From Paracoccaceae bacterium (GTDB lineage Bacteria; Pseudomonadota; Alphaproteobacteria; Rhodobacterales; Rhodobacteraceae): a DNA stretch of 64,000 nt. The position numbers and the translations under genes are program-made. The notes beneath the pieces are model-generated. The model saw nothing but the letters and a program-made list of their open reading frames with translations. It made no database searches and was not told the DNA's origin. Location: contig JAIXZY010000037.1 of assembly GCA_027489355.1 (NCBI GenBank), positions 1 to 64,000 of the forward strand, given 5' to 3'. This document shows, one piece after another, positions 1 to 64,000 of this stretch (position 1 is the first letter of the stretch; every line of letters starts with the position of its first letter).

Positions 1-707
1 AGCTGGGAGGAGCGGAGGTAGATCGCTTCCTCGTCGGTGGCGGCCGCGGAGACCCCGATGGCCATCATCGCGTGGGGTTTGGCGAGGCGGTCGGAGGGGC
101 GGAAGCTGCGGCGGTAGATGTCCAGCGCCTCCTCCAGGTGGGTGGGGGCGAAGTGGGAGGCGAAGGCGTAGGGAAGGCCAAGCCAGGCCGCCAGTTGCGC
201 GCCGAAGAGGCTGGAGCCGAGGATCCAGATCGGGACATTTGTGCCGGTGCCGGGGATCGCCTGCACGGGTCCGGGGGTGTCGCCGAGGTAGGCGATGAGT
301 TCCTGCACATCCTGGGGGAAGGTGTCTTCCTGCGCCATGTGGCGGCGAAGGGCGCGGGCGGTTTGCATGTCGGTGCCGGGGGCGCGGCCGAGGCCGAGGT
401 CGATCCGACCGGGATAGAGCGTCGCGAGGGTGCCGAACTGTTCGGCGATGACCAGGGGGGAGTGGTTCGGCAGCATGATCCCGCCCGCGCCGACGCGCAT
501 GGTTTTCGTGTGACCGGCGACATGGCCAATCAGGACGGCCGTCGCGGCAGAGGCGATGCCCGGCATGTTGTGATGCTCGGCCAGCCAGTAGCGATGAAAG
601 TCGGCTTTTTCAGCGGCTTGGGCGAGGTCGACGGTGGATTTGAGCGCCTGGGCGGCGGTCTGGCCTTCGGGGATCGGGGCGAGGTCGAGGTAGGAATAGT
701 GCTGCAT
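1..707 (-). CDS. LLM class flavin-dependent oxidoreductase (C-terminal part cut by window edge)
   Basis: This is a luciferase-like FMN-dependent oxidoreductase of unknown substrate. I read it on the minus strand from the ATG at 707, which has GGAGG about 10 bases upstream. The protein begins [15 protein letters not shown] and shows family landmarks: [10 protein letters not shown] near residue 45, [14 protein letters not shown] near 75, [14 protein letters not shown] near 98 and [20 protein letters not shown] near 150. About 235 residues are visible. Full-length members run about 330, so the last third lies outside the window. The reading frame is intact to the edge. Family membership is clear, but the substrate cannot be assigned. 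Confidence 0.9.
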
Positions 708-771
708 GTGCGGCCTCCGTTCGGAACAGAGGTAAGCATTCGGGGCGGCGGGGGGAAGGGGTTCGTTGGGC

Positions 772-822
772 GTAGGGTGCGCTACAGCGCACCGCCCGAT
801 GGCGCGCTGTAGCGCACCCTAC
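772..822. repeat. Long palindromic repeat, 19-bp perfect arms
   Basis: The left arm GTAGGGTGCGCTACAGCGC (772-790) is perfectly repeated in reverse at 804-822, with a 13-base spacer. It lies in the promoter region of the oxidoreductase and has no T-run, so it looks like an interspersed palindromic (REP-like) element rather than a terminator. It shares its GTAGGGTG end with the palindrome at 45588-45615. Confidence 0.8.
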
Positions 823-884
823 GATGGGGATCGGCCCGGTCCTGTTGTGGCATCGTTAAGCGGACATTCACCATTTCGCGCAAC

Positions 885-911
885 TGTCATCCCCTCGAAG
901 GCGGGGACCCA
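885..911 (+). repeat. REP-like palindromic repeat, copy A
   Basis: This is a TGTCATCCCC-type repeat with a small CCCC/GGGG stem. It runs up to the A of the ATG of the GIY-YIG gene, so the repeat forms that gene's 5' untranslated end. Related copies lie at 1219-1247, 1276-1302 and 1423-1448. Confidence 0.75.
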
Positions 912-1300
912 TGAGAGAGTTTAGCTTCTTTGTCTACCTGATGGCATCGCGCTGGAATGGCACGCTTTATTGCGGCGTGACGAATGATCTTTTGCGCCGA
1001 GTGGTTGAGCATCGCGAGGGGACGGCGGAGGGGTTCACCGCCAAGTATGGAGTTTCGCGGCTGGTGTGGTTTGAGCAGCATTCGGACATCCACGAGGCGA
1101 TCCTGCGCGAGAAGCGGATCAAGAAATGGAACCGGGAGTGGAAGGTGAGGCTGATTGAGGAGCGGAACCGGGAATGGCGCGATTTGGCGGTTGATCTGGG
1201 GTTGGAGCCGCTCCCGGGTGTCATCCCCGCGGAGGCGGGGATCCAGGTTGGTTGCGGTGGGAGCGTTCAGAGGAGTGGATCCCCGCCTTCGCGGGGATGA
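911..1300 (+). CDS. GIY-YIG nuclease domain protein
   Basis: This is a small single-domain GIY-YIG endonuclease-like protein of 129 residues. The motif appears as FFVYLMAS (residues 6-13) followed by LYCGVTNDL (19-27), with VEHREG, the FTAKYG segment and IHEAILREKRIKKWNREWK typical of the YhbQ/UvrC-like family. The ATG at 911 directly follows repeat copy A, and no good Shine-Dalgarno sequence is visible except within that repeat. The last 30 or so residues (PGVIPAEAGIQV onward, ending SPPSRG) are not nuclease sequence. They are translated from repeat copies B and C, and the stop codon lies inside copy C. The cellular role is unknown. The repeat association suggests a link to element maintenance, but that is inference. 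Confidence 0.85.
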   Translation: MREFSFFVYLMASRWNGTLYCGVTNDLLRRVVEHREGTAEGFTAKYGVSRLVWFEQHSDIHEAILREKRIKKWNREWKVRLIEERNREWRDLAVDLGLEPLPGVIPAEAGIQVGCGGSVQRSGSPPSRG

Positions 1301-1302
1301 CA
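1219..1302. repeat. Inverted pair of REP-like repeats (copies B and C)
   Basis: Copy B (1219-1247, plus orientation) and copy C (1276-1302, reverse orientation) face each other. Each has a CCCCGC/GCGGGG stem, and together they could fold into a larger hairpin. Both are translated as the C-terminus of the GIY-YIG protein. Confidence 0.8.
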
Positions 1303-1385
1303 GGGGGCGCGGGGATCACAGGGGGCGCGGGGAGGACAGGGGGGCAAGGAGGACAGTGGGGAGCGTTCTGGCCCAAGCAAAAGGC

Positions 1386-1411
1386 AAAGGCCGTTCGCTG
1401 GAACGGCCTTT
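1386..1411 (-). terminator. Intrinsic terminator of nrdJ
   Basis: A perfect 10-bp stem (AAAGGCCGTT at 1386-1395 with AACGGCCTTT at 1402-1411) closes a 6-base loop. On the minus strand the stem is followed by a T-rich tract (GCCTTTTGC). It lies 54 bases past the nrdJ stop codon. Confidence 0.7.
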
Positions 1412-1422
1412 GGACTTTTAAG

Positions 1423-1448
1423 GGGTCCCCGCCTCCGCGGGGATGACA
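1423..1448 (-). repeat. REP-like palindromic repeat, copy D
   Basis: This is a fourth copy of the GTCATCCCCGC-type repeat, in the same orientation as copy C. It lies between the nrdJ stop codon and the nrdJ terminator. The stretch 1303-1385 between copies C and D holds only G-rich, partly tandem sequence (several GGGGGCGCGGGGA-like units) and no gene. Confidence 0.75.
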
Positions 1449-1464
1449 GCCGGGGACAGGTGAC

Positions 1465-4400
1465 TCAGCTGCACCCCGTCGTCGCGCCGCAGGAGTTGCA
1501 CTTCAGGCAGGTCCCATTCCGGACCAGCGTGTAGTTGCCGCACTCGGCGCAGCTGTCGCCGGTGTAACCTTGCAGCTTGGCCTTCATCCGGGCGTCGTTG
1601 GCGCCGAGGGCAAAGGTGCTGGTCGTCTCGGAGAAGCCCGAGACCCGGGTTTCCGATAGGACAGCGGTCATCGGCGCGGCGAGGTCGGTGCCGGTGGCGA
1701 GGCCGCCGAAGGCCGTGACCCCCTGCCCGCCTTGCAGCACGGTGAATTCCTGCGGCAGGCGTTTCCTCATGTAGCCGGTCGAGGCGACCTGTTTCAGGAC
1801 CTCCAGCGACTTGGAGGCGGCCACGTCGGACGGCTCGGCGATGTTGCGCTTGCCTTCCTCGTCACCCCGGCCGAGGTCGTCGAACGAGGCGCCCTTGGGG
1901 GCGACGTGGGCGAGGTCGGTGCGGTCGAGGTAGGAGATTGCGAGTTCGCGGAAGATGTAGTCGAGGATCGAGGTGGCATTCTTCACGCTGTCGTTGCCCT
2001 GGACCATGCCTGCCGGTTCAAACCGGGTGAAGGTGAAGGCCTCGACGAATTCTTCCAGCGGCACGCCGTATTGCAGGCCGACCGAGACCGCGATGGCGAA
2101 GTTGTTCATCATCGCCCGGAAGCCCGCGCCTTCCTTGTGCATGTCGATGAAGATCTCGCCCAGCGAGCCGTCCTGGTATTCGCCGGTGCGGAGATAGACC
2201 TTGTGGCCGCCGACGATGGCCTTCTGGGTATAACCCTTGCGGCGCTCCGGGAGTTTCTCGCGGTGGCTGCGGACGATCTCCTTGACGATCACCTTCTCGA
2301 CGATCTTCTCGGCGACGACCTGGGCTTTCTCCATGAGCGAGCCGTTGGTCAGGGTTTCCTCGGCCTCTTCGTCGTCCTCGATGAGCGCAGCGGCGAGGGG
2401 TTGGGAGAGCTTGGAGCCGTCGCGGTAGAGCGCGTTGGCCTTGATGCCGAGGGAGTGGGAGAGTTCGTAGGCCGCCAGCGTTTCCGCGATGGTGGCGTTG
2501 TTCGGCATGTTGATGGTCTTGGAGATCGCGCCCGAGATGAAGGACTGGGCGGCGGCCATCATGGTGATGTGGGATTCCACGGACAGGAACCGCTTGCCGG
2601 TCTTGCCGCAGGGGTTGGCGCAGTCGAAGACCTTGTAGTGCTCGGGCTTGAGGTGCGGCGCGCCTTCCAGGGTCATGGTGCCGCAGACATGGTCGTTGGC
2701 GGCGTCGATCTGGGCCTTGGTGAAGCCGAGGTGACGCAGGAGGTCGAAGGTCGGGTCGGCGAGTTTCTCGGCGGGGATGCCGAGGGTGCCTTTGCAGAAG
2801 TCCTCGCCCAGGGTCCACTGGTTGAAGACGAAGCGGATGTCGAAAGCCGACGGGAGGGCCGCTTCGATCTTCTCGATCTCGCGCGGGCCGAAGCCGTGGC
2901 CGATGAGGGCGGTGTGGTTGATCGCCGGGGCCTGCCCGAGGGAGCCGTGGCCGACGGCGTAGGCGACGATTTCCGCCGCCTGGCTGGTGGAGTAGCCGAG
3001 GGCTTCAAGGGCCGCGGGGACCGACTGGTTGATGATCTTGAAGTAGCCGCCGCCTGCGAGTTTCTTGAACTTGACGAGGGCGAAGTCGGGTTCGATCCCG
3101 GTGGTGTCGCAGTCCATGACGAGGCCGATTGTGCCGGTGGGGGCGATCACGGTCGTCTGGGCGTTGCGGTAGCCGTGGGCTTCGCCCAAGCGGAGGGCTT
3201 CGTCCCAGGCGGATTTGGCAAGGGCGACAAGGGTTTGGTCGGGGCAGTTCACCTGGTCAAGGGCGACGGCGGGGACGTTCAGGCCCTCATAGGCCAGCCC
3301 ATGCGCCGCCGCGCGGTGGTTGCGGATGACGCGGAGCATGTGGTGCTTGTTGCGCTCGTAGCCGGAGAAGGGGCCGAGTTCCTTGGCCATTTCCGCGCTG
3401 GTCGCATAGGTCACGCCGGTCATGATCGCGGTGAGGGCGCCGCAGAGGGCGCGGCCTTCGTCGCTATCGTAGCCGAGGCCCATGTTCATCAGGAGCCCGC
3501 CGATGTTGGCGTAGCCAAGGCCGAGGGTGCGGAAGTCGTAGCTGAGCTGGGCGATTTCCTTCGACGGGAACTGCGCCATCATCACGCTGATTTCCAGGGT
3601 GACGGTCCAGAGCCGGGTCGCGTGGATGTAGGCCTCGGCGTCGAACTTGCCGTTCTTGTAGAAGGTGAGGAGGTTCATCGACGCCAGGTTGCAGGCGGTG
3701 TCGTCGAGGAACATGTATTCCGAGCAGGGGTTCGAGCCGCGGATCGGGCCGTCTTCGGGGCAGGTGTGCCAGGCGTTGACGGTGTCGTGAAACTGGATGC
3801 CCGGGTCGGCGCAGGCCCAGGCGGCGTGGCCGATCTGGTCCCAGAGCTCACGCGCCGAGACGGTCTTGGCGACCTTGCCGTCGGTGCGGCGGATCAACTC
3901 CCAGGGTTCGTCGTTCTTCACGGCCCTGAGGAAGGCGTCGGTGACGCGGACCGAGTTGTTGGAGTTCTGGCCGGAGACGGAGATGTAGGCCTCGGAATCC
4001 CAGTCGGTGTCGTAGGTCGGGAATTCGATGCTGTCGAAGCCCTGCCGCGCGTATTGCAGCACGCGGTTGGTGTAGGTGTCGGGGATCATCGCCTTCTTGG
4101 CGGCCTTGATCGCGGACTTGAGCGCCGGGTTCTTGGCCGGGTCGGTTGCGTCAGCCTCGGCGCCGTCCCACTGGCGGATCGCGGCGAAGATGTCGTTGAG
4201 GCGGGCCTCATGCATCTTGGAGCCGGCCACGAGGGAGGCGACCTTCTGTTCCTCGATGACCTTCCAGTTGATGAACTGCTCGATATCGGGGTGATCCATG
4301 TCGCAGATCACCATCTTGGCGGCACGGCGGGTGGTGCCGCCGGACTTGATCGCGCCAGCGGCGCGGTCGCCGATCTTGAGGAAGCCCATCAGGCCCGAGG

Positions 4401-5151
4401 ACTTGCCGCCGCCCGAAAGCTTTTCCCCTTCCCCGCGGAGCGAGGAGAAGTTGGTGCCGGTGCCGGAGCCGTATTTGAAGAGCCGCGCCTCGCGGACCCA
4501 GAGGTCCATGATGCCGCCGTCGCCGACGAGGTCATCCTTGACCGACTGGATGAAGCAGGCGTGCGGCTGCGGGTGTTCGTAGGCCGAGGCCGACTTGGTC
4601 AGCTTGCCGGTGGCGTGGTCGACGTAGAAGTGACCCTGCGACGGGCCGTCGATGCCATAGGCCCAGTGCAGGCCGGTGTTGAACCACTGGGGCGAGTTCG
4701 GGGCGGCCATCTGGCGCGCCAGCATGAAGCGCATCTCGTCATAGTAGGCTTTCGCGTCGGCCTCGGTGGTGAAGTAGCCCCCCTTCCAGCCCCAATAGGC
4801 CCAGGCGCCGGCGAGGCGGTCGAAGACCTGCTTGGCCGAGGTCTCACCCACAATACGTTGATCTTCGGGAAGCTGGGCCAGCGCCTCGGTATCGGGGACC
4901 GAGCGCCAGAGGAACTCGGGGACGCCCTTTTCCTTGACCTTCTTCAGAACGGCAGGGACCCCGGCCTTGCGGAAGTACTTCTGGGCGAGCACGTCGGAGG
5001 CGACCTGGCTCCAGCCCTCGGGGACCTCGACCGCTTCGTTGCGGAAGACAATCTTGCCATCCGGGTTGCGGATTTCCGAAGTGGTGATGGCAAAGGCCAT
5101 CGCGCCATAGGCCCCGGTGGCTTCGGTGGTGAACTTCCGCTCGATCTTCAT
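1465..5151 (-). CDS. nrdJ: Vitamin B12-dependent (class II) ribonucleoside-diphosphate reductase
   Basis: The enzyme makes deoxyribonucleotides using adenosylcobalamin, independently of oxygen. The protein is 1228 residues long. Visible landmarks are NSPQWFNTG (about 152-160), the substrate-proximal HACFIQSV cysteine (about 198), [13 protein letters not shown] (228-240), [22 protein letters not shown] starting at about 474, and a PTGTIG segment near 690. The C-terminal tail is rich in cysteine ([15 protein letters not shown], ending GCS) and matches the zinc-ribbon and redox tail of this subclass. I chose the ATG at 5151, preceded by AGAGGATCAGGGGC, over an upstream TTG. No NrdA/NrdB or NrdD genes are present nearby. 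A regulatory palindrome overlaps its promoter. Confidence 0.97.
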
Positions 5152-5328
5152 GCCCCTGATCCTCTTTTTGTGGCCCAATGGCCAGTGTTTCCGTCACATC
5201 GCGAAGGCACCCGGCCAGCACCGCAACGACAGGCAACACAGAACCTGTCCGGACGGTTGAGCGCCGCCAGGAGGGTCGCATCCGATTTGGATGCCCTTTG
5301 TGTGAGGTCTTCTGCCTGTTCGCTGCGG

Positions 5329-5364
5329 CACTAGATTTAGTGGTATCCCCCGCCGCTTTGTCAA
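5329..5364 (-). promoter_or_regulatory. nrdJ promoter with overlapping NrdR-box-like palindrome
   Basis: On the minus strand TTGACA (5364-5359) is followed after 17-18 bases by a -10-like ACTAAAT. The palindrome CACTAGATTTAGTG (5329-5342) covers that -10 and resembles the NrdR operator. NrdR control of nrd genes is established knowledge. I did not find a convincing second box at the usual spacing. The rest of the 481-base gap 5152-5632 holds the roughly 175-base nrdJ leader and a stretch with no gene that I can support. Confidence 0.6.
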
Positions 5365-5632
5365 AGTGTCGTAATCTTCTGGTTCCATCAACGGGAAAAT
5401 TTGCGCTTCCGCAAGATTTTCGGCTTGACGTTTTTCCCGCCACATCACGCGCCGGATCACGGGAAAGTCAGCGTCCAGGCCGGGGGGGTGTGGACAGAAC
5501 TGGGGACAGACTTCGCGCAGTTTGTGAAGATCGCCGGATTTTCCAAGCGCGCGGCGCGGTTGGAGCGAGGCCTTCAGCCGGACACAACCGCTGGGGACAA
5601 AGGTCGTCGGGCGATTCCCCCGCCCGCTGCGG

Positions 5633-6520
5633 CTAGCGTTGGGCCGGACCGGGGCGGTTCATCAGCAGGATCCCGGCCGCCACCAGAACTGCGGCCAACA
5701 GAATCGGCAGGCCCAGGGTTTCCCCGAAAAGCGCGGTTCCGAGCAGAAGCGCGAGGATCGGGGTCAGGAAGGAGAACGAGGCCACCGTCGCGGAAGGGTA
5801 GACCGACAGAAGCCAGAGCCAGGCGATGAAGCCGCCGGCCACCACGATCGAGGACTGGAAGACAAGACCCACCAGATGTAGTGGCTGCAGGTCGCGGATC
5901 AGCGGTCCGAAGGCAAAGGATGCCAGAAGCAGGATCGGCGCCGAGACCAGGACCATCCAGAAGAGCTGCATCTCGGCCCCCTCGGCCCGCATCACCGGGC
6001 GGCGGGCGATGAAGGCGGTGAGTGCCCAGCCCCAGGCGGCACCAAGGGCGCAGAGATCGCCGGCAAGGCTTGCCTCGCCCGTGTCGGGACGCGACAGGAT
6101 CGCCACGGCGCAGCCGGCGAAGGCAAGCCCGAGGCCCGCGGCCTTCGGTCCGGTGATCCGCTCGCCCAGGCCGAAATGCGCGAGGAGCGCGAACCAGACC
6201 GGCATCGAGTACATGATGAGCGAGGACCGCCCGACGCTGGTCAGGTCGAGGGCAAGGAAGAGGAACAGGAACTCGGCCGCGAAGACAGCGCCGATCAGAA
6301 GGCCCGTGCCCCAGGCCTCGCGCCGGAGCCGGGGCGGGCGGCCGCGCCAGGCGAGCCAGGCCCAGACGAAACCCACGGCCAAAAGAGAGCGAAGGCCCGC
6401 GAAGAACACCGGCTGCAAGCCCGCGTTCACCAGCTTGATGATCACCTGGTTCACCGCGAGAAGGCCCTGCACGCCGAGAAGCATGGCGACCCCGATCCCG
6501 TCCAGCCTGGTCTTGCGCAT
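5633..6520 (-). CDS. EamA/DMT family transporter
   Basis: This is an inner-membrane drug/metabolite transporter family protein of 295 residues with about ten hydrophobic helices arranged as two EamA repeats. It starts MRKTRLDGIGVAMLLGVQGLL and has the first-repeat segment NQVIIKLVNAGLQPVFFAGLRSLLA and the characteristic GLGERITGPKAAGLGLAFAGCAV. The ATG at 6520 is chosen because upstream in-frame sequence is not membrane-like and overlaps the intergenic region. The gene is divergent from a second EamA gene at 6645, leaving 124 bases between them for both promoters. The substrate cannot be predicted from sequence. Confidence 0.88.
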   Translation of the reverse strand: MRKTRLDGIGVAMLLGVQGLLAVNQVIIKLVNAGLQPVFFAGLRSLLAVGFVWAWLAWRGRPPRLRREAWGTGLLIGAVFAAEFLFLFLALDLTSVGRSSLIMYSMPVWFALLAHFGLGERITGPKAAGLGLAFAGCAVAILSRPDTGEASLAGDLCALGAAWGWALTAFIARRPVMRAEGAEMQLFWMVLVSAPILLLASFAFGPLIRDLQPLHLVGLVFQSSIVVAGGFIAWLWLLSVYPSATVASFSFLTPILALLLGTALFGETLGLPILLAAVLVAAGILLMNRPGPAQR

Positions 6521-6643
6521 GATGCCCCCCTGCCCTGCCCCCTTTTGCCCGGCCCGTGGACCGAGGGCAAGGAAGCGGCGGGCGGGAGGTGTTTCCTTCC
6601 GGTCGGGGTCCGTGTAGGCCTGTGCGCCAAGCAAGGAGAATGA

Positions 6644-8878
<2,235 letters not shown>

Positions 8879-8882
8879 GCCC

Positions 8883-9212
8883 GTGCTGACCGTGATCGAC
8901 GGCGCACTGGCCTTTCTGGTCGAGTGCGCGCTGGTGGTCGGGGTCGGACGCGGCAGCTATGTCGCACTTGGGAGCGGGATGGGCGGCTGGCTGGCCGCCC
9001 TTCTTGCCGTGGTGCTTGTTCTTGCGATCTGGGCGGTCTGGGCTGCCCCGGCCTCGCACCGACGGCTGGCGATGCCGGGTCTCATCCTTCTGAAGGCGGC
9101 GCTCTTTGCGGTCGGGACCCTGGCCTGGACGGCCGGGCCGGGCTGGGCGGCACCCCTGTTCGGGGCAGCCGCCGCCCTGTCCCTGCTTCTGGGCGTGGTC
9201 GCCGCCGCCTAG
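8883..9212 (+). CDS. Small four-helix membrane protein, YrdB/DUF2568-like
   Basis: This is a hydrophobic protein of 109 residues with about four predicted transmembrane helices and few charged residues. It resembles the YrdB (DUF2568) family in size, in the early FLVECALVVGVG segment and in the central KAALFAVGTLAW helix. The function of that family is unknown. It starts at a GTG 4 bases after the eno stop codon and is probably cotranscribed with eno. Its stop codon is 10 bases from the stop of the opposing FAD oxidoreductase gene. Confidence 0.65.
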   Translation: MLTVIDGALAFLVECALVVGVGRGSYVALGSGMGGWLAALLAVVLVLAIWAVWAAPASHRRLAMPGLILLKAALFAVGTLAWTAGPGWAAPLFGAAAALSLLLGVVAAA

Positions 9213-9222
9213 GGGCCGGCGA

Positions 9223-10281
9223 TCAGGCGAAGCGCGCGGGCCGGAACTCGGACAGGATCGGGCTGTCCGGGCCGCCCGTGATCTCGGCCGCGAGGCATTC
9301 GGCCACCACAGGGGCCAGCGTCGCGCCGGAATGCATGACGGCCAGCCAAAGCCCCTCGACCGGCCCCTGCCCCGCCACGGGAAGCCCGTCACCCGGCACC
9401 GGGCGCAGGGCCATCGCCTGGTGCGCGAAGTGGATGTCGTGGCCGGGAAACAGGGCGCGCAGGCGCTGCAGGGTCGCGTTCACAACCACGGGGAAGGCCC
9501 CCAGCGTCTCGGCATGGTCGGACTGGTGACCGGCGGAGGCCGGGGCGATCAGGTGGCCCTGCGGGTCCTGACGGACCTCCTGGTCGGGGGTCGCCAGGAC
9601 CAGGGGGCAGACGGGCGGCAGGGCGTTGGTGCGGATCATCAGGCCGGGCCGTTGCAGCATGGGCAGGACGTAGCCGAGCGGCTGCAGAAGCGCGGGGGTG
9701 CCGGTGCCGGTGGCAAGGATCACGCGGGTTGCGGGCATGGGGCCGAGGTCGGTCTGCAGGCCCGTCACCCGACCGGCCGCGACCGTCAGGGCCGAGACCG
9801 TGGCGCGGATCACCGGCGCGCCCGAGGCCGCGATCATCGCGCGGGCCAGGACTGCGGGGTCGGCCACGCCCTCTTCCGCGAAGGCGAGCGCGGTTTCCGG
9901 AACGGGGCCGAGGGCAGGCATCCGTTCGGCGATCTGGGGCCGGGTCAGGCGCTGGACCTGATAGCCGAGCCTTTCCAGATCTTCGGCGGTTTCCGACTGC
10001 GCTTCGCCCGTCGCTTCGTACCAGAGACAGCCTTGCCAGGTGGTCGGGAGGCCCGGCAGCTGCTCTTGCAGGCGGCGGTGGGCGGCAAGGCCCTCGTGCC
10101 TCAGGTGGAAGTGCGGGTGGCTCAGATAGGAGGAAGCGTTGAGCCAGCCGAAGCTTGCGGCCGAGGCAAGGCCGCCCTCGGCATGGGTCGAGACGATGGT
10201 GACGGCCTCGCCCCGGCGGGAAAGCTGGCAGGCAAGCGCCGCGCCGGTGATGCCGGCGCCGATGATGAGGGTTCGGGTCAT
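9223..10281 (-). CDS. FAD-dependent oxidoreductase, DAO (D-amino acid/glycine oxidase-like) family
   Basis: The protein has 352 residues and begins [23 protein letters not shown], a classic FAD-binding Rossmann motif, followed by the family's ASFGWLNAS segment near 45. Near the C-terminus it has [34 protein letters not shown], the FAD-contacting region of DAO-family enzymes. It probably oxidises an amine or amino acid, but the substrate is not predictable. The ATG at 10281 was preferred because it places the GxGxxG motif at the usual distance from the N-terminus. It is divergent from the pseudouridine synthase, with a 77-base gap between them. Confidence 0.85.
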
Positions 10282-10358
10282 GGGCCAAGGCTGGCACGCG
10301 GGGGGCGGGCTTGGCAATCGCCTTCCCCGTGCGGCGGCGGTCCTGTAGGGTCCGGGCC

Positions 10359-10892
10359 ATGACGGTGATCCTGCTGAACAAACCCTATGACGTGCTGTGC
10401 CAGTTCTCACGCGAGGGGGACCGCGCGGTGCTGGCGGATTTCGTGCCGGTGAAGGGGGTCTATCCGGCGGGGCGGCTGGACCGGGACAGCGAGGGGCTGC
10501 TGGTCCTGACCGACGACGGCAAGTTGCAGGCGCGGATCGCGGACCCGAGGTTCAAGCTGGAGAAGACCTATTTCGCGCAGGTCGAGGGCGTGGTGACCGA
10601 TGCGGCGCTTCAGAGGTTGCGTGTGGGGGTGGAGCTGAACGACGGGCCGACCCTTGCCGCGAAGGCGCAGGCGGTGGATCAGCCGGGGTGGCTCTGGCCA
10701 CGGGTGCCGCCGATCCGGGTGCGCAAGACCGTGCCGGATGGGTGGATCGAGCTGACGATCCGCGAGGGGCGGAACCGGCAGGTGCGGCGGATGTGTGCGG
10801 CCGTGGGGCTGCCCTGCCTGCGGCTGATCCGCTGGCGGGTGGGAGACTGGACGCTGGAGGGGTTGGCTCCGGGCGCGTGGAGGCAGGCATGA
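10359..10892 (+). CDS. rluE: rRNA pseudouridine synthase, RsuA/RluE family
   Basis: The enzyme isomerises a uridine in ribosomal RNA. Its 177-residue size, without an N-terminal S4 domain, best fits RluE (23S rRNA U2457). Visible motifs are [13 protein letters not shown] (residues 5-17), the catalytic-aspartate motif [19 protein letters not shown] (36-54), [13 protein letters not shown] (65-77) and [25 protein letters not shown] near the end. Its stop codon overlaps the next start (ATGA), so it heads a translationally coupled three-gene operon. The exact target uridine is inferred from size and family. Confidence 0.85.
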
Positions 10893-11308
10893 GCGATATC
10901 GAGACGGCCGCGGCGATCATCCGGCGGCTGGAGCTGCAGCCGCATCCGGAGGGCGGCTGGTATCGGGAGACCTGGAAAGGGCCGGACATCGGCGGGCGGG
11001 CCAGCGGGACGGCGATCCTGTTCCTGTTGCGGGCGGGCGAGAGGAGCCATTGGCACCGGGTGGATGCCGACGAGATCTGGCTCTGGCACGCGGGCGCACC
11101 GCTGGTCCTGTCGATGGGGGTCGATCAGGCCGGGGAAACGCGGCTGGGGCCGGACGTGCTGGGCGGCGAGGTGGTGCAGGCCGTGGTGCCGGCGGGCTGG
11201 TGGCAGGCGGCGCAGACGACGGGGGCCTGGACGCTGGTCAGCTGCACGGTCAGCCCGGGGTTCCGGTTCGAGGGGTTCGAGCTGGCGCCGGCCGGGTGGA
11301 GCCTGTGA
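10889..11308 (+). CDS. Cupin-fold protein, DUF985 family
   Basis: The protein has 139 residues and belongs to the DUF985 cupin-like family. It begins [23 protein letters not shown] and continues with the cupin strand segment [32 protein letters not shown], whose histidines and acidic residues are in metal-site positions. [10 protein letters not shown] and [15 protein letters not shown] follow. No enzymatic activity is established for the family as far as I know. It is translationally coupled on both sides (ATGA with the upstream gene, TGATG with the downstream gene). Confidence 0.85.
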
Positions 11309-12213
11309 TGGACCAGAAGGCGTTCCTTGCCCAGGTCCCGGCCGACCTGCGCGAGCGGATGGTGGAGCGGTCGGACGGGCCGGGGCTCCGGCATCTGGCG
11401 GGGCATCTGGGGCTGGTCGGGGCGGTGGGTGCGCTGATTGCGGCGGGGGTGCCGGGGTGGTGGCTCCTGCTGCCGGTGCAGGGGGTGCTGGTCATCTTCC
11501 TCTTCACGCTGGAGCATGAGGCGACGCATCGGACGCCTTTCCGATCGGTCTGGCTGAACGACTGGGTCGGGCGGCTCTGCGGGCTTTTGCTGGTGCTGCC
11601 CTTCGAGTGGTTCCGCGCCTTCCACATGGCGCATCACCGCTGGACCAACCTGCCGGGCAAGGACCCGGAGCTGGCCGGGCCGAAGCCCGCGACGCGGGGG
11701 ACTTGGGTCTGGCATGTCTCGGGCCTGCCCTACTGGATCGCCGAGGTGCGGCTGATGGCGGCGCTGGTCCGGGGCCGGGTGACGGACGGCTTCGTGGCCG
11801 AGGGCGCGAAGGCGCGCGTCGTGGCCGAGGCGCGGGGAATGGCGGCGGTCTATCTTCTTGCGGCTGCGAGCCTGGTCTGGACGGACCTGCTGTTGTGGGT
11901 CTGGCTGGTGCCGGTCCTGCTGGGGCAGCCGGTCCTGCGGCTTTACCTGCTGGCCGAGCATGGCGACTGCCCGGAGGTCGCCAACATGTTCGAGAACACC
12001 CGGACGACCTTCACCGGCCGGGCGGTGCGGTGGCTGGCGTGGAACATGCCGTACCATGTCGAGCACCATGTCTGGCCGACAGTCCCCTTCCACCGCCTTC
12101 CGCAGGTGCACAAGATGATGAAGGCAGAGCTGAAGGTTACGGCCGAGGGCTATGCGGCCTTCACGCGGGACTACCTGGCGCGGCGTCCCGCGTGGACAGA
12201 GTTGGGGCGGTAG
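11308..12213 (+). CDS. Membrane fatty acid desaturase/hydroxylase family protein
   Basis: This is a di-iron membrane desaturase of 301 residues. The three histidine boxes are visible: HEATH (near 70-74), HMAHHRWTN (near 106-114) and HVEHH (near 247-251). They are separated by hydrophobic helices as expected for enzymes in the inner membrane. It is the last gene of the pseudouridine synthase-cupin-desaturase operon and starts inside the previous stop codon (TGATG). The exact lipid or carotenoid substrate cannot be told from sequence. Downstream lies only the decayed IS30 element. Confidence 0.88.
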   Translation: MDQKAFLAQVPADLRERMVERSDGPGLRHLAGHLGLVGAVGALIAAGVPGWWLLLPVQGVLVIFLFTLEHEATHRTPFRSVWLNDWVGRLCGLLLVLPFEWFRAFHMAHHRWTNLPGKDPELAGPKPATRGTWVWHVSGLPYWIAEVRLMAALVRGRVTDGFVAEGAKARVVAEARGMAAVYLLAAASLVWTDLLLWVWLVPVLLGQPVLRLYLLAEHGDCPEVANMFENTRTTFTGRAVRWLAWNMPYHVEHHVWPTVPFHRLPQVHKMMKAELKVTAEGYAAFTRDYLARRPAWTELGR

Positions 12214-12255
12214 TGAAATCAACGGGTTGTCGGTGGACGTTCAGGAACGGTTAAC

Positions 12256-12900
12256 TCAAGTTCGAACCGCAGCACTCTTGGCTGTCTTGACGATTTCCTC
12301 GGCGAGGGCCTGAGCCGGAGTTTTCCAGCCCAGGGTTTTTCTGGGCCTGTCGTTCATGAGGTTGGCGATGTGATCGAGGTCGCGCCGGGTGAACTGCCGC
12401 AGGTCAGCCCCCTTGGGCAGGAACTGGCGCACAAGGCCGTTGGTGTTCTCGTTCGAGCCGCGCTGCCAAGGCGCATGGGGATCGCAAAACCAGATGTCGA
12501 TCTGCAGGCGTTGCGCGAGCTCCGGGTGTCAGGCCATCTCGACACCCCGGTCGAAAGTGAGGCTCCGGCGCAGGAAGCCGGTTAGGTGCTTCATCTGCCG
12601 GGTGAAGCCGTCCAGCGCGCCGCCGCCCCGTTGCCCTCCATCGTCACGAGGGTGACGAAGCGGGTCTTCCGCTCGACAAGCGTGCCCACGGAGGAGCGGT
12701 TGGCAGCGCCCTTCAGGAGGTCCCCCTCCCGGTGCCAGGGAACGAGGCGTGCGTCGACCTCTTCCGGGCGGCGGAGAATCCCCAAGCTTTCCGGGCCGAT
12801 GGCACCGGCACCCCCCGGCTTGTGCCCGATCCCCCGGCCAAGGCCCCGCCGGTGCTTGTGCTGGCGCAGGACCTCAACCAGCGCCGCCTTTCCTGGGGCT
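12256..12900 (-). pseudogene. Decayed IS30-family transposase
   Basis: Read on the minus strand, the sequence resembles IS30 transposases in three blocks that do not share one open frame. The first is an N-terminal-proximal block (RRPEEVDARLVPWHREGD, then VGTLVERKTRFVTLVTMEGN). The second is a middle block after a frameshift (GFTRQMKHL, then LTFDRGVEMA). The third is a C-terminal block (WFCDPHAPWQRGSNENTNG, FLPKGADL, MNDRPRKTLGWKTPAQALAEE) ending at 12256. In the third block a TGA replaces the codon after EMA. The N-terminal DNA-binding part is missing and no clear terminal inverted repeats are seen. The gap 12214-13046 holds nothing else I can support. Confidence 0.85.
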
Positions 12901-13046
12901 TGGGGGCGGATGCCTCCGGCGGGGATGTTTGGGCCAGTATGAAAGCGCGGACTGGAAGTGCCTGCCCGGACCGGGAAGGCCGCGCCGATTGTGCGGGACA
13001 CAAGATCGGGGTGGTTGCGGGGCGGCGCATTGGGTAGGGGTGAGGC

Positions 13047-13982
13047 ATGAGCGAGACCCCTGCCCCGCCCCGTCCCTCTGCCGCATCGGGCGCCACGACC
13101 GGCGACAGTCTGTCGGGGTTCCTTTATGCGCTGACGGCCTATCTTCTGTGGGGGTTCCTGCCACTGTACATGAAGGCGCTGGCGCATATTCCGCCGGTGG
13201 AGGTCATCGCGCACCGGGTGGTCTGGTCGCTTCCGATCGCGCTTGCGGTGCTGGTGTGGCTGGGGCGGACCAGCGACCTGACGGCGGCGCTGAAAAGCCC
13301 GCGCATGCTGGGGATGGGCGCGATGACGGCGGCGCTGGTCTCGGTCAACTGGGGGATCTATGTCTGGGCCATCGGCTCGGGCCATGCGCTGGACGCGGCA
13401 CTGGGGTACTACATCAACCCGCTGTTCTCGATCTTCCTGGGCGCGGTCCTGCTGCGCGAGAAGATGGGGCGCACGCAGATGGTGGCGATTGCGCTGGCGG
13501 TGGTGGCAGTGGGCATCCTGACCTGGGAGGCGGGGCGCTTGCCGGTTGTCGCGCTGGGGCTGACGCTGACCTGGGGGTTCTACGCCTATCTCAAGCGGCG
13601 GCTGCCGATCGGGCCGAACCAGGGCTTCACGCTGGAGGTGCTGATCCTGCTGCTGCCCGCGCTGGGATACATCGGCTGGCTGACGGCCACCGGGACGGGT
13701 CACTTCCTGGAGGGCGTGGCCTGGGACAACGCGCTTCTGCTGGGCTGCGGGATCGTCACGGCGGTGCCCTTGATGATCTATGCCAACGGGGCGAAGCGGC
13801 TGACGCTGTCGACCATCGCGATCATGCAGTACATCGCGCCGACGATGATCTTCCTGACGGCGGTCTTCGTCTTCGGCGAGCCGTTCAGCGGAGTGAAGCT
13901 GGTCGCCTTCGGCCTGATCTGGGCGGCGCTGGTGGTCTATTCGGCGCCGATGCTGGCCGCGCGGGTCAGTCGGGCCGGCTGA
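13047..13982 (+). CDS. rarD: RarD-type EamA family transporter
   Basis: The product is 311 residues with about ten transmembrane helices and belongs to the RarD (chloramphenicol-sensitive protein) branch of EamA transporters. Signature segments are [70 protein letters not shown] (near 105-130) and [29 protein letters not shown] near the C-terminus. A polar, proline-rich N-terminal extension precedes the first helix. The transported compound is not established. Its last 17 bases overlap the 3' end of anmK on the other strand. Confidence 0.9.
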
Positions 13983-15063
13983 TCTGGCCGCCCCCGACCA
14001 GCGCCGGAGCGCCGGTCGTGTCGGGGCTGGAGGTCGCCATCTTGCGCAGGACGCGGACCGCCAGGAAGGCGAAAGCCTGCGCTTCCAGCATGTCGCCGTC
14101 GAGGCCCACGGCTTCGACCGGGTCGATCTGGACGGGGATGCGGCGGCGAAGCTCGGCCATGAGGGTTGGGTTGTGACGCCCGCCGCCGGTGACGAGGATG
14201 CGGGTCACGGGCGCGGGGAAGTGGATCTGCCCGGCGGCCACGGCGGCGGCGGCGAGGGCAGTCAGCGTCGCGGCGGCATCTTCGTCGGACAGCATGTCCA
14301 GCCGGTCGAGGAGACCCGCGAAGTCGTTCCGGTCCAGCGATTTCGGCGGGAGCGCGTCGAAATACGGGTCCTTCAGGACCGAGGCGACGAAGGCCTCGTC
14401 GGCTTCGCCCGTTGCGGCAAGGGCGCCGCCTTCGTCGTGGGTTTCGCCCAGACGGTCGCGCATCAGGTCGTTGATCGGGGCGTTCGCTGGGCCGGTATCG
14501 AAGGCGAGAAGCGCGCCGGGGCTTTCGGGGCCGGGGGCGGTGGGGTCGATCCAGGTGATGTTGCCGACGCCGCCGAGGTTGAGGAAGGCGAGCGGCTCGG
14601 TCGCGCCGATGAAGCGGGCGAGGGCGTAGTGGTAGAAGGGGGCGAGCGGCGCGCCCTGCCCGCCGATGGTCACGTCCGAGGACCGGAAGTCCCAGACCGT
14701 GGGCAGGCCGAGGGCCTCGGCCAGGACGGCGCCATTGCCGCACTGGTGGGTGCCGCGGCCCTTGGGGTCGTGGGCAAGGGTCTGGCCGTGGAAGCCCAGA
14801 AGCTCGGCCCCGGAGAAGCGGGCGAGGACCTCGGCATGGGCGGTTTCGACGATCTCGGCGGCCGGTTCGACATCCGGGTCGCCGGGCCATTGGCCAAGGG
14901 CGGCGCGGAGGACCTCTTGCTCCTGGGGGCTGTAGGGTCGGTAGGCCGAGGGGCCGAAGGCATAGATGCTGTGCCCGTCGGTCTTGATCATCGCGGCATC
15001 TACGCCGTCCAGCGAGGTGCCGGACATGGCACCAAGCGCCCACAATGCCCCGTCCTTCCGCAT
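13966..15063 (-). CDS. anmK: Anhydro-N-acetylmuramic acid kinase
   Basis: AnmK phosphorylates and opens 1,6-anhydro-MurNAc to MurNAc-6-phosphate during peptidoglycan recycling. The 365-residue product has the ATP-binding motif [17 protein letters not shown] (residues 10-26), [11 protein letters not shown] (near 95), the [21 protein letters not shown] segment, [12 protein letters not shown] (near 165) and the [14 protein letters not shown] motif near the C-terminus. The start is the ATG at 15063. The gene diverges from tyrS with 55 bases between them. Confidence 0.96.
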
Positions 15064-15118
15064 CTTCCCTTGGCACCCTTGCGAAGATATACCGCGCCCA
15101 TCCTAGACCGAGGCGGCC

Positions 15119-16369
15119 ATGAACTACCATCCGAAATCTGACTTCATGCGCGTGATGTTCGAGCGCGGCTTTGTTGCCGATTGCACGGATTATCAGGCGC
15201 TTGACGAGGCATTGTTGAAGGGTGTGGTGCCGGGCTATATCGGGTTCGACGCGACGGCGACGTCGCTGCATGTGGGATCCCTGATCCAGATCATGATGCT
15301 GCGCTGGCTGCAGAAGTCGGGCGGCAAGCCGATCGTGCTGATGGGCGGGGGGACTACCAAGATCGGCGATCCGTCGTTCCGGGCGGACGAGCGGCCCTTG
15401 CTGACGGATGCGCAGATCAATGCGAACCTGGAAGGGATCAAGCGGGCCTTTGCGCCTTATGTCCGGTTTGGCGAGGGCGCGACCGATGCCGTCATGGTCA
15501 ACAACGACGAATGGCTGAGCGGGCTGAATTACATCGGCTTCCTGCGCGACATCGGGCGGCATTTCAGCGTCAACCGGATGCTGTCGTTCGAGAGCGTGAA
15601 GTCGCGGCTGGACCGGGAGCAATCGCTGTCGTTCCTGGAATTCAACTACATGATCCTCCAGGCCTATGATTTCCTGGAGCTGCACCGCCGCTACGGCTGC
15701 CTGTTGCAGATGGGTGGCAGCGACCAGTGGGGGAACATCGTCAACGGCGTGGACCTGACGCGGAGGGTGATCGATGGCGAAGTGTATGGGCTGACCTCGC
15801 CGCTGCTGACGACCAGCGACGGGAAGAAGATGGGCAAAAGCCAGTCGGGTGCCGTCTGGCTGAATGGCGACATGTTCAGCCCCTACGAGTTCTGGCAGTT
15901 CTGGCGGAACACGACGGATGCGGACGTGGGCCGGTTCCTGAAGCTGTACACCGAGTTGCCGGTCGAGGAATGCGAGCGGCTGGGCAAGCTTGCCGGGTCC
16001 GAGATCAACCAGGCGAAGATCGTGCTGGCGAATGCGGTCACGACGCTTCTGCACGGGTCCGAGGCGGCGGCGGCGGCGGAAGCCACGGCGCGCGAGGTGT
16101 TCGAGAAGGGCGGGATCGGGGACGACCTGCCCACCGTGACGCTGGAGGCCGGCGAGCTGGCCGAGGGCGTGGGGATCGTGCAGCTGTTCGTGCGGGCGGG
16201 GTTGGCGGCCAGTGGCAAGGACGCCAAGCGGCTGATCGCCGAGGGCGGGGCGAAGGTGAATGACGAGATCGTCACCGACCCGGCCCTGCGCTTCGGGGCA
16301 AGCCAGCTGGTCGAGCCGATGAAGCTGACCGCGGGCAAGAAGCGGCACGCGCTGGTGGTGCTGAGCTAG
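15119..16369 (+). CDS. tyrS: Tyrosyl-tRNA synthetase
   Basis: The enzyme charges tRNA-Tyr. The 416-residue product is a class I synthetase with the HIGH-type element LHVGSL (near 45-50), the tyrosine-binding segments QAYDF and [10 protein letters not shown] (near 180-205) and the KMSKS equivalent KKMGKS (near 236-241). The C-terminal S4 RNA-binding domain begins near residue 345 ([21 protein letters not shown]). The start ATG at 15119 follows a GAGG. There is no frameshift or truncation. A weak GC-rich inverted repeat without a T-run lies just past the stop codon (16384-16410). Confidence 0.98.
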
Positions 16370-16420
16370 GCCGCTGACGGTTGCGTGTGCGCGGGAACTG
16401 CCCGCGCGCACAAGGTGTTG

Positions 16421-16440
16421 CCAATGCGTAACCGCATTGG
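16421..16440 (+). promoter_or_regulatory. Perfect hairpin abutting a ribosome-binding site
   Basis: CCAATGCG and CGCATTGG form a perfect 8-bp stem with a TAAC loop. The 3' arm ends with the GG of the GGAGGAAC ribosome-binding site of the gene at 16451. It could act on translation or mRNA stability. No regulator is known to me. Confidence 0.45.
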
Positions 16441-16450
16441 AGGAACGGCT

Positions 16451-16930
16451 ATGCCGACACCGGAAGAACTGGAAGCGAAGCTTTGGGCGGGGTTGCGCTC
16501 GGAGATGACGGTCATGCTGGGGATGGTGGACGAATCCGCCCCAAGCCGCCCGATGACCGCGCAATTCGAAGGGGATGAGGACCGCGGGCCGCTGTGGTTC
16601 TTCACCAGCCAGGACAGCGAACTGGTCCAGGCTGGCGGCGGCGCGGCCACGGCGGTCTTTGTCGCCAAGGACCACGATCTCTTCGCGCGGATCGAGGGCA
16701 AGCTTGTCGAGGACACGCGGCCCGAGATGGTCGAGAAGCTGTGGAACCCCTTCGTCGCCGCCTGGTATGACGGCAAGGATGACCCCGACATCGCGCTGAT
16801 GCGGCTGGACCTGAACAGCGCGGAAATCTGGGAGAACGCCTCGTCCCTGGTGGCCGGGATCAAGGCGCTGTTCGGCGCGAAGCCGCAGCAGGACTACAAG
16901 GACAAAGTGGCGAAAGTGTCGCTCGACTGA
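16451..16930 (+). CDS. Pyridoxamine 5'-phosphate oxidase-family (general stress protein 26-like) protein
   Basis: The protein has 159 residues with the split beta-barrel flavin-binding fold of the PNPOx-like superfamily. Visible segments are LWAGLRSEMTVMLGMVDE near the N-terminus, RPMTAQFEGDEDRGPLWFFTSQDSELV (residues 35-61), then AATAVFVAKDHDLFARIEGKLVED and IALMRLDLNSAEIWENASS. This pattern is typical of general stress protein 26 homologues, which bind FMN or FAD. The physiological role is not known. The ATG at 16451 has a good GGAGGAAC upstream, and a hairpin touches that site. Confidence 0.85.
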   Translation: MPTPEELEAKLWAGLRSEMTVMLGMVDESAPSRPMTAQFEGDEDRGPLWFFTSQDSELVQAGGGAATAVFVAKDHDLFARIEGKLVEDTRPEMVEKLWNPFVAAWYDGKDDPDIALMRLDLNSAEIWENASSLVAGIKALFGAKPQQDYKDKVAKVSLD

Positions 16931-16933
16931 AGG

Positions 16934-16957
16934 AAAAGGGGCCTCGCGGCCCCTTTT
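16934..16957. terminator. Bidirectional intrinsic terminator
   Basis: A perfect 10-bp stem (AAAAGGGGCC with GGCCCCTTTT) and a 4-base loop lie between two convergent genes, with A-run and T-run on opposite sides. It can therefore serve both the stress-protein gene and the cyclophilin gene. Confidence 0.85.
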
Positions 16958-16960
16958 GCG

Positions 16961-17558
16961 TCATTCCTGGACGGTGACCTTGGTCATCACGTCCGGGGTG
17001 CCGGAGACCTCGCCGTTCTGGCCGTCGCCGCGCTTGATGGCGTCGACGACCTCCATCCCCGAGATGACATTGCCGACGATGGTGTACTGGCCATCAAGGA
17101 AGCTGCCGTCGCCGAACATGATGAAGAACTGGCTGTTGGCGCTGTTGGGGTCTTGCGCCCGCGCCATGCCGACGACGCCGCGCTGGAACGAGAGCTTGTC
17201 GGTGAACTCGGCCGGAATGTCGGGCAGCGAGGAGCCGCCCATGCCAGCCATCGAGAGATCCCCGCCCGCCTTGCCGTTCGACACGTCGCCCGTCTGCGCC
17301 ATGAAGCCGTCGATCACGCGGTGGAAGACCACGTTGTCATAGGCGCCGTCCTTGGCGAGCTGGGTGATCTGCGCGACGTGTTTCGGCGCGACGTCGGGCA
17401 GGAGGTCGATGACCACGGTGCCGTTCGCCTCGCCCGCCACCTCGATCACCAAGTTCGGGCCGGGGCCGTCGGTGGCCTGTGCCTGCGCGGCTTGCGAGAT
17501 GCCGTAGCCCACGACCACGGCCAGACCGGCAGCGAACAGGCCGCCGGCGATGAGACGA

Positions 17559-17572
<14 letters not shown>
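16961..17572 (-). CDS. Exported cyclophilin-type peptidyl-prolyl cis-trans isomerase
   Basis: The product has 203 residues. An N-terminal signal sequence or anchor (RLIAGGLFAAGLAVVVGYGIS, with an AQA-like cleavage region near 32) precedes a cyclophilin domain. Active-site elements are FHRVIDGFMAQTGD (near 84-97), GVVGMARAQDPNSANSQFFIMF (near 135-156) and the LDGQYTIVGNVISGM segment. It probably works in the periplasm or at the membrane and assists protein folding. The start at 17572 lies 14 bases inside the end of the upstream cytoplasmic cyclophilin gene, so the two are coupled. Confidence 0.93.
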
Positions 17573-18074
<502 letters not shown>

Positions 18075-18213
18075 CGGTGCCTCTTACGGTTTCGGTCGGG
18101 CGCGACCGTAGCGGCGGGTTCTGCCCAAGGAAAGGGCAAAGCGTCGGAAGCGGTTGACGGGAGCGTGATCCCCGCGCCAAAAGCGGGCTGGACGCAACGG
18201 ATGGAGAACGCGG

Positions 18214-19404
18214 ATGGCCTGGAAAACGCTGGACGACATGCAGCTTGGCGGAAAGACGGTGCTGGTGCGCGTGGACATCAACGTGCCGATGGAGGCCGGG
18301 AGCGTGACCGACATGACCCGGATCGACAAGATCAAGCCGACGGTGGATGCGATTGTCGAGAAGGGTGGCAAGGTCGTGCTGCTGGCGCATTTCGACCGGC
18401 CGAAGGGTAAGGTCGTGCCGGAGATGAGTCTGTCGCATGTGGTGGACGCTTTGGCCGGGTCGCTGGGCCGGAAGGTCATTTTCGGCGCGGATTGCGTGGG
18501 CGAGGCGGCGGCGTCGGCGATTGCCAAGGCCGGTGCGGGTGACGTTGTCCTGCTGGAGAACACCCGGTTCCATCCGGGCGAGGAGAAGAACGACCCCGAA
18601 CTGGCAGCGCAGATGGCGAAGCTGGGGGACGTGTTTGTGAATGACGCGTTTTCGGCGGCGCACCGGGCCCATGCCTCGACCGAGGGGCTGGCTCGGCTTC
18701 TGCCCGCCGCGGCGGGGCGGCTGATGGAGGCGGAGTTGAGGGCGCTGGAGGCGGCGCTGGGGTCTCCGCAGCGGCCGGTGGTGGCGGTTGTGGGCGGGGC
18801 CAAGGTCTCGACCAAGATCGAGTTGCTCGCCAACCTGGTGACGAAGGTGGACCATCTGGTGATTGGCGGCGGGATGGCGAACACCTTCCTGGTGGCCGAG
18901 GGGATCGAGGTAGGGAAATCCCTGGCCGAGCGGGAGATGGCCGAGACGGCGCGGGAGATCCGGCACCGGGCGCAGAAGGCGGGCTGCCAGATCCACCTGC
19001 CGGTGGACGTGGTTGTGGCGCGAGAGTTCAAGGCCGGGGCGGAGAGCCAGACCGTCGGCGTCCACAAATGCCCGCCGGATGCGATGATCCTGGATGCGGG
19101 GCCGGAGACGGTGACAGCCTTGGAAGCGGTGTTCGCCGGGGCGAAGACGCTGATCTGGAACGGGCCGCTCGGGGCTTTCGAGATCGAACCGTTCAACGCG
19201 GCGACCAATGCGGCAGCGCAGGTCGCCGCGCGGCTGACCCGCGAGGGCAAGCTGATTTCGGTCGCAGGCGGCGGGGATACCGTCGCGGCGCTGAATGCGG
19301 CGGGCGCGGCCGAGGATTTCACCTTCATCTCCACCGCCGGGGGCGCCTTCCTGGAATGGATGGAAGGCAAGGAATTGCCCGGCGTGCAGGCGCTGATGGG
19401 TTGA
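18214..19404 (+). CDS. pgk: Phosphoglycerate kinase
   Basis: The enzyme transfers phosphate between 1,3-bisphosphoglycerate and ADP in glycolysis. The 396-residue length is normal. Visible motifs are [11 protein letters not shown] (near 17-27), HFDRPKGK (near 59-66), [17 protein letters not shown] (near 114-130), the [13 protein letters not shown] motif (near 193-205), [14 protein letters not shown] (near 313-326) and the nucleotide-binding [13 protein letters not shown]. The ATG at 18214 follows a GGAG. The aldolase gene follows 49 bases downstream, and the two are probably cotranscribed. Confidence 0.98.
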
Positions 19405-19453
19405 GTGGCGGGCCTTGGGGGGCTATGCCGGACAGGACATTTTGGAGGCGGAC

Positions 19454-20338
19454 ATGACCAACGCGAAGATGACCGAACAGGTGAAGAACGGGCGGGGCTT
19501 CATCGCCGCGCTGGACCAGTCGGGCGGATCGACCCCCAAGGCGCTGCGGCTTTATGGCGTGGCGGAAAGCGAATATTCCGGCGACGAGCAGATGTTCGAC
19601 CTGATCCACGCGATGCGCGCGCGGATCATCAAGTCGCCCGCCTTCACCGGCGACAAGGTGGTGGGCGCGATCCTGTTCGAGCAGACGATGGACCGGACGA
19701 TCGACGGCATTCCGACCGCGACCTACCTGTGGGAAAAGCGCGGGGTGGTGCCCTTCCTGAAGATCGACAAGGGGCTTGAGGCCGAGGCCGACGGGGTGCA
19801 GCTGATGAAGCCGATGCCGGGGCTGGATGCGCTGCTGGCGCGGGCGGTCAAGGCGGGGATCTACGGGACCAAGGAGCGGTCTGTGATAAATGCCGCGAAC
19901 CGGGCCGGGATCGCGGCCATCGTGGCCCAGCAGTTCGAGATCGGCCGGCAGGTCGCAAGCCACGGGCTGATGCCGATCCTGGAGCCGGAGGTGACCATTT
20001 CCATCGCGGACAAGGTCGAGGCCGAGGCGATCCTGCAGGAGGAAATCCTGAAGCATCTCGACGGGCTTGAGGGCCAGGTGATGCTGAAGCTGTCGCTGCC
20101 GACGATCCCGGATTTCTATGCGCCGCTCGTCAAGCATCCGAAGGTGCTGAAGGTCGTGGCGCTGTCGGGCGGATATTCGCGCGATGAGGCGAACAAGATC
20201 CTGGCGCAGAACCACGGCATCATCGCGAGCTTCAGCCGCGCGCTGTCGGAAGGCCTGTCGGCCAAGCAGACCGACGGGGAATTCGATGCGGTGCTGAAGG
20301 GCGCGGTGGACAGCATCTACGCGGCCTCGATTGCCTGA
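19454..20338 (+). CDS. Class I fructose-bisphosphate aldolase
   Basis: The enzyme cleaves or forms fructose 1,6-bisphosphate by a Schiff-base (metal-independent) mechanism. The 294-residue product carries GFIAALDQSGGSTPKALRLYG (near 14-34), GAILFEQTMDRTIDGIPTATYLWE, FLKIDKGLEAEADGVQLMKP (near 98-117, with a candidate lysine), PILEPEVTI, and VMLKLSLPTIPDF (near 205), which should hold the Schiff-base lysine. A GGAGG lies just before the ATG at 19454. I chose this ATG over in-frame upstream codons because of that spacing. No class II aldolase is seen in the window. Confidence 0.93.
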   Translation: MTNAKMTEQVKNGRGFIAALDQSGGSTPKALRLYGVAESEYSGDEQMFDLIHAMRARIIKSPAFTGDKVVGAILFEQTMDRTIDGIPTATYLWEKRGVVPFLKIDKGLEAEADGVQLMKPMPGLDALLARAVKAGIYGTKERSVINAANRAGIAAIVAQQFEIGRQVASHGLMPILEPEVTISIADKVEAEAILQEEILKHLDGLEGQVMLKLSLPTIPDFYAPLVKHPKVLKVVALSGGYSRDEANKILAQNHGIIASFSRALSEGLSAKQTDGEFDAVLKGAVDSIYAASIA

Positions 20339-20368
20339 GGTTGTATGGGGGGACCCCTTGCCCCCGTT

Positions 20369-20390
20369 CCCGCTCAAGTCTTTGAGCGGG
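20369..20390 (+). terminator. Hairpin after the aldolase gene
   Basis: A perfect 9-bp stem (CCCGCTCAA with TTGAGCGGG) closes a GTCT loop 30 bases past the aldolase stop codon. There is no T-run, so it may be a weak or Rho-assisted terminator or an mRNA-stabilising end. A second 7-bp stem (CACAAGC with GCTTGTG, 20407-20426) follows. Confidence 0.5.
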
Positions 20391-20470
20391 ATGCAGTTTC
20401 AGGATTCACAAGCGATTCGGCTTGTGGCATGGTGCGTCCAGGCCCCCGGCAGAGGGGCTGGAGAAGGCGC

Positions 20471-20773
20471 ATGTCGGCAGGTCATACACAACGCGGTTTC
20501 GGGGGGCTGGTCTATCTGGCCTTCGTGGGCACGCTGGGGGTCTATTTCACCTTTGCGGCGGTGCAGGGCGACTATGGCATGTTCGCCCGCGTCGCGATCA
20601 ACGCCGAGGCCGAGACACTGACGGCCGAGCGCGACCGGTTGCAGGCCGAGCTGGCCGAGATGCAGAACCTCACGCACCGGCTGTCGGACGATTACCTGGA
20701 CCTGGACCTTCTGGACCAGCAGACGCGCGACGTGCTGGGCTACATGCGCGCCGACGAGATCGCGATCCGCTGA
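20471..20773 (+). CDS. Septum formation initiator family protein (FtsB/DivIC-like)
   Basis: The protein has 100 residues. A short cytoplasmic N-terminus is followed by one transmembrane helix (LVYLAFVGTLGVYFTFAAVQ, near 13-32) and a predicted coiled coil (ETLTAERDRLQAELAEMQN, near 47-65) in the periplasm. That is the layout of the divisome scaffold FtsB/DivIC. It ends YMRADEIAIR. A position just upstream of pdhA is common in alphaproteobacteria, to my knowledge. The start at 20471 has weak Shine-Dalgarno support (GGAGAAGG, with close spacing). Confidence 0.85.
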   Translation: MSAGHTQRGFGGLVYLAFVGTLGVYFTFAAVQGDYGMFARVAINAEAETLTAERDRLQAELAEMQNLTHRLSDDYLDLDLLDQQTRDVLGYMRADEIAIR

Positions 20774-20889
20774 TCTTCGGCGGCGCGGGCCGTCTTTCGT
20801 GCTAATATCCCCACGACTCTGCTCTGGCGGCCTTGCGTCTGGCGCATAGGTGCCATGCCGCCTGCCGCCCGCGCGCGACGAGAATTCTT

Positions 20890-20938
20890 TTGACCCAATA
20901 AATACCGATAATGTATGGATGGTTTAATACTAAACCAT
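20890..20938 (+). promoter_or_regulatory. Putative pdhA promoter with palindromic operator
   Basis: TTGACC (20890-20895) is followed after 18 bases by TATGGA. Overlapping its end is a perfect palindrome, ATGGTTTA-ATAC-TAAACCAT (20919-20938), at the expected transcription start. This AT-rich island stands out from the GC-rich surroundings and looks like a repressor site for the pdh operon. The cognate regulator is unknown. Confidence 0.5.
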
Positions 20939-20973
20939 TTTCTGCAGCTGCACACAGCCTGGGAGGAGCCCCG

Positions 20974-21960
20974 ATGGCGAAAAAGCCCGACGCGAGACCG
21001 AATGTCTCGAAGGAAGACCTGCTGAAGTATTACCGCGAGATGCTGCTGATCCGGCGGTTCGAGGAAAAGGCGGGCCAGCTTTATGGGATGGGTCTGATCG
21101 GGGGATTCTGCCACCTGTACATCGGCCAGGAAGCGGTCGTCGTGGGCCTGGAGGCCGCGAGCAAGGACGGCGACAAGCGGGTGACGTCCTACCGTGACCA
21201 CGGGCACATGCTGGCCTGCGGGATGGACGCCAAGGGAGTGATGGCGGAACTGACCGGGCGCATCGGGGGCTATTCCAAGGGCAAGGGCGGCTCGATGCAC
21301 ATGTTCTCGAAAGAGAAACATTTCTACGGCGGGCACGGGATTGTTGGCGCTCAGGTGCCGCTGGGGGCCGGTCTGGCCTTTGCGGACAAGTACCTGGGCA
21401 ACGACAACGTGACCTTCACCTATTTCGGCGACGGCGCGGCAAACCAGGGGCAGGTCTACGAGACGTACAACATGGCCGAGCTGTGGTCGCTGCCAGTGAT
21501 CTTCGTGATCGAGAACAACCAGTATGCGATGGGAACCTCGGTCAATCGGTCGACCAAGTCGACGACGCTGTTCGGGCGCGGTCTGGCCTATGGCATTCCC
21601 GGTGAGCAGGTCGACGGGATGGACGTGCTGGCCGTGAAGGCCGCGGGCGAGAAGGCGGTGGCGCACTGCCGGGCGGGGAACGGGCCCTATATCCTGGAGA
21701 TGATGACCTACCGCTACCGGGGACACTCGATGTCGGACCCGGCCAAGTACCGGACCCGGGAAGAGGTCGAGAAGATAAAGACCGAGAAGGACTGCATCGA
21801 GCATGTCCGGGACCTGCTGACGCAGGGGGGCCTTGCGTCCGACGAGGAGCTGAAGGCCATCGACAAGGAGATCAAGGCGATCGTCAACGAGAGCGCCGAG
21901 TTCGCCAAGGACAGCCCGGAGCCTCCGACGGCGGAGCTCTGGACGGATATCTACGCGTAA
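20974..21960 (+). CDS. pdhA: Pyruvate dehydrogenase E1 component, alpha subunit
   Basis: E1 alpha and beta form the thiamine-diphosphate-dependent decarboxylase of the pyruvate dehydrogenase complex. The 328-residue product has [16 protein letters not shown] (near 25-40), [11 protein letters not shown], the phosphorylation-loop-like region [14 protein letters not shown] and [15 protein letters not shown] (near 245-259). The thiamine-binding motif is [17 protein letters not shown] near 155-171. I used the ATG at 20974, preceded by GGGAGGAG, rather than an ATG about 20 codons upstream that lies in the promoter. Only 13 bases separate it from pdhB. Confidence 0.97.
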
Positions 21961-21973
21961 GGGGGGAATAGAG

Positions 21974-23356
21974 ATGGCAACCGAAGTACTCATGCCCGCG
22001 CTGTCCCCCACGATGGAGGAAGGCACGCTGGCCAAATGGCTGGTGAAGGAAGGCGATACGGTCAAGTCCGGCCAGATCATCGCCGAGATCGAGACCGACA
22101 AGGCGACGATGGAGTTCGAGGCCGTCGACGAAGGCACCGTGGGCAAGATCCTGGTGGCCGAGGGGACGGCGGGGGTCAAGGTGAACACGCCCATCGCGGT
22201 GCTGGTCGAGGACGGGGAAACCGTCTCCGACGCGCCGAAGCCGGCGACGGTCGCGGTGGCGGCTGCGGCGGCGGAAGTGCCGGCGACGGTGGCGGCGGCT
22301 CCGGTGCCTGCGGTCCCTGCCCCGCAGCCTGCCGAGGTGCGCGGCTGGCCGCATACCGACCTGCCCGAGGGTCCCACCAAGACGATGACGGTGCGCGAGG
22401 CGCTGCGTGAGGCGATGGCCGAGGAGATGCGCGCCGATCCGACCGTCTTCCTGATGGGGGAAGAGGTCGGCGAGTATCAGGGGGCCTACAAGATTTCCCA
22501 GGGCCTCTTGGATGAGTTCGGGGCGCGGCGCGTCGTGGATACGCCGATCACCGAGATGGGCTTTGCGGGGATTGGCGTCGGTGCCTCATGGGGCGGGCTG
22601 AAGCCGATTGTCGAGTTCATGACCTTCAACTTCTCGATGCAGGCGATCGACCACATCATCAACTCGGCCGCCAAGACGCTGTACATGTCGGGGGGCCAGA
22701 TGGGCAGCCCGATGGTGTTCCGGGGCCCGAACGGGGCGGCGGCGCGGGTGGGTGCGCAGCACAGCCAGGACTTTGCGGCCTGGTATGCCGCGATCCCGGG
22801 GTTGAAGGTCTGCATGCCCTATTCGGCGGCAGATGCGAAGGGGCTCTTGAAGACGGCGATCCGCGATCCGAACCCGGTGGTGTTCCTGGAGAACGAGATC
22901 CTTTACGGGCGGTCGTTTGAGGTGCCGGTGGATGGCGATTTCACCATTCCGTTCGGCAAGGCTTCGATCCTGCGGCCGGGGACGGATGTGACGCTGGTGT
23001 CCTTCGGGATCGGCTGTGCGCATGCCCTGGCGGCGGCGGAGGAGCTGGCGAAGGAAGGGATCAGCGCCGAGGTGATCAACCTGCGGACGCTGCGGCCCAT
23101 CGACTATGACACGGTGCTGGCGTCGGTAATGAAGACCAACCGCTGCGTCACGGTCGAGGAAGGCTTCCCGGTGGGGTCCATCGGCGATCACCTGGCTTCG
23201 ACGATCATGCAGCGGGCGTTCGACTACCTGGACGCTCCGGTCGTGACCTGCACGGGCAAGGACGTGCCGATGCCCTATGCCGCGAACCTGGAAAAGTTCG
23301 CGCTGATCACGCCCGCCGAGGTCGTGACCGCTGTCAAATCCGTCTGCTATCGCTGA
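21974..23356 (+). CDS. pdhB: Pyruvate dehydrogenase E1 component, beta subunit, with N-terminal lipoyl domain
   Basis: The product has 460 residues. The first 80 form a lipoyl domain with the lipoylated lysine in [12 protein letters not shown] (near residue 43). An alanine- and proline-rich linker (about 85-120) follows, then a transketolase-like E1 beta domain from [16 protein letters not shown]. That domain carries [36 protein letters not shown] and the [13 protein letters not shown] segment. Extra lipoyl domains on E1 beta are a known alphaproteobacterial feature. The start follows a GGGGGAATAGAG ribosome-binding region. Confidence 0.97.
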
Positions 23357-23366
23357 GGAGGGGAAA

Positions 23367-24716
23367 ATGGCGACTGAAATCCTGATGCCGGCCCTGTCCC
23401 CCACGATGGAGGAGGGCACGCTGGCCAAGTGGCTGGTGAAGGAAGGCGATGCGGTGAAGTCCGGCATGGTCATTGCCGAGATCGAGACCGACAAGGCGAC
23501 GATGGAGTTCGAAGCGGTCGACGAGGGTGTCGTGGGCAAGATCCTGGTCGCGGAAGGGACCGCCGGGGTGAAGGTCAACACGCCCATCGCGGTGCTTCTG
23601 GATGAGGGCGAGGATGCGTCCGCGGCGGTTGCGGCCCCGAAGGCTGCGGCTGCCTCCTCGTCCGCTTCCTCGGCTGTCGCCTCGTCGGGCGGCTCGTCGG
23701 GGGGCGCATCGGGGGCCCCTGCCCCGGCGGCAGCGCCAGTGGCGGCCCCGGTCGCTTCGGGCGCGCGGGTGTTTGCCTCGCCCCTGGCGCGGCGGATTGC
23801 CAAGGAGAAGGGGCTGGACCTGACGGCCGTGAAGGGCTCGGGTCCGCATGGGCGGATCGTGCGGGCGGATGTTGAAGGGGCGCAGCCGGGGGCGGCGAAG
23901 CCTGCGGCGGCTGCGGTCGGGGAGGCTCCGAAAGCGGCGGCCCCTGCCCCGGCGGCGGCTCCGGCTGCGGCGGCGATGCCCACGGGCCCGGCGACCGAGA
24001 CGGTGCTGAAGATGTATGCCGACCGGCAATACGAGGAAGTGCCCCTGGACGGTATGCGCCGGACGATTGCGGCGCGGCTGACCGAAGCCAAGCAGACGAT
24101 TCCGCATTTCTACCTGCGTCGGGATGTGAAGCTGGACGCTCTGATGGCGTTCCGCGAGACGCTCAACAAGCAGTTGGAAGGGCGCGGGGTGAAGCTGTCG
24201 GTGAACGACTTCATCATCAAGGCCTGCGCGATGGCCCTGCAAGCGGTGCCGAACGCGAACGCCGTCTGGGCGGGCGACCGGATGCTGCGGCTGAAGCCGT
24301 CGGACGTGGCGGTGGCTGTTGCCGTCGAGGGCGGTCTGTTCACCCCGGTGCTGCGCGATGCGGACAAGAAGTCGCTCTCCGCGCTGTCGGCAGAGATGAA
24401 GGACCTCGCCGCGCGCGCCAAGAGCAAGAAGCTCGCGCCGCATGAATACCAGGGCGGGTCCTTTGCGATCAGTAACCTCGGGATGATGGGGATCGAGAAC
24501 TTCGACGCGGTGATCAACCCGCCGCACGGGTCGATCTTGGCGGTGGGGGCTGGCATCAAGAAGCCCGTGGTGCTGGCCGACGGGACCATCGGGGTGGCGA
24601 CGGTCATGTCGATGACGCTGTCGGTGGATCACCGGGTGATCGACGGGGCCTTGGGGGCGGAGTTCCTGAAGGCCGTGATCGAGGCGCTGGAGAACCCGAT
24701 GGTGATGCTGGCCTGA
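23367..24716 (+). CDS. pdhC: Pyruvate dehydrogenase E2 component (dihydrolipoamide acetyltransferase)
   Basis: E2 is the acetyl-transferring core of the complex. The 449-residue protein has an N-terminal lipoyl domain, nearly identical at its start to that of pdhB and with the same [12 protein letters not shown] site. A Ser/Ala/Pro linker (about 90-130) precedes a peripheral subunit-binding domain ([34 protein letters not shown], about 133-166). A second Ala/Pro linker leads to the catalytic domain, which ends with [16 protein letters not shown], the catalytic histidine motif. The gene for E3 (lipoamide dehydrogenase) does not follow in this window. Confidence 0.97.
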
Positions 24717-24722
24717 GGCGGC

Positions 24723-24749
24723 GGAGTGGGGGTTTTGCACCCCCACTCC
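24723..24749. terminator. Hairpin between convergent pdhC and phospholipid operon
   Basis: GGAGTGGGGGT (24723-24733) pairs with ACCCCCACTCC (24739-24749) around a 5-base loop, right after the pdhC stop codon. A T-run is missing on the plus strand. A second GGGGCC/GGTCCCC hairpin follows near 24779-24796. They probably end transcription from both sides. Confidence 0.55.
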
Positions 24750-24755
24750 CCCGCA

Positions 24756-24776
24756 GAGTATTTGAGAAAAGAGCAA
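24756..24776 (-). repeat. Short 3'-end motif shared with 57945-57965
   Basis: This 21-base motif (GAGTATT, then GAGAAAAGAGCAA on the plus strand) differs at only two positions from the one at 57945-57965. In both places it lies just past the stop codon of a minus-strand gene (25 and 2 bases away). Confidence 0.6.
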
Positions 24777-24801
24777 ATGGGGGCCGGAAGGTCCCCGTTT
24801 C

Positions 24802-25428
24802 CTATTGCGCCTTGAGACGCTGGATCAGCGTCCAGGACCGGCGGAGTACGGTGGCGGCGGTGCCAAGGGCGATGATCCAGAGGGTGACGGTCAGGGTCCA
24901 GTGGGTCGCGTAGAGCGCGGCGAGGACGGTGCCTGCGGTGAGGACCGCCATGCGTTGCGGCTTGGCGAGGGGGCCGGAGAAGTCAGGCGGGAAGCCCTCG
25001 GCCCGGCCCAGTTCGCGGATGTAGGCCGTGGCGATGGCGAGGGCGGCGGCGAGGAGGCCGAGATCGGGGCGCCCGGCGGCGATGCCTGCGCCGGTGAAGA
25101 AGAGGAGGTCGGAGACGCGGTCCGGGGCCTCGTTCCAGAAGGGACCGTCCTTGGCGCCCTTGCCGCCCTCGATGGCGACCATGCCGTCGATCAGGTTGCA
25201 GACGAGGCGAGCCTGGAGCGTGGCGGCGGCGAGGAGGAGGGCGAGGAACTGGAGAAAGCCGCCGGTCGCGGCGAGCCAGTAGAGGAGGAAGCCCAAGGCT
25301 GCGAAGCCCATTGAGGCCTGGGAAATCTGGTTCGGCGTGATCTCTCGCGCGACGGCCCAGGAGGCGAGCTGCGCGGCCCAGGCGGAATTGCGAGAGGTGA
25401 GGGGGCGGCGGTTTTCCGGCTCGCTCAT
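24802..25428 (-). CDS. CDP-alcohol phosphatidyltransferase family protein with variant active site
   Basis: The integral membrane protein has 208 residues and about six transmembrane helices. The family signature D-x2-DG-x2-AR-x8-G-x3-D-x3-D is recognisable but altered. N78 takes the first Asp position, D81-G82 and A85 are conserved, I86 replaces Arg, G95 is conserved, N99 replaces the third Asp and D103 is conserved. It would transfer a phosphatidyl group from CDP-diacylglycerol to an alcohol, if active. Its start overlaps the end of the CdsA-like gene (ATGA). Such PlsC-CdsA-transferase sets resemble the ynb genes of E. coli. The alcohol substrate is unknown. Confidence 0.8.
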   Translation of the reverse strand: MSEPENRRPLTSRNSAWAAQLASWAVAREITPNQISQASMGFAALGFLLYWLAATGGFLQFLALLLAAATLQARLVCNLIDGMVAIEGGKGAKDGPFWNEAPDRVSDLLFFTGAGIAAGRPDLGLLAAALAIATAYIRELGRAEGFPPDFSGPLAKPQRMAVLTAGTVLAALYATHWTLTVTLWIIALGTAATVLRRSWTLIQRLKAQ

Positions 25429-26369
25429 GTGGTGGACCAGACCCAGCGGGTGACGTGGAAGAAGATCGGGGCGGCGAAGATCACGCTGTCGAGCCGGTCG
25501 AGGAAGCCGCCGTGCCCGGCGATGAGGTGGCCCCAGTCCTTGATCCCCCGGTCACGCTTGATCGCGGACATGACGAGACCGCCGAAGAAGCCCATCAGCG
25601 TGATGAGGAGGCACATGCCCGCGGCCTGCACGGGCGTGAAGGGCGTCATCCAGTAAAGTGCGGTGCCGATGGCGGTGGCGGACAAGGTGCCGCCGACGAG
25701 GCCTTCCCAGGTCTTGGAAGGCGAGAGGTTGGGGGCGACCTTGGTGCGGCCGAGAAGCTTGCCCCAGACGTATTGCAGCACATCCGAAAGCTGCACGACG
25801 AAGATCAGGTAGGCAATGAGGATGACGTTGCGGCCTTCGAACCCAGGGATCTGCAGGTAGAGGAGCGCCGGGACGTGGCTCGCGCAATAGACGCAGATCA
25901 TCAGCGCCCACTGGGTCTCGGACACCCGGATCAGGAAGTCCTTGGTGGAGCCCCTTAGGGCGGAGACGACGGGGAGGAGGAGGAAGGCGTAGACCGGGAT
26001 GAAGATCGAATACATCCCGTACCAGTCCGTGGCGAGGAACCAGTACTGCAGGGGCAGGATCAGGAAAAAGCAGGCGACCAGCGACCAATGGTCGGCGCGG
26101 TTGTGGGTGGTGAGGGTGAGGAACTCTCGCAGGGCGGCGAAGGAGCAGAGCGCGAAGAGGAGGACGACGCCCGGTTTGCCCGCGATGAAGGCGAGCGCCA
26201 GGCAGATCACCATGACCCACCAGGCGTTGATCCGGGCGTTCAGGTTCTCGATGACCGGGTTTTCGCCAGCCGGGGACAGGCGAGTGCGGAGGATTTCGCC
26301 GACTATGGAGGCTAGGACGAGGATGCCGCCGACGCCGGCGAGGAGCCAAAGCAAATGCGGCGAGGTCAT
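25425..26369 (-). CDS. Phosphatidate cytidylyltransferase (CdsA family)
   Basis: The enzyme would make CDP-diacylglycerol from phosphatidate and CTP in the inner membrane. The 314-residue protein has about eight hydrophobic helices and the family C-terminal signature, seen here as SAIKRDRGIKDWGHLIAGHGGFLDRLDS (positions about 266-293, with the catalytic KD and DRxD acids). LSPSKTWEGLVGG (near 218-230) is also typical. It is overlapped at both ends by its operon partners through ATGA junctions. It may be a second, specialised CdsA, since its neighbours are not the usual frr-uppS set. Confidence 0.9.
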   Translation of the reverse strand: MTSPHLLWLLAGVGGILVLASIVGEILRTRLSPAGENPVIENLNARINAWWVMVICLALAFIAGKPGVVLLFALCSFAALREFLTLTTHNRADHWSLVACFFLILPLQYWFLATDWYGMYSIFIPVYAFLLLPVVSALRGSTKDFLIRVSETQWALMICVYCASHVPALLYLQIPGFEGRNVILIAYLIFVVQLSDVLQYVWGKLLGRTKVAPNLSPSKTWEGLVGGTLSATAIGTALYWMTPFTPVQAAGMCLLITLMGFFGGLVMSAIKRDRGIKDWGHLIAGHGGFLDRLDSVIFAAPIFFHVTRWVWSTT

Positions 26370-27004
26370 GCGGGCGCCTTCAGGGCGAGGAGGGCCTCGG
26401 TCGCGCGGGCGAGGAACGCGTCCTTCGGCTCGTCGGGGTCGACATGGATCGGCGCGCCGAAAGTGAGGGTGCAGATGAGTGGGACGGGAATGACTTCACC
26501 CTTCGGCATCACGCGGTTGAGATTGGCGATCCAGACCGGGACAAGGTCGACCTGTGGCCGCGCCTTGGCAAGGTGGTAAAGCCCGGACTTGAAGGGGAGG
26601 AGGTCCGCCTCGGAACTGTTGCGCTGGCCTTCCGGGAAGATGATGAGCGAAGAGCCCTGGTCGAGGGCGGCGGTCATCTGGGCCACCGGGTCCTCGGTCC
26701 GCGCTTCGGGGCGGCGGTCGATTAGGACGGCGTTGAAAACCTCACGCCCGATGAACGCGCGGAGGGGGGAGGTGAGCCAGTAGTCCAGGGCAGCGACGGG
26801 CCGGGTCTGGCGGCGGAGGGGAGTGGGGAGCGCGGTCCACAGAAGGACAAAATCGCCGTTCGAAGTGTGATTGGCGAAGTAGACGCGCTGGTGCGGCACC
26901 GGCTCGATCCCCTGCCAAAGGGCGCGGGGGGCGGTGATGAAGCGCGCGAAGGTCGAGATCGCCTGCCCGGTTGTCCGGGCGGCGAGAATGCGAAGGAGGC
27001 TCAT
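26366..27004 (-). CDS. 1-acyl-sn-glycerol-3-phosphate acyltransferase (PlsC) family protein
   Basis: The protein has 212 residues and the HX4D acyltransferase motif as NHTSNGD (H46, D51) and the substrate motif FPEGQRNS (near 123-130). RPVAALDYWLTSPLRAFIGREVFNAVLIDR lies between them. It would acylate lysophosphatidate or a related acceptor to feed the CdsA-like and CDP-alcohol transferase partners downstream. It is the first gene of the three-gene operon and starts 10 bases after cysE ends. CysE may therefore be in the same transcript. Confidence 0.9.
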   Translation of the reverse strand: MSLLRILAARTTGQAISTFARFITAPRALWQGIEPVPHQRVYFANHTSNGDFVLLWTALPTPLRRQTRPVAALDYWLTSPLRAFIGREVFNAVLIDRRPEARTEDPVAQMTAALDQGSSLIIFPEGQRNSSEADLLPFKSGLYHLAKARPQVDLVPVWIANLNRVMPKGEVIPVPLICTLTFGAPIHVDPDEPKDAFLARATEALLALKAPA

Positions 27005-27014
27005 GAAGGGCCGC

Positions 27015-27821
27015 TCATTCCGCCTTCAGAAGCTGGTCCATCGTGAGCGCCGGCTGGGCGCAACCCGCCTTGCCGACCACGCGGGCGGGGACACCGGCCA
27101 CGGTGGTGTTGTGCGGAACGTCCTCAAGCACGACTGAACCCGCCGCGATGCGGGAGCAGTGGCCGACATGAATGTTGCCCAGAACCTTTGCCCCTGCCCC
27201 GATCAGGACACCATCGCCGATCTTGGGGTGACGGTCGCCATCCTCCTTGCCCGTGCCGCCCAGTGTGACGGAATGAAGCATGGAGACATTGTCGCCCACG
27301 ACAGCAGTCTCGCCGATGACAATGGAATGGGCGTGGTCGATCATGATCCCCTTGCCGACGCGAGCGGCGGGGTGGATATCGACGCCGAAGACCTCGGATA
27401 CCCGCATCTGGACGAAATAGGCCAGGTCGATGCGGCCCGACTGCCAGAGCCAGTGACCGATGCGATAGGCCTGCACCGCCTGGTAGCCTTTGAAAAAGAG
27501 CAGCGGCTGGAGGAAACGGTGGCAGGCCGGGTCACGTTCGTAGACGGCCATGAGGTCAGAGCGGGCCGCCGCACCGATTTCCGGAGCGCTTTCATAGGCC
27601 TGATCGGCAATTTCGCGAAGGATTTGCTCGCTCATCTCACCCGAGGCAAGCTTCAAGGAGAAGCGGTAAGCGAGAGCCCGCTCCAAGGTCGAATGGTGCA
27701 GCAAACCGGAATGGATCAGCCCGCCGAGCAGCGGTTCGTTGCGGATGGCTTCGACGGCTTCTTCGCAGACCCTTCGCCAGACCGGGTCAACTGCAGTGAC
27801 TTTCGATTTGGTTTCAAGCAT
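27015..27821 (-). CDS. cysE: Serine O-acetyltransferase
   Basis: CysE makes O-acetylserine, the carbon skeleton for cysteine. The 268-residue product has an N-terminal helical domain (PVWRRVCEEAVEAIRNEPLLGGLIHSGLLHHSTLERALAYR). The left-handed beta-helix follows with FVQMRVSEVFGVDIHPAARVGKGIMIDHAHSIVIGETAVVGDNVSMLHSVTLGGTGKEDGDRHPKI. I set the start at 27821 because GGAGGC lies just upstream. It sits immediately beyond the 3' end of the GTA cluster. That neighbour relation is, to my knowledge, conserved in Rhodobacterales. Confidence 0.97.
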   Translation of the reverse strand: MLETKSKVTAVDPVWRRVCEEAVEAIRNEPLLGGLIHSGLLHHSTLERALAYRFSLKLASGEMSEQILREIADQAYESAPEIGAAARSDLMAVYERDPACHRFLQPLLFFKGYQAVQAYRIGHWLWQSGRIDLAYFVQMRVSEVFGVDIHPAARVGKGIMIDHAHSIVIGETAVVGDNVSMLHSVTLGGTGKEDGDRHPKIGDGVLIGAGAKVLGNIHVGHCSRIAAGSVVLEDVPHNTTVAGVPARVVGKAGCAQPALTMDQLLKAE

Positions 27822-27915
27822 GGTGAAGCCTCCAGTTGCAGTACCTTGATACCACAACCGGAATGCCTCGCGACATGCAAATCTGTGCGGTGCTTCATCA
27901 ACTGTTGAAATGGCT

Positions 27916-27949
27916 GGCGGGCCTTTCCAGCCTGACCGGAACGCCCGCC
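27916..27949 (-). terminator. Hairpin between GTA g15 and cysE
   Basis: GGCGGGC (27916-27922) pairs with GCCCGCC (27943-27949), and the stem is extended by TTTCC/GGAAC with one mismatch. It lies just past the g15 stop codon. No T-run is present, so it is only a possible GTA operon end. The 133-base gap also holds the cysE leader. Confidence 0.35.
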
Positions 27950-27954
27950 GACCC

Positions 27955-30900
27955 TCACGAAGCCACAGTGATCGCCCGAAAAGGTCCGGGACCGAAACTG
28001 CCCGAGAGTTGGGCCACGGCCACCTGGAAACTTCCGGTCACCCCGTCCTGCAAGCGCATCGCAGCGGTGTAAAGGAACAGCGGCTCTTGAACTGTGTACT
28101 CGGCGACGAGGGCCGAAGCCTGCAGCACCCGGACCAGGTATGCCTCTTCATTTTCGGCGAGAGGCACTTCAGCCGCCTGCCATGAATCCCCGTCAAGCCT
28201 GGTACGACGCTTCCACTGGAACCGGAAGTCATCTGCGATGCCTTGAGCGCGCAGGTGGGCGACGGGATAGGGTCGCAGCCCGATTCCGTCGAAGGCCACG
28301 TTGCGGACAACGACATTCGGGTCATCGTAGCCCCGTGCAGCGCGTCCAATGCGGTAGTAGCGCGCAAGGCCGCGCGCGGAGAGCGGCACTTCAAGCTGGA
28401 GCAGCGCCGGGTCGAGCAGAACGACCACGCTGCCTGCAGGCCAGCTTTCGGGCATGATACCGTCAGTCCCCAGCTGCCCACGAAGTCTTGTCGAGAGTTC
28501 GTAGGTGTCTGGGGCCACGATCTCGGCTCTGGCAAACTGGAACACTTCCCAGTTGGCTTCAGAGCCATCACCGATTGCCATGGCATTGGCTCCGTTCAGC
28601 ACGGCAAGTTCCGTGACCGAAGAGAGCTCGCCGCCGGCAACCCTGACGCGGAGCGGGGCACCGTGGTCCCAGATTCCAGAACTGTGGAATGACAGTGGAG
28701 ATTCGGTGACGCCAATGATGGCGGGGGCTGCGACAAGGCGGTTCACCTCGTACCCGGCGTCTTCGCTGGAGGACCAGACTGCGACAGAGCCCGGCCACGG
28801 ATCCGCGCCGACCGCCACATGGGGCGCGTGCGGCACTTCCGAGCCGGTCAGCAGCGGAAGGTCGAGAAAGATTGCTTCAACCGGCACCGGTGGCGAGAAC
28901 GGACGCACCGATATTGCATCCTCGACCTTGTCCGACGGCAGATAGACCCCCGCTTCGACGCGCACCGCTTCCAGCAGCTGGCTTTCGGCCTGCTCGACCC
29001 GGTCCACGCGGTACCGTCGACCACCAAAGCTTACGACATCCCCGGCACCAATTCCCGCCCGCGACTTGGGCAGGTCGAACCGCAAGGTGTCACGGGCAAC
29101 CCTTGCCTCCGCAAGCCATCGCTCGACGGCGGCGGAACCCTCGACTCGTGTCAACGCCAGCGGAAAGTCGGTCTGGGACACGCCCACCGCCTCGTCATCG
29201 GGAAAACGCGTCTCGACCGACCGCGTTTCGTAGCTGGACTGTGCGTCCACATAGGTTAGACGCACCTGACCGGCTGTTTCTGCATCGGACGTCCTTGTCG
29301 CTTCGAACCGGCCGTCCAGGTCCGGTGAAATGGCAATGTCATCCTCCGCCAGGGCCGCAGCAATCCTTGCATTGCGATTTTGAAAGACCAGTCGCCCCTC
29401 GCGTTCGAAGACATCGAAGCCGAAGGCGAGCATCAAGGGTTGCAGGGTCGAACGCGCGGTCCCGATATCCGGCTGCTGGAAGCCACGGACAAGTCCATAC
29501 AGAGACGCGACGTCCAAGGCATCCACTCCAGAACTTGCGCAGATTTCGCTGACCACGGCCGCCAGGGGCTGACTGGAGACCCGGCCATTCAACCAATGCC
29601 CCCTTGCGTAATTTTCCCCGTCGCTCCAGACGGCTGTCTGGCCCGGAAACTCCGGGAAAGGTCGTGCATCCCAGGCCCAGGCATGGGCATGGTCCAGATC
29701 CACCATGGGTCCGGCGTAATGATCAGAGACAGGGTTGTTCTCCGGGTCGGACCAGAACGCAGATGTGGCCAGAAGATATTGCATCTGGATCAGATCGTCC
29801 CGTCGGCCGTTCGACCAGGCGGGCAAGCCGGATTCCGACGACTTCGGGTCCACGAACCTGTTGGGCTGGTTGGTGCCCTTGTCGATTGCGGCGCAACCGT
29901 ATTCCGTAAATCGGATCGGTTTGGACGCAGGCACCCAATCTGTCGGTGATGCCGAACGCACCCCTCCGATGCGGTCATGGTGAAGGTTTGACCACCAGGA
30001 CTTCAGATCCTTGTAGCGGAACACCCAGGGCTCGTCATGGGCGCCGTCCGTGATCGGAAGTCTCCGCTGCGCCAGTGCCCCCTCCGGACTGTCGTAGTAC
30101 CAGTCGAAGCCTTCGCCGCCCCCAAGGTTGGACCCTAGGTATTCAAGATTATAGATCGACCCGTAACCTGCATCCGCATGGTCTTCACCGTCCCGCCAGT
30201 CGGATGCCGGCATGTAGTTGTCGATGCCAATGAAATCGATATTCGGATCGGCCCATAAGGGATCAAGATGGAAATAGACGTTTCCATCCGCGTGGTAGCC
30301 GAAGTACTCCGACCAATCTGCAGCATAGGTGATCTTCACCTCGGGCCCCAGAATGGATCGCACGTCCTCCGCAAGGTTCCGCAAAGCCATTACTGCGGGA
30401 AAGCTGTTCCCGGGACCCCGGATCTGCGTAAGGCCTCGCATTTCGGATCCGATGCAGAAGGCGTCCACCCCCCCGGCAGCCGCGCAGAGGTGCGCATTAT
30501 GCAGGATAAACTTGCGGAAGCTCCATTCCGCGGGACCGGAATAGCTTATGACGCCCCCAGCCCGGCTGAAATGGCTCGGAAGCGCCGTACCGAAGAAATC
30601 AGCGACCTCTGCCGCCGCGGCGGCTGTTCCGTCCGTCGAGCCCGCCTGACCAGGAGCCTTGTTCAGTGTGATACGACCGCGCCAGGGCAATGCCGCCTGG
30701 GAGGCGGAGCCTGTCCACGGGTCGGGCAGCAAGTTTCCGTCCAGCTGATCCATCAGGATGAACGGGTAGAACATCACTTCCTTGCCGGCCTGCCGAATGG
30801 CTTGGATGGCTTCGATCACCGATGCATCCGCCGGAGTCCCCCCGTACACTGAAGACCCGTTCACCTTAGGGACTTCAAGTGCCGCACTCCGATCGATCCC

Positions 30901-31848
30901 GCCCGAGCGCCACGGCATCCCCACCCCGTCCCGTAATGTCTGCTCGACTTTGGGACGTATGGTGCAGGATGAGCATCTGAGATCGTCACCAAACCAGGAC
31001 ACCACAAGCGAGACAGAGCCTACGCTCGGCAATTCCTGCGACAGCTGGTCAAGGCTGGTTGCAAAGTCGGTCTTTCCCGACGGCGAATGGACGTTTGCCG
31101 ACCGGTTTCGTCCCGGCGCCTCGGCATAGTGCACCGGCGAGGTCGCAAGGCCGTACTCTCCAGTCCCCGGAATCATCGCGACTGCCCGGATGGCTCCCCC
31201 CAGCGTCTGAGTTGGATCGACGGCAGCGCCCTGCGCCGGTCGGAACACCTCGAAGCTGAACTGCGGCACGCGATTGCCGTAAGGCGAGAGCTCCAGATCC
31301 TCGATCACCACATAGGCCAGCCCGCGGTAGGGCGGGGCCTTGCCCGCACCCTCGACGGCCTCGATCAGCGGATCGGGCAACTGCTCTTCGCTGCCCGGAT
31401 AGAAGCGCAGATTGAGGTCCAGGACCGAAATCTCGTTGCCATCCGCCCAGATCCGCCCAACGCGAAGGGCCTCACCTTCGCATAGTGCAATCGCAAGGCT
31501 AACCGAGTAACTGTACTCATTGACCTTGGGCTTCGGCGTACCTTTCCCGGCTCGACGGCGTCGCACCGTTTCAGTGAACTCCGTGGCCCAGATGACCTGT
31601 CCACCAACCCGCATCCGGCCCCAGACCTGTCCAATGGCACCGCCCTCGCCTGCTGCGGTCAGGCGCAGACGGTCGATCCTGCCTACGTCGACCGGCTCTG
31701 ACCCGGCCCCCAGGACGCGCTGGTCGATAGCCCGACCGATGGTCGCACCGATTGCACGGCCGATCACCGCCCCAGACAAGCCGAGAACTGATCCGCCGAA
31801 GCCCGCGCCGACGGCCGCACCAGCGGCAGAGAGAAGCAGTGTGGCCAT
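27955..31848 (-). CDS. g15: GTA baseplate megaprotein with TIM-barrel-like domain (RcGTA g15)
   Basis: This protein of 1297 residues is the last and largest structural gene of the GTA and matches the RcGTA baseplate 'megatron'. The N-terminus is glycine-rich and hydrophobic (LLLSAAGAAVGAGFGGSVLGLSGAVIG). A phage tail-like region follows (VNEYSYSVSLAIALCEGEALRVGRIWADG). The middle holds the GTA TIM-barrel-like domain (FCIGSEMRGLTQIRG, ITYAADWSEYFGYH, WADPNIDFIGIDNYMP, PIRFTEYGCAAIDKGTNQPNRFVDPKSSESGLP). The C-terminal third is a baseplate and receptor-contact region. It abuts g14 directly. Base composition in the middle is clearly lower in GC than in g2-g10. Confidence 0.95.
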   Translation of the reverse strand: MATLLLSAAGAAVGAGFGGSVLGLSGAVIGRAIGATIGRAIDQRVLGAGSEPVDVGRIDRLRLTAAGEGGAIGQVWGRMRVGGQVIWATEFTETVRRRRAGKGTPKPKVNEYSYSVSLAIALCEGEALRVGRIWADGNEISVLDLNLRFYPGSEEQLPDPLIEAVEGAGKAPPYRGLAYVVIEDLELSPYGNRVPQFSFEVFRPAQGAAVDPTQTLGGAIRAVAMIPGTGEYGLATSPVHYAEAPGRNRSANVHSPSGKTDFATSLDQLSQELPSVGSVSLVVSWFGDDLRCSSCTIRPKVEQTLRDGVGMPWRSGGIDRSAALEVPKVNGSSVYGGTPADASVIEAIQAIRQAGKEVMFYPFILMDQLDGNLLPDPWTGSASQAALPWRGRITLNKAPGQAGSTDGTAAAAAEVADFFGTALPSHFSRAGGVISYSGPAEWSFRKFILHNAHLCAAAGGVDAFCIGSEMRGLTQIRGPGNSFPAVMALRNLAEDVRSILGPEVKITYAADWSEYFGYHADGNVYFHLDPLWADPNIDFIGIDNYMPASDWRDGEDHADAGYGSIYNLEYLGSNLGGGEGFDWYYDSPEGALAQRRLPITDGAHDEPWVFRYKDLKSWWSNLHHDRIGGVRSASPTDWVPASKPIRFTEYGCAAIDKGTNQPNRFVDPKSSESGLPAWSNGRRDDLIQMQYLLATSAFWSDPENNPVSDHYAGPMVDLDHAHAWAWDARPFPEFPGQTAVWSDGENYARGHWLNGRVSSQPLAAVVSEICASSGVDALDVASLYGLVRGFQQPDIGTARSTLQPLMLAFGFDVFEREGRLVFQNRNARIAAALAEDDIAISPDLDGRFEATRTSDAETAGQVRLTYVDAQSSYETRSVETRFPDDEAVGVSQTDFPLALTRVEGSAAVERWLAEARVARDTLRFDLPKSRAGIGAGDVVSFGGRRYRVDRVEQAESQLLEAVRVEAGVYLPSDKVEDAISVRPFSPPVPVEAIFLDLPLLTGSEVPHAPHVAVGADPWPGSVAVWSSSEDAGYEVNRLVAAPAIIGVTESPLSFHSSGIWDHGAPLRVRVAGGELSSVTELAVLNGANAMAIGDGSEANWEVFQFARAEIVAPDTYELSTRLRGQLGTDGIMPESWPAGSVVVLLDPALLQLEVPLSARGLARYYRIGRAARGYDDPNVVVRNVAFDGIGLRPYPVAHLRAQGIADDFRFQWKRRTRLDGDSWQAAEVPLAENEEAYLVRVLQASALVAEYTVQEPLFLYTAAMRLQDGVTGSFQVAVAQLSGSFGPGPFRAITVAS

Positions 31849-32292
31849 TCAATTGGCTCCTTCTGGAAAGGCGAAGCGCGCCGCGATACGGCGCTGCCAG
31901 GGCAGTGACAGGGAGCTTTCCACAACGCCGTAGCCCGTGTAGGCGTGAACGAACTTCGGGTGCAGCGTCGCGTCGGACTGGATGCCCAGATGCTTTGCGA
32001 TACTGCCCTCGCGCATCCGGAACAGCAGCACATCGCCGGGAGATGCGGCTTCCGGCTCTTTTGCGACAAGCCAACGCCGGGCGGCGTCAAGCAGCACCTC
32101 CCGGTGATCGGGCTCTGCCCAGTCTGCAGTATAGACTGGCACGGGTTCGGGTTCGGACCCGTGAAGGTCACGCCAGATCCCGCGGAGAAGGCCCAGGCAG
32201 TCGGTTCCGGCCCCGCAGACACTCGCCTGATGCAAGTACGGCGTGCCGATCCAGGATCGTGCGATCACCACGACGCGGTCGGCAAAGGTCAT
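31849..32292 (-). CDS. g14: GTA NlpC/P60 family peptidase (RcGTA g14)
   Basis: This tail-associated cell-wall hydrolase of 147 residues probably cuts peptide cross-links in the recipient wall during DNA entry. The NlpC/P60 catalytic cysteine is in GAGTDCLGLLRGIW (C32). The likely histidine lies in GSIAKHLGIQSDATLHPKFVHAY (near 93). The start at 32292 gives the usual WIGTPYLHQASVCGAGTDC distance and overlaps the g13 stop codon by ATGA. A longer in-frame upstream extension inside g13 has no support. Confidence 0.93.
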   Translation of the reverse strand: MTFADRVVVIARSWIGTPYLHQASVCGAGTDCLGLLRGIWRDLHGSEPEPVPVYTADWAEPDHREVLLDAARRWLVAKEPEAASPGDVLLFRMREGSIAKHLGIQSDATLHPKFVHAYTGYGVVESSLSLPWQRRIAARFAFPEGAN

Positions 32293-33185
32293 GCTTCGCT
32301 CCCGCCCACACGTCTTGCGCCGCCGTTCGGGCGATCGGGAACCGGATAGGATGCAAGCCAATCCTCGCCGGGGATATGCGGAAAGCCCCGAAAGTTCAGG
32401 AAGTTGTCGAACTTCAGGCGGCAGGTCTTTGGCCGCTTGTTGCAGCCTGCGATGATCCGGACCGAGTCTCCGGGCCGGACCGGCGCGCCTATGGACTGCC
32501 AAAGCTCGATCTGTCGGCCCGCGCCTTCGCTGCGGTCGTTCTTGACAACCCCGAAAAGCCCCGCGGCCTGACCCGTCAGCACTTCGAACCGACCATCTTC
32601 AAACCAGCGGTCCTCGAAGCCCGAGAACGCCGAAAACAAGAACACCCGGTCCTCTCGGGTGCCATCGACAAGGCGCTCTGCGAAATAGCCGGGCTGCGTC
32701 ACGTCGAACCCGCACCGCTCATCGCCCAGGATGGCGGAACAGCGGGGCGTATAGGCCATGCCATGCGGTCGGTTCAGCAAATCGGACAGCCCCCGCAACT
32801 CGGCCTTGAAGCTTCCTCCCGCGCGGGTGATTTCGCCCAACTGGCCGCAGAACTGCACGATGACCTCGTGCGGCGCCTGCCAGTTAACCAGATAGGCCCG
32901 GACTTCAGCTGAATCATAGCGGCCGGCCAGCAGATCGGCCTCGGTGATCGACGTGGCGCTTAGCGCACCGAAAGCCTCGGAATTGTCGACCGAGAGGCCC
33001 GTCGTCTGGTGAAGCGCCCGTGCCGTCATGCCGGTGTCCGCGCGACAGGTCACACCGTCGACGACAAGGTCCCGGTCGTGGTCGGTGAACCCCAGTACCT
33101 CGCCATCGCGGCGGCGGACGATCCAGGCACGGCAGACCGTCGTCGATCCCGTGGCCAGATGGGAAAGCAGCGCCTCGCGCGTCAT
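32289..33185 (-). CDS. g13: GTA hub protein, DUF2163 (RcGTA g13)
   Basis: This 298-residue protein of the DUF2163 family corresponds to the GTA tail hub. It starts TREALLSHLATGSTTVCRAWIVRRRDGEVLGFTDHDRDL, the family N-terminus. The C-terminal half holds cysteines in RCSAILGDERCGFD and GCNKRPKTCRLKFDN, a spacing that suggests a metal or Fe-S site. It is coupled by 4-base overlaps to g12 and g14. Function is assigned from order and family. Confidence 0.92.
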   Translation of the reverse strand: MTREALLSHLATGSTTVCRAWIVRRRDGEVLGFTDHDRDLVVDGVTCRADTGMTARALHQTTGLSVDNSEAFGALSATSITEADLLAGRYDSAEVRAYLVNWQAPHEVIVQFCGQLGEITRAGGSFKAELRGLSDLLNRPHGMAYTPRCSAILGDERCGFDVTQPGYFAERLVDGTREDRVFLFSAFSGFEDRWFEDGRFEVLTGQAAGLFGVVKNDRSEGAGRQIELWQSIGAPVRPGDSVRIIAGCNKRPKTCRLKFDNFLNFRGFPHIPGEDWLASYPVPDRPNGGARRVGGSEA

Positions 33186-33814
33186 ATCCGAATCTCCACA
33201 ACTGGAACCGTCGGCACGTCACCCGCCTGGAACGAGGCGACCGAAGTCTGGATCGTGTCGGTGTCAAAGCGGACCGGCACGTCGAACTCGAACCCTGCCG
33301 TCACCCGTGTTCCACGGTCGGGCGGAAGGGCAAACGTGATCTCGCCGGTTTCCGGGTTGACGGTAAATTCGACACCCTCGATCTTCGGGTCCTCTGCGAC
33401 CGCGACGACCACGGTCCCGAGAACCGGCTTCCGGATCGGGCGCGTGTAGCTTTGCAATCCAGAGAGGTAGGTCTTCTGAAGTTGAAAGACCGTGGTTACG
33501 CCGTCGCCGGTCCCGATGAGCTGGTCCTCGGGACCAGGGGACGCCAGCGGCGCGCAGGACTTGTAATCGGACCAGTCCTTCCAGCGGAATCCGTGCAGCT
33601 GGCCGGCCCGCGCCTCGAAAAAGGCGACAAGCGTCGCGATGTCGTCCAGCGATCGCAGCCCCAGGCCAGCGTCGTAGCGCCGGCGCGAATGCTGCCACGG
33701 TGTGTTCCGTTCTTCGAACCCGTTCGCCAAGGTGACGATCTCGGTTCGGCGTTCAGGACCACCGACCGAACCGAAGCTCAGGTTGGCGGGGAAACGTATC
33801 TCGTGAAAGGCCAT
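33182..33814 (-). CDS. g12: GTA distal tail protein, DUF2460 (RcGTA g12)
   Basis: This 210-residue DUF2460 (TIGR02217-type) protein connects the tail tube to the baseplate hub. It begins AFHEIRFPANLSFGSVGGPERRTEIVTLANGFEERNTPWQHSRRRYDAGLGLRSLDD and has the conserved FFEARAGQLHGFRWKDWSDYKS (near 62-83). Later segments are PETGEITFALPPDRGTRVTAGFEFDVPVRFDTD. It lies 9 bases downstream of g11. Confidence 0.93.
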   Translation of the reverse strand: MAFHEIRFPANLSFGSVGGPERRTEIVTLANGFEERNTPWQHSRRRYDAGLGLRSLDDIATLVAFFEARAGQLHGFRWKDWSDYKSCAPLASPGPEDQLIGTGDGVTTVFQLQKTYLSGLQSYTRPIRKPVLGTVVVAVAEDPKIEGVEFTVNPETGEITFALPPDRGTRVTAGFEFDVPVRFDTDTIQTSVASFQAGDVPTVPVVEIRI

Positions 33815-33823
33815 GTCTTTCCC

Positions 33824-34474
33824 TCAGCGGTTGCGTTGTCCGCGCGACAGAGCGCGGCTGACCTGCGCGGCTACCTGGCTCTGACTGCGCTGAAAGCCCT
33901 GCACGTCCGGCGTCGTGATGTTCATCACCACGTTCACCGCCCTGCCTCCGGCGGCTTGCACGCCCAGCCGACCATCCGGGCCACGCGCCAGGGGCATGAT
34001 CGCCTCGGGTCCCGCCTCGCCCATCAGGCCCATCCCGCCGCGCATAGGAAATCCGGTTGGCGAGGACACGACGCCGCCCTTGGCGAATGGCGTTACCCTG
34101 CCCTGGCTGAAGGCCCCGCCATTGGCAAAGGGCATCCCGGCCCCCATCACTCCTGCCACACCCTGGGCCAGCAGGCCGCCCAGCGCACCGGTGACCGGCT
34201 TCAGCGCGATGGAATAGACCGTGTCGACAATAGTGTTCGCAACCGACTTCAGCGCGTCGTTCAGCTTCATTCCGTCGAAGACCAGACCGTCAAAGGCCTT
34301 TCGCAGTCCCCCGCTGATCCCGCTAGACAGCGTGTTCACCTCACGCCCCGTGAAGACCATCGTCTCCCGCATGCGGGACAGCTCACCATCGAACGCCGCC
34401 ACCATCGACACCGAGGACCCCATCTGCGCCTCAAGCGCCTGAAGTTGCTCCTGCATCGTCCCGATATCCGCCAT
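33824..34474 (-). CDS. g11: GTA tail tape measure protein (RcGTA g11)
   Basis: The protein has 216 residues. It opens with a predicted coiled coil (IGTMQEQLQALEAQMGSSVSMVAAFDGELSRMRETM). An amphipathic middle region follows (LKSVANTIVDTVYSIALKPVTGALGGLLAQGVAGVMGAGMPFANGGAF), then a Gly-rich tail with FPMRGGMGLMGEAGPEAIMPLARGPDGRLGVQ, typical of short phage tape measure proteins. Its short length fits the short GTA tail. The first 44 bases overlap g10.1. Confidence 0.92.
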   Translation of the reverse strand: MADIGTMQEQLQALEAQMGSSVSMVAAFDGELSRMRETMVFTGREVNTLSSGISGGLRKAFDGLVFDGMKLNDALKSVANTIVDTVYSIALKPVTGALGGLLAQGVAGVMGAGMPFANGGAFSQGRVTPFAKGGVVSSPTGFPMRGGMGLMGEAGPEAIMPLARGPDGRLGVQAAGGRAVNVVMNITTPDVQGFQRSQSQVAAQVSRALSRGQRNR

Positions 34475-34670
34475 CGCCCTGATCCTTCCTCACATCCGGG
34501 AAAGCCGCCGCCAGTTCTGCCAGCCGCGCGCGTGTCAGGGGCGGGACCAGCCCTTCCCGCCCCAGCATGATCTTCAATTCCACCGGCGTAAGCCGCCAGA
34601 AGACCGCAGGCTCCAGGCCCAGCCCGTGCAGGCCCGCCTGCATCAGCCCGCGCCAGTCGATGCCGCTCAT
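34431..34670 (-). CDS. GTA tail assembly chaperone-like small protein (RcGTA g10.1 position)
   Basis: The protein has 79 residues and begins SGIDWRGLMQAGLHGLGLEPAVFWRLTPVELKIMLG, the core of a small phage family (TIGR02216/DUF2376-like) that sits between g10 and g11 in GTAs. It is thought to be a tail assembly chaperone. The ATG at 34670 overlaps the g10 stop codon (ATGA), and the 3' end runs 44 bases into g11. The tail after residue 60 (DQGDGGYRDDAGATSGA) lies in the g11 overlap and is unlikely to be conserved. Confidence 0.82.
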   Translation of the reverse strand: MSGIDWRGLMQAGLHGLGLEPAVFWRLTPVELKIMLGREGLVPPLTRARLAELAAAFPDVRKDQGDGGYRDDAGATSGA

Positions 34671-34987
34671 GTCTCGCCCGGCAAAGAGAACGCCCGCGCC
34701 AGCAGTTCGGCCGCCGCCAGCGCCGCCTCGACGGGCCCGCCGCCGATCTCGACCCGCAGCAGGTCCGCCGCCGTCCCGTTCCAGCCGCCGCCGCGCAGCC
34801 CCGCCACGATCAGCGCCAGCACGTCCCGGGTGGAAAACCGCCGCTCCTCGAACCGCTGCACCAGGTCCAGAAGCGACCCCGTCTCCAGCGCCTCCTCCAA
34901 TTCGGCCAGCGCGCCCAGCGTCAGCTTCGCCAGATGGCGCTGGCCGTCCAGAACGATGGCAACCTCGCCTGCCCAAGGGTTCGCCAT
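34667..34987 (-). CDS. g10: GTA tail tube/chaperone protein gp10 family
   Basis: The protein has 106 residues, starts ANPWAGEVAIVLDGQRHLAKLTLGALAELEEALETGSLLDLVQRFEERRFSTRDVLALIVAGLRGGG and belongs to the GTA gp10 (DUF3356-like) family. In phages the related proteins are tail assembly chaperones. It is separated from g9 by one base and overlaps g10.1 by four, so translation is tightly coupled. No other domains are seen. Confidence 0.9.
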   Translation of the reverse strand: MANPWAGEVAIVLDGQRHLAKLTLGALAELEEALETGSLLDLVQRFEERRFSTRDVLALIVAGLRGGGWNGTAADLLRVEIGGGPVEAALAAAELLARAFSLPGET

Positions 34988-34988
34988 G

Positions 34989-35402
34989 TCACAGCGCCGT
35001 AAAGGTCAGCGCCCCGGCCGAGGCCATCGCCATTTCGTATGTCGCTTCGTCATTGTGGCTGCCCGAATATTCGATCGAGGTGATCTGGAACGGCCCCTCG
35101 ATCACGCCGAAGCTTGGGATCACCACCTGGAAATCCGGGATCTCACCGTTGAAGAACACCTGCCGCGCTCGCTCGTCAGTGCTTTCGTCCCTGAACACGC
35201 CCGAGCCCGAGATCGACGCCGATTTGACCCCTGCCCCCGCCAGCAGCTCGCGCCAGCCGCCCTGGCTTTCCAGGCTGGTGACGTCCACCGATTCCGTGTT
35301 GAAGCTGATCCGGGTGGCCCGCAGTCCCGCGATGGTGACGAACTGGCCGTCCCCCGTCTGGTCGATCTTGATCAGCAGATCCTTGCCGCTTTGCACAGCC
35401 AT
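34989..35402 (-). CDS. g9: GTA major tail protein, TP901-1 family (RcGTA g9)
   Basis: The tail tube subunit has 137 residues. It begins AVQSGKDLLIKIDQTGDGQFVTIAGLRATRISFNTESVDVTSLES, typical of TP901-1-type major tail proteins, and ends with SHNDEATYEMAMASAGALTFTAL. The ATG at 35402 is preceded by a GGAGA stretch. It lies 31 bases from g8. Confidence 0.94.
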   Translation of the reverse strand: MAVQSGKDLLIKIDQTGDGQFVTIAGLRATRISFNTESVDVTSLESQGGWRELLAGAGVKSASISGSGVFRDESTDERARQVFFNGEIPDFQVVIPSFGVIEGPFQITSIEYSGSHNDEATYEMAMASAGALTFTAL

Positions 35403-35433
35403 GTTCGCTCTCCGTTAGATGGTTTCAGGGGCG

Positions 35434-35829
35434 TCAGAGTTGGACCCGCGCCCGGAAGGTCAGGTCGATCCGCCGCGTCTCGCCCTCTTCGATCCGGCGG
35501 GCGCTGGCCCGCAGGAAGAACAGGCTGACCAGCGCGCCGCGGCTCAAGGTCAGCGGCGCCCCGATCAGCGCGTCCGAGATGTCGGCTGCGATGCTCTTGA
35601 TCGACAGGAAGCCCGTGGCATCGGTGATCACGCTGATCACCATCTGATGCTCGGCCCCCGCGCCCGACTTGTCCGACTGGTCGCGCGCCTCCTCCGGCCC
35701 GATCAGCACGAAGGTCCCCGTCACGTTCGGCGGCACCGCGTCAAATATCGCCACGCCCGCCAGGGCCGGCCAGGCCGACAGCCGCTGGAACACCGCCGTC
35801 TGCAGGGCGGGTGCTGCACCGTAGCTCAT
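35434..35829 (-). CDS. g8: GTA tail terminator-like protein, DUF3168 (RcGTA g8)
   Basis: The protein has 131 residues of the DUF3168 family, begins SYGAAPALQTAVFQRLSAWPALAGVAIFDAVPPNVTGTFVLIGPEEARDQSDKSG and ends with RIEEGETRRIDLTFRARVQL. In long- and short-tailed phages such proteins cap the tail (tail completion). It is coupled to g7 by a 4-base overlap. Assignment rests on family features and position. Confidence 0.92.
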   Translation of the reverse strand: MSYGAAPALQTAVFQRLSAWPALAGVAIFDAVPPNVTGTFVLIGPEEARDQSDKSGAGAEHQMVISVITDATGFLSIKSIAADISDALIGAPLTLSRGALVSLFFLRASARRIEEGETRRIDLTFRARVQL

Positions 35830-36164
35830 TTCGGCACCTCCTCGCGGGCGAAACAGGTCAGGTAGCGGCCGAACGGATCGCGCTCCGTCACCGCCTGTAT
35901 CCAGAACAGCCTCGTCCCCTCGCGAAACCGCTGCCCGGCCTTTGGGCGGGACGGAGACCCCACCGGCGTCCCCCGCACCGTGATCCGGTAAGGCACCGCC
36001 GACAGCATCCGCTCTTCGCCCAGCGTGTCACTGCCAGACCCCGGCAGGACCTCTGCCCAAAGCGTGCCCAGCGCCGTCCAGGCCGAGGTGAAGCCGCCCG
36101 CGCCGTCAGGCGTCCGCACGACCCCCTCCAGCACCAGCGCACGGTTCAGATGCGGCGCGTTCAT
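35826..36164 (-). CDS. g7: GTA head-tail adaptor (RcGTA g7)
   Basis: The 112-residue head-closure protein (SPP1 gp16-like family) begins NAPHLNRALVLEGVVRTPDGAGGFTSAWTALGTLWAEVLPGSGSDTLGEE, the usual family start. GQRFREGTRLFWIQAVTERDPFGRYLTCFAREE closes it. It should join the connector to the tail. It overlaps g6 and g8 by four bases each. Confidence 0.93.
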   Translation of the reverse strand: MNAPHLNRALVLEGVVRTPDGAGGFTSAWTALGTLWAEVLPGSGSDTLGEERMLSAVPYRITVRGTPVGSPSRPKAGQRFREGTRLFWIQAVTERDPFGRYLTCFAREEVPK

Positions 36165-36757
36165 TTCTTGCCTCCGCCCAGGATGCGCACGGTCCGCCAG
36201 CGCTCGATCAGCGTCACCACCCCGAACGGCAGCCCCGCCGCCTGCGCACCATCGTCATCGCGGTGCTCATAATATTCCCCGGCCAGCAGCAGGACCGCCT
36301 GCCGCAGGTCCACCGGAATATCCGTCCAGGCCGGACCGAACCCCGCGTCGAAAACCACTTTCACCAGGCCATCGCCCGGAATGGCCGGCAGCGCCGTCCC
36401 CTTACCCGCCAGCCGAGGCCGGTGCAGGTCTTTCACCAGCCGATAGGTCGACGGGGCCGCAACCACCTCGCCCCCCGCCGCGTCCACAAGCGTCACGCTC
36501 ATCACCTGCGACACCGGCGACACCGGCAGCGCCTGCTCCTCCTCGCGCCAGCACTCCAGCACCCAGAGGAACCGGCGCTGGAACAGCATCTTGCCGATCC
36601 GCCCCTCGATGGCCGCCAGGGCCGCGCGAAGGTAGGTCTCGATCAGCCCGTCCTGCAGCCCGTCGTCGGCGAACCCCGACCCCATCCGCAGATGGTCCTT
36701 CATCTCTTCCACCGGCAGCGCCAGCGACGGCACCGGAGTTTCTTCGGTCAACATCAT
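36161..36757 (-). CDS. g6: GTA head-tail connector, gp6-like (RcGTA g6)
   Basis: The protein has 198 residues. It begins with two Met codons (36757 or 36754) and LTEETPVPSLALPVEEMKDHLRMGSGFADDGLQDGLIETYLRAALAAIEGRIGKMLFQRRF, the helical part of phage gp6-like connectors. The C-terminal half has DIPVDLRQAVLLLAGEYYEHRDDDG. It mediates attachment of the tail to the portal. It lies 75 bases after the capsid gene. Confidence 0.92.
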   Translation of the reverse strand: MMLTEETPVPSLALPVEEMKDHLRMGSGFADDGLQDGLIETYLRAALAAIEGRIGKMLFQRRFLWVLECWREEEQALPVSPVSQVMSVTLVDAAGGEVVAAPSTYRLVKDLHRPRLAGKGTALPAIPGDGLVKVVFDAGFGPAWTDIPVDLRQAVLLLAGEYYEHRDDDGAQAAGLPFGVVTLIERWRTVRILGGGKK

Positions 36758-36832
36758 GCTCAGATCTCCGCCAGCGGTCGGGTCATTTGGAAACGTGCGG
36801 CCCGGCCCCCCGACGGGGACCGGGCCAGGTCG

Positions 36833-38029
36833 TCACGAAACCGCAACCTTCAGCAGCTTGATGGCCGAGTAATCGGTGATGTCGCCGCCCACGCGCTTGT
36901 TGGCGTAGAACAGCACGTTCGGCTTGGCCGAGAACGGGTCGCGCAGGATGCGCAGGTCCGGGCGTTCCGCGATGGTGTAGGCCGCGCGGAAGTCGCCGAA
37001 AGCGATGGGATAGGTGTTGGCCCCCACGTCCGGCATGTCTTCCGACACCAGCACCGGATAGCCCATCAGACGCGCGGGCTCGTTCGCCGCCAGACCGTCC
37101 GACCACATGAAGCGGCCGTCCGCGTCCTTCATCTTGCGCACCGCGCCCACGGTCTTCGAGTTCATCACGAAGGTCGCGTTCGCGCGATAGTCCGCGCCCA
37201 GCGCGTAGACCAGGTTGACGATGCAGTCGACTGCGTTCGTCGCCGCAAAATCCGCAGCCGCGCCGGTCGGAATGTAGCCGATCTGCCCCCAGCTCCACGA
37301 CGCGTTCGCCACCTTGGTCGGCAGCAGGATGCCCTTCGGCTTGTCCACGCCATCGCCGTTGATGAAGGCGGCAGCCTCGGCGCGGATGAAGCGGGTGGCG
37401 ATCTTCTCGGCCAGCCAACCTTCCACGTCGAAGGCGCTGTCGTCCAGAAGGCGCTGGCTGGCCTTCGGCATCGCCGCCAGTTCGTGCAGCTTGATCGAGA
37501 TACGCTCGATGGTCGGCGTCGCGGTCTCGGTCGTGGCCGCCGCTTCGGTCGCCCATCCCGAACCCACTTCGGTACGGTCGACGATCACGTCGAACGAGGT
37601 CGCCTCGACCTGCACGACGTTCGCAATCGACCGCAGCGACGACGTCGACAGCAGAAGCGACTGGATGCGGTCCGCGGTCTGCGGATCGACCAGATAGCCG
37701 CCGTCCGCCGCCACGGCCGAGGACATCGCCTTGCCTTCCAGGGTCAGGCCGCGCAAGCCGTCATCGTCGCCGGTCCGCAGATAGGCGTTGAACGCCTTCT
37801 GATGCGGGGCCTCGACCTCCGCTCGGACCGAAAGCGCCGGGCGGCCGTAGGACATCGTCTTTGCGTTCAGCATGGTCAGTCGCTCTTCCTGATGTTTCAG
37901 CGTGGATTTCACTTCGTCCTGAAAGCGGTTGAATTCGTTCAGGAACCCGGTCATGGCCGCCTTCGCCTCGGCAGCCGCAGTCTGGGCCTGGGGCAAGTCT
38001 TCCCCGGCCCGAGCCTTCGTCTCGGTCAT
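36833..38029 (-). CDS. g5: GTA major capsid protein, HK97 family (RcGTA g5)
   Basis: The protein has 398 residues and the HK97 fold. The first 100 or so (AAMTGFLNEFNRFQDEVKSTLKHQEERLTMLNAK) form the delta or scaffold region removed by the prohead protease. The capsid domain follows with KAMSSAVAADGGYLVDPQTADRIQSLLLSTSSLRSIANVVQVEA, FIRAEAAAFINGDGVDKPKGIL and FGDFRAAYTIAERPDLRILRDPFSAKPNVLFYANKRVGG. The ATG at 38029 gives MTETKARAGEDLPQ. Longer in-frame sequence upstream overlaps the protease and was rejected. Confidence 0.97.
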   Translation of the reverse strand: MTETKARAGEDLPQAQTAAAEAKAAMTGFLNEFNRFQDEVKSTLKHQEERLTMLNAKTMSYGRPALSVRAEVEAPHQKAFNAYLRTGDDDGLRGLTLEGKAMSSAVAADGGYLVDPQTADRIQSLLLSTSSLRSIANVVQVEATSFDVIVDRTEVGSGWATEAAATTETATPTIERISIKLHELAAMPKASQRLLDDSAFDVEGWLAEKIATRFIRAEAAAFINGDGVDKPKGILLPTKVANASWSWGQIGYIPTGAAADFAATNAVDCIVNLVYALGADYRANATFVMNSKTVGAVRKMKDADGRFMWSDGLAANEPARLMGYPVLVSEDMPDVGANTYPIAFGDFRAAYTIAERPDLRILRDPFSAKPNVLFYANKRVGGDITDYSAIKLLKVAVS

Positions 38030-38064
38030 GTCGTCTGTCCTTCTTCTGCTAGTGAGACGCCGCG

Positions 38065-38616
38065 CTACAGCCCGGCCAAGGTGCGGCGCGCGTCCTCGAA
38101 GACTGCCGCAATGTGTCGCCAGCCGTCGTCCAAGGCGTCCGCCTTGGCCGCGACCCGCGCCTCGGGAAGCATCGGGAAGGTCACGAGCGACACCTCCCAA
38201 AGCTCCAGCTCCGACAACAGGCGCTTGCCCTTGCCGTCGCGTTCCGACTTGACCGTGCGGTAGCCGATGGACAGCCCGTCGATGGCCCCCGCCTGGACCA
38301 GCGCCGCCACTTCGCGGCCCTTCTCCACCTCGGTCAGGATGCGCCCCTTGACCCAAAGGCCCGTGGCGTCTTCCTTCACCTCATCCCAGACGCCGATGGG
38401 CTGGCCCGGATCATGCTGCCACAGCATCTTGACCCGGCCGCCCCGCGCGCTGAGCCGCTTCAGGCTTGCCACATAGGCGCCCTTCTGCACGATGTCGCCG
38501 CCCTGGTCGGTCTTGCCGAAGAGCGAGGCATAGCCCTCGACCACATGGCCCTCCGTCACCACCAGGCCCGCCTCGGCCTGCTGGAACTTGCGCTCCGGTG
38601 CTCCGTAATCCGTCAT
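38065..38616 (-). CDS. g4: GTA prohead protease, HK97 family (RcGTA g4)
   Basis: The 183-residue serine-type maturation protease processes the capsid scaffold region. Family segments are EGYASLFGKTDQGGDIVQKGAYVASL (near 27-52), KMLWQHDPGQPIGVWDEVKEDATGLWVKGRIL (catalytic His near 67) and VQAGAIDGLSIGYRTVKSE (Ser near 117). ELELWEVSLVTFPMLPEARV follows. It lies 35 bases upstream of the capsid gene, the normal order. Confidence 0.95.
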   Translation of the reverse strand: MTDYGAPERKFQQAEAGLVVTEGHVVEGYASLFGKTDQGGDIVQKGAYVASLKRLSARGGRVKMLWQHDPGQPIGVWDEVKEDATGLWVKGRILTEVEKGREVAALVQAGAIDGLSIGYRTVKSERDGKGKRLLSELELWEVSLVTFPMLPEARVAAKADALDDGWRHIAAVFEDARRTLAGL

Positions 38617-38620
38617 CGCT

Positions 38621-38866
38621 TCACCTCATCGCTGCCTGGATGACCGTCTCGGCCATCTGCGCCAACAGGAACGCCGCCACACCGTAGACGCCGACCCAGA
38701 TCCTCTTCTCCAGCCGCTCCAGCGTGGCCTCGATCAGCCCAAGCCGGTATTCCAGCCCCGCCCACCGTTCGTTCGCCACCCGCTCGTTCGCCTCGATCCG
38801 CGCCGCGGCGGCATCGAAGCTTTCGTAGACGAAGCGCGACCCGCTCTCGGCCCGCCGCGCGGTCAT
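38621..38866 (-). CDS. GTA head formation small membrane-like protein (RcGTA g3.5)
   Basis: The protein has 81 residues. An N-terminal polar and coiled-coil part (SFDAAAARIEANERVANERWAGLEYRLGLIEATLERLEKR) is followed by one hydrophobic helix (WVGVYGVAAFLLAQMAETVIQAAM). It occupies the g3.5 place between portal and protease and matches the rcc01685-type GTA head formation family by size and layout. Its start overlaps the portal stop codon (ATGA). Its biochemical role is not known to me. Confidence 0.85.
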   Translation of the reverse strand: MTARRAESGSRFVYESFDAAAARIEANERVANERWAGLEYRLGLIEATLERLEKRIWVGVYGVAAFLLAQMAETVIQAAMR

Positions 38867-40038
38867 TCGCCCTCCGCAAGCTTCGGAAGCCCCAGAAGCA
38901 TCCGCTTCTCCGCCACCGTCAGGAAGTCCGAGGCCCCGACCCGCGCCCACAACTGATCCCGCTCCGCCGCCAGCGCCGGCACCTGGTCAAGGTCGGGCTT
39001 CAAGTCCACCGCCTCGCCCGCAAAGCCCGACAGCCAATGCGCCAGGTCCGCCATGACCTTCGTCGCCAAGGGCAGCACCGTCAGCCGGTAGAAGGCTCGG
39101 TTCGCCTCCTGATAATTCGAATAGGTAGCATCCCCTGGGATCCCCAGCAGCATCGGCGGCACCCCGAAGGCAATCGCGATCTCCCGCGCCGCCGCTTCCT
39201 TGGTCTTCTGGAACTCCATGTCGCTGGGCGAGAACCCCATCGGCTTCCAGTCAAGGCCCCCCTCCAGCAGCATCGGCCGGCCCGCATTCCGCGCCCCCTG
39301 ATGGTGCGCCTCCATCTCGCTCACCAGCCGCTCATACTGGTCCGGGCTGAGCGATGCCGACCCATCCGCCCCCTTGTAGACAATCGCCCCCGAAGGCCGC
39401 GCCGCGTTGTCCAGCAGTGCCTTCGACCAGGATGACGCGCTGTTATGCACGTCCACCGCCACCGCCGCCGCCTGCATCGGCGAGAACCCGTAGTGGTCGT
39501 CCTGCGGATGGAAGGTCTTCAGGTGGCAGATCGGGCTGAACTCCCCCGTGACGTCATAACGATGCGTCCGCCCGCTGACGGTGTAGTCATAGGCCACCGG
39601 CCAGCCATCCGCGCCGGGGACCAGGTTCATCCGGTCCGACCGCAGCACATGCAGCTCGCCCGGCATCGCCGAGACACCCGGCACCGCCTCGACATAAGCA
39701 TTCCCGGCCAGAAGCAGATAGCCATAGACCGCCTCCAGGAACTCAGCCCGCCCCTGCGCCCCGTTGGGGCGGCTGATCAGGTCCATCACCGGATGCGTGT
39801 CAAACCGCTGCTCCGTCGTCTGGCACACCAAGGGAAGCGCCGCCGCCGCCTCGGCGATCAGCCGCACCACGCGGAAGCCCACCGGGTTGCCCTGGAACCC
39901 CGTCCGCGTCAGGCTCGCGGTATCCCGCGGGCTCCAGGCCACGCGGCCCGCATTGCCCCAGGCGATCACCCGACCCACGGCACTTGCCTTGCGTTCCGGA
40001 ACCGCCTCGACCGGCGCCTTCCGCAGAAAATCGAACAT
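38863..40038 (-). CDS. g3: GTA portal protein (RcGTA g3)
   Basis: The 391-residue HK97-type portal forms the dodecameric DNA gate. It starts FDFLRKAPVEAVPERKAS and has SFTRTGFQGNPVGFRVVRLIAEAAAALPL-like sequence near 45-70, RSDRMNLVPGADGWPVAYDYTV, FHPQDDHYGFSPMQAAAVAVDVHNSASSWSKALLDNAARPSGA and EIAIAFGVPPMLLGIPGDATYSNYQEANRAFYRLTVLPLA, all portal landmarks. I chose the ATG at 40038, which has AAGGAG at the right distance, rather than the one five codons upstream. Confidence 0.96.
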   Translation of the reverse strand: MFDFLRKAPVEAVPERKASAVGRVIAWGNAGRVAWSPRDTASLTRTGFQGNPVGFRVVRLIAEAAAALPLVCQTTEQRFDTHPVMDLISRPNGAQGRAEFLEAVYGYLLLAGNAYVEAVPGVSAMPGELHVLRSDRMNLVPGADGWPVAYDYTVSGRTHRYDVTGEFSPICHLKTFHPQDDHYGFSPMQAAAVAVDVHNSASSWSKALLDNAARPSGAIVYKGADGSASLSPDQYERLVSEMEAHHQGARNAGRPMLLEGGLDWKPMGFSPSDMEFQKTKEAAAREIAIAFGVPPMLLGIPGDATYSNYQEANRAFYRLTVLPLATKVMADLAHWLSGFAGEAVDLKPDLDQVPALAAERDQLWARVGASDFLTVAEKRMLLGLPKLAEGE

Positions 40039-40128
40039 CTCGTGCTCCTTCATGCCCCGGGACCGTGCCCGACTGACCCGGGCTGCCTGATGCGCCCGGC
40101 CATATGACCCGCTAAATCCCTAAATCCG

Positions 40129-41541
40129 CTAAAGCGACCGAACGCTGGGTCGCCCGCCATGCAACGGGGTCAGCATCAGGTCGGTCAGCGCCCAGACCAG
40201 CGCATCCAGCCGGTCCGGCGAGCCCGCCCCCTGCCAGCCCACCGCCGTCATCTTGCCCATCTGCTCTTCCAGCGCGCCCAAGCCCCGGACATGCTTGACC
40301 CGCCCCTGCTCGTACAAGGCCGCCACCGGCTCGGCCCGCAGCATCTTGGATCGGGTCGCATGGACACCGCGATAAGGCACCAAGGGGTCGATCATCCGCA
40401 CCAGCCGCTCCACCAGATCACCGCCCTGGTTCACCTCGGCCACCAGCCGGTCCGCCCCATGCCGTTCCATCGCCGCCAACGCCGCCCGCGCCCAGCCTTC
40501 CGGCGTCGCCCCCTTCACCGAGGCATCCTCCAGCACCACCGCGCGCCAATCCTTCGGCTCGCCCCGCGTATCGGCACCGACCACCACGATCCCGCACTCG
40601 TCGCTCGACTTCATGCTGGTCACGGGAGGGTCCACCGCCACCACCACCCGGTTGACCACCGGCACCTCGTCCACCCGCGCCGCCTCCAGCATCGCGGCCG
40701 TCCACAACGCGCCCTCGGCCTCCTCCAGCAGCTCCCCCTCCAGCTCCTGCCGCCCGAACCGCGTCCCGCCATAGCGCGCCTGCACCTCGGCCAGGAAGCT
40801 TTCCGCCAGATAGGCCCGGTTCGCCTCGGTCGGCGCATGCGTCACCACCGACGACGGGTTCTTCAGGATCGCCTTCAGCACCCCCACATTGCGCGGAGTC
40901 GTCGTCACCACCGCCTGCGGGTTCTTGCCCAACCGCAGCGCGAACTGCAGCTGGTCCCAGGCCTCGGCCCCCTTCTTCCACTTGCCCAACTCATCCGCCC
41001 AGGCCGCATCGAACTGCGGTCCCCGCAGCGCCTCGGGCTCATGCGCCGAAAACACCTGCGCAATCGCTCCGTTTGGCCACAGAAGCTGGTTCTTCGACGC
41101 AAACCACTCCGGCTTCCGGTCAGGGGGCGAGCAGGCAATGATCCCGCTCTCCCCCAGCACCATCACGTCGCGCACCTGGTCCACCGTCTCGCCCACCAGC
41201 GCCACGCGTTTGCAGCGCCCGGGGTCGGACGGACTCGCACCCTCCACCTGCGCGCGCACCCACTCCGACCCGGCCCGCGTCTTGCCCGCACCGCGACCGC
41301 CCATGATGACCCAGGTCTTCCAGGCCCCCCTCGGCGGCAACTGGTGCGGCAGCGCCCAGAACTCGAAGACCCAGGGCAGCGCCAGCAGCGCGTTCTGGCT
41401 CAGGCCGCCCAGAAACTCATCCACCTCCTCCGGCGTTGCGGAGGCAAGCCAGGCGGCGCCCGATTTCAGCTCGGGCCTCGTCAAGGTCGAGCGCCCCTCC
41501 GGCTCCGACGTGGCCGGCAATCTGCTTGCGGAGTTTGTCAA
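40129..41541 (-). CDS. g2: GTA large terminase subunit (RcGTA g2)
   Basis: This DNA-packaging motor has 470 residues. The ATPase domain has Walker A GGRGAGKTR (near 81-89) and the conserved PHQLPPRGAWKTWVIM before it. A central FDAAWADELGKWKKGAEAWDQLQFALRLG covers Walker B and coupling elements. The RNase H-like nuclease domain begins near NRVVVAVDPPVTS. A TTG at 41541, preceded by GGAGGAAAGGGG, is the best start and gives a 125-base overlap with g1. Later TTG codons are possible, so the first 20 residues are uncertain. Confidence 0.95.
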   Translation of the reverse strand: MTNSASRLPATSEPEGRSTLTRPELKSGAAWLASATPEEVDEFLGGLSQNALLALPWVFEFWALPHQLPPRGAWKTWVIMGGRGAGKTRAGSEWVRAQVEGASPSDPGRCKRVALVGETVDQVRDVMVLGESGIIACSPPDRKPEWFASKNQLLWPNGAIAQVFSAHEPEALRGPQFDAAWADELGKWKKGAEAWDQLQFALRLGKNPQAVVTTTPRNVGVLKAILKNPSSVVTHAPTEANRAYLAESFLAEVQARYGGTRFGRQELEGELLEEAEGALWTAAMLEAARVDEVPVVNRVVVAVDPPVTSMKSSDECGIVVVGADTRGEPKDWRAVVLEDASVKGATPEGWARAALAAMERHGADRLVAEVNQGGDLVERLVRMIDPLVPYRGVHATRSKMLRAEPVAALYEQGRVKHVRGLGALEEQMGKMTAVGWQGAGSPDRLDALVWALTDLMLTPLHGGRPSVRSL

Positions 41542-41746
41542 CTTTGCCCCTTTCCTCCAGCACCTGGATCGCCGTCGCGCGAAGATCGCGGATCGCCGTC
41601 TGTGCTGCCTTGACCTCGGTGAATTCTCCGGCCCGGATCGCGTCGATGGTGCGGTAAAGCTCCATCACCGCCAGGCCGTAAAAGTGTTCGGTTGCGCCCA
41701 GCACGTCCTCCGGACTGGGCCCCTCCCCCGTGAACCGCAATGTCAT
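41417..41746 (-). CDS. g1: GTA small terminase-like protein (RcGTA g1)
   Basis: The protein has 109 residues, begins TLRFTGEGPSPEDVLGATEHFYGLAVMELYRTIDAIRAGEFTEVKAAQTAIRDLRATAIQVLEERGKVDKLRKQI and is mainly helical. It is the first gene of the GTA cluster, where RcGTA g1 encodes the small terminase. The weak sequence conservation of that role makes the call position-based. The C-terminal 41 codons overlap terL in another frame. The ATG at 41746 has AGGGG about 14 bases upstream. Confidence 0.88.
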   Translation of the reverse strand: MTLRFTGEGPSPEDVLGATEHFYGLAVMELYRTIDAIRAGEFTEVKAAQTAIRDLRATAIQVLEERGKVDKLRKQIAGHVGAGGALDLDEARAEIGRRLACLRNAGGGG

Positions 41747-41785
41747 CTAGACCCGATACCCCTCATGCTGCCCCCGCACGAAGGA

Positions 41786-41825
41786 AATGAAAAAGCGGCC
41801 TGCGGGGAGGACCCCGGGCCGCTTC
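41786..41825 (-). terminator. Strong intrinsic terminator just ahead of GTA g1
   Basis: On the minus strand AAGCGGCC (41824-41817) pairs with GGCCGCTT (41800-41793). An inner CGGGG/CCCCG stem stacks after a two-base bulge, and TTTTTC follows directly. It is 113 bases past mltG and about 40 bases before the g1 start codon. It may end mltG transcription or lie in the GTA leader as an attenuator. Confidence 0.8.
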
Positions 41826-41849
41826 GACACTTCTTCTAGCATGCCACGA

Positions 41850-41878
41850 TGTCTACATCATACCGCGCGGCAAGTCAA
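41850..41878 (-). promoter_or_regulatory. Possible GTA operon promoter
   Basis: On the minus strand TTGACT (41878-41873) is followed after 17 bases by TAGACA (41855-41850). It is the best -35/-10 pair in the 191-base gap 41747-41937, which is visibly AT-richer than its surroundings. The match is weak. GTA genes are known to need the activator GafA, whose site I cannot recognise. Confidence 0.3.
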
Positions 41879-41937
41879 GCAAAAACACAACAGGATCAAA
41901 GACTTGACCGAACTATGCCTTCACGGTCCCTTAACCG

Positions 41938-43116
41938 TCACTCACCCTGGACGCCGCCTTCGTCCTCGGTGCCCTGCGCGGCCTCGATCTTGCGCCAGGC
42001 CGCCACGTTGGCATTGTGCTCTTCCAGCGTCTCGGCAAAGGCATGCCCGCCCGAGCCGTCAGCGACGAAGAACAGGTAGTCGGTCTGGTCCGGGTTGACC
42101 GCCGCCCGGATCGCGTCGGCGCCGGGGTTGGCGATCGGCGTCGGTGGCAGCCCGTCGATGACATAGGTGTTGAAGGGCGTTTCCCGCCGCAGCTCGCTCT
42201 GCCGGAGGCCGCGCCCCAGGACGCCTTCGCCCTTGGTGATGCCGTAGATCACCGTCGGGTCGGTCTGCAGTCGCATCCCCTGCTGCAAGCGGTTGATGAA
42301 GACGCTGGCCACCCGGCCCCGCTCGTCGGCGATGCCGGTCTCCTTCTCGATGATCGAGGCCATGATCAGCGCCTCTTCGGGCGTGTCGTAGGGCAGCCCG
42401 TCGGCCCGGTTGGACCAGGCCTCGGCCAGGATCGCCGACTGTTTCTCGGTCATCTGCGCGATCAGCGCGGCGCGCTCGGTGCCGCGCTCGACCTCATAGC
42501 CGCCGGGGGCAAGCGTCCCTTCGGGTGGAACGGTCTCCAGCGCGCCCTGCAGGAAATCCGCCTTCTTCAACGCATCCACGACCTGCCAGCTGGTGACACC
42601 TTCGGCCACCGTCAACCGCAGCACCAGCGCGGGATCATCCGCCACCTCAAGGTATTCCTTCGGCAACGGATCCGCGCCCGCGTCGAAGCGCGCAACCTCG
42701 GTCAGGCTGTTCGATGCAAGGTCCAGCTCGCTGAGAACCACGTCGGACTTCGTGACCCCGATCCGGAAGTTCAGGTCGCGTCCGCAGGTCGACCGGCCGC
42801 CGGCAGTGATCGCTTCCAGCACCTCGGACATGCTGGCCTTGGCCGGAACCATGTAGCTGCCGAACTTCAGGGCGTCTGCCCGGTCGGCATACTCCGCCCC
42901 GATCCGGAAGATCCGCGCATCGCTGATCGCCCCGCGCTCTTCCAGGTTACGGCTGACCGAAGAGAGGCTCGCGCCCCGTTCGACCTGCAGGCAGATCGGC
43001 TCGGCCAGCGGTCCCGCCGCGTAGAACTCGTTCCGCCCCCAGGCCACAAGGGCAGCCATCGCGATCAGGATCACGATGAACAGAGTCAGCGCATTCGAGG
43101 CGACGGACCGCCACAT
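41938..43116 (-). CDS. mltG: Endolytic transglycosylase MltG
   Basis: MltG cuts nascent peptidoglycan strands and sets glycan length. The 392-residue protein has one N-terminal membrane anchor (ALTLFIVILIAMAALVAW, near 9-26) and a LysM-like segment (ICLQVERGASLSSVSRNLEERGAI). The YceG catalytic domain has ALIMASIIEKETGIADERGRVASVFINRLQQGMRLQTDPTVIYG, with the catalytic glutamate in IEKETG, and ends with PPTPIANPGADAIRAAVNPDQTDYLFFVADGSGGHAFAETLEEHN. It follows fabF by 3 bases, a conserved pairing. Confidence 0.96.
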   Translation of the reverse strand: MWRSVASNALTLFIVILIAMAALVAWGRNEFYAAGPLAEPICLQVERGASLSSVSRNLEERGAISDARIFRIGAEYADRADALKFGSYMVPAKASMSEVLEAITAGGRSTCGRDLNFRIGVTKSDVVLSELDLASNSLTEVARFDAGADPLPKEYLEVADDPALVLRLTVAEGVTSWQVVDALKKADFLQGALETVPPEGTLAPGGYEVERGTERAALIAQMTEKQSAILAEAWSNRADGLPYDTPEEALIMASIIEKETGIADERGRVASVFINRLQQGMRLQTDPTVIYGITKGEGVLGRGLRQSELRRETPFNTYVIDGLPPTPIANPGADAIRAAVNPDQTDYLFFVADGSGGHAFAETLEEHNANVAAWRKIEAAQGTEDEGGVQGE

Positions 43117-43119
43117 CCC

Positions 43120-44379
43120 TCAGCGCACCTTGCCGAGGATGAGCGAGGCGTTGGTGCCGCCGAAGCCGAAGCTGTTCGACAGGGCCACTTCGATCTTGCG
43201 GCGGACTGCCTTGTTGGGGGCAAGGTCCAGCTTCGGCTGGACGGCCGGGTTGTCCAGGTTGATCGTGGGCGGCGCGACCTGATCCCGGATCGCCAGCACG
43301 CAGAAGATCGCCTCCACCGCGCCCGCCGCCCCCAGCAGGTGCCCGATCGACGACTTTGTCGAGGACATGGTGGCCTTCGGCGCGTGGTCGCCCAGAAGCC
43401 GCTCCACCGCGCCCAGTTCGATGGTGTCGGCCATCGTGGAGGTGCCGTGGGCGTTGATGTAGTCGATGTCCTTCGCCTCCAGCCCGGCCCGCTTCAGCGC
43501 GGCCGACATCGACCGGAACCCGCCGTCGCCGTCCTCAGACGGGGCGGTGATGTGGTAGGCGTCGCCCGAAAGGCCATAGCCCAGCACCTCGCAGTAGATC
43601 TTCGCGCCGCGGGCCTTGGCGTGTTCGTATTCCTCCAGCACCACGATCCCCGCGCCTTCGCCCATCACGAACCCGTCGCGGTCGGCGTCATAGGGGCGGG
43701 AGGCCTTCTGCGGCTCGTCCGCGCGCTTCGTCGACAGGGCCTTGCAGGCGTTGAACCCGGCGATCCCGATCTCGCTGATCGGGCTCTCCGCCCCGCCTGC
43801 GATCATCACGTCGGCATCGCCCCACTGGATCAGCCGCGCCGCATCGCCGATGGCATGCGCGCCGGTCGAACAGGCCGTCACCACCGCATGGTTCGGACCC
43901 TTGAAGCCGAACCGGATCGACACCTGCCCGGACACCAGGTTGATCAGCGCGCCGGGAATGAAGAACGGCGAGACCCGCTTCGGCCCCTTTTCCTTGATCA
44001 GCACCGCCGTCTCAGCGATGGAGTTCAACCCGCCGATCCCCGAGCCGATCATCACCCCGGTGCGCAGCTTCTCTTCTTCGGACGGGTTCTCCCACCCGGC
44101 GTCCTTCACGGCCTGCACGGCGGCGGCCATCCCGTAGATGATGAAGTCGTCGACCTTCCGCTGCTCTTTCGGCTCCATCCAGTCGTCGGGATTGAAGGTT
44201 CCGTCCGATCCATCGCCCTTGGGGATCTCGCAGGCGTATTGGGTCACGACGTTCGAGGTGTCGAATTTGGTGATCGTCCCCGCACCAGATTGGCCGGCCA
44301 GAAGGCGGGACCAGGTCTCCTCCACCCCACAGGCCAGCGGAGTGACCATTCCAAGACCAGTGACCACGACGCGACGCAT
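43120..44379 (-). CDS. fabF: Beta-ketoacyl-ACP synthase II
   Basis: FabF elongates acyl-ACP with malonyl-ACP. The 419-residue protein has the catalytic triad: Cys170 in VTACSTGAHAIGDA, a His in NAHGTSTMADTIE (near 311) and a His in SIGHLLGAAGAVEA (near 347). The N-terminus RRVVVTGLGMVTPLACG is standard. The ATG at 44379 is preceded by GAGAGA. Longer in-frame sequence upstream is not family-like. It is followed directly by mltG. Confidence 0.98.
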   Translation of the reverse strand: MRRVVVTGLGMVTPLACGVEETWSRLLAGQSGAGTITKFDTSNVVTQYACEIPKGDGSDGTFNPDDWMEPKEQRKVDDFIIYGMAAAVQAVKDAGWENPSEEEKLRTGVMIGSGIGGLNSIAETAVLIKEKGPKRVSPFFIPGALINLVSGQVSIRFGFKGPNHAVVTACSTGAHAIGDAARLIQWGDADVMIAGGAESPISEIGIAGFNACKALSTKRADEPQKASRPYDADRDGFVMGEGAGIVVLEEYEHAKARGAKIYCEVLGYGLSGDAYHITAPSEDGDGGFRSMSAALKRAGLEAKDIDYINAHGTSTMADTIELGAVERLLGDHAPKATMSSTKSSIGHLLGAAGAVEAIFCVLAIRDQVAPPTINLDNPAVQPKLDLAPNKAVRRKIEVALSNSFGFGGTNASLILGKVR

Positions 44380-44472
44380 GTCTCTCTCCCACAGGATCAG
44401 GCTTTGCAGGGTGATACACGGCCCCCCGAAGCCGCGCAACCTTGGGGGTTGTCCGTCGGCGGGCGGCAGACC

Positions 44473-44487
44473 TGTCCACGGTGGACA
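44473..44487. promoter_or_regulatory. Perfect palindrome upstream of fabF
   Basis: TGTCCAC-G-GTGGACA is a perfect 15-base palindrome in the 168-base gap between fabF and the agmatinase-like gene, about 95 bases ahead of the fabF start. It could be an operator. No regulator can be named. Confidence 0.35.
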
Positions 44488-44547
44488 AAATCCGGAAGCA
44501 ACAGGAAATCAGGCACTTGGTCGCGGACGTTCAGAAAGCGTCAACCA

Positions 44548-45495
44548 TCATCCCTGCCGGGCCACGATGCCCATGACGGCCGACAGAAGTTGGGCCGCGA
44601 CCGCAGCCCCCTGCCCGTCGATGTCGCGCGCGGGCATGAACTCCACCATGTCGAACCCCACGACCCGCGCCTTCTCGGCCACGCCCGCGACCAGCTCCAG
44701 GACCTGCCAGTAGCCCAGCCCCCCTGCCGTCCGTCCGATCACCGCAGGCATCACCGCGGGGTCCAGCGCATCAAGGTCGAGGCAGACGATCACCTCGGCC
44801 CCCTCGGCCACCATGTCCAAGGCCCTCGACAACCCGTAGCGCGCCACTTCGCCTGCCGGGACGAAGCCGACACCCCAGGCTTCGGCGTCCGCCACGTCCT
44901 GGAGCCGGGCAGAGCCGATGCCGCGCTGGCCGACCTGGATGATGGCATCGACATGATCCATCTCGGACGCCCGCCGCATGGTCGAGGACAGCCCCAGCCG
45001 TTCGCCCTGCACTTCGTCGCGCCAGTCGATATGGGCGTCGATCTGCAGGATGGTGTAGCCCTTCCCCCGCGCGCCATAGGCTTCCAGCATCGGGATCGGC
45101 ATGCTGTCGTCCCCCCCGATCAGCATCGGCACCCCGCCCCGGTCGAGCACCTGGCTGACCGCCCCGAAAATCCGCGCCCGGTTTCCGGCAGGGTCGTTCA
45201 GATCCTGCGGCAGATCGCCCGCATCCACGGCCGAAACTCCGCCCGGAAAGACCGGCCCGCCGAGGTCGAAGTTCATGTGGCCAAGGTTCGCCGCATAGGC
45301 CGCCCCCGCTGCCCGGATCGCGGCGGGGCCGCCCGCGCAGTAGAAGCCCACCGACGAATAGGGCGTGCAGCCATCCGCCCCGATCAGCGCCATCTTCGCC
45401 GACAGGCGCGACAGGTCCCGGCTGCGCGGAATGCCCATGAAGGTCTCGACGCCGGACGCGCCGAACATCGTGCCGAGTGCGGTATTGCCGGTCAT
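44548..45495 (-). CDS. Agmatinase/ureohydrolase family protein
   Basis: This binuclear-manganese ureohydrolase of 315 residues would hydrolyse a guanidino compound such as agmatine to urea and an amine. Motifs are LIGGDDSMPIP (127-130, with D130 where most arginases have His), DAHIDWRD (D153, H155, D157) and CLDLDALDPAVMPAVIGRTAGGLGYWQ (D240, D242). Its N-terminus has GIPRSRDLSRLSAKMALIGA and YSSVGFYCAGGPAAIR. The true substrate is uncertain. It is transcribed toward fabF but is separated from it by 168 bases. Confidence 0.85.
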   Translation of the reverse strand: MTGNTALGTMFGASGVETFMGIPRSRDLSRLSAKMALIGADGCTPYSSVGFYCAGGPAAIRAAGAAYAANLGHMNFDLGGPVFPGGVSAVDAGDLPQDLNDPAGNRARIFGAVSQVLDRGGVPMLIGGDDSMPIPMLEAYGARGKGYTILQIDAHIDWRDEVQGERLGLSSTMRRASEMDHVDAIIQVGQRGIGSARLQDVADAEAWGVGFVPAGEVARYGLSRALDMVAEGAEVIVCLDLDALDPAVMPAVIGRTAGGLGYWQVLELVAGVAEKARVVGFDMVEFMPARDIDGQGAAVAAQLLSAVMGIVARQG

Positions 45496-45587
45496 GGGGC
45501 CTCCGTCTGCTTGACCTCAGACTGACGCCCGGACAGGGGGGCTGGCAAGGTCGGGCGTGGATGCCACGGCGGGGGATTGCCGAATGC

Positions 45588-45615
45588 GTAGGGTGGGCAA
45601 TATTGCCCACCCTAC
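45588..45615. repeat. Perfect 28-base palindrome
   Basis: GTAGGGTGGGCAAT is followed immediately by its exact reverse complement, with no spacer. It lies 13 bases from the acpP terminator. It looks like an interspersed repeat of the same GTAGGGTG class as 772-822, and no coding role is seen. Confidence 0.8.
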
Positions 45616-45628
45616 CTGAACCAACGCA

Positions 45629-45652
45629 AAAGGCACCCCGAAGGGTGCCTTT
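45629..45652 (-). terminator. Intrinsic terminator of acpP
   Basis: On the minus strand AAAGGCACCC-TTCG-GGGTGCCTTT has a perfect 10-bp stem and a UUCG-type tetraloop, and ends in TTTT. It lies 24 bases past the acpP stop codon. Confidence 0.9.
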
Positions 45653-45676
45653 CTGTCCCGTCTCGGACGACTGCGC

Positions 45677-45910
45677 TTACGCGGCTTCCGAGATGAACTT
45701 CACCGCGTCGCCGAAGGTCTGGATGGTCTCGGCGGCGTCATCCGGGATCTCGATCCCGAACTCTTCCTCGAAGGCCATGACCAGCTCGACCGTGTCGAGC
45801 GAGTCCGCACCCAGGTCGTCGATGAACGAGGCCGACTCCGTCACCTTGTCGGCTTCGACGCCCAGATGCTCGACGACGATCTTCTTCACGCGATCAGCGA
45901 TGTCGCTCAT
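45677..45910 (-). CDS. acpP: Acyl carrier protein
   Basis: The 77-residue acidic protein carries growing acyl chains on phosphopantetheine attached to Ser37 in the motif [24 protein letters not shown]. The N-terminus [23 protein letters not shown] is typical. The ATG at 45910 is preceded by AGAGGAACGAAC. It is downstream of fabD and fabG but has its own promoter at 45988-46016 and its own terminator, consistent with high expression. Confidence 0.99.
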
Positions 45911-45987
45911 GTTCGTTCCTCTATCTTGGCCACGGTCAAATCCCGGCCATTTTCGTTCCACCCGTCTCCGGGCCTTAATCCAGCGCG

Positions 45988-46016
45988 CCTATAGCAAGGG
46001 TCGACGCACATGGCAA
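45988..46016 (-). promoter_or_regulatory. acpP promoter (sigma70-type)
   Basis: On the minus strand TTGCCA (46016-46011) and TATAGG (45993-45988) are 17 bases apart, about 80 bases upstream of the acpP start codon. This is the clearest housekeeping promoter match I see in the window. Confidence 0.6.
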
Positions 46017-46047
46017 ACGCTTTAACCTGACTTGTGCCGGTTCGGTT

Positions 46048-46785
46048 TCAGACCATGTCCATGCCGCCGTTCACGTGCAGGGTCGCCCCTGTCACGTAGG
46101 CCGCCTCGGGAGAGGCGAGGAACAGGACCGCGGCCGCGATTTCCTGCGGCGTCCCCATCCGGCCGGCCGGAACCGCGCCGAGGATGGCCGTGCGCTGAGC
46201 GTCGTTCAGCTTGCCGGTCATGGCCGTCTCGATGAAGCCGGGGGCCACGCAGTTCACCGTGATGCCACGGCTGGCGACCTCGGCGGCGAGCGACTTCGAC
46301 AGGCCCACCATCCCGGCCTTGGAGGCGGCATAGTTCACCTGCCCCGCATTCCCGGTGGTGCCGACGACGGACGAGATGTTCACGATGCGGCCCCAGCGGG
46401 CCTTCATCATCCCCCGGATCGCCGCGCGGCAGAGGCGGAAGGTCGCCGTCAGGTTCACGTCGATCACCGACTGCCAGTCCTCGTCCGACATCCGCATGAC
46501 AAGGCCGTCCTTGGTGATCCCGGCGTTGTTGACCAGGATGTCGACCGCCCCCATCGCCTCGGTCGCCCGTTTCACGAGGCCCTCGACGTCCTCGGGGTTC
46601 GACAGGTTGCAGGGCAGCACATGGGCGCGGTCGCCAAGCGCGGCGGCCAGGGCCTCAAGCGGCTCTACCCGGGTGCCGGAGAGGCCCACGGTGGCCCCGG
46701 CGGCGTGCAGCGTGCGGGCGATGTCGGCGCCGATGCCGCCCGAGGCGCCCGTGACAAGGGCGGATTTGCCGGTCAAGTCGAACAT
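46048..46785 (-). CDS. fabG: 3-oxoacyl-ACP reductase FabG
   Basis: FabG reduces 3-ketoacyl-ACP with NADPH. The 245-residue short-chain dehydrogenase has the cofactor motif TGASGGIG (near 13-20), NNAGIT (near 86-91), the catalytic serine in NISSVVG (near 137) and the YAASKAG motif (near 151-157). VNCVAPGFIETAMT follows. It starts 11 bases after fabD ends and is followed by acpP, giving the usual fabD-fabG-acpP order. Confidence 0.98.
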   Translation of the reverse strand: MFDLTGKSALVTGASGGIGADIARTLHAAGATVGLSGTRVEPLEALAAALGDRAHVLPCNLSNPEDVEGLVKRATEAMGAVDILVNNAGITKDGLVMRMSDEDWQSVIDVNLTATFRLCRAAIRGMMKARWGRIVNISSVVGTTGNAGQVNYAASKAGMVGLSKSLAAEVASRGITVNCVAPGFIETAMTGKLNDAQRTAILGAVPAGRMGTPQEIAAAVLFLASPEAAYVTGATLHVNGGMDMV

Positions 46786-46796
46786 GGATTTTCCTT

Positions 46797-47726
46797 TCAG
46801 GCCTTGAGGGCGGCGATATCGTCGGGCGTGCCGATGGCGCGGGTGATCGCGTCCTTGGCGATGCGCTTGATCATCCCGGACAGCGCCTTGCCGGCGCCGA
46901 TCTCCCAGAATTCAGTCACGCCGGCCTTTTCCATCCAGAGGACGCTTTCGCGCCAGCGGACCGAGCCGGTGATCTGCGCGATCAGCAGGTCCATGATCCG
47001 GTCGGGCTCCATCACCGCTTCGGCGCGGACGTTGACCACGACGGGGACCACGGGCTTGGCGATCGGTACGGCGGCCAGCGCCTCGGCCATGACATGGGCG
47101 GCAGGCTGCATCAGGGCGCAGTGGAAGGGGGCGGAGACGGGCAGAAGCAGCGCGCGCTTGGCACCTTTTGCCTTGGCGATTTCCACGGCGCGTTCGACGG
47201 CGGCCTTGTGGCCCGAGACGACGACCTGCGCGGGGTCGTTGTCGTTGGCGGCCTGGCAGACCTCGCCCTGCGCGGCTTCCGCTGCGACGGCGGTGGCGGT
47301 CTCGAAGTCGAGGCCGAGGAGCGCGGCCATGGCGCCGACGCCGACGGGGACGGCTTCCTGCATGGCCTGGCCGCGGATGCGCAACAGGCGCGCGGTGTCG
47401 GACAGGGTCAGCGCACCGGCGGCGCAGAGGGCGGAGTATTCGCCAAGGCTGTGGCCTGCAACGAAGCTGGCCTGGTCGATGCCAAGGCCTTCGGCCTCGA
47501 GCGCGCGCAGGGCGGCGATCGAGGTTGCCATCAGCGCGGGCTGGGCGTTCTGGGTCAGCGTGAGTTCGGCGATGTCGCCTTCCCAGATCAGCGTCGAGAG
47601 TTTCTCGCCCAGCGCGGCGTCGACTTCGTCAAAGACAGCCTTCGCGGCCGGATAGGCCTCGGCGAGCGCGCGACCCATGCCGATGGTCTGGGCGCCCTGC
47701 CCCGGAAAGACGAATGCGCGGCTCAT
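46797..47726 (-). CDS. fabD: Malonyl-CoA:ACP transacylase
   Basis: FabD charges ACP with malonate. The 309-residue enzyme has FVFPGQGAQTIGMG (near 5-18), the nucleophile elbow AGHSLGEYSALCAAGAL with Ser93 (near 90-106) and PVSAPFHCALMQPA with the catalytic His near 202. The ATG at 47726 is followed by SRAFVFPGQG, the family start. It opens the fab operon. The 58-base gap upstream separates it from the short-chain dehydrogenase. Confidence 0.98.
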   Translation of the reverse strand: MSRAFVFPGQGAQTIGMGRALAEAYPAAKAVFDEVDAALGEKLSTLIWEGDIAELTLTQNAQPALMATSIAALRALEAEGLGIDQASFVAGHSLGEYSALCAAGALTLSDTARLLRIRGQAMQEAVPVGVGAMAALLGLDFETATAVAAEAAQGEVCQAANDNDPAQVVVSGHKAAVERAVEIAKAKGAKRALLLPVSAPFHCALMQPAAHVMAEALAAVPIAKPVVPVVVNVRAEAVMEPDRIMDLLIAQITGSVRWRESVLWMEKAGVTEFWEIGAGKALSGMIKRIAKDAITRAIGTPDDIAALKA

Positions 47727-47784
47727 GTTACCCCCAACGTGTTTCCTTGGGGATAACGCGGGCGGGCGGGTTCTGCAATCCGGC

Positions 47785-48483
47785 TCAGACGCTGCGGGTG
47801 ATGCCGCCGTCGACCCGGAGGTTCTGGCCGGTGATGTAGCCCGCGCCGTCCGAGGCAAGGAAGGCGACGGTGGCGGCGATCTGTTCGGCGCGGCCGTAGC
47901 GGCCCATGGGGATCGACTGGCGGCGTTCCTCGGTCGCGGGCAGGCTGTCGATCCAGCCGGGGAGGACGTTGTTGATGCGGATGCCGTCGGGGGCGTAGGT
48001 GTCGGCGTAGATCTTGGTGAAGGCCGCGAGGCCCGCGCGGGCGACGGCCGAGGTCGGGAACATGGCCGAGGGTTCGAAGGCCCAGGCGGTCGAGATGTTG
48101 ATGATCGACCCGGATTTCTGCGCCTGCATGATGGGCGTGACGAGGCGGATCGGGCGGATCGCGGACAGGAAGTAGACGTCCATGCCGCCCTGCCAGTCGG
48201 CGTCGGTCAGTTCCAGGATCGGCTTGCGCGGTCCGTGGCCGGCGCTGTTGACCAGCACGTCCACCCGGCCCCATTTGCCCATAACCGCCTCGACCACGCG
48301 GGCCACGTCCTCGGCGTTCTGGTTCGACCCGGTGACGCCTACGCCGCCCAGTTCCGCCGCCAGCGCCTCGCCCTTGCCCGAGGAGGAAAGGATCCCCACC
48401 CGGTAGCCATCCGCCGCGAGCCGCCGTGCCGCGGCCGCGCCCATGCCCGAGCCGCCCGCCGTGATCAGTGCAACCTTGTCCAT
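47785..48483 (-). CDS. Short-chain dehydrogenase/reductase with atypical active site
   Basis: The protein has 232 residues and the Rossmann motif AGGSGMG (near 9-15), a NSAGHG motif (near 79-84) and the catalytic Ser131 in NISTAWAFEP. Where SDR enzymes have Y-x3-K it has S145 and R149 (FPTSAVARAGLAAFTK). The C-terminus ends with YITGQNLRVDGGITRSV. The substrate is unknown. With both the Tyr and Lys replaced, catalysis by the usual SDR mechanism is doubtful. It runs in the same direction as fabD but is probably not part of the fab pathway. Confidence 0.85.
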   Translation of the reverse strand: MDKVALITAGGSGMGAAAARRLAADGYRVGILSSSGKGEALAAELGGVGVTGSNQNAEDVARVVEAVMGKWGRVDVLVNSAGHGPRKPILELTDADWQGGMDVYFLSAIRPIRLVTPIMQAQKSGSIINISTAWAFEPSAMFPTSAVARAGLAAFTKIYADTYAPDGIRINNVLPGWIDSLPATEERRQSIPMGRYGRAEQIAATVAFLASDGAGYITGQNLRVDGGITRSV

Positions 48484-48539
48484 CGCGTCCTCCCTGGTGC
48501 TGGCGAAGCCTTAGCACCGCCGACGGGGACCGAAAAGGC

Positions 48540-49034
48540 TCAGGCGGCCGGGTAGCTGGCGAAGACCGACGTGCTGCCGTCGCGGGCGATCAGGAAGACG
48601 TCGTAGGCCTCGCGCTCGGTCTCGGGTCCCATTCCGGGGGAGCCCCAAGGCATTCCGGGCACGGCAAGGCCCAGGGCTTCGGGCTTTTCGTCAAGCAGAC
48701 GGCGCAGATCGGCGGGCGGGACGTGACCTTCGACCAGGTAGCCGCCGACCTCGGCCGTGTGGCAGGACACCATCGCCTCGGGTATGCCCCGCGCGCGCTT
48801 GAAACGGGCCAGCTTGCCGGGCGGAACCATTTCGACTGTGACCGAGAAGCCGTCGGCCTTCAGGATGTCGATCCAGTCCGTGCAGCAACCGCAGTCCGGA
48901 TCCTTGCGCACATGGACGGCGGCCCCGCCGGTCGCAGCCACCGCCGGAACGGCAATGAGGCTGGCAAGGCTGGCGCCGGCCAGCATGAGACGCCGGCGCG
49001 AGAGGAAAAGCTGGGGCAAGGCACGCTCCTTCAT
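48540..49034 (-). CDS. DUF411 metal-binding exported protein
   Basis: The protein has 164 residues. A Tat-like or Sec signal (SRRRLMLAGASLASLIAVPAVAA, near 12-34) suggests export. The DUF411 domain has the metal-binding KDPDCGCCTDWIDIL (near 44-58) and SCHTAEVGGYLVEGHVPPADLRRLL (near 89-113), with GMPWGSPGM (near 127-135) near the C-terminus. The family is linked to copper or other metal handling. The 202-base stretch 49035-49236 up to phnM holds no gene that I can support. Confidence 0.88.
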   Translation of the reverse strand: MKERALPQLFLSRRRLMLAGASLASLIAVPAVAATGGAAVHVRKDPDCGCCTDWIDILKADGFSVTVEMVPPGKLARFKRARGIPEAMVSCHTAEVGGYLVEGHVPPADLRRLLDEKPEALGLAVPGMPWGSPGMGPETEREAYDVFLIARDGSTSVFASYPAA

Positions 49035-49236
49035 CAGTTCGCCGGATCAGAGTGCCACAAATCGAGGTGCGGCGACATCGGCCACTTCCGCGCACCCCCG
49101 AGGAGGTGCAGCAACGCAACCTTGCACCGGGACAGAGACCCCCAGCCGCAGATGGGGTCGCGGCGCACCGCATCGCGAACCACATGTCGCATCCGGGCAG
49201 TCCGGGCGACCCACGGCTGCGACAGACAATCCGGTC

Positions 49237-50382
49237 CTATGCCACCCGGCGACCCTGCACCCAGACGCCACGCACGGCACCCGCAGATCCGATCCGGGCG
49301 ACCCGGACCAGGTCCGCGCGGGCGTCGAGCGCGATGCGCCCCCGGTCCGCCAGTCCCACCGCCCCTGCCGGGGCCGACGTCACGGCAGAGACGCCACGGG
49401 AAACATCGCCCCACAGATCGCCCAGCATCAAGGCCGCCGAGAGGAGCGAAGAGGGCACGTAGTCCGAGGAGATGATGTCCAGAAGCTCTGCCTCGGCCAG
49501 TTCGCGCGCGGCGACGTTGCCCGAATGGCTGCCGCCGCGGATCAGGTTCGGCGCGCCCATCATCACCTTGATGGCGTGATCGGTGCAGGCCTGTGCGGCC
49601 TCGACCGTGGTGGGAAACTCGGCGAAATGCGCGCCATGTTCGGCCGAGCGGGCGACATGGGCGGTCTCGGTATCGTCATGGCTGGCCAGCACCGCGCCAT
49701 AGCGGCGGGCGGCTGCGACGGCGGCGGCCTCATGCGTGGCCCCGTGCTGGGCTTTCAGCGCCTTCTGCGCGGCGACATGGGCCTCGAACTCGGTCTCGCT
49801 GATGCCGTGCTTGCCCATGACATACTTGCGCAGCTGGGTCAGGTCGCGGAACTGCCGCTCACCGGGCGTGTGATCCATGAGACTGACGATGCCGATGCGG
49901 TCCTGGGGGCCGAACTTGTCCAGCTCTTCGACCAGCGTTTCCGAGCAGACCTCGGCCCGCAGATGCAGGAAGTGGCTGATCTTCAGCGCCCCCTCCGCCC
50001 GCAGGCCGAGGATTTCGTCCGCAAGCACCCGCGCGTATTCGCCGTAGTTCGCCTTGGCGTTCGACACGACCGAGCCCACCCGCAGCGCGTCGAACACCGT
50101 GGTGATTCCGACGCTGGCCAGTTCGGCGTCATGCGCGATGATGGCGGCGGCATGGGGCCAGTCGACCTTGGGGCGCGGTTCGATGTGGCGTTCCAGATTG
50201 TCGGTGTGCAGCTCGATCAGGCCGGGCATCAGCAGGTCGCCGCCACAGTCTTCGGCGCCGGCTGGAACCGCGCTGCCCTGGGCGATCTCGGCGATCCGGC
50301 CGTCGACGATCCGGACCTGGCCGCGCAGGGTTTCGTCCGGCAGGACGAGGGTGGCATTGGCAAGGATGGTGTCGCGGGTCAT
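49237..50382 (-). CDS. phnM: Alpha-D-ribose 1-methylphosphonate 5-triphosphate diphosphatase (PhnM)
   Basis: PhnM removes pyrophosphate from ribosyl-alkylphosphonate triphosphate in the C-P lyase pathway. The 381-residue amidohydrolase-fold protein has PGLIELHTDNLERHIEPRPKVDWP (near 53-76), DHTPGERQF, LASHDDTETAHVARSAEHGAHFAEFPTT (near 230-257), MGAPNLIRGGSHSGNVAARELAEAELLDIISSDYVPSSLL and the GLADRGRIALDARADLV end. It diverges from the DUF1045 gene with 95 bases between. A second, partial phnM-like gene is at 63178. Confidence 0.96.
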   Translation of the reverse strand: MTRDTILANATLVLPDETLRGQVRIVDGRIAEIAQGSAVPAGAEDCGGDLLMPGLIELHTDNLERHIEPRPKVDWPHAAAIIAHDAELASVGITTVFDALRVGSVVSNAKANYGEYARVLADEILGLRAEGALKISHFLHLRAEVCSETLVEELDKFGPQDRIGIVSLMDHTPGERQFRDLTQLRKYVMGKHGISETEFEAHVAAQKALKAQHGATHEAAAVAAARRYGAVLASHDDTETAHVARSAEHGAHFAEFPTTVEAAQACTDHAIKVMMGAPNLIRGGSHSGNVAARELAEAELLDIISSDYVPSSLLSAALMLGDLWGDVSRGVSAVTSAPAGAVGLADRGRIALDARADLVRVARIGSAGAVRGVWVQGRRVA

Positions 50383-50477
50383 GGGGTCCTCTTGGGTCTT
50401 GCGGTCCTGGTCGTGCTGGCCTCTGGTGACATCCGACCGTCACGCGCGTGTGACAAAACCGGGCTACCCAGCCGCGC

Positions 50478-51158
50478 ATGGAACAGATGCAACGCTATGC
50501 CGTCTACTACGCGCCCCGCGAGGGGGCTTTTGCCTTCCGGGCGAACGACTGGCTGGGCCGCGAGCCCGGCCAGGGCCGTGACCTGCCGCAGCCCGTGCTG
50601 CCGGGTGTCGGTGATCCGCGCGCCATCACGGTAGAGCCGCGGCGCTACGGGTTTCACGGCACGATCCGCGCGCCGTTCCGTCCGGCCGAGGGCGTGGACG
50701 AGGCGCGCATCCGCGACACGGTAGAGGGGCTGGCCGCGCGGCTGGCTCCGGTCACCTGCGAGGGGCTGCGGATCGAGGTGCTGCACGGATTCGTCGCGCT
50801 GACACCGGTGGGATGCGAGGCGGCGCTGCTGGATCTGGGCGCGGCTGTGGTGGAGGGGACCGATCGCCTGCGCGCCCCCCTGGCCGAGGCCGAGATCGCG
50901 CGCCGGCGCCCCGAGCGGCTGACCCCACGCCAGCGTCAGCTTCTGGACCGCTGGGGCTATCCGCATGTGATGGAGGAATTCCGCTTTCACCTGACGCTGA
51001 CCGATCGGCTGGACCAGCCCGAGCCGGTCCGCACCGCGCTGGAGAAGCATTTCCTGCCCGTGCTGCCCCGCCCCTTCGTCATCGAGGACCTGTGTCTGTT
51101 CGGAGAGGACGCGTCCGGCCGCTTCCAGCTTCTGCATCGTCATGCCCTGACCGGTTGA
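50478..51158 (+). CDS. DUF1045 family 2H phosphoesterase, phosphonate-associated
   Basis: The protein has 226 residues and begins QRYAVYYAPREGAFAFRANDWLGREPGQ, the start of the phosphonate operon-associated DUF1045 (TIGR03223-type) family. Two HxT motifs, H60-G-T62 (RRYGFHGTIRAPFRP) and H171-L-T173 (FRFHLTLTDRL), mark it as a 2H phosphoesterase superfamily member. Such enzymes act on 2',3' or 1,2-cyclic phosphates and related esters. It is the only plus-strand gene apart from phnF (and a doubtful 24-codon ORF at 54055) in the island, lies between phnM and phnN, and its last 19 bases overlap the end of phnN. Confidence 0.92.
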   Translation: MEQMQRYAVYYAPREGAFAFRANDWLGREPGQGRDLPQPVLPGVGDPRAITVEPRRYGFHGTIRAPFRPAEGVDEARIRDTVEGLAARLAPVTCEGLRIEVLHGFVALTPVGCEAALLDLGAAVVEGTDRLRAPLAEAEIARRRPERLTPRQRQLLDRWGYPHVMEEFRFHLTLTDRLDQPEPVRTALEKHFLPVLPRPFVIEDLCLFGEDASGRFQLLHRHALTG

Positions 51159-51664
51159 AGCGCGGCGAGGAGGCGGGCGATGCCCACCTCGGGCGCGGCG
51201 TCGTTGATCACGGTCTGGAAGGCAAATCCGTCGGGCATCTGGAAGGCGGCGCGGCCGAGGCGGGCGCGGATCTCTGCGGCGGTCTCGCGGCCACGGGCGG
51301 CAAGGCGGGCGGCCAGGACGATGTCGGGCGCGGTAACGAGGATCACGCGGAGGCCGGGAAAGAGGCGGGCGGCCTCGGGCAAGGCGGCGCGGCTGCCGTT
51401 GAACAGCACATCGCCGGGACCCGTCAGCTGGTCCCTGGGGAGGCCGTAGGACAACCCGTGCGCCTGCCAGGTCAGCGCGAAGTCGCCGCGGGTCTGACGG
51501 CGGGCGAAGTCTTCGGGTGTGACGCCGTCAAACGCCTCGCCGCCGGCTTCGGTGGGGCGGGTGATGACGCGGCGGACGAGCCGCAGGTCCGGCCGGGCGG
51601 CGAGTGCCCCGCGGATCAGCGTGTCCTTGCCCGCGCCCGAGGGTCCGACGACGGCGAAGATCAT
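51140..51664 (-). CDS. phnN: Ribose 1,5-bisphosphate phosphokinase (PhnN)
   Basis: PhnN phosphorylates ribose 1,5-bisphosphate to PRPP, the last step of C-P lyase carbon salvage. The 174-residue kinase has Walker A GPSGAGKDT (near 7-15) and the RVITRP segment (near 32-37), as in guanylate kinase-like PhnN. The FALTWQAHGLSYGLP segment (near 63-77) resembles the guanylate-kinase-fold nucleotide region. Its start overlaps phnL by ATGA. It is the last gene of the phnGHIJKLN run. Confidence 0.95.
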   Translation of the reverse strand: MIFAVVGPSGAGKDTLIRGALAARPDLRLVRRVITRPTEAGGEAFDGVTPEDFARRQTRGDFALTWQAHGLSYGLPRDQLTGPGDVLFNGSRAALPEAARLFPGLRVILVTAPDIVLAARLAARGRETAAEIRARLGRAAFQMPDGFAFQTVINDAAPEVGIARLLAALQPVRA

Positions 51665-52356
51665 GCGGCGGCCCCTGTCTTTGGCGTGAAGCCAGTCACG
51701 TCCACCAGTCGGTCGCAGACGCGGGCGCGCGCCGTCTCGTCGTGGAAAATCCCCAGGATCGCGGCGCCGCGGGCCTTGGCTTCCTCGATCAGCGACAGGA
51801 CAACCTCGCGGTTGGCGGCGTCGAGGCTGGCGGTCGGTTCGTCCAGCAGAAGGGCCGGGTAGGCATGGGCGAAGCCGCGCGCGATGTTGACGCGCTGCTG
51901 CTCGCCGCCCGAGAAGGTGGTGGGCGACAGGGACCAGAGCCGTTCCGGGATGTTGAGACGGCGGAGAAGATGCGCGGCACGGTCGCGGGCCTGGTCGGCC
52001 GGGGTGCCGATGGCAAGAAGCGGCTCGGCCACCACCTCGAGCGTCGGGACACGCGGCACGACGCGGAGAAACTGGCTGACATAGCCCAGCGTATGACGAC
52101 GCAGCGCGATGATCTGGCGGGGCTCGGCGCTGGCGACATCGGTGTCGCCGACGATCAGTTGGCCCCCCGCGATCAGGTAGTTGCCGTAGACCATGCGCAT
52201 AAGGGTGGATTTCCCGGCGCCGGACTGGCCGGTCAGGCCCACGCATTCGCCCGGGGCCACGCTGAGCGACGCCCCGGCCATCACCGGGATCACCGCGCCG
52301 CCCTGGTTGTGCAGGGTGAAGGACTTGGACAGGGAGTCGATGCGGATCATGGTCAC
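51661..52356 (-). CDS. phnL: Phosphonate C-P lyase system protein PhnL (ABC-type ATPase)
   Basis: The 231-residue protein is an ABC-type ATPase that works with the C-P lyase complex, not as a transporter. It has Walker A GQSGAGKST (near 42-50), a Q-loop region, signature SGGEQQR (near 147-153) and Walker B LLLDEPTASLD (near 169-179). The start at 52356 overlaps phnK. All motif residues are intact. Confidence 0.95.
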   Translation of the reverse strand: MTMIRIDSLSKSFTLHNQGGAVIPVMAGASLSVAPGECVGLTGQSGAGKSTLMRMVYGNYLIAGGQLIVGDTDVASAEPRQIIALRRHTLGYVSQFLRVVPRVPTLEVVAEPLLAIGTPADQARDRAAHLLRRLNIPERLWSLSPTTFSGGEQQRVNIARGFAHAYPALLLDEPTASLDAANREVVLSLIEEAKARGAAILGIFHDETARARVCDRLVDVTGFTPKTGAAA

Positions 52357-53153
52357 ACCTGCAGGACGGAAGAGACGAGAAGCTGGGTATAGGCGTGCTG
52401 CGGATCGTCCAGGACCTGGTCGGTCAGGCCCTGTTCCACCACGCGGCCGGACTTCATCACCATCAATCGATGCGCAAGCAGGCGGACGACGGCGAGGTCA
52501 TGCGTCACGATGATGACCGACAGGCCGAGGTCGCGGACCAGACCGCGCAACAGGTCCAGGAGCCGTGCCTGCACGCTGACGTCGAGACCGCCCGTGGGTT
52601 CGTCCATGAACACCAGCCGCGGCGAGGTGACGAGGTTGCGCGCGATCTGGAGCCGCTGCTGCATCCCGCCCGAGAAGGCCGAGGGACGGTCGTCCACCCG
52701 GTCCGCCGCGATCTCGACCCGGCCGAGCCAGTCGACCGCCTTGCCGCGGATCTGGCCGTAGTGCCGCGCGCCGACGGCCATGAGGCGTTCGCCAACATTG
52801 CCGCCCGCGCTGACGCCCATCCGCAGCCCGTCGCGCGGGTTCTGGTGGACATAGGCCCAGTCGGTCCGCGACAGGCGCCGGCGGTCCGTTTCGGACATGG
52901 CCAGCACGTCGCGACCGTCATAGGCGATCCGCCCCAGATCGGCGCGCTGGTGGCCCGCCAGGCAGGAGAGGAGCGTGGACTTTCCCGAGCCGCTTTCGCC
53001 GACGATCCCCAGCACCTCGCCGGGATAGAGGTCGAACGAGACATCCGCGCAGCCGATGCGGGAGCCGTAGCGTTTCGTCAGGCCCTCGACCTTCAGAAGC
53101 GGTTGATCCGGGCCATGAATTTTCTGCGAAAATTCCGGGGTATGCAGGGTCAT
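52353..53153 (-). CDS. phnK: Phosphonate C-P lyase system protein PhnK (ABC-type ATPase)
   Basis: This 266-residue ABC-type ATPase binds the PhnGHIJ core in the known complex. It shows Walker A GESGSGKST (near 54-62), signature SGGMQQRLQIAR (near 162-173), Walker B VFMDEPTGGLD (near 182-192) and the H-loop THDLAVVRLLAHRLMVM. It has an N-terminal extension (HTPEFSQKIHGPDQPLLKVEGL) of about 20 residues. It is coupled to phnJ and phnL by 4-base overlaps. Confidence 0.95.
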   Translation of the reverse strand: MTLHTPEFSQKIHGPDQPLLKVEGLTKRYGSRIGCADVSFDLYPGEVLGIVGESGSGKSTLLSCLAGHQRADLGRIAYDGRDVLAMSETDRRRLSRTDWAYVHQNPRDGLRMGVSAGGNVGERLMAVGARHYGQIRGKAVDWLGRVEIAADRVDDRPSAFSGGMQQRLQIARNLVTSPRLVFMDEPTGGLDVSVQARLLDLLRGLVRDLGLSVIIVTHDLAVVRLLAHRLMVMKSGRVVEQGLTDQVLDDPQHAYTQLLVSSVLQV

Positions 53154-54025
53154 GCGGGGTCTCCCAGCCGTCCGGTGTGGCCCTTGGCCCGCCGTCCGGC
53201 GCAGAAATCGGTGTCGGAACAGACAAACATCCGCCTGCCCGCGTCGTCGGTGATCACCTCGTCCAGGTAGCTGTCCCGCGCGCCGCAGAGGTCGCAGTCG
53301 TGCGGCGCCTTGGAGGCCGTGAAGGGGTGGTCCTCGAAATCCAGGCTCACCGCCTCGGTCCAGGGCGGCAGCGCATAGATCCGCTGCTCGCGGCCCGCGC
53401 CGAAGAGCTGGATCGCCGGATTGCCGGACAGTTTCGGATTGTCGAACTTCGGGATCGGCGAGGGGTCCATCACATATCGCCCTTCGATCTTCACCGGGTA
53501 GGCGTAGCTGGTGGCGATCTGTCCGTGCCGGGCGATGTCCTCGTACAGCTTCACATGCATCAGCCCGTATTCCTCCAGCTCGTGCATCTTTCGCGTCTCG
53601 GTCTCGCGCGGTTCCAGGAAGCGGAGCGGTTCGGGGATCGGGACCTGGTAGACGAGGACCTGGCCCTCCCGCAGCGGGGTCTCGGGGATGCGGTGGCGGG
53701 TCTGGATGACGGTGGCCTCGGTGGTCGCTTCGGTCACGGCCACCCCGGCGGTGCGCTGGAAGAAGCGGCGGATGCTGACGGCGTTGGTGGTGTCGTCCGC
53801 GCCCTGGTCGATGACCTTGAGCCGGTCCTCAGGCGTCAGGCAGGCCGCCGTCACCTGCACGCCGCCCGTGCCCCAGCCATAGGGCATCGGCATCTCGCGG
53901 CTGGCGAATGGGACCTGATAGCCCGGAATGGCGATCCCCTTCAGGATCGCGCGCCGGATCATCCGCTTCGTCTGTTCGTCCAGATAGGCGAAGGTGTAGT
54001 CGCCCTGGGAACCGAGGTCAGACAT
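53150..54025 (-). CDS. phnJ: C-P lyase, radical SAM core subunit PhnJ
   Basis: PhnJ cleaves the carbon-phosphorus bond of ribosyl phosphonate phosphate using a [4Fe-4S] cluster and S-adenosylmethionine. The 291-residue protein has FAYLDEQTKRMIRRAILKGIAIPGYQVPFASREMPMPYGWGTGGVQVTA at the N-terminus. Four C-terminal cysteines, C244, C247, C269 and C275 (PHDCDLCGARD, FVCSDTDFC), are in the arrangement known for E. coli PhnJ (C241, C244, C266, C272). All are present, so the enzyme looks active. A 105-base gap lies between phnI and this gene. Confidence 0.98.
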   Translation of the reverse strand: MSDLGSQGDYTFAYLDEQTKRMIRRAILKGIAIPGYQVPFASREMPMPYGWGTGGVQVTAACLTPEDRLKVIDQGADDTTNAVSIRRFFQRTAGVAVTEATTEATVIQTRHRIPETPLREGQVLVYQVPIPEPLRFLEPRETETRKMHELEEYGLMHVKLYEDIARHGQIATSYAYPVKIEGRYVMDPSPIPKFDNPKLSGNPAIQLFGAGREQRIYALPPWTEAVSLDFEDHPFTASKAPHDCDLCGARDSYLDEVITDDAGRRMFVCSDTDFCAGRRAKGHTGRLGDPA

Positions 54026-54054
54026 GGGAATTGCCCCCGAAAGGAGTTTGCATC

Positions 54055-54129
54055 ATGGACGTCTCGACCATCGCCTGGATGTGTGTCGGCATCGCGGTCC
54101 TGGGCTTCATGCCCCTGTGGTTCCGGTAG
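54055..54129 (+). CDS. Possible 24-residue membrane micropeptide, opposite strand between phnJ and phnI
   Basis: A 24-codon ORF on the strand opposite to phnIJ starts ATGGAC after AAAGGAG at a good distance. It encodes one hydrophobic helix (STIAWMCVGIAVLGFMPLWFR). It fills most of the 105-base phnI-phnJ gap and ends one base before the phnI stop region. It may be real or chance. I cannot tell without conservation. Confidence 0.3.
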   Translation: MDVSTIAWMCVGIAVLGFMPLWFR

Positions 54130-54130
54130 G

Positions 54131-55303
54131 TCATTCGGCCGCCTCGCGCATCGCCACCGCCTCGGCCCGGAGCTTCCGGACCAGCTCCAGCTCGGCCTGG
54201 AAGTCGACGTAGTGCGGCAGCTTGATATGCTCCAGGAACCCGGTGGCCTGGATGTTGTCGCAGTGCATCAGGACGAATTCCTCGTCCTGAGCGGGGGCGC
54301 CGGTGAAGTCTTCTCCCAGTTCCTGCCAGCGCAGGCTGCGGTCGACGAGGGACATGGCGATGGCCTTGCGTTCGGACTGGCCCATCACGAGGCCATAGCC
54401 CCGAGTGAACTGTGGGGGTTCGGTGCGTGAGCCCTTGAACTGGTTCACTGTCTCGCATTCCGTGAGCTCGATCTCACCGATCTCGACCGCGAATCCCAGT
54501 TCCGGGATGTCCACCTCGACTGCCACAGTGCCGATGCGCAGCTCGCCGACGAAGGCATGGGTCCGACCGTAGCCGCGCTGGGTGGAGTAGGCCATCGACA
54601 GGATGAAGCCTTCGTCCCCCCGGGCCAGCGCCTGCAGGCGGAGCGTCCGGTCGGCGGGAAGCTCCATCGGCTCGCGGGTCAGGTCGGGGGGCGTGGCGTC
54701 GGAAGGATTGGCGGTCTCGATCAGGCCGTCCCGGTTGAGGAAGCTCGTCACATGGGGGATGCGCGGCGCCCCCCCACCCCATCCCTCCCCCACGCGGGGG
54801 GAGGGAGGCGCTTTGGGGTCATGGGTGTGCGAAACGGTTGGGCCGGGAGCCTCCCCTCCCCCCGGTGGGGAGGGGATGGGGGTGGGGGGATCCCCCTCGG
54901 CCATCAGCGCAAAATCCAGCAGGCGGTGCGTATAGTCGAAGGTCGGCCCCAGCACCTGACCGCCCGGCAGGTCCTTGAAAGTCGCCGAAATCCGCCGGTC
55001 CACCGCCATCCCGCCGGTGTCCACCGGGTTCGAGGCCGCAAGGCGCGGGAGGGTCGTGCGATAGGCGCGGATCAGGAACACCGCCTCGATCAGGTCGCCG
55101 CGCGCCTGCTTGATCGCCAGCGCCGCAAGGTCGGGGTCATAGAGCGAGCCTTCGGCCATCACGCGGTTGACGGCCAGGGCCATCTGCTCGCGGATCTGGG
55201 GGATCGTCAGTTCAGGGACCGTGGGGGCGCCACGACGCTCCTCGGCCAGCCATTGGTGCGCATTGTCGATGGCGCGTTCGCCACCCTTGACGGCCACATA
55301 CAT
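54131..55303 (-). CDS. phnI: C-P lyase subunit PhnI, carrying an in-frame palindromic element insertion
   Basis: PhnI exchanges adenine of ATP for the phosphonate (with PhnG, H and L). The 390-residue protein begins YVAVKGGERAIDNAHQWLAEERRG and has QIREQMALAVNRVMAEGSLYDPDLAALAIKQARGDLIEAVFLIRAYR (near 36-82). VNQFKGSRTEPPQFTRGYGLVMGQSERKAIAMSLVDRSL and NIQATGFLEHIKLPHYVDFQAELELVRKLR lie near the end. Residues about 139-180 (TPIPSPPGGGE to RVGEGWGGGAP) are encoded by the repeat at 54766-54889. They have no counterpart in the usual roughly 350-residue PhnI. Its first base overlaps the phnH stop codon. Confidence 0.95.
   Translation of the reverse strand: MYVAVKGGERAIDNAHQWLAEERRGAPTVPELTIPQIREQMALAVNRVMAEGSLYDPDLAALAIKQARGDLIEAVFLIRAYRTTLPRLAASNPVDTGGMAVDRRISATFKDLPGGQVLGPTFDYTHRLLDFALMAEGDPPTPIPSPPGGGEAPGPTVSHTHDPKAPPSPRVGEGWGGGAPRIPHVTSFLNRDGLIETANPSDATPPDLTREPMELPADRTLRLQALARGDEGFILSMAYSTQRGYGRTHAFVGELRIGTVAVEVDIPELGFAVEIGEIELTECETVNQFKGSRTEPPQFTRGYGLVMGQSERKAIAMSLVDRSLRWQELGEDFTGAPAQDEEFVLMHCDNIQATGFLEHIKLPHYVDFQAELELVRKLRAEAVAMREAAE
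54766..54889. repeat. Interspersed palindromic element, copy 1, inside phnI
   Basis: The left end (CCCCCCACCCCATCCC-type) and right end (GATGGGGGTGGGGGG-type) are inverted repeats. Two inner hairpins (CCCTCCCCCACGCGGGGGGAGGG-like and CTCCCC/GGGGAG) lie between them. It is about 124 bp and closely matches the copy at 59318-59438. It stays open in the phnI frame. Confidence 0.85.
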
Positions 55304-55878
55304 CAGATCGCCTCCACGCGGGTGGATCGGGGCAGGCCGGCGATGCGGTCGCCGGCGGTGAAAAGCGTGTCGAAGCCCAAGGGGAACAGCGCCCGGTTGG
55401 CGCGGAAAGTCGCCGTCTCGGGCAGGTTGAGCCAGGTCGCCGTCTCGATCCCGGGGCCGGTCAGACAGGGCCCGTGGTTCACGAGGCGGTCGACTTCGAC
55501 GATCAAGGTGGCAGAGCGGTCGGGATAGTCGGGCTGGCCGATCCTGAAGCGGGAGACGGGGTGCAATGCCTCCCAGGTGCCAACGGCAAAGTCCGCCTCT
55601 TCGGCGGGGGTGAGCGGCGCGCCGATGTGGAAGGCGACCCAGTCGCGGACGGGTGCGCAGTCGGCGCGGCCTGCGAGGTGGAGCCGCGTTGTGGGATCGG
55701 CCAGGACGAGGAGCGCGGTGCCCGCGGCGATGGACAAGGGTTCCGGCGGTCGCGCACCCTGAACCTGGCGGATCGTGCCGGGGCGGGCCATCGCCTCCAG
55801 GATTTCGCGGAAGGCGCGAGCGGACTGGATGGGGGCCTCGGTGAAGCCGCCTTCGAGGGCATCTGCTGCGGCGATCAT
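55303..55878 (-). CDS. phnH: C-P lyase subunit PhnH
   Basis: The 191-residue accessory subunit of the PhnGHIJ complex begins AAADALEGGFTEAPIQSARAFREILEAMARPGTI, the family start. Further matches are RADCAPVRDWVAFHIGAPLTPAEEADFAVGTWEALHP and DYPDRSATLIVEVDRL, then LTGPGIETATWL. The start overlaps the phnG stop codon by four bases, and the stop overlaps phnI by one. The exact catalytic role of PhnH is structural in known complexes. Confidence 0.96.
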   Translation of the reverse strand: MIAAADALEGGFTEAPIQSARAFREILEAMARPGTIRQVQGARPPEPLSIAAGTALLVLADPTTRLHLAGRADCAPVRDWVAFHIGAPLTPAEEADFAVGTWEALHPVSRFRIGQPDYPDRSATLIVEVDRLVNHGPCLTGPGIETATWLNLPETATFRANRALFPLGFDTLFTAGDRIAGLPRSTRVEAI

Positions 55879-56318
55879 TTGTCCTCTCCCCTGACCATGG
55901 TGAAGAAATCGACCTTGGTGGCGGCGGCTTTTGTTGCGCGGGCGGTCTGCCGCGCCTCGGCCTCACTCTCCAGGGGGCGCAAGATACGCGCGGTCAGATC
56001 GTCCGCCGCGCCGGTCTGCATCAGCGCATCCAGCGCCGCCGCCCGCAGCGCATGGGTCCTGTCGCGCCCCTGTACCCAGGCGTGGCCGACTTCGCCGGTC
56101 TCCAGCCGGACCGAGGCACGGGTGACGGTCATTTCGCCCAGGTTGAAGGCCGCGCCCGTGGCCCCCACCCTGCCCCGCACCATGACCGCGCCGATCTCCG
56201 GCCGGCGAAGGACGTGGTGCGGCGGCAGGTCGGGAAAGAGAGCGGCCAGACGGGCCGGAGGGGCCTTGGCCAAAGTAGCCATCCGGGTCTTCCGGGCCAG
56301 TGGAGAGGTGTCGGTCAT
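55875..56318 (-). CDS. phnG: C-P lyase subunit PhnG
   Basis: This first gene of the C-P lyase operon encodes a 147-residue subunit, beginning TDTSPLARKTRMATLAKAPPARLAALFPDLPPHHVLRRPEIGAVMVRGR. The PhnG hallmark GATGAAFNLGEMTVTRASVRLETGEVGHAWVQGRDRTHALRAAALDALMQ (near 53-102) follows. I start at 56318. A further upstream ATG would add residues inside the operator region. The promoter region upstream carries a Pho box and a possible PhnF operator. Confidence 0.95.
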   Translation of the reverse strand: MTDTSPLARKTRMATLAKAPPARLAALFPDLPPHHVLRRPEIGAVMVRGRVGATGAAFNLGEMTVTRASVRLETGEVGHAWVQGRDRTHALRAAALDALMQTGAADDLTARILRPLESEAEARQTARATKAAATKVDFFTMVRGEDK

Positions 56319-56341
56319 CGGGGTCTCGACAGGTTGAGGGC

Positions 56342-56369
56342 TTGTCTGGTTTATTAGACAACTATACAA
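56342..56369. promoter_or_regulatory. Candidate PhnF/GntR operator in phnG-phnF gap
   Basis: The inverted repeat TTGTCTggtttattAGACAA (56342-56361) is followed by a further half-site TATACAA (56363-56369). Half-sites of this kind (TTGT..A / T..ACAA) fit the HutC/PhnF subfamily of GntR regulators. It lies in the divergent region and could control both phnG and phnF. Confidence 0.45.
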
Positions 56370-56408
56370 ATCATACGCGACGGGCGGCCGATGACCAACC
56401 GGAGAGTT

Positions 56409-56426
56409 GTGAATTTTTCATGACAG
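56409..56426 (-). promoter_or_regulatory. Pho box upstream of phnG
   Basis: On the minus strand CTGTCATGAAAAATTCAC has two half-sites 11 bases apart. The first, CTGTCAT, matches PhoB consensus exactly. It points toward phnG and is about 90 bases upstream. It also borders the phnF start. PhoB control of phn genes is established in other bacteria. Confidence 0.6.
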
Positions 56427-56435
56427 GAGAGGCGC

Positions 56436-57146
56436 TTGAAAGAAGCCATCTGGTCCGCCATCGCGGCAACCCTGACCGAGGAGATCGCAGCAGGTCATTA
56501 CCGCCCCGGTGACCGGCTCCCGACCGAGGCAGCCCTTTCTGCCCGGTTCGGGGTGAACCGGCACACTGTCCGTCATGCCCTTGGCACGCTGGCCGAGCGC
56601 GGCCTTGTCCATTCCCGCCGTGGGGCCGGCGTCTTCGTGGCCCAACGGCCCACCGACTATCCGCTGGGCCGTCGCGTGCGGTTCCACCAGAACGTGCTGG
56701 CGGCCGGACAGACGCCGTCGCGGACGATCAGCCGGACCGAAACGCGGCCCTGCGACACCACTGAGGCGCGCGCATTGCGGCTGAAGACGGGCGAGCCGGT
56801 GCATGTGGTGGAGGGCATCTCGCGGGCGGATGGTCAGCCCATCGCGGCCTTCCGGTCGATGTTCCCCGCAGCGCGGTTTCCGGGTCTTCTGACTGGGGTG
56901 CAGGAGACAGGCTCGATCACCCGGGCGCTCGCGGCGGCGGGGTGCCCCGACTACACCCGCGCCGAGACGCGGCTGACCGCGCAGCTGGCGGATCCGGTGC
57001 TGGCGGTGGCGCTGGCTGTGAGGGCCGGCGCGCCGGTGCTGCGGACGGTGGCGGTGAACGTTGACCCGAAGGGCGTGCCGGTGGAACTGGGAACCACCTG
57101 GTTCGCGGGGGAGAGGGTGACCCTGACGGTGGCGGATCAGCCCTGA
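56436..57146 (+). CDS. phnF: GntR/HutC-family transcriptional regulator PhnF
   Basis: PhnF is the likely repressor of the phn operon. The 236-residue protein has an N-terminal winged helix (IWSAIAATLTEEIAAGHYRPGDRLPTEAALSARFGVNRHTVRHALGTLAERGLVHSRRGAGVFV). A UTRA effector-binding domain follows (RRVRFHQNVLAAGQTPSRTI, ALRLKTGEPVHVVEGISRADGQPI, AAFRSMFP). The start is a TTG at 56436 with AGGAG upstream. A nearby ATG at 56420 is in another frame. It diverges from phnG, and its last 10 bases overlap the hexapeptide transferase gene. Confidence 0.9.
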   Translation: MKEAIWSAIAATLTEEIAAGHYRPGDRLPTEAALSARFGVNRHTVRHALGTLAERGLVHSRRGAGVFVAQRPTDYPLGRRVRFHQNVLAAGQTPSRTISRTETRPCDTTEARALRLKTGEPVHVVEGISRADGQPIAAFRSMFPAARFPGLLTGVQETGSITRALAAAGCPDYTRAETRLTAQLADPVLAVALAVRAGAPVLRTVAVNVDPKGVPVELGTTWFAGERVTLTVADQP

Positions 57147-57811
57147 TACTTCTCCAGGAACGCCTCGGCCTGCAGGGACCGGAAATCGAGAACGGCGGCG
57201 CGGAGGCGGTCGTGGCTCCAGTCCCACCAGGCCAGCGCCATCAGCCGGTCGGCGATACCGGGGGCAAAGCGGGGGCGGAGCGGCTGGGCCGGGATGCCGG
57301 CCATGATCATGTAGGGCGGCACGTCCTTGGTGACGACGGCTCCCGAAGCGATGATCGCGCCCGCGCCGATAGTGACGTCGGGCTTCACGATGACGCCGTG
57401 GCCAAGCCAGGTGTCCGGGCCGATCACGGTGCGGCGGCTGGCGCGGTGGGCCATGAACGCGGCGTCGTCGGGGAGGTCGTCCCAGTAGTAGGTTGAGCGG
57501 TAGAGGAAGTGGTGGAGGCTGGCCGTCTCCATCGGGTGGTCGGTCGGGCCGATGCGGGTCATCGCGGCGATGTTGGCGAATTTGCCGACGGTGGTGTTGG
57601 CGATGTCGGAGAGGCGGTCGCAGTAGGCGTAGGCCTCGAAGGTGGAGTTGAGGACGCGGGAGCCCTCGCCGACCTCGGTCCAGGGGCCGAAGGTGGAGTT
57701 CACCACGAGGCTGCCCGCGTGGATTACTGGCCCATCGGGGGAAAGGCGCGGTCCACGCTGGGCGGGCTGGTCGACATCAATGGAATCAGCGGGTTGGGCG
57801 CGGGGGTTCAT
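57137..57811 (-). CDS. Phosphonate-associated hexapeptide-repeat acyltransferase
   Basis: This 224-residue left-handed beta-helix protein (TIGR03308-type, CatB/LacA-like) is commonly found in phosphonate clusters. The N-terminus is variable (PRAQPADSIDVDQPAQRG). Then VNSTFGPWTEVGEGSRVLNSTFEAYAYCDRLSDIANTTVGKFANIAAMTRIGPTDHPMETASLHHFLYRS is followed by the repeat region SRRTVIGPDTWLGHGVIVKPDVTIGAGAIIASGAVVTKDVPPYMIMAG. The acceptor is unknown. It may acetylate an aminoalkylphosphonate or antibiotic-like compound. Confidence 0.88.
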   Translation of the reverse strand: MNPRAQPADSIDVDQPAQRGPRLSPDGPVIHAGSLVVNSTFGPWTEVGEGSRVLNSTFEAYAYCDRLSDIANTTVGKFANIAAMTRIGPTDHPMETASLHHFLYRSTYYWDDLPDDAAFMAHRASRRTVIGPDTWLGHGVIVKPDVTIGAGAIIASGAVVTKDVPPYMIMAGIPAQPLRPRFAPGIADRLMALAWWDWSHDRLRAAVLDFRSLQAEAFLEKYQG

Positions 57812-57967
57812 GGTTGCTTTACCTTGATTTCGGGCAGCCCCTCACCCCGGCCCTCTCCCCCCGGGAGAGAGGGGGCGCGGGTGTCGGGATCCGTGCCGGG
57901 CTTTTCGGCCCGGGGCTTGGGGACGCGGCGGGTGCCTCCGGCGGGAGTATTCGGGAAAAGAGCAAGC
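57812..57967. repeat. Repeat-containing gap between hexapeptide transferase gene and phnE
   Basis: The 156-base gap holds a GC-rich CCCTCTCCCCCC/GGGAGAGAGGG hairpin (57851-57873) and, just after the phnE stop codon, the 21-base motif 57945-57965 that recurs at 24756-24776. No gene or promoter can be supported here. Confidence 0.6.
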
Positions 57968-59290
57968 CTAGGCCCCCTTGATCAGCTTGCGCCGCAGCCA
58001 GCCGGAGAGGCTGTCCATGGCCATGACCATGAGGACGATCAGGACCATGTAGTAGGCGACTTCTTCCCAGTCCTTTTGGGTGATGATCGCCTGGGTCAGG
58101 AGAAGGCCGATCCCGCCGCCGACGATGGCGCCGATCACGGTGGCGCTGCGGGTGTTGGATTCGAGGTAGTAGAGGATCTGGGACAACAGGATTGGCGTCA
58201 CTTGCGGGATGACGCCGAAACGGGCGCGTTGCAGGCTGTTGGCCCCGGTCGACTGGATCCCTTCGACCTGTTTCTCGTCGATGTTCTCCAGAGCTTCAGA
58301 GAAGGTCTTGCCGAAGGTGCCGCTGTCGGTGATCGCGATGGCGATGGCGCCGGTCATCGGGCCGGGTCCGAAGGCGCGCGACAGGATGATGGTCCAGATG
58401 AGGCCGTCCACGCCGCGGATGAAGTCGAAGACCCGGCGGGCGGCAAAGCGCAGGGGGCCGAGCGGGTTGAAGTTGCGCGCGGCGAGGAAGCCGAGCGGCA
58501 GGGCCACGAGGGCGGCGGACATGGTGCCGAGGAAGGCCATCAGGATCGTCTCGAAGATTGCCCAGGCCACGTCGCCGTGCCGCCACATCTTGTTGGTCCA
58601 GAACTCGGAGGCCATGTAGCCGAGGTTCGTGCGGGCGGGGTCGATGCGGTCCCCGGTGGTGGCCAGAGCGGCGAGGTCGCCCCAGGACTTTCCGAAGAAG
58701 GGGCTGTCGAGGGTGAAGAACCAGAGCTCCCAGCCGGGTTCGTATTTGAAGGTCTCGACCTTGGAGCGGGAATAGCTGAAGCGGCCGTGGTCGGTGGTGA
58801 CGGAGACCTTGTTGTCCGAGACGCTGATCCAGCTCGGCAGCGGCTCGGGCGCGGTCAGGACGGGCTTGCCGCCTTCTGGCCGGATGTCGATTATGCCGTA
58901 GCCCGGCACGACATAGCGTGCGCCTTGGTCGTCGTAGGTGACAAGGTGGCCGTCGCCGAGGTCGATCGTGGTAACGGGACCGGCGACGGAAACCCAGTCA
59001 GGCAGCATTCCGTGGGGGTAGGTGCCCTTGGCCTCGCCCTCGATGGCGACGGTGACGCGGTCCGTGCGGTTGTCGCGGGTGACATGGGTCTTGTGCGACC
59101 AGAAGTCGGACAGGAGGATCGCGGCGTTGTCGAAACGGGCGCGGCTTGCCAGGCCCGCGAGATCAAAGCTGATCGCGGCGTAGATGAGATAGGCGAGGAT
59201 TGCCGCGGGGACGGCAAAGGCCAGTCGGGTGCGGGTGGCGAAGCGGCGGGTCACCGTGTCGGCGAGGCTGGGAGAGAGGGTGGCGGTCAT
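57968..59290 (-). CDS. phnE: Phosphonate ABC transporter permease PhnE, long form
   Basis: The product has 440 residues, much longer than the usual 260-290. After a first helix (LAFAVPAAILAYLIYAAISFDL, near 22-43) there is a polar, probably periplasmic insert of about 160 residues. The ABC permease core follows, with VAWAIFETILMAFLGTMSAALVALPLGFLAARNFNPLG and the EAA-like loop GTFGKTFSEALENIDEKQVEGIQSTGANSLQRARFGVIPQVTPILLSQILYYLESNTRSATVIGAIVGGGIG. With the phnE copy upstream it should form a heterodimeric channel for phosphonate uptake. Confidence 0.94.
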   Translation of the reverse strand: MTATLSPSLADTVTRRFATRTRLAFAVPAAILAYLIYAAISFDLAGLASRARFDNAAILLSDFWSHKTHVTRDNRTDRVTVAIEGEAKGTYPHGMLPDWVSVAGPVTTIDLGDGHLVTYDDQGARYVVPGYGIIDIRPEGGKPVLTAPEPLPSWISVSDNKVSVTTDHGRFSYSRSKVETFKYEPGWELWFFTLDSPFFGKSWGDLAALATTGDRIDPARTNLGYMASEFWTNKMWRHGDVAWAIFETILMAFLGTMSAALVALPLGFLAARNFNPLGPLRFAARRVFDFIRGVDGLIWTIILSRAFGPGPMTGAIAIAITDSGTFGKTFSEALENIDEKQVEGIQSTGANSLQRARFGVIPQVTPILLSQILYYLESNTRSATVIGAIVGGGIGLLLTQAIITQKDWEEVAYYMVLIVLMVMAMDSLSGWLRRKLIKGA

Positions 59291-59317
59291 CGGTGCGCCC
59301 CTTGGGCTGGGGTGGGT

Positions 59318-59438
59318 GCGCCCCCTCCCCCTCCTTCCTCCACGCGGGGGGCGGGAGGCGCGAGGTGGCAAAGGTTGTGCAATGGGGCGGCGGGGTGGCT
59401 CCCCTCCCCCTTTGTGGGGAGGGGATGGGGGTGGGGGG
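59318..59438. repeat. Interspersed palindromic element, copy 2, between the two phnE genes
   Basis: This 121-bp element matches the phnI copy along nearly its whole length, with the same CCACGCGGGGGG inner hairpin, CTCCCCTCCCC segment and GGGGATGGGGGTGGGGGG end. It lies in the 166-base gap between two operon genes, so it did not break either. Confidence 0.85.
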
Positions 59439-59456
59439 CTGTGAGCGGACGGGACA

Positions 59457-60335
59457 TCAGACCCCCGTCACCAGCTTGCGGCGGTAGCGGTCGGAGACCT
59501 GGTCGATCAGCACAATGGTCAGGAACAGAAGCGCGAAGATCGCCACGACCTCGTCATACCGGCCCTGGCCCCATTGCATCGCGATTTTGAGGTCATAGCC
59601 AATGCCGCCTTCGCCGACGAAGCCCAGAATGGCACTGGCACGGACGTTGATCTCGAACCGCAGGAGCGCATAAGACAGCCAGTTCGGCGCGACCTGGGGG
59701 ATCACGCCCAGCCACATGCGCTGCGACCAGGTGGCGCCGACGGAGTGCAGGCCCTCGATGGGTTTGAGGTCGGCGTTCTCGGCCGCTTCGGAGAACAGCT
59801 TGCCAAGCGCGCCGCCGGTGTGCAGCGCGATGGCGATGACGGCGGGGACCGGGCCGCCGCCGAGGATGAAGATGAGGACCAGCGCGATGACGATTTCCGG
59901 GATCGCGCGCAGGGCGTCCATCGTGCGGCGGAAGACGGGGATCAGGCGGGGCCAGCGGGCAAGGCCCCGCGTGGCGAGGAGCGAGAGCACCATCGCGGCG
60001 AGTGCGCCCAGCAGGGTGGCGACGGCGGCGATGTTCAGCGTCTCGATCAGGGCGGGGATGTGGGCGAGGAAGATGCCGGGCAGGAGGGCGCGTTTCTCCC
60101 AGGCCTCGGCGAAGACTTCGGAGGGGAAGGCGAAGACCTGGTGGAGGCCGTTCAGGAAGCCGCCGGCGTTGCGATCCTCGGCCAAGGTCCAGCCCGAGGC
60201 CATCAGGGCCAGGAAGACCACGAGGAGGATGCCGCCATACATCCGTTTGCGGCGGACCATGTCGAGATAGGCCTCGCGCGGGTCGGCAAGGTTCGGGCGG
60301 CGGCCCGGTTCGGGTCCGAAGGCGACGTCAACCAT
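59457..60335 (-). CDS. phnE: Phosphonate ABC transporter permease PhnE
   Basis: The 292-residue permease has a cytoplasmic N-terminus (GPEPGRRPNLADPREAYLDMVRRKR), six predicted helices and the EAA loop GALGKLFSEAAENADLKPIEGLHSVGATWSQRMWLGVIPQVAPNWLSYALLRFEINVRASAILGFVGEGGIG. It pairs with the long PhnE gene downstream. The ATG at 60335 was chosen. Upstream in-frame sequence falls in the hairpin region after phnD and is not protein-like. Confidence 0.95.
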   Translation of the reverse strand: MVDVAFGPEPGRRPNLADPREAYLDMVRRKRMYGGILLVVFLALMASGWTLAEDRNAGGFLNGLHQVFAFPSEVFAEAWEKRALLPGIFLAHIPALIETLNIAAVATLLGALAAMVLSLLATRGLARWPRLIPVFRRTMDALRAIPEIVIALVLIFILGGGPVPAVIAIALHTGGALGKLFSEAAENADLKPIEGLHSVGATWSQRMWLGVIPQVAPNWLSYALLRFEINVRASAILGFVGEGGIGYDLKIAMQWGQGRYDEVVAIFALLFLTIVLIDQVSDRYRRKLVTGV

Positions 60336-60357
60336 GTGGGGGTCCGGAACAGGAGAA

Positions 60358-60389
60358 GGCCGGACCCCGGGGAGCGTCGGGGTCCGGCC
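60358..60389 (-). other. mRNA hairpin between phnD and phnE
   Basis: A perfect 12-bp stem (GGCCGGACCCCG with CGGGGTCCGGCC) closes an 8-base loop, 12 bases past the phnD stop codon. It has no T-run. This is the usual place for a stem that protects the abundant binding-protein mRNA and reduces read-through into the permease genes. Confidence 0.6.
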
Positions 60390-60400
60390 GGTGGGAAGGC

Positions 60401-61297
60401 TCAGGTGCCTTCCTGCATCTTGCGGGCGGCGAGGATGCCGTCGTATTCCTTGGCCTCGACCGGGACGAAGTCCTTGGCCTCGCCGGCGGCAACGCCATAG
60501 GCGCATTCGGCGTCGGTTTCCCACAGGTCGGCGGTCAGCTGGGTGACCTTGTCCTTGACGTCGGCCGGAAGCGCCTTGCGGACGACCATCGGGCCTTCCG
60601 GGATCAGGGCAGAGCGCCAGATTTCCTGGATGTCGTTCATGTCGACGAGGCCCGCGTCGGCAGCCTTCCGGAAGGCGCCCGAGTCGTAGCCGTCTTCCCA
60701 GTTGCCGTTGCCGTCGGCCCAGCTGACACCCGCGTCGAAGTCGCCGTTGGCGACGCCGACGATGGTCTGCTCATGCCCGCCGGACATCTTCACTTCGCCG
60801 AAATAGGATTTCAGGTCGCCGTATTTGGCGGCGAGTTCTGCGCCGGGGACGAGGTAGCCCGAGGTCGAGTTCGGCTCGGCGAAGGCGAAGACCTTGCCCT
60901 TGGCGTCGTCGATCGAGGTGATGCCGCTGTCCTTGCGGGCGAAGCCGATGGAGTAGTAGCCGGTCGAGCCGTTGGTGTTCTGCTTGGTGAGCTTCACCTC
61001 GACGGCTTCGGGGTCGGTCAGCTGGATCTTGGCGTAGGCCGAGGCGCCGAGCCAGGCCATGTCCAGCGTGCCGCCGAGCAGGCCCTGGATCACGCCGTCA
61101 TAGTCGGCCGGGGTGAAGACCTTGACCGGGACGCCGAGCGCCTCTTCGATCCTGGCGCGGTAGCATTCGTTCGAAGCGAGGCGGTCCTGGGCGTTCTCGC
61201 CGCCGAGGATGCCGAGGTTGAATTCGGTGATCTCCTGCGCGCCCGCCGCAGAGGCGAGGATCGCGGTCAGGATGGTTGCAGACAGCAGCTTTTGCAT
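60401..61297 (-). CDS. phnD: Phosphonate ABC transporter substrate-binding protein PhnD
   Basis: This 298-residue periplasmic protein has a signal peptide (MQKLLSATILTAILASAAGA, cleavage near 20-21). The mature start is QEITEFNLGILGGENAQDRLASNECYRARIEEALG. Family segments are YDGVIQGLLGGTLDMAWLGASAYAKI, FAEPNSTSGYLVPGAELAAKYGDLKSYFGEVKMSGGHEQTIVGVANGDFDAGVSWADG. It captures phosphonates or phosphate esters for PhnE. It lies between phnC and phnE. Confidence 0.96.
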   Translation of the reverse strand: MQKLLSATILTAILASAAGAQEITEFNLGILGGENAQDRLASNECYRARIEEALGVPVKVFTPADYDGVIQGLLGGTLDMAWLGASAYAKIQLTDPEAVEVKLTKQNTNGSTGYYSIGFARKDSGITSIDDAKGKVFAFAEPNSTSGYLVPGAELAAKYGDLKSYFGEVKMSGGHEQTIVGVANGDFDAGVSWADGNGNWEDGYDSGAFRKAADAGLVDMNDIQEIWRSALIPEGPMVVRKALPADVKDKVTQLTADLWETDAECAYGVAAGEAKDFVPVEAKEYDGILAARKMQEGT

Positions 61298-61350
61298 GGG
61301 TGCTCCATGAAGGTTGTGGCCGGAATGGCCGGGAAAGCGGGTGGGACGGG

Positions 61351-62169
61351 TCACGACAGCATCAGGTCCGCGTAGGTGCGGTCCGGGCCAGTGTCGGTGG
61401 GGATCGAGGTCGAGGTGGCGGCCTCGTTGAAGCTGGCGTCGGCGCCGTAAATGTCGCGGGCGACTCCGGTCGACAGCTGGTCGGGCGTCCCGTCAAAGAC
61501 GATGCGGCCGTCGCGCATGCCGATGACGCGGTCGCAGTAGCGGCGCGCGGTGTCGAGCGTGTGGAGGTTGGCGATGACCATGCGGCCGTCCTCGACGTTG
61601 ATGCGCTTCAGCGTGTCCATGACGACCTGCGCGTTCATCGGGTCGAGGCTGGCGATGGGCTCATCCGCCAGGATGATCTTCGGGTCCTGCATCAGCGCCC
61701 GCGCGATGGCGACGCGCTGTTGCTGGCCGCCCGACAGCGCCTCGGCCCGTTTCGGGGCCTGTTCGGCGATGCCGAGGCGGTCGAGGATCTCCAGCGCGCG
61801 AAGGATGTCGGCGCGGGGCCAGAGGTTGAACATCGTCTGAAGCGTCGAGCGGCGGTTCAGGATGCCGTGGAGGACGTTGGAGGCGACATCCATCCGGGGC
61901 ACAAGGTTGAACTGCTGGAATATCATCGCGCAGTCGGATTGCCACGTGCGGGCCTGGGCCCCCTTCAGGGCCAGCACGTTCTGGCCGTCGACGCGGATCT
62001 CGCCCGAGGTGGCGTCAAGGAGGCGGTTCATCATCCGCAGGAAGGTGGACTTGCCCGCGCCAGAGCGGCCGATGATCCCGACGAAGGCGGGGCGGTCGAT
62101 GGAAAAGCTGATGTTGTCGACGGCGGCCTTCTGGCCGAACATCCGCGTCACGCCCTGCACATCCAGCAT
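61351..62169 (-). CDS. phnC: Phosphonate ABC transporter ATP-binding protein PhnC
   Basis: The 272-residue ATPase of the PhnCDE importer has Walker [10 protein letters not shown] (near 34-42), a Q-loop [36 protein letters not shown], signature LSGGQQQR (near 144-151) and Walker [14 protein letters not shown] (near 163-175). [25 protein letters not shown] follows. It has a C-terminal tail of about 35 residues beyond the ABC fold. It is the first gene of the transporter operon and is preceded by a Pho-box-like site. Confidence 0.96.
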
Positions 62170-62236
62170 CGGTGGTCCCTTCGCCTTGCTTGCGAACGCT
62201 TTTAGCGGGGGGATGTGACAGACTGCCGAAGCCTGA

Positions 62237-62254
62237 ATGAAGCTTGTGTGACGG
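62237..62254 (-). promoter_or_regulatory. Pho-box-like site upstream of phnC
   Basis: On the minus strand CCGTCACACAAGCTTCAT has two half-sites 11 bases apart that resemble the PhoB consensus. It lies about 70 bases ahead of phnC, right after the previous gene's stop codon. It is weaker than the phnG site. Confidence 0.45.
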
Positions 62255-62257
62255 CAC

Positions 62258-63166
62258 CTACCACTTGATGTGGTGCGGCCAGACATAGGTCTCGTCCGGG
62301 TCCTTCAGGGCCGGGGCGGCAAGCGCCATGCAGCGACGGCGCAGATGGGCGGCAACCTGGTCACGCTCCAGCCGGGCAAGCTCGTCCGCGGCAATCGGCG
62401 CGCCGATGCGGAACTGTACCGGCTGGCCGATCCGGCGGCGCGTCTCGTGGAACACCAGCGCCACGCGCAGGGGATAGGAGGTGTGGCTGGCGATCTGGAA
62501 CAGTCGCGAGTTCTGTCCGGAGAAATGCACCGGCAGGGTGGTCACGCCAGGCAGGGTCGCCAAGCGCCCGACGAAGGGATGCCAGGGCGCATCCACCGCC
62601 CGGCCGGTCAGCGGCCGGTTGGCCGTGGCCACGCCGCCTGCCGGAAAGACCGCGACCACCCTGCCCGCCTGCAGCAGCTCAGCCGCCCGACGACGGGTCT
62701 CGGCGGTCAGGCGGCGGGCTTCGGGCGTGCCGGAGAAATCGACGGGGAGGAGGTAGGGATCAACCTCGGGCACCCGGCAAAGCAGGCTGTTGGTCAGGAT
62801 GCGGACATTGCCGCGCAGCTGCATCCCCAGATGCCCGATGGTCAATCCGTCCACCACGCCGAACGGATGGTTGGCGACCAGAAGCAGGCCCCCGGTCGAG
62901 GGGACCGCCTGCAGGTGCTTCTCCCCCGCCACGATCTGCGGGGCGATCTTCAACTGGCGCAGCGCGGCAGAAAAGACCGGCACGCCCGGCAGGCTGTCGC
63001 CCCAGGCCCAGTCGAGGTAAAGCCGCCGCAGCTTCGGTTGCCCGGTCAGCGTTTCGACCGCGCGGATCAGGGTGCGGCGAAACCGTGACTGGCCGGGGTG
63101 GGAATAGGTGAAGTCGACCTGCGGCGCAGCCGGAAGGCTGTCGAAGGTGGCAAGCGCGTCGAACAT
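62258..63166 (-). CDS. Lysophospholipid acyltransferase family protein
   Basis: The product has 302 residues. The acyltransferase HX4D motif is [13 protein letters not shown], with the histidine near 100. A substrate segment [34 protein letters not shown] (near 170-203) and [30 protein letters not shown] follow, as in the hemolysin/PlsC-like superfamily. The ATG at 63166 has AGGGAGAG upstream. It lies between phnC and a second phnM-like gene, so a role in lipid remodelling during phosphorus stress is possible but unproven. Confidence 0.82.
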
Positions 63167-63177
63167 CGGGGCTCTCC

Positions 63178-64000
63178 CTAGAGGGCGGGTTCGGGGTGGG
63201 GCACGGAAGGCAGGGCGGAATAGCCGGGGCGGCCCGAGACCCAGGTGCGCAAGGGGGCCGGGGCCTGACCTTCGGGCCAATCGAGCAGGAGGAGGTCCGC
63301 GCGCAGGCCGGGGGCGATGCGGCCGCGGTCGGTCAGGCCCATCGCGCGGGCGGGGTTCAGCGAGACAAGCTTCCAGAGCGCGGGCAGCGGTGCCACGCGG
63401 TCGGCGTGCAGCCGGACCATCGCCCCCAGCATGGCGGGGTAGTAATAGTCCGAGGCCAGGATGTCGCACAGGCCGCGCGCAATCATCCGGGCCGCGCCGG
63501 GGCTGCCAAGGTGGCTGCCGCCGCGCATCGCGTTCGGAGCGCCAAGGATGATCGGGTCGCCGGCCTCGCGCGCGGCAAGGAAGACGCGGTCGTGCATCGG
63601 AAACTCGGCCACCGTGGCGCCCAGGGCGCGATAGTAGGCACGGGTCTCGGCCTGGCTGTCGTCGTGGGACAGCATCGGGGCCTTGTGGGTCCGGGCCAGC
63701 GCCGCCATGCGGGCGATCTGCGCGGGGACATTGGGGCGGCGGGCCCAGATCCGTCCGAGGAGCGCGGTGTATTCGTCGGGCGAGACATGGGCCCGGCGCG
63801 CCTGGTCCGCCATCTTCTTCATGAAGCGCGGGGCGTCGAACGGAGTGACCGGGTAGTCCGGAACCTGGTCGAAGGGCCGGTCCTGCACCGGCACGTCGGG
63901 GTGCAGCAGCATCGAGGTGGTGTGGTCGTTGAAGGCCAGCGCGGGGCGGTCGGGACCGGAGAGCACATGGGCGATCAGGGGCTCGGCCTCGGGACAGAAC
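63178..64000 (-). CDS. Second PhnM-like amidohydrolase (N-terminal part outside window)
   Basis: The frame is open to the window edge and ends at a TAG at 63178. Visible parts match the C-terminal two thirds of PhnM: FNDHTTSMLLHPDVPVQDRPFDQVPDYPV, APMLSHDDSQAETRAYYRALGATVAEFPM, LGAPNAMRGGSHLGSPGAARMIARGLCDILASDYYYPAMLGAMV and MGLTDRGRIAPGLRADLLLLDWP. It differs clearly from the phnM at 49237. It may have a related, not identical, substrate. It is 11 bases upstream of the acyltransferase gene and probably in the same transcript. Confidence 0.9.
   Translation of the reverse strand, partial: FCPEAEPLIAHVLSGPDRPALAFNDHTTSMLLHPDVPVQDRPFDQVPDYPVTPFDAPRFMKKMADQARRAHVSPDEYTALLGRIWARRPNVPAQIARMAALARTHKAPMLSHDDSQAETRAYYRALGATVAEFPMHDRVFLAAREAGDPIILGAPNAMRGGSHLGSPGAARMIARGLCDILASDYYYPAMLGAMVRLHADRVAPLPALWKLVSLNPARAMGLTDRGRIAPGLRADLLLLDWPEGQAPAPLRTWVSGRPGYSALPSVPHPEPAL

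Follow-up and report, generated by a model that had tools for sequence, protein, structure and literature searches.

Background

How does the gene for a core subunit of C-P lyase come to hold, in frame, a palindromic repeat that is also dispersed elsewhere in the genome, and what becomes of the protein that must accommodate it? Protein-coding palindromes became known from Rickettsia, a reduced genome in which weak selection could explain them, and the Rickettsia palindromic elements (RPE) were reportedly described by Ogata et al. in 2000 and 2002. The repeated in-frame presence of a repeat in the metabolic enzymes of a 4-Mb genome contrasts with that reduced genome. The locus considered here lies in a stretch of 64,000 nucleotides (the window), from a source genome of 4.2 Mb in 81 contigs whose genus is probably Tabrizicola. 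An original prediction, made from the letters of the window, had proposed that a palindromic element is inserted in frame in phnI, that it recurs between the two phnE genes and that it lengthens PhnI without breaking it.

A palindromic doublet read in frame within phnI

The features of the window on which the argument rests are as follows; arms were scored with model R1, a single-arm covariance model trained on 23 arms.

54131 to 55303, minus strand: phnI, C-P lyase core subunit with the insert (Pfam PhnI, translation)
54766 to 54889, minus strand: palindromic repeat doublet, in-frame reading DPPTPIPSPPGGGEAP...APPSPRVGEGWGGGAP (BLAST, folding, translation)
54847 to 54890, minus strand: first arm in the coding direction, subtype X (model R1, 61.3 bits)
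54768 to 54811, plus strand: second arm, inverted, subtype Y (model R1, 61.4 bits)
54812 to 54846, no strand: spacer between the phnI arms, varying in sequence and length among species
55303 to 56369, minus strand: phnG and phnH, open frames (Pfam PhnG, PhnH)
51661 to 54025, minus strand: phnJ and two ABC ATPase genes at the phnK and phnL places (Pfam PhnJ, ABC_tran; phnK and phnL named by position)
59318 to 59439, no strand: second doublet of the same family, between the permease (phnE) genes, with arms at 59318-59361 (plus, 34.6 bits) and 59395-59439 (minus, 63.2 bits)
57836 to 57878, plus strand: weaker related single arm (model R1, 28.9 bits, E 0.0015)

The predicted palindrome in phnI proved to be real: both arms score above 61 bits, the genome holds dispersed matches and the repeat, folded as DNA, outperforms all 200 of its dinucleotide shuffles (z -3.16). 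BLAST likewise places the expected copy between the two phnE genes, at 59315-59438 and 79% identical. Open frames make up the phn operon around the insert, namely phnG, phnH, phnJ, the two ABC ATPases, a phosphonate-binding protein and two permeases. Two observations on the neighbourhood may be recorded here. The single arm at 57836-57878 has CCCTCTCCC/GGGAGAGAGG arms, a similar-looking variant of which occurs in the phnI linker of genome G018; and a phnM-like ORF at 49237-50382, its identity read from the sequence, has no Pfam match at E 0.001.

On translation, phnI runs on the minus strand from an ATG at 55303 to a stop at 54131 as an uninterrupted frame of 390 amino acids, residues 1-381 of which form a single Pfam PhnI match of 538 bits, so that the protein is indeed unbroken by the insert. 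The predicted lengthening from about 350 to 390 residues stands in part: the protein has its 390 residues and the repeat is read as about 41-43 Pro/Gly-rich residues, but the net gain was overstated, being 17-30 residues, not 42, over the members of the genus that have no recognisable arm (360-373 residues, n=15; Escherichia coli PhnI has 354). The repeat occupies much of the place of a short variable linker rather than adding to it; in an alignment to the solved structure, residues 143-181 (39 residues) face residues 143-151 (9 residues) of E. coli PhnI. The zinc-site histidines of the E. coli protein are given as 328 and 333 (PMC9947105), and both fall outside the insert. As read from the translation, the insert is a Pro/Gly-rich loop joining two conserved PhnI blocks, and this loop would be flexible. 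An AlphaFold model of PhnI built from a 40-row alignment (P0001 and 39 close relatives) has a mean pLDDT of 42, too poor to give ground for a disordered loop.

Anatomy and copy number of the repeat family

A doublet is made up of two GC-rich arms in inverted orientation, both palindromic in their own right and about 45 nt long, with 33-42 nt of spacer between them (about 35 in phnI). At E <= 0.01 the source genome contains at least 37 arms (R1 search, 150 of 2328 candidates scored), those listed comprising 8 doublets (16 arms), all with the same inverted arm order, and 21 singles, two of which are weak and stand in tandem on one contig. By BLAST, the phnI repeat has at least 47 matches in its own genome (40 of 73 candidates scored; some are both strands of one palindrome), the best non-self match having an E value of 3.5e-32. 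None of the 23 arms carries a GTAG or CGTC tag on either strand.

Doublets are 122-132 nt long and unusually free of stops: 41 of their 48 frames are open, a mean of 5.1 of 6 per doublet versus 3.5 of 6 in 3000 segments of 124 nt drawn at random from the window. Since 17 of 18 frames are open in the three doublets that clearly lie between genes, this scarcity of stops is not a product of selection within genes. Taken together, it is very probable that the element is a REPIN-like miniature palindromic repeat, dispersed in the genome and tolerated in frame within the PhnI linker.

Copies inside other genes

The search for further in-gene copies suggested by the original prediction was fruitful. 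Twenty-six of the 29 units of the source genome were examined together with 1.5 kb of flanking sequence to either side (the other three are singles, weak or listed late), and seven of the 26 lie in frame inside genes, named here by their Pfam families:

Doublets: phnI, cobN, nnrD, and one between the domains of a Polyketide_cyc2/Abhydrolase protein
Singles: a P-type ATPase gene, xdhC and hrpB

The copy in the two-domain hydrolase is counted on the basis of an open frame and a Pfam domain on either side, and failed the coding-composition filter; a doublet at the very start of a permease ORF on contig C79 was left out of the count. Most copies of the family are intergenic, and 13 of the 19 remaining units sit no more than 40 nt from the stop codon of an ORF whose composition resembles that of coding sequence. 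No broken gene was noticed around the units examined.

Alignments to solved structures place several of these inserts at gaps, as in PhnI. NnrD residues 374-423 face 341-347 of the TM0922 protein, and HrpB 487-540 face 481-489 of a solved structure, the latter gap exceeding the repeat itself; an insertion gap in the P-type ATPase is more weakly supported than those of PhnI, NnrD and HrpB, and the alignment of XdhC is too weak to be informative. The encoded peptide is similar among phnI orthologues, while the phnI, cobN and nnrD copies are read in different frames. Elsewhere, at locus L014, a single arm lies just ahead of a bchB-like gene (protein identity by reading).

Presence and absence of the phnI insert across species

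At E <= 0.001 with model R1, the 25 phnI loci of the genus with a readable linker divide into six with both arms (G000, G001, G002, G007, G024, G026), four with one arm (G006, G018, which is weak, G025 and G027) and 15 with none. Comparison with sister species, as the original prediction had advised, thus finds that presence differs and that the insert is not universal, E. coli also being without it. Among 73 other PhnI loci, mostly from other genera, two have both arms (Gemmobacter megaterium L075, Pseudotabrizicola alkalilacus L085) and one has a single arm (L076). Genome G007 also contains a second, divergent phnI-like region (C1:1086482-1088471; L063, L066).

A tree of the phnI core, with the linker removed, was built from 24 members of the genus together with 17 of 80 named loci, 41 rows in all. 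Four well-supported sister pairs differ in the insert (with/without: G001/G020, G007/G028, Gemmobacter megaterium/nectariphilus, Pseudotabrizicola alkalilacus/G012), and the phnI insert therefore comes or goes repeatedly; G024 and G026 both carry it. The tree requires a minimum of seven changes, a figure that is soft because 21 of its 38 inner branches are open, at least four changes being firm. These changes may be gains or losses: loss is as possible as gain, since several of the 15 arm-less linkers resemble, by eye, decayed or related repeats. The first arm of P. alkalilacus is in a different reading frame from that of the Tabrizicola species, which favours either an independent event or an indel that came later.

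Selection on PhnI

In 12 pairs, dN/dS of the phnI core ranges from 0.048 to 0.126. Pairs in which at least one member has the full insert span this whole range, overlapping with the other four pairs (0.051-0.109); the highest value, 0.126, belongs to a pair with one insert-bearing member, and G024/G026, which have the insert in common, give 0.085 at a dS of 0.20. Judged by these substitution ratios, the phnI core is under purifying selection, insert-bearing species included, which speaks for a working phnI gene with the insert in place and for a protein that would tolerate it. A phnI pseudogene in the window was considered and is not supported, given the open frame and the low core dN/dS. Against a working gene stands G025, in which the frame of phnI (L061) shifts directly behind the repeat, close to a G run, in a fragmented assembly that is 81% complete; the shift could reflect either faulty assembly or a genuine cost of G runs, and the G and C runs of the repeat may be prone to slippage.

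NnrD and CobN loops as recurrent sites

The corresponding loops of NnrD and CobN hold different palindromes in different species. Among NnrD loops (24 readable of 30 loci), eight contain both arms of the R1 family, five a family B doublet (CCCGGGCTTGACCCGGG type), two of these together with the R1 family, five the nearly perfect palindrome of family C, and eight a short or other sequence ('short' by eye). Among CobN loops (26 readable of 30 loci), the R1 family is present with both arms in five and with one arm in five, family B in four, two of them beside one R1-family arm, and the rest, in classes assigned by eye, comprise 11 short linkers and three decayed-looking sequences. Because unrelated families occupy one loop, a single insertion is excluded for NnrD and CobN.

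Family B is multi-copy: G001 has 47 matches and G020 has 32, if both strands and lone arms are included; the source genome has one match. Family C at full length is mostly found in nnrD, where its six best places lie; further copies and lone arms occur elsewhere, and the family has no match in the source genome. By eye, family B appears to resemble CGTC-type and family C GTAG-type REPs. Besides the R1 family, then, two palindromic families are read in frame in the NnrD loops (L179-L207) and one in the CobN loops (L209-L235), sometimes adjoining the R1 family.

Distribution and possible mobility

Scoring 150 candidates in each of 32 genus genomes at E <= 0.001 gives anything from 0 to 91 arms per genome. 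Where phnI has the full insert the count is 34-91, versus 1-47 where phnI has no arm (Mann-Whitney p 8e-4, relatedness uncorrected). In a family-wide sample of 198 genomes, scored under stricter filters with 31 candidates per genome, matches at E <= 1e-4 occur in 16; five of these reach 20 or more, and two of the five are members of the genus. The occurrence of the repeat across the family is patchy.

The repeat would be mobile, and possible movers are a former RAYT that has since been lost, an unrelated transposase, or recombination. No RAYT (Y1_Tnp) match was found in the source genome, nor any above the Pfam cut-off in the 32 genus genomes, with five of 14 control genomes positive; two Y1_Tnp matches just under the cut-off in genus genomes lie at loci without an arm. 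In the syntenic comparisons G001/G020 and G024/G026, no target-site duplication was resolved and no clean empty site was found, the compared sites differing by more than the element. One intergenic site has the doublet in G024 and the first arm alone in G026, so one of the two forms can become the other. Another site has an R1-family doublet in G026 (L251) and a different small palindrome in G024 (L247).

Alternative explanations and a proposed course of events

A reading without transposition, in which loops and intergenic gaps swap repeats by recombination or gene conversion with dispersed copies, would explain why the linkers look replaced, not split. It gains from the lack of a RAYT in the source genome and, above the cut-off, in the 32 genus genomes, from the target duplications that were not resolved in two species pairs, and from sites, both in genes and between them, with one palindrome where a relative has another. 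We nevertheless think it rather unlikely, as the flanks and spacers are, by eye, unrelated among copies, leaving recombination just the arms of about 45 nt, and as arm counts of 0-91 within the genus need multiplication or heavy loss. That phnI instead received the insert in a single ancestral insertion followed by many losses agrees with the common order and frame of the full Tabrizicola inserts and with the graded remnants; it is unlikely in view of the scattering of insert-bearing rows on the (poorly resolved) phnI tree, the other frame of the first arm in P. alkalilacus, and the unrelated families in the NnrD and CobN loops, which mean several events, at least there.

The insert could also be kept for a function, as a flexible loop tuning C-P lyase assembly or as an mRNA hairpin shifting the ratio of subunits. 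The strong hairpin (folded as DNA), the presence of the insert in both G024 and G026 over a synonymous distance of 0.2 and the second copy between the phnE genes are what such a role might produce, yet 15 of 25 genus genes have no arm, sister species differ, unrelated proteins carry similar inserts and the NnrD and CobN loops are filled by other families, and we hold this explanation to be quite improbable. Least credible, and in our judgement close to untenable, is that a native Pro/Gly-rich linker was turned repeat-like by slippage: linker length does vary among relatives, but the DNA matches genome copies, unrelated genes included, at E values down to 3.5e-32.

The course of events that we propose is that a REPIN-like element, consisting of two inverted REP arms and a spacer, would be dispersed in Tabrizicola and some other members of the family, and, having few stops in any frame, could reside in a gene when a permissive loop and a frame-keeping length coincide. 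In phnI it would replace the short variable linker between conserved blocks and be read as a Pro/Gly-rich loop; the enzyme would tolerate this loop, the gene would remain under selection, and the element could erode to a single arm, or a sister species could be without it. Other palindromic families are found in the same loop of NnrD and of CobN. We suggest further, tentatively and as a proposal somewhat more apt to fail than to hold, that NnrD and CobN (with several families) and PhnI (with one family and its variants), and probably more loops, are landing pads for repeated in-frame linker replacement, an ongoing mutational process to which a REPIN-like family moving with no RAYT would contribute. 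If true, these loops would represent an ongoing rewriting of protein linkers within one bacterial genus.

Comparison with known systems

The lower figure for the length of RPE is about 100 bp. Published accounts describe RPE as short palindromes translated in frame within unrelated, apparently working genes (PMC10969869, PMC3733652), and one of them gives a length of about 150 bp (PMC10969869). The doublets described here are akin to RPE in being palindromic (z -3.16) and, at 122-132 nt, within the RPE size range, and in lying in frame in unrelated open genes (7 of 26 units), with evidence of selection from phnI. They differ in belonging to Paracoccaceae and to a GC-rich genome and in their very GC-rich sequence, and are likened by behaviour alone; the resemblance to Rickettsia elements named in the original prediction thus applies to in-frame residence in open genes, with descent lying outside it.

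REPINs are described as two inverted REPs with a short spacer, occurring in tens of copies, mostly intergenic, with singles beside doublets (PMC3733652). The present family matches this account in its eight doublets of inverted arms with spacers of 33-42 nt, its singles, its mostly intergenic positions and its tens of copies. It differs in having neither GTAG nor CGTC (0 of 23 arms) and in that the 32 genus genomes gave no RAYT match above the cut-off; it represents a REPIN-like family that reaches tens of copies without a visible RAYT.

The same source reports REPs within ORFs, read in frame, in several bacteria, and different REPs at about the same recB site in two Xanthomonas; it identifies CGTC repeats inside R. 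conorii genes as RPE-4 and RPE-6, and proposes that an insertion may be neutral where it falls in a flexible linker or loop (PMC3733652). Intragenic REPs having been published, the kind of element is already known. In a partial coverage of the literature, by title and the opening of the abstract, no account of such elements in Tabrizicola or Rhodobacteraceae was found. The species pairs that differ in the insert constitute natural with/without sets in which repeat-driven remodelling of protein loops can be tested. Like the intragenic GTAG and CGTC REPs, the repeats described here lie within ORFs and in frame; unlike them, the present family carries neither tag, and within one genus the NnrD and CobN loops hold different families according to species, while PhnI holds one family and its variants.
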